Shown here one piece after another: positions 1 through 10,212 of a stretch of DNA of 10,212 bases (position 1 is the stretch's first letter; every line of letters begins with the position of its first letter). The position numbers and the translations under genes are program-made. This stretch comes from Dehalococcoidia bacterium (lineage in GTDB: Bacteria > Chloroflexota > Dehalococcoidia > JACPQF01): contig JAUSEJ010000486.1 in assembly GCA_030650265.1 (NCBI GenBank), positions 1 to 10,212 of the forward strand, given 5' to 3'. The notes below the pieces were generated by a model, which was not told the origin of the DNA, did no database searches, and saw nothing but the letters and a program-made list of their open reading frames with translations.

Positions 1-36
1 GCTGGCGGATCAGATTATAGCGGAATCCTGAGGCCA

Positions 37-65
37 ATGTCAATTTGCGGAAGGTATGCTATAAT
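37..65 (+). promoter_or_regulatory. Probable extended -10 promoter for the first MFS gene
   Basis: A perfect TATAAT lies at 60-65, preceded by TG at 57-58, which gives an extended -10 (TGCTATAAT). A weak -35-like ATGTCA sits at 37-42, 17 bases upstream. Transcription would start near 72 and give a leader of about 64 bases before the ATG at 136. The position fits the MFS gene whose inferred ancestral start is 136. Its presence suggests the broken gene is still transcribed. Confidence 0.6.
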
Positions 66-135
66 CGCTCTCGGCTCTCCAAAAACTGGCTCCTGTCGTC
101 CCCCGGTTCTTTCCCGTGACAACATTGAGGAGAAG

Positions 136-222
136 ATGAAAGGCATGCAGGACAAAGAGGTCCCACGCCAGATGGTGACTCTGCCGGGCTGGGCCCGAAC
201 GTTCACCTCTCCAGTATCGTGA
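136..222 (+). pseudogene. Out-of-frame N-terminal piece of the first MFS exporter
   Basis: ATG at 136 follows a Shine-Dalgarno-like GAGGAG (127-132) and opens a 28-residue reading that ends at TGA 220-222. In this frame the peptide ends WARTFTS. The next frame, open from 179, continues directly into the MFS gene and reads LQYREYLLFW, then the first membrane helix. Joining the two as TFTS plus LQYREYLLFW gives a gap-free match to TLSSLQYPNFRRLW in the MFS protein at 5939-7198. This requires two extra bases in the CT tract at 207-211 (CTCTC restored to CTCTCTC). The repaired protein would be 418 residues, against 419 for both relatives in this window. The lesion could be a real mutation, a slipped-strand phase variant or an assembly error. 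I see no strong slippery heptamer that would argue for programmed frameshifting. Confidence 0.72.
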
Positions 223-271
223 ATATCTGCTTTTTTGGTCCGGCAGCTTCGTCAGCAACACTGGCTACTGG

Positions 272-1390
272 ATGCGGTTGCTGGCTCAAGGTTGGTTGGT
301 CTATGAGCTTACCGACTCGGCATTCTTGCTGGGTCTCAGCAGTTTTGCCCTGCAAATCCCCATATTGCTGCTTGGTCTGGTCGGCGGCTATGCTGCCGAC
401 ACTTTCGACCGGCGCAAACTTACGCTAGTCGCCGTTTCACTCTCCGCTTTCTCTGTACTCTTGGTCGCCGTCCTCACCTCCACCGGCCATATCAACGTCT
501 GGCTGATTATCGCCATCTCTGTGCTGAGCGGCGTGGCGCAGGCGTTCGAGATGCCTGTTCGCCAATCTACAGCACCTATGCTTGTGCCACAGGAGCATCT
601 GATGAATGCCATTGCCCTCAACGCCTCTGCCTGGCAGGTCACGCGCGTTTTCGGACCGGCCCTGGCTGGCGCTTTGGTGGCACTCATAGGTGTGGCGGGC
701 TGCCTATATGTGGCGGCCGCAACCTACTTGATTATGATCGGGAACCTTTTGTTGATGCAGCCTCTGCCGGCGCAGACACGAATGAAAGGTTCAATGTTCG
801 ACAGTATTGCCGAGGGAATCTCCTATCTGCGGTCCAGCCCGTCCATCGCTACCCTAATCCTCCTCGAAGGTGCTCCGGCCCTGTTCGCTCTGCCCTATCA
901 GATGCTTATGCCTGTTTTCGCTCGTGATGTTTTCGGGCGCGGCGCTCTCGAACTGGGCTGGCTTTACTCGGCTGCCGGCATCGGCGCGGCGATAGGGACC
1001 CTAACGGTGGCATCTTTGGGCCACTTCCGGTATCGCGGGTTGTCTTTGCTCTTCGCGGCCATGAGCCTTGGCGTTGCCCTAGTTTTCTTTGGTAACAACA
1101 ACTCGTTTTCTCTGGCCTTGCTCATCATGGTTTTCGTCGGATTCGGACATATGACCTTCCTATCACTAACCAACACCATCGTCCAGAGTGTCACCAAGGA
1201 TGAGTTCAGGGGACGTGTGATGAGCATGTATGCCATGGCTAATACGGGGTTGTCCCCTGTTGGCTATCTGGCTGCCGGCGCTACCGCCGGGATCGTTGGC
1301 GCACCCGCCACTCTGGTCGCCGGGGGCGTCTTGTTGACTCTAATCGCGCTGGGTGTCTTGTTCGGGCGGCCCACAATCCGGAAACTGTAG
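272..1390 (+). CDS. MFS exporter, DHA3/EntS-like, N-terminus lost by frameshift
   Basis: This is an integral-membrane proton-driven exporter of the major facilitator superfamily, of the drug or siderophore efflux type; its substrate cannot be read from sequence. The usual motif A of the loop between helices 2 and 3 is visible as GGYAADTFDRRKL (about residues 38-50). The C-half counterpart, EFRGRVMSMY, is near residue 310. It is clearly related to the two MFS genes at 5939-8673, sharing ARGWLVYxLTDS-like and MPVFARDV-like segments, but is more diverged than they are from each other. Starting at ATG 272 gives 372 residues, cuts into the first membrane helix, and has no ribosome binding site. 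The same frame is open back to 179 and encodes the missing helix start, so 272 is the conceptual start only. The authentic start is probably 136 with a frameshift between. If uncorrected, the product is probably non-functional. Confidence 0.85.
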   Translation: MRLLAQGWLVYELTDSAFLLGLSSFALQIPILLLGLVGGYAADTFDRRKLTLVAVSLSAFSVLLVAVLTSTGHINVWLIIAISVLSGVAQAFEMPVRQSTAPMLVPQEHLMNAIALNASAWQVTRVFGPALAGALVALIGVAGCLYVAAATYLIMIGNLLLMQPLPAQTRMKGSMFDSIAEGISYLRSSPSIATLILLEGAPALFALPYQMLMPVFARDVFGRGALELGWLYSAAGIGAAIGTLTVASLGHFRYRGLSLLFAAMSLGVALVFFGNNNSFSLALLIMVFVGFGHMTFLSLTNTIVQSVTKDEFRGRVMSMYAMANTGLSPVGYLAAGATAGIVGAPATLVAGGVLLTLIALGVLFGRPTIRKL

Positions 1391-1428
1391 AGGAGCGGAT
1401 AGCCAAGTGGGCTTGTGAACCAATCAGG

Positions 1429-1437
1429 TGGTATAAT
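1429..1437 (+). promoter_or_regulatory. Extended -10 promoter of the hydrolase-macro gene
   Basis: TGG followed by a perfect TATAAT (1432-1437) forms an extended -10. No convincing -35 is visible at the normal distance, which is common for extended -10 promoters. The predicted start near 1444 gives a leader of about 50 bases containing GAGGAG (1484-1489), 7 bases before the ATG at 1497. The site lies 39 bases after the MFS stop codon and no terminator separates them. Confidence 0.6.
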
Positions 1438-1496
1438 GTGTGCTGGTCACCCGTGTCGGAGACACACAATGGCGGTAATTCTAGAGGAGCAGGGAG

Positions 1497-2756
1497 ATGG
1501 AAGAGTCCAGCGATCTGGAGCTTCAGATATACGGAGCCTCGACGGAGATGCTGCCGGGCAACACGATGGAGGTTACCATTGAGACTTCCCGGGGCGGCAT
1601 CACGGGTCTTCTCCATCTGGCCGAGGGGGAGACAGGGGCAGCCATATGGCTTGGCGGGGCTTCCGGCGATATGAACGGGCCGGCCGGGGGGCTATTTGCG
1701 GCAATGAGCCGTGACCTCGTCGATCGTGCCATCACTTCTTTTCGCCTGCGCTTTCGGCAACCCGGCGTATTCCAGGAGTGCGTGTTGGATGCTCTCGGAG
1801 GGGTCTCCTTTTTGAAGGCTATGGGAGCAACCAGGATCGCCTTGATTGGCCATTCCTTTGGCGGCACTGTTGCCATATCGGCCGGTGCCTTGAGTGCCAC
1901 CGTGACCGCTGTGGCGGCGCTCAGCAGTCCAAATGCGGGCACCCACCTCGTTTCGGACCTTGCCCCTCGCCCTCTTCTCCTCATCCACGGCGTTGACGAC
2001 TTTAATGTGAGCAAAGCGGCGTCCGAAGAAATCTATGGGCGAGCGGGCGACCCTAAGAAGCTGGTTCTTCTTCCGGGGACCGGGCATGACCTCTCCGAGT
2101 CGAGAGGCGATCTCGATGTACTTCTTCGGGAGTGGCTCACTGCTCAGGTTGGTTCAGCCGGGGCGGAGGTCGTATCGTCCAGAGCCGGGATCGGGACGAG
2201 GATGTATCCGATACTCGTCGAGGCTTCGGGCAGGACGATCGTCAAAGAGGCGATCATCTACAAGGGGGATATCGCCGACGTCGAGGCGGAGGCCATTGTC
2301 TGCCCGGCGAACGACCAGCTTTGGATCGGTGAAGGGGTGGGCAGGAGCATTCTTGCCAGGGGAGGCGAAGAGATATTGGTCCAGGCGCAGTATTATGCCC
2401 CCGCCGAAATTGGTTCAGCCACGGTAGTCGATGGCGGGCGTCTGAGGGCCAAATACGTAATCGTGGCTGTCACCGGGGCGTCTGCCTGGTCTCGTCGCCG
2501 GCCAGACGAAGACTCGGTGCGGCAGGCGACAATAAACTGTCTCCGGCGGGCCGAAGAGCTTCGGCTAAAGTCAATGGCCTTTCCGGCGCTGGGAACGGGC
2601 GCCGGGGGATTTGCCTTCGAGAAAGCGGCGCAAATAATGGTAAAGGAGGTGGTGGAGCACTTGGGGAGGAGCAGCTTCCTCGAAAAAGTGATCTTTGCTG
2701 TTTATAGTTCTGGCGCCTATCAGGCCTTTGCCGGGGAACTCGAGCAGTGCGGGTGA
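1497..2756 (+). CDS. Fused alpha/beta hydrolase and macro domain protein
   Basis: A 419-residue soluble protein with no signal peptide or membrane helix, so cytoplasmic. Residues about 25-215 form a compact alpha/beta hydrolase of the dienelactone-hydrolase-like type. The nucleophile elbow is GHSFGG with Ser120, the acid is probably Asp168 in HGVDDFNV, and the histidine is His197 in GTGHD. After a linker of about 35 residues, residues 252-417 form a macro domain (PF01661 type, binding ADP-ribose or its derivatives). Its marks are GDI (257-259), AIVCPAND (266-273), the GEGVGRSI phosphate loop (278-285), and FPALGTGAGGF (362-372). The first Asn of the usual VNAAN motif is Cys269, and the Asp of the usual GGGVDGAI loop is replaced by Gly, so MacroD-type hydrolysis is doubtful; binding is likely retained. 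A plausible but unproven role is esterase action on an ADP-ribose-linked or acylated substrate. The start is supported by GAGGAG 7 bases upstream. The next gene is 73 bases downstream and may be cotranscribed. Confidence 0.88.
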   Translation: MEESSDLELQIYGASTEMLPGNTMEVTIETSRGGITGLLHLAEGETGAAIWLGGASGDMNGPAGGLFAAMSRDLVDRAITSFRLRFRQPGVFQECVLDALGGVSFLKAMGATRIALIGHSFGGTVAISAGALSATVTAVAALSSPNAGTHLVSDLAPRPLLLIHGVDDFNVSKAASEEIYGRAGDPKKLVLLPGTGHDLSESRGDLDVLLREWLTAQVGSAGAEVVSSRAGIGTRMYPILVEASGRTIVKEAIIYKGDIADVEAEAIVCPANDQLWIGEGVGRSILARGGEEILVQAQYYAPAEIGSATVVDGGRLRAKYVIVAVTGASAWSRRRPDEDSVRQATINCLRRAEELRLKSMAFPALGTGAGGFAFEKAAQIMVKEVVEHLGRSSFLEKVIFAVYSSGAYQAFAGELEQCG

Positions 2757-2783
2757 TGGCGTTCATCACCTGTTCATAGAGCC

Positions 2784-2801
2784 CCTTCCAGTGAAGGAAG
2801 G
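2784..2801 (+). other. Small inverted repeat between the hydrolase-macro gene and the oxidase-like gene
   Basis: CCTTCC (2784-2789) and GGAAGG (2796-2801) form a 6-bp stem with a 6-base loop. There is no T-run after it, so it is not a convincing intrinsic terminator. It sits 29 bases before the next start codon and could be an attenuator, a processing site or chance. Confidence 0.25.
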
Positions 2802-2829
2802 TCAATAACGAGAATTTGGAGGTCAGCCA

Positions 2830-3237
2830 ATGAGTCCAACCACAATGCGATTCATTCTTTCGAGTCTGGTATACCTTTTGTTAGGGGTAGTATTGGGCGT
2901 GCTCTTCCTGGCGTTTCCGAATACACGGGGGCTCAGGGCGGTCCACGTACATCTGAATCTTGTCGGTTTCGTGCTATTCATGATAATGGGCGTGGCCTAT
3001 CACATCTTGCCAAGGTTCAGGGGAAGACCTCTAATCAGCGAGAAGTTGGCCGTGGTCCAATTCTGGCTGGCTGAGGTTGGCCTTGTCGGTCTGCTTGTCT
3101 TCATGGGGATAGACGCCTACCAGTCACAGGTGGCCATTTCTCCCATGGCGATCACTACCGGTCTGGTGGTCTTTGGGACGGCTTTGGTCGTATCAATTGT
3201 TCTATTTGTCTACAATTTGGGGCGCACGCTATATTAG
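2830..3237 (+). CDS. Small heme-copper oxidase subunit I-like (CcoN/NorB-like) membrane protein
   Basis: A 135-residue, very hydrophobic protein with four predicted membrane helices (about residues 8-29, 36-61, 72-95 and 107-131). Helix 2 carries VHVHLNLVG followed by AYHILPRF, with His39, His41 and His58. This pattern occurs in short proteins annotated as cbb3-type oxidase subunit I-like and resembles heme-binding helices of the CcoN/NorB family. Full-length CcoN or NorB subunits have 12 or more helices and about 450 residues or more, so this is either a stand-alone mini-subunit or a small b-heme membrane protein. It cannot be a complete oxidase because the CuB histidine set is absent. GGAGG (2818-2822) lies 7 bases before ATG and makes the start secure. 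It lies 73 bases after the hydrolase-macro gene on the same strand, so it may share its transcript. No c-type heme motif (CxxCH) and no CcoO/CcoP neighbour are present. Confidence 0.7.
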   Translation: MSPTTMRFILSSLVYLLLGVVLGVLFLAFPNTRGLRAVHVHLNLVGFVLFMIMGVAYHILPRFRGRPLISEKLAVVQFWLAEVGLVGLLVFMGIDAYQSQVAISPMAITTGLVVFGTALVVSIVLFVYNLGRTLY

Positions 3238-3293
3238 CGCGCACAACCGCATAGACGTGCCATCAGCATTGGATCCGACAAACGGAAGGGGAG

Positions 3294-3413
3294 ATGGAGG
3301 TGTCGATAACGAATCATACGGGCCTATCGACCATCGTACCCCAACGGATTCGACCGGTGGTCATCAGGCAATGCCACCTGTGTTCTGAAGAAGCAGCTAG
3401 GTGGGAAGAATGA
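3294..3413 (+). CDS. Possible 39-residue small protein with a CxxC pair
   Basis: ATG at 3294 follows a purine-rich GGAAGGGGAG (3284-3293), a strong but closely placed ribosome binding site. The frame encodes 39 residues to TGA at 3411-3413. The product is hydrophilic and basic in the middle, carries QCHLC (residues 26-30, a CxxC pair) and ends in an acidic EEAARWEE tail. I recognise no family. Its support is only the Shine-Dalgarno sequence, the position 56 bases after the oxidase-like gene on the same strand, and the possible metal- or heme-related cysteine pair. It may be chance. Confidence 0.3.
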   Translation: MEVSITNHTGLSTIVPQRIRPVVIRQCHLCSEEAARWEE

Positions 3414-3848
3414 TCGCTTGGAGTTTTTCACGTGGTTGACCCGTGGAGGCGCTGATGCTATTTGGGCTGGTACAGTTCAAGGTTTGGATTCTGAGAAAAG
3501 TGCTTTAGGTTCCTCGATACTAAGACGAAGCTATGGTGGAGGGCGGTTGCAGCGATGAGCAAGTCCATATCGCCGACCTGTTTCCGGACCGGCGCCGGCA
3601 AGCTACATAGATCTTGAACGCATCTGCATCAATATCCTTCCACGAGCCAGCAGCCTTGATTATACCCTCTTTTTTCTCATTGCAATTATGAAACAGCGGT
3701 GACAGGATATGCTGCAAAATGTGGGTGCCACCTGTATTGGGCTGAGTCATCAGTGGAACTGGATGACTATTCAGATATCTGAAGACGCTGCGAACGACCC
3801 TCGACCATTACGGCGATAGCCGGAGATGGGAGGATCAAGGGGATGGCC
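3414..3848. other. Gene-poor stretch with toxin-antitoxin debris
   Basis: No intact gene is supported in these 435 bases. The only recognisable content is the VapC-like remnant on the - strand at about 3458-3636. The segments 3414-3457 and 3640-3848 show no recognisable coding sequence, terminator or repeat. A 36-codon + strand frame at 3709-3819 has neither a ribosome binding site nor a recognisable product. Confidence 0.5.
3458..3636 (-). pseudogene. Remnant of a VapC-type PIN-domain toxin
   Basis: Read on the - strand from 3577 to the TAG at 3458-3460, the sequence encodes VGDMDLLIAATAL, then about 26 more residues including FVLVSRNLKHF. This is the conserved C-terminal third of a VapC PIN ribonuclease, including the third acidic position (GDMD) and the usual SRN/TRN..HF motif. 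Immediately upstream but one frame over (3636-3579) comes DIDADAFKIYVACRRRSGN. That resembles the helix preceding GDxDLLIAA in the same family, so a single-base loss near 3578-3583 explains the break. The earlier part of the domain, with the first catalytic Asp and Glu, is not found. The product cannot be an active nuclease. The same short segment (GSWKDIDAD) also resembles some VapB antitoxin tails, so a VapB-VapC deletion junction is an alternative reading. Confidence 0.68.
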
Positions 3849-4118
3849 CTACGAAGCCTTTTTGGATTCGGACTCTATAGCCTCGTTTATCCACGTTCTC
3901 ATGAGAGTTTGATAGCCTATGCCTTTGTTTCTGGCAATCTGCTTAGCCATGTCAATAGTAGAGGGGTCTAAACGGATGGCTATTTGCTGCTTGCGCGGTC
4001 TTATCATCTCGATCGGCGCGGTCTCTTCGGTCATCTCCTCGAAGTACTCAGTCGAATCGTGGGTCTCGAATAATTCGGCCAGGTCAGGTTCGTTCTTGAA
4101 TTTTGGTAGTCTTGCCAT
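3849..4118 (-). CDS. CopG/BrnA-like ribbon-helix-helix antitoxin, orphan
   Basis: An 89-residue protein of the CopG-antitoxin family (BrnA-like). It has the family opening MARLPKFKNEPDLAELFETH, then the acidic DSTEYFEEMTEET stretch, which in relatives contacts the toxin. Next is a ribbon-helix-helix DNA-binding part with strand QQIAIRLD (44-51), a first helix to about residue 66, a turn at KGIGYQ and a second helix TLMRTWINEAIES. I start it at 4118 rather than 4172: GGAAGG (complement of 4126-4131) sits 7 bases upstream, and family members begin at this MxxLPKFK position. No BrnT-like toxin lies upstream or downstream; the adjacent - strand sequence holds only a VapC remnant. It is probably a free-standing repressor or a relic that neutralises a toxin encoded elsewhere. 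Its likely operator overlaps its own promoter (4180-4198). Confidence 0.82.
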   Translation of the reverse strand: MARLPKFKNEPDLAELFETHDSTEYFEEMTEETAPIEMIRPRKQQIAIRLDPSTIDMAKQIARNKGIGYQTLMRTWINEAIESESKKAS

Positions 4119-4179
4119 CTTTAAACCTTCCAAGTCGGCCAAACGAAGCCACGAATTTGCGAAGCGTTTCATCCCTACT

Positions 4180-4198
4180 ATGTATATTTAATGTATAT
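4180..4198. promoter_or_regulatory. Candidate operator: ATGTATAT direct repeat at one helical turn
   Basis: ATGTATAT occurs at 4180-4187 and again at 4191-4198, 11 bp apart start to start, so both copies face the same side of the helix. Ribbon-helix-helix antitoxins typically bind such tandem short repeats as stacked dimers. The repeats overlap the proposed -10 box of the antitoxin promoter and lie 62-80 bp upstream of its start, which fits autorepression. Binding is inferred. Confidence 0.5.
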
Positions 4199-4218
4199 GT
4201 AAAATCATGGGTTGTCAA
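4190..4218 (-). promoter_or_regulatory. Promoter of the CopG-type antitoxin
   Basis: On the - strand a perfect TTGACA (complement of 4213-4218) is followed after 17 bases by TACATT (complement of 4190-4195), which matches the -10 consensus at four of six positions. The predicted transcript start near 4183 gives a leader of about 65 bases before the ATG at 4118. Confidence 0.6.
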
Positions 4219-4229
4219 GCCCTTTGACA
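4213..4229. repeat. 17-bp palindrome made of two back-to-back -35 boxes
   Basis: TGTCAA, then GCCCT, then TTGACA form a perfect 6-bp inverted repeat with a 5-bp spacer. The left arm is the -35 box of the antitoxin promoter and the right arm is the -35 box of the ABC operon promoter. The two polymerases would compete for this site, or a dimeric regulator could control both genes from it. Confidence 0.6.
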
Positions 4230-4253
4230 GCCTGGCAGGCCAAGTGGTACGAT
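4224..4253 (+). promoter_or_regulatory. Promoter of the ABC exporter operon, probably leaderless
   Basis: TTGACA (4224-4229), an 18-base spacer ending in TGG, and TACGAT (4248-4253) form a -35 plus extended -10 promoter. The expected transcript start is about 4260, only about four bases before the ATG at 4264. No Shine-Dalgarno sequence is present before that ATG, which supports a leaderless mRNA. Confidence 0.55.
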
Positions 4254-4263
4254 CTTCAAGACT

Positions 4264-5184
4264 ATGCCACTTGTAATTGAAGGTTTGAGTAAAATATACG
4301 GGAATATCAAGGCGGTCGACGACGTTTCCCTAACCGTTCCCGATGGGATTGTCTTCGGATTGCTGGGCCCCAACGGGGCGGGCAAGACAACTCTGGTGCG
4401 AATCCTTACGACTCTGTCCCGCCCGACGTTGGGCAAAGCGCGGGTCAACGGGTTGGACGTCAACACGCAGGGCCTGGCGATCCGAAGGCTGATCGGTGTT
4501 GTTTCTCAAGAGAACAACCTCGACAACTACCTTACGGCCCGGGAGAACCTCGTCTTCCACGCCAAGATGCACGGAATGAAGCGGAGCGAATACGATCCGC
4601 GCATCGACGAACTGCTGGACATGATGCAACTGGCCGGCAGGCAGAAGGATAGCCCCAGGGTCTTCTCCGGCGGCATGAACCGGCGTCTTGCTCTCGCCCG
4701 CGCTCTCGTCCACCGTCCGCAGATTCTCTTCCTCGATGAGCCTACCACCGGCCTCGATCCCCAGGCCAGACACGTGGTCTGGGAGTACTTGAAGGGGGTC
4801 AAGGGCAAAGTAACAATTTTCCTCACAACGCATTACATGGAGGAAGCGGATACGCTCTGTGACCGCGTGGCGATCATGGACCAGGGGAAGATACTGGTGG
4901 ACGATTCACCTGACGCTTTGAAGCGTTCTCTGCACGGGCGAACCAGCTACGAGATCGAGATCAAGGGTCCGGCGGAGGAGTACCTGACCGCCCTGCGCCA
5001 GTTGCCATTTGTCAAATCGGTAGTTTTCGGCGATGGGAAACTGGTGGTTGAGCTGAACTCGACTGCCGGAACGAAGGAATTGATTGAGCAGTTTCGTGAC
5101 GAGGATGTCCTCTCGTTCTGCCTGCGACAATCCAGCCTGGAGGATGTGTTTATCAGCCAGACGGGGAGGGCATTGCGGGAATGA
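4264..5184 (+). CDS. ABC exporter ATP-binding protein, DrrA type
   Basis: A 306-residue ATPase that powers export together with the permease encoded next to it. All nucleotide-binding motifs are intact: Walker A GPNGAGKTT (35-43), Q-loop Gln82, signature FSGGM (134-138), Walker B ILFLDE (154-159) with the catalytic Glu159, and H-loop His190. The C-terminal region, about 215-306, is the extra domain typical of DrrA-like proteins (DUF4162 type) and ends with SLEDVFISQTGRALRE. Relatives export antibiotics, lipids or other hydrophobic compounds; the substrate here cannot be told. The start is fixed by the family N-terminus (MPLVIEGLSKIYG), and no Shine-Dalgarno sequence precedes it, so translation is probably leaderless. 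The stop overlaps the start of the permease gene (ATGA at 5181-5184), so the two are translationally coupled. The divergent neighbour is an antitoxin-like DNA-binding protein that may share its control region. Confidence 0.95.
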   Translation: MPLVIEGLSKIYGNIKAVDDVSLTVPDGIVFGLLGPNGAGKTTLVRILTTLSRPTLGKARVNGLDVNTQGLAIRRLIGVVSQENNLDNYLTARENLVFHAKMHGMKRSEYDPRIDELLDMMQLAGRQKDSPRVFSGGMNRRLALARALVHRPQILFLDEPTTGLDPQARHVVWEYLKGVKGKVTIFLTTHYMEEADTLCDRVAIMDQGKILVDDSPDALKRSLHGRTSYEIEIKGPAEEYLTALRQLPFVKSVVFGDGKLVVELNSTAGTKELIEQFRDEDVLSFCLRQSSLEDVFISQTGRALRE

Positions 5185-5936
5185 TCAGGCGTTCGCTTAC
5201 CATTTTCGAGCGCGATGTCGTGGTGTTCCGGCGGGAGCTCGTGGCCGACCTGATTACAACCTTGGCCATGCCTCTGACCTTTCTTCTCGTCTTTGGCTGG
5301 GGCGTGGGCAGCTTCATCGACCAGATCGATGGTACGACCTATCTGAACTTCATGATCCCGGGCTTGATTTCCATGACGGCCGTGCAGAGCGCTTTTGACG
5401 ATGCCTCATGGGGTCTCTGGTACCATCGGATGATTCAGGGCACGATCAACGAGTACCGGGTGAATCCTCTCACGACCCGGGACATAATCGTCGCTAAGCT
5501 CATGAGTGGGTTCTTCAAAGCGATCTTCAGGGGTTTGATCATCGGGCTGATTCTCGCCGCAGTCGCCGGATTCCGTCCTGACCCGGCCTTCGCCTTGATG
5601 TACGTGGTCTACCTTCTGCCGGGCTGTGTGATCTTTAGTTGCCTGGGCTCCATCTGCGGCACGCTGATCGACACCCCTGAGACGCTGGGTCGCGTGCAGG
5701 CCATAGTCATCATGCCTCTCATATTCTTGGGGGGCGCCTTCTTCCCCTTGAGCACCTACCCGAGCAGTATAGAGCAGTGGGTTCGCCTGCTACCGACCAC
5801 GGCGATTCTCGACGGCTCACGCCAGGCTCTGCTGCACGGCTACCTCGACCCCACCTATATCGGCCTCATTCTCACCACGGCGGTTGTTGCTTTCTTTGTG
5901 ACGGTCGAGGTCTTCGACAGACGCATGTCCGACTAG
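5181..5936 (+). CDS. ABC-2 type exporter permease, DrrB type
   Basis: A 251-residue integral membrane protein, the membrane half of the ABC exporter with the preceding ATPase; such transporters act as a dimer of each subunit. It has six predicted helices, at about residues 25-46, 55-72, 105-132, 137-160, 171-192 and 225-242. The ABC-2 family motif near the last external loop is visible as FLGGAFFPLSTYP (182-194), followed by LLPTTAILDGSRQALLHG. The length is normal for DrrB/NodJ-like permeases, and the amphipathic N-terminal coupling region (residues 1-24) is complete. It begins inside the ATPase stop codon (ATGA overlap), so the two proteins are made from one mRNA. Its stop (5934-5936) is only two bases from the stop of the convergent MFS gene and no terminator is visible, so the transcripts from the two strands probably overlap. 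Confidence 0.93.
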   Translation: MIRRSLTIFERDVVVFRRELVADLITTLAMPLTFLLVFGWGVGSFIDQIDGTTYLNFMIPGLISMTAVQSAFDDASWGLWYHRMIQGTINEYRVNPLTTRDIIVAKLMSGFFKAIFRGLIIGLILAAVAGFRPDPAFALMYVVYLLPGCVIFSCLGSICGTLIDTPETLGRVQAIVIMPLIFLGGAFFPLSTYPSSIEQWVRLLPTTAILDGSRQALLHGYLDPTYIGLILTTAVVAFFVTVEVFDRRMSD

Positions 5937-5938
5937 GG

Positions 5939-7198
5939 TCAGGAGAGGCGTCTCAGTGATGGCTTGGCTATCGCTATGCCAAGAGCGAGAAGGAAGCAGG
6001 CCCCGCCCATCAGCCCAATGGTGATAGGTGCGCCGATGAAGGTTGTTAGAAAACCGGCCAAGGTCGTACCAAGAGGTCCCAAACCCCGGTCGAGGAGAAA
6101 GATGCTGAAGACGCGGCCACGAAGCTCGTCTGGGGTGTTGGTTTGGAGCAGGGTAGTGTTGATGGCTTGAAAGCCCGACTGGGCGGTGCCAACTGCCACC
6201 AGGATGAGGACGGAGATCACCATCCAATGCGATAGGGTAAAAGCGACTAGAGTGAGGCCAAACAAGCCGACGCCGACGAGCAGCAGCAGGCCTTTTCTCC
6301 GGAAACCGCTCAACGAGGCGATCAGCGTCGAACCAACGAAGGCCCCGATTCCGGGGGCGGACATCAGAATGCCCAATCCTTCCGGCCCCATGTTTAGTAC
6401 ATCCTTGGCGAAGACCGGCATCATTGATTGATACGGGTTCGCTAGCATCACGGGAACCAGGGCGAGAACCAGCAAGGCGAGAATCGTTCCGTTGGAGCGG
6501 ACATAAGCGAGGCCCTCTTTCAGGTCGAAGAACATGGTCGACTTACGGGGTGGACTGGTCGACGGCGGAATTTTGACGGAGAAACTCAGAACGCTAGCCC
6601 ACAAGAGGAGGACAGCCTGTGCGTAGTAGGTTCCCCCCATTCCGACAATGCCCACCAGGAAGCCGGCCAACGCCGGGCCGGCGCTCCACGTGACATTCAT
6701 GGCCGCCTGATTCAGGGCAATGGCGTTCATCAAGTGTCTTTTGCTGACGAGATTTGGTATCATCGCCTGCCTGGCGGGTTGCTGGAAAGCCATGACAACG
6801 CCGGTAAGCAGGGCGGTGGCGAACACGTGCCACACCTGAAGCGTTTCTGTCACAATGAGAGTGGCAAGAATCAAGACCAAAACCATGTTTGCCAGCAGTG
6901 AGGCGACTAAGAGCTTTCGTCGATCCAGACGGTCGGCCAGTACGCCCCCGAAGATGCCGAAGAAAAGCATGGGGGCCGCACGCACGGCGAAGACCAAACC
7001 CAGCATTAAAGGGGAATCGGTCAGTTGGTAGACTAGCCAACCTCGAGCGACAATTTCCATCCACTGAGCGCCCGAGTTGCCCATCTGCCCCAGCCACAAC
7101 CGGCGAAAGTTGGGGTATTGAAGGGAACTCAGCGTCTCGCTAAAGTTAAAGCGAGACGCTGAGGGCTCGACCTCTGTTTTCCGATCGCCTGTATCCAC
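5939..7198 (-). CDS. MFS exporter, DHA3/EntS-like, tandem copy A
   Basis: A 419-residue, 12-helix major facilitator exporter in the inner membrane, of the drug or siderophore efflux type; the substrate is unknown. Motif A is GVLADRLDRRK (85-95), and the C-half counterpart is DELRGRVFSIF followed by LDRGLGPLGT. The start is GTG at 7198. The leader carries a GGGAG and an AGGA upstream, and the 35 bases around and upstream of the start (7191-7225) are identical to those of copy B, so this start is conserved. It aligns without gaps along its whole length to copy B, with about three quarters of residues the same by eye. The C-terminal 60 residues are nearly identical. The greatest differences lie in the N-terminal 25 residues and in helices around residues 150-185 and 290-345, where substrate specificity may have diverged. 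It has its own promoter (7292-7320). Confidence 0.93.
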   Translation of the reverse strand: MDTGDRKTEVEPSASRFNFSETLSSLQYPNFRRLWLGQMGNSGAQWMEIVARGWLVYQLTDSPLMLGLVFAVRAAPMLFFGIFGGVLADRLDRRKLLVASLLANMVLVLILATLIVTETLQVWHVFATALLTGVVMAFQQPARQAMIPNLVSKRHLMNAIALNQAAMNVTWSAGPALAGFLVGIVGMGGTYYAQAVLLLWASVLSFSVKIPPSTSPPRKSTMFFDLKEGLAYVRSNGTILALLVLALVPVMLANPYQSMMPVFAKDVLNMGPEGLGILMSAPGIGAFVGSTLIASLSGFRRKGLLLLVGVGLFGLTLVAFTLSHWMVISVLILVAVGTAQSGFQAINTTLLQTNTPDELRGRVFSIFLLDRGLGPLGTTLAGFLTTFIGAPITIGLMGGACFLLALGIAIAKPSLRRLS

Positions 7199-7279
7199 CC
7201 CTGGTTCCTATCTCCCATCGTTGTTCTTCCGATACAACGACCGGCAAACACTTCCGCTCCGGCGTTTTCCGAAAGGCTT

Positions 7280-7290
7280 GGCCTTAGGCC
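7280..7290. other. Palindrome GGCCTTAGGCC at the copy A transcription start
   Basis: This is a 5-bp inverted repeat around a single T, located where transcription from the copy A promoter should begin. It is absent from the otherwise homologous copy B leader, so it could be a copy-specific operator or chance. Confidence 0.25.
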
Positions 7291-7291
7291 C

Positions 7292-7320
7292 ATACTATCA
7301 CAAGCTTCCGCTTACGTCAA
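7292..7320 (-). promoter_or_regulatory. Promoter of MFS copy A
   Basis: On the - strand TTGACG (complement of 7315-7320), 17 bases, then TAGTAT (complement of 7292-7297). The same arrangement with identical boxes and spacing is present before copy B, although the surrounding leader has diverged, which argues for function. The predicted leader is about 86 bases. Confidence 0.75.
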
Positions 7321-7413
7321 GGTTATATTTATTGCAGAAGGATGAAAAGGGTCTCTTTCATCGCATTTCACGCTCAGCCCTGGTCAAAGAGTCAAAGTTG
7401 CGCTGGCCATCGA

Positions 7414-8673
7414 TCAGGACAAACGTCGCAGCGAAGGTTTGGCAATTGCTATGCCGAGGGCGAGAAGAAAGCAGGCCCCGCCCATCAACCCGATGGTCAT
7501 GGGCGCACCAATGAAGGTCGTTAGGAAACCGGCCATGGTGGTACCAAGAGGTCCCAAACCCCGGTCGAGGAGAAAGATGCTGAAGACGCGGCCACGAAGC
7601 TCTTCGGGGGTGTGGGTTTGGAGCAGAATGTTGTTGATGGACATAAAGCTGGAATTGGCGAATCCAACGCCTACCATGATGAGGACGGAGACGACTACCC
7701 AATGTGACAACGAGAAAGCGACGAGAGTGAAACCAAACCATCCGGCGAGGACGAGCAGAAGCAAGCCTTTTCTCTGGAATCCGCTCAATGAGGCGATCAG
7801 TATTGCCCCGACCAAAGCCCCGATACCGGGGGCGGACATCAGAATGCCCAATCCTTCCGGCCCGATGTTCAATACATCCTTGGCGAAGACCGGCATCATC
7901 GACTGGTAGGGCTGTCCGAGCACAGCGGGAAGGAGGGCGAGGACCAGCAAAGTGAGGATTAGTTCGTTGGAGCGAACGTATGCGAGGCCCTCTTTCAAGT
8001 CGAACAACATTGACGATTTACGGGGTGGAAGGGTCGATGGCGGAATCTTAATGGAGTAGGTTAGCATGCTAGCCCACAAAAGGAGAGCAGCCTGCACGAA
8101 GTAGGCGCCCCCCATTCCCACAGTGGCCACCAGGACACCCGCAATAGCCGGGCCAACGCTACGCGTAATTTGATTCGCTGCCGAATGTAGAGCGATTGCG
8201 TTCATCAAGTCGCCTTTGCCCACGAGTGTAGGGAGTAACGACTGTCTTGCTGGCTGCTGGAAAGACATGACCACACCCGTGAGCAGGGCTGTGACAAATA
8301 CGTGCCACACCTGAACTGTGTCGGTCACAATTAGGACGGCGAGAATGACGACCAGAACCATGTTTGCCAGTTGGGAGGCAATGAGGAGCTTTCGCCGGTC
8401 GAGGCGATCGGCAAGGACACCGCCGAAGATGCCGAAGACAAGCATGGGGGCTGCGCGCACGGCGCCGACCAAACCCAGCATGAGAGGGGAATCGGTCATC
8501 TGGTAAATCAGCCAGCCTCGGGCGACGACTTCCATCCAATTGGAGCCCCCGGAGCTCATCTGTCCCAGCCACAACCGGCGATAGTTGGGGTACTGAAGGG
8601 ATCTCAGCGTCTGGCTAAAGTCAATGCGAGATCCCGAGCCCTTGACCTCTGCTTCCCGATTGCCCGTATCCAC
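7414..8673 (-). CDS. MFS exporter, DHA3/EntS-like, tandem copy B
   Basis: A 419-residue, 12-helix major facilitator exporter, paralogue of the gene downstream. Motif A is GVLADRLDRRK (85-95), and the C-half counterpart is EELRGRVFSIF followed by LDRGLGPLGT. The start is GTG at 8673, chosen because it and the preceding 27 bases are identical to copy A. All helices and loops are intact, so both copies look functional. About 215 bases separate its stop from the copy A start, and that gap includes the copy A promoter, so the two are probably transcribed separately as well as by read-through. Upstream lies the polyferredoxin on the same strand, whose stop codon is only 9 bases from the -35 box of this gene's promoter. 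Whether the transporter is functionally linked to the redox protein is unknown. Confidence 0.93.
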   Translation of the reverse strand: MDTGNREAEVKGSGSRIDFSQTLRSLQYPNYRRLWLGQMSSGGSNWMEVVARGWLIYQMTDSPLMLGLVGAVRAAPMLVFGIFGGVLADRLDRRKLLIASQLANMVLVVILAVLIVTDTVQVWHVFVTALLTGVVMSFQQPARQSLLPTLVGKGDLMNAIALHSAANQITRSVGPAIAGVLVATVGMGGAYFVQAALLLWASMLTYSIKIPPSTLPPRKSSMLFDLKEGLAYVRSNELILTLLVLALLPAVLGQPYQSMMPVFAKDVLNIGPEGLGILMSAPGIGALVGAILIASLSGFQRKGLLLLVLAGWFGFTLVAFSLSHWVVVSVLIMVGVGFANSSFMSINNILLQTHTPEELRGRVFSIFLLDRGLGPLGTTMAGFLTTFIGAPMTIGLMGGACFLLALGIAIAKPSLRRLS

Positions 8674-8710
8674 CCCTGGTTCCTATCTCCCATCGTTGTT
8701 GTTCGATACA

Positions 8711-8737
8711 GCCATGGGCAACCCTATTCGCCATGGC
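8711..8737 (-). other. Inverted repeat in the copy B leader
   Basis: GCCATGG (8711-8717) and CCATGGC (8731-8737) can pair as a perfect 7-bp stem with a 13-base loop in the untranslated leader of MFS copy B. There is no T-run. It is not conserved in the copy A leader, so any regulatory role would be copy-specific. Confidence 0.3.
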
Positions 8738-8764
8738 GTTCTCCGACATGCTCGCCAGTGTCCC

Positions 8765-8793
8765 ATACTAGCATAAGCTACCGTTTACGTCAA
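8765..8793 (-). promoter_or_regulatory. Promoter of MFS copy B
   Basis: On the - strand TTGACG (complement of 8788-8793), 17 bases, then TAGTAT (complement of 8765-8770). The boxes and spacing are identical to the copy A promoter. The -35 box starts 9 bases past the polyferredoxin stop codon, and no terminator is seen between them. Confidence 0.75.
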
Positions 8794-8801
8794 GATTATA
8801 T

Positions 8802-10212
8802 TTACTTCGGCGAAATCGGGCCGTAGGTGTCGGTGTTAGTGACGACTTCGCCGGTGGCGAAGACCCGGATAGCGGCCTGGTTGGGAACCGGGCAGGTATA
8901 CTCGCAGATGCCACAACCTATGCAGAGCTTGCGGAGAACGCGCGGGCGCTTTACGGTGACCATATCACCCTGATTGTTCTTCAGTTCTATCGGTTCGAGA
9001 ACAATGGCCTTATCCGGCACCGGGCAAAGCTCCTGGCAGACAATACAGTCTCGTCTATCGGCCCAGGGAATGCAGCGGTTCTCGTCTATGTAGGCGGTGC
9101 CGATGATGAGTTGCCGTTTGTCGTTGAGGTTCAGCTTCTCGACGGCGCCGGTGGGACAGACGTGGCCGCAAGAGGTACAACTCCAGTCACAAGGGCCAAG
9201 GCGCGAGACCAGAATCGGCGACCACATCCCCTCCAGTCCGGCCTCGAAGAGGGTAGGCTGCAGGCCCTGAGTAGGGCAAACCTTCATGCATTCACCACAG
9301 CGAATGCACCGCTGGATGAACCCGTCCTTGCGCGCTCCTGGCGGTCTCACAAGCCAGGGGCTAGGATCCTTTTCGGCGGCGGTCGTCCTGAAACCACCAA
9401 TGGCGAGAATGCCGACCCCCAGAGACGCCAGGATGGTGCGACGCGAGGGGTCGTACCGGCGAACCGCTGCGAGAGGATTCCCTGCAAAGCGAATGGCGTT
9501 CCGGGGACAGACGGACTGACAGTTAAGGCAGAGTATGCACTCACCGGCGTCGCTAGAGAAATCCTTGGCCGAGATGGCGCCCATTTTGCAGGCATTAAGG
9601 CACTTACCGCATTTGTCGCACTCCACAGTAACGCTTCTCTTGAGAATAGGGGCCCGGGTGAGCAGACTGAAGAAGGCGCCCAAAGGGCAGAGGTAGCGGC
9701 ACCAGAAGCGATGGGCGACGAGGTTAAGCAGGATGATGCCGGCAAAGAGGAGAAGGAAAAGAGAAGTCATCCGGAAAAAGGCCTGTTGGTAAGGCAGCAC
9801 ACTACCCCTAAGCGAGTCGTCCAGCCAAACCCACAGCCCGGGCAGAACGCCAGCGTCGTACATCGACCGCTGAAGCGAGCTAAAGATGGCGTTTGCGGAC
9901 GGGTAAAGAGACGTGGCCAGGCTGCGGGAAAGGAGAGAGAGCGGATCGAGGAGCACTAAGAAGGCGCTGGTGAAGAGGGCGCCAACCATGATAAAGATGA
10001 GGATAGCGTGCTTGATCGACCTAAATGCAGGTCCTTCAGCGGAAGGACGTTCCCGCCACGAGCCCGGTGGCAGCCTCCGTTTTGGTCCGATCTTGAAGGC
10101 GTCCAGCGTCGTGCCCAGAGGACATATCCAGGCGCAGAAGGCCCTGCCGGCCACAAGGGTCAATAGCAACAAGGGAACGGCATATAGGAGTCCAGAGGTC
10201 ACCTCGCGACCC
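8802..10212 (-). CDS. Membrane polyferredoxin, NapH-NapG-like fusion (5' end outside window)
   Basis: The visible 466+ residues (numbered from the GTG codon at 10202) remain open to the window edge, so the N-terminus is missing. The first part is NapH-like (Fer4_5 type), with membrane helices near 4-18, 65-85 and 145-163 and cysteine pairs FCAWICP (C23, C27) and WCRYLCP (C168, C172). Next comes a two-cluster ferredoxin: C195/198/201/205 and C222/225/228/232. Residues 253-271 (SRRTILASLGVGILAIGGF) look like a twin-arginine signal helix, as at the start of NapG, but here they are internal. The last part carries four more cysteine sets: C299/302/305/309, C338/342/345/349, C377/386/389/393 and C427/430/433/437. 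That is the NapG/MauM pattern. Up to six [4Fe-4S] clusters could move electrons from quinol or a cytoplasmic donor across the membrane. The terminal acceptor is unknown; no nitrate reductase genes are in view. Confidence 0.88.
   Translation of the reverse strand, partial: GREVTSGLLYAVPLLLLTLVAGRAFCAWICPLGTTLDAFKIGPKRRLPPGSWRERPSAEGPAFRSIKHAILIFIMVGALFTSAFLVLLDPLSLLSRSLATSLYPSANAIFSSLQRSMYDAGVLPGLWVWLDDSLRGSVLPYQQAFFRMTSLFLLLFAGIILLNLVAHRFWCRYLCPLGAFFSLLTRAPILKRSVTVECDKCGKCLNACKMGAISAKDFSSDAGECILCLNCQSVCPRNAIRFAGNPLAAVRRYDPSRRTILASLGVGILAIGGFRTTAAEKDPSPWLVRPPGARKDGFIQRCIRCGECMKVCPTQGLQPTLFEAGLEGMWSPILVSRLGPCDWSCTSCGHVCPTGAVEKLNLNDKRQLIIGTAYIDENRCIPWADRRDCIVCQELCPVPDKAIVLEPIELKNNQGDMVTVKRPRVLRKLCIGCGICEYTCPVPNQAAIRVFATGEVVTNTDTYGPISPK

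Follow-up and report, generated by a model that had tools for sequence, protein, structure and literature searches.

A rare bacterial fusion of an alpha/beta-hydrolase and a macro domain with repeated loss of the hydrolase serine

The fusion gene and its neighbors

The window (the whole stretch of Dehalococcoidia DNA analyzed, 10,212 nucleotides) contained an open frame of 419 codons (positions 1497–2756, +) joining an alpha/beta-hydrolase to a macro domain, as originally predicted; its two halves matched Pfam Hydrolase_4 (E = 3.5e-8) and Pfam Macro (residues 269–381, E = 4.4e-23). The lidless alpha/beta-hydrolase domain (1560–2159, +; residues about 22–221) is followed by a short linker (2160–2189, +; residues about 222–231), in which model confidence was below 50 at residues 226–230, and by the macro domain (2190–2753, +; residues about 232–419). 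The codons of the catalytic triad lie at 1854–1856 (Ser120), 1998–2000 (Asp168), and 2085–2087 (His197), all on the plus strand, and the macro motifs are Asp258, Cys269-Pro-Ala-Asn272, the IGEGV loop (277–281), and FPALGTG (362–368). A Shine-Dalgarno-like AGAGGAG (1483–1489, +), read from the sequence and unscored, lies 7 bases 5′ of the ATG. A perfect TATAAT hexamer occurs at 1432–1437 (+), approximately 60 bases 5′ of the ATG; the promoter scan listed no promoter just upstream of the frame, and this hexamer was absent from its list.

The model of the full-length protein showed two domains with high confidence (pLDDT 92, pTM 0.89), and the pTM of 0.89 was alike for a serine-bearing and an alanine-bearing member of the fusion family. 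The first half had the alpha/beta-hydrolase fold. Residues 232–419 were modeled as a macro fold (macro half of the underlying alignment, 13 sequences), the absence of which would have counted against the original prediction; the macro domain (PF01661) scored above the profile cut-off, and the model agreed with PDB 2dx6 at 1.4 Å and 34% identity. The high pTM suggests, but falls short of proving, a fixed placement of the two domains relative to each other. A cap-like docking signal was also considered, with 6 of 13 fusion-specific residues lying at the active-site rim vs. 49 of 215 positions (P = 0.048), but it was not counted, the rim having been chosen post hoc with the positions already known and the fusions being kin.

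Directly downstream of the fusion, positions 2830–3237 (+) encode a 135-residue membrane protein whose match to the COX1 profile (36.3 bits) is limited to the profile's first third. Three MFS_3 efflux-type transporters are encoded at 272–1390 (+), 5939–7198 (−), and 7414–8673 (−), the latter two in tandem and very alike by eye. The frames at 3458–3628 (−) and 3849–4172 (−) comprise an antitoxin gene of the CopG type (PF12441, E = 1.4e-14) and, downstream of that gene, a short frame that resembles the C terminus of a PIN-type toxin; the toxin looks broken.

In related loci (L001, L059/L088 of genome G008, and L002) nuo genes, for NADH dehydrogenase, follow immediately downstream of the fusion; they were recognized by eye in the open frames and, in L088, by a Pfam Oxidored_q6 match. 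The window shows no nuo gene, so this adjacency is a feature of one clade. Across the loci, no conserved partner gene was found, nor any conserved neighbor backing an NAD-linked role.

Distribution and origin of the fusion

The fusion is a genuine and rare bacterial protein, and its relatives make a Chloroflexota bacterium its likely source. The closest relative found (P0002), on another contig, aligned along the entire length (100%) at 60% identity; all fused relatives obtained by protein searches (P0002–P0011, P0014, and P0043) were 31–60% identical to the window protein, and P0014 ended before the macro C-terminus. Genome scans added fusions in G008 (L059) and G002 (L002, truncated by the contig start) and recovered P0006 again in G001. 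The resulting set comprised 15 fused rows including the window, the 14 others lying in open frames on separate contigs and metagenome-assembled genomes; this ruled out an assembly artifact, and the halves are not always encoded as separate genes, the finding that would have spoken against the original prediction. A genome scan with the single fusion sequence found nothing, and an alignment scan then gave the loci. In the class of G001, 337 of 393 genomes, sampled evenly from a larger group, had some match, and both halves were matched only in G001, G008, and G002 among the matches listed. In the phylum set (n = 350 genomes), 132 matched at E = 1e-15, and only G001 had both halves in a single frame. 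Phage and plasmid carriage was not indicated: 3 of 50,697 phage and 62 of 72,556 plasmid records matched, none covering 80% of the query, and the phage (three) and plasmid (five) matches listed involved the macro half only. The original prediction knew of no such fusion as a characterized enzyme; likewise, no description of an alpha/beta-hydrolase and macro fusion was found in the open-access PMC literature.

G001, G008, and G002 had one macro match each, which was the fusion itself in G001 and G002, and no near stand-alone copy of the hydrolase was shown in any of the three. G002 also has a second, partial hydrolase match close to the start of a contig (91 residues at 38% identity), perhaps the missing N-terminal part of the L002 fusion.

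Chloroflexota also encode both halves in separate genes. Stand-alone proteins of about 230–250 aa from Chloroflexota form the family to which the hydrolase half belongs, and a search with the macro-half HMM found no macro frame in 53 of the 55 loci of the alignment scan, the fusions aside (flanks of up to 8 kb, shorter at contig ends). Genes for GatC, a GatA-like amidase, an aminotransferase, citrate synthase, and tRNA synthetases often occurred near the stand-alone hydrolases; this list was given no weight because gene calls there were overlapping or antisense. The nearest relatives of the macro half are stand-alone Chloroflexota macro domains, 18 of which were fetched as loci (39–53% identical). 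Most of these carry LWM after the motif, some are part of open frames of far greater length (up to 868 aa), and none of the 18 had a hydrolase match in its flanks. A protein search with the macro half (E = 1e-5) had found nothing; since close stand-alone macro domains were later found in genomes, that search was of limited reach. In three of the macro loci, a gene of 152–171 aa with no Pfam match lies directly upstream of the macro gene on the same strand (L125, 3604–4107; L126, 4375–4890; L129, 4421–4879). Separate-gene copies of both halves occurred together in six genomes of the phylum set (G025, G057, G487, G515, G578, and G606; macro domains at least 39% identical); in G025 about 260 kb lay between them, and in the others they were on different contigs.

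The macro tree (45 rows: 15 fusions, 18 near single-domain loci, P0030, P0032, and 10 of 30 MacroD-like loci) had one branch that separated all 15 fusions (support 93/93, not starred). The hydrolase tree (92 rows: 15 fusions, 15 of 20 close stand-alone proteins, and 62 distinct stand-alone locus rows, with P0021, P0026–P0029, rows shorter than 120 aa, and identical rows omitted) showed three changes between fusion and stand-alone labels, all at weakly supported branches. When the fusions were constrained to group together, the best tree was 4.00 log units better (p-AU = 0.577). The fusion probably arose once, a reading compatible with both trees.

Catalytic residues of the two halves

In the window protein, Ser120, Asp168, and His197 were located in their motifs and form the full GxSxG nucleophile, acid, and histidine set, so that the complete triad originally reported was upheld; P0002 has it as well. 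The hydrolase half of the window protein probably works as an esterase or thioesterase. The 14 homologs align over both halves, in line with the original prediction, but conservation of the triad serine did not extend to the family. Column 120 was serine in all 77 stand-alone hydrolase rows examined, whereas the 15 fusions had serine in seven, alanine in six, glycine in one, and glutamine in one (Fisher test, P = 7e-8, kinship ignored; stand-alone rows were taken from the better-scoring matches, and degenerate paralogs may be missed). Asp168 was present in 15/15 fusions and His197 in 13/15, with phenylalanine in P0014 and P0043.

The hydrolase tree called for two or more changes to explain the loss of the serine, and the fusions concerned fall into two kin groups, hence few events. 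On the macro tree, L002 (serine) was placed among the alanine forms and P0007 (glycine) outside them, which leaves the exact number of losses unfixed. Both halves of the alanine-bearing pair L001 and L059 are under purifying selection (Nei-Gojobori; hydrolase half, dN = 0.073, dS = 1.10, dN/dS about 0.07; macro half, dN = 0.075, dS = 1.45, dN/dS about 0.05; dS is near saturation, and the ratios are rough). This constraint implies that the fused protein is useful there without the serine.

In the macro half, the MacroD-type catalytic set (NAAN, a glycine-rich loop, and the loop Asp) is replaced by CPAN, IGEG, and Gly282. Motif alignment confirmed the cysteine and glycine described originally: Cys269 takes the place of the first NAAN Asn and Gly282 that of the loop Asp; that description is refined by the retention of the second Asn (Asn272) and by a further replacement it did not mention, Glu279. 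By counting along the motif, Glu279 was assigned to G37, Asn272 to N30, and Gly282 to D40 of OiMacroD; Asp258 is also kept. According to passages of PMC5413906, G37 of OiMacroD anchors the 1″ OH, and N30, which binds the distal ribose, binds the 2″ OH together with D40; G37V left Km close to the wild-type value (218 vs. 199 µM) but lowered kcat (0.13 vs. 0.48 per s), and N30A raised Km about threefold. A macroH2A-type reader would keep the binding residues (the adenine Asp and the phosphate loops) without the catalytic set; the window protein retains Asp258 and FPALGTG at the sequence level, and a passage of PMC6397177 describes the macroH2A class as binding without catalysis. With positions 269, 279, and 282 replaced, the macro half is likelier a reader than an eraser, as the original prediction had it, though this falls short of proof, and it probably binds ADP-ribose. 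The loss of macro catalysis is made less certain by the active coronaviral macrodomains, which, in passages of PMC7729036, have Ala at the loop Asp.

Position 269 was Cys in 13 and Ser in two of the 15 fusions, and Cys in 1 of 17 near stand-alone macro domains. Among the same 15 fusions, Pro270 was found in 15, Asp258 in 12, Asn272 in 12, and Asp or Glu at 279 in 10. Asp258 was replaced in P0009, P0010, and P0014, and Asn272 in P0010, P0014, and P0043, so even ADP-ribose binding may not be family-wide. NAAN was kept in 30/30 MacroD-like loci from the class of G001, which had been picked for the best scores among 188 genomes with a macro match and are thus canonical by choice. A relation to the DarG antitoxin or to defense was rejected, its matches being weak (PADLOC DarG, E = 2.9e-4, 18.4 bits; NCBIfam DarG, 16.1 bits vs. 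a cut-off of 250).

Possible function and relation to known systems

We propose that the fusion goes back to a single old event, in Chloroflexota as far as sources are named, in which a small lidless serine hydrolase became linked to a macro domain, and that the macro half would bind an ADP-ribose-type ligand, probably without hydrolyzing it any more. With the two domains in a presumably fixed arrangement, the ligand (free ADP-ribose, O-acetyl-ADP-ribose, or an ADP-ribosylated partner) may steer or gate the hydrolase half; in sister lineages that lost the serine, the same scaffold would serve as a pure reader or scaffold. Taken as a whole, this proposal is tentative, quite possible though short of probable. 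The pattern across the family favors ligand reading with a dispensable esterase, since the repeated loss of the serine suggests that binding rather than cutting may be the purpose of the fusion.

In the original prediction, the macro half would hold the ADP-ribose of an O-acyl-ADP-ribose or ADP-ribosyl ester while Ser120 cleaves the ester. This is not supported for the family at large, since eight of the 15 fusions are without the nucleophile and cannot act in this way; for the window protein it is one possibility, and overall we consider it quite unlikely. The complete triad of the window protein and six other fusions and the binder-like sequence of the macro half agree with it, as does the sirtuin, a possible source of O-acetyl-ADP-ribose, encoded once in each of the three fusion genomes tested (G001, G008, and G002), all without an ADP_ribosyl_GH match. 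Sirtuins were also found in 5/7 other genomes without a fusion and ADP_ribosyl_GH in 4/7, so neither is specially linked to the fusion. G001 and G008 carry the alanine form, with which the mechanism cannot run, and their fusions lack the canonical catalytic set in both halves, which argues against O-acetyl-ADP-ribose esterase activity there by the proposed route. Moreover, the stand-alone relatives keep the triad with no macro frame in the flanks of 53 loci. A plain tether, in which a small-ester hydrolase and an independent ADP-ribose binder share one polypeptide uncoupled, appears somewhat unlikely: the separate genes, both kinds of which occur in six genomes, and the purifying selection on both halves are as it would predict, but the pTM of 0.89 speaks against a flexible tether, and the loss of the serine in the fused form only, among the rows examined, suggests that fusion altered the demands on the hydrolase half.

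That the macro half is catalytic by an unusual route, for example through Cys269 as the reacting residue, is very improbable. The prevalence of cysteine in the fusions as compared with the near stand-alone macro domains points that way, and in passages of PMC7729036 a cysteine that replaces the loop aspartate of togaviral macrodomains is proposed to be catalytic; however, two fusions have serine instead, position 269 is the first Asn of NAAN, unlike the togaviral site, and xPxN also stands there in macroH2A, which is a binder. An assembly artifact or decaying gene, for which no supporting point was found, is scarcely credible given 15 fused rows in open frames on separate contigs and low dN/dS in the one full-length pair measured as well as in two pairs that include the partial L002. 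A receptor of an NAD metabolite, in which the macro domain would form a cap docked over the lidless esterase so that ADP-ribose or O-acetyl-ADP-ribose gates the esterase, with a catalytically dead receptor half in several lineages, is judged unlikely; alpha/beta-hydrolases gave rise to some hormone receptors in much the same way. The single macro match beside a sirtuin in the three fusion genomes is cited for it.

ADP-ribose signaling, of which macro domains are a mark, is poorly understood in environmental bacteria. A likely ADP-ribose reader in one piece with an esterase fold, as in the ligand-reading fusion proposed here, offers a way to ask what bacterial readers control, and the natural serine, alanine, glycine, and glutamine versions a way to ask whether a dead hydrolase can act as the receiving half.

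The stand-alone Chloroflexota hydrolases (for example, P0012–P0025 and most of L003–L055) resemble the hydrolase half in length, in a GHSFGG-type elbow with Asp and His, and in sequence (41–52% identity for P0012, P0013, and P0015–P0025). Unlike the fusions, they are without a macro domain and have the serine in all 77 rows examined; position 60 was Asp in 46/77 of them and Asn in 13/13 fusions with a residue there. The TTHA0132-type stand-alone macro domains (PDB 2dx6 and Chloroflexota loci) mostly have NAAN, with N at 269 in 13/17, whereas the fusions have C or S followed by P. When compared with MacroD-type O-acetyl-ADP-ribose deacetylases (OiMacroD, YmdB; MacroD2), the fusion has the equivalents of the first NAAN Asn, Gly37, and Asp40 replaced. 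The macro domain of macroH2A1.1 has HPTN at the place of CPAN; it is eukaryotic and joined to a histone instead of a hydrolase.
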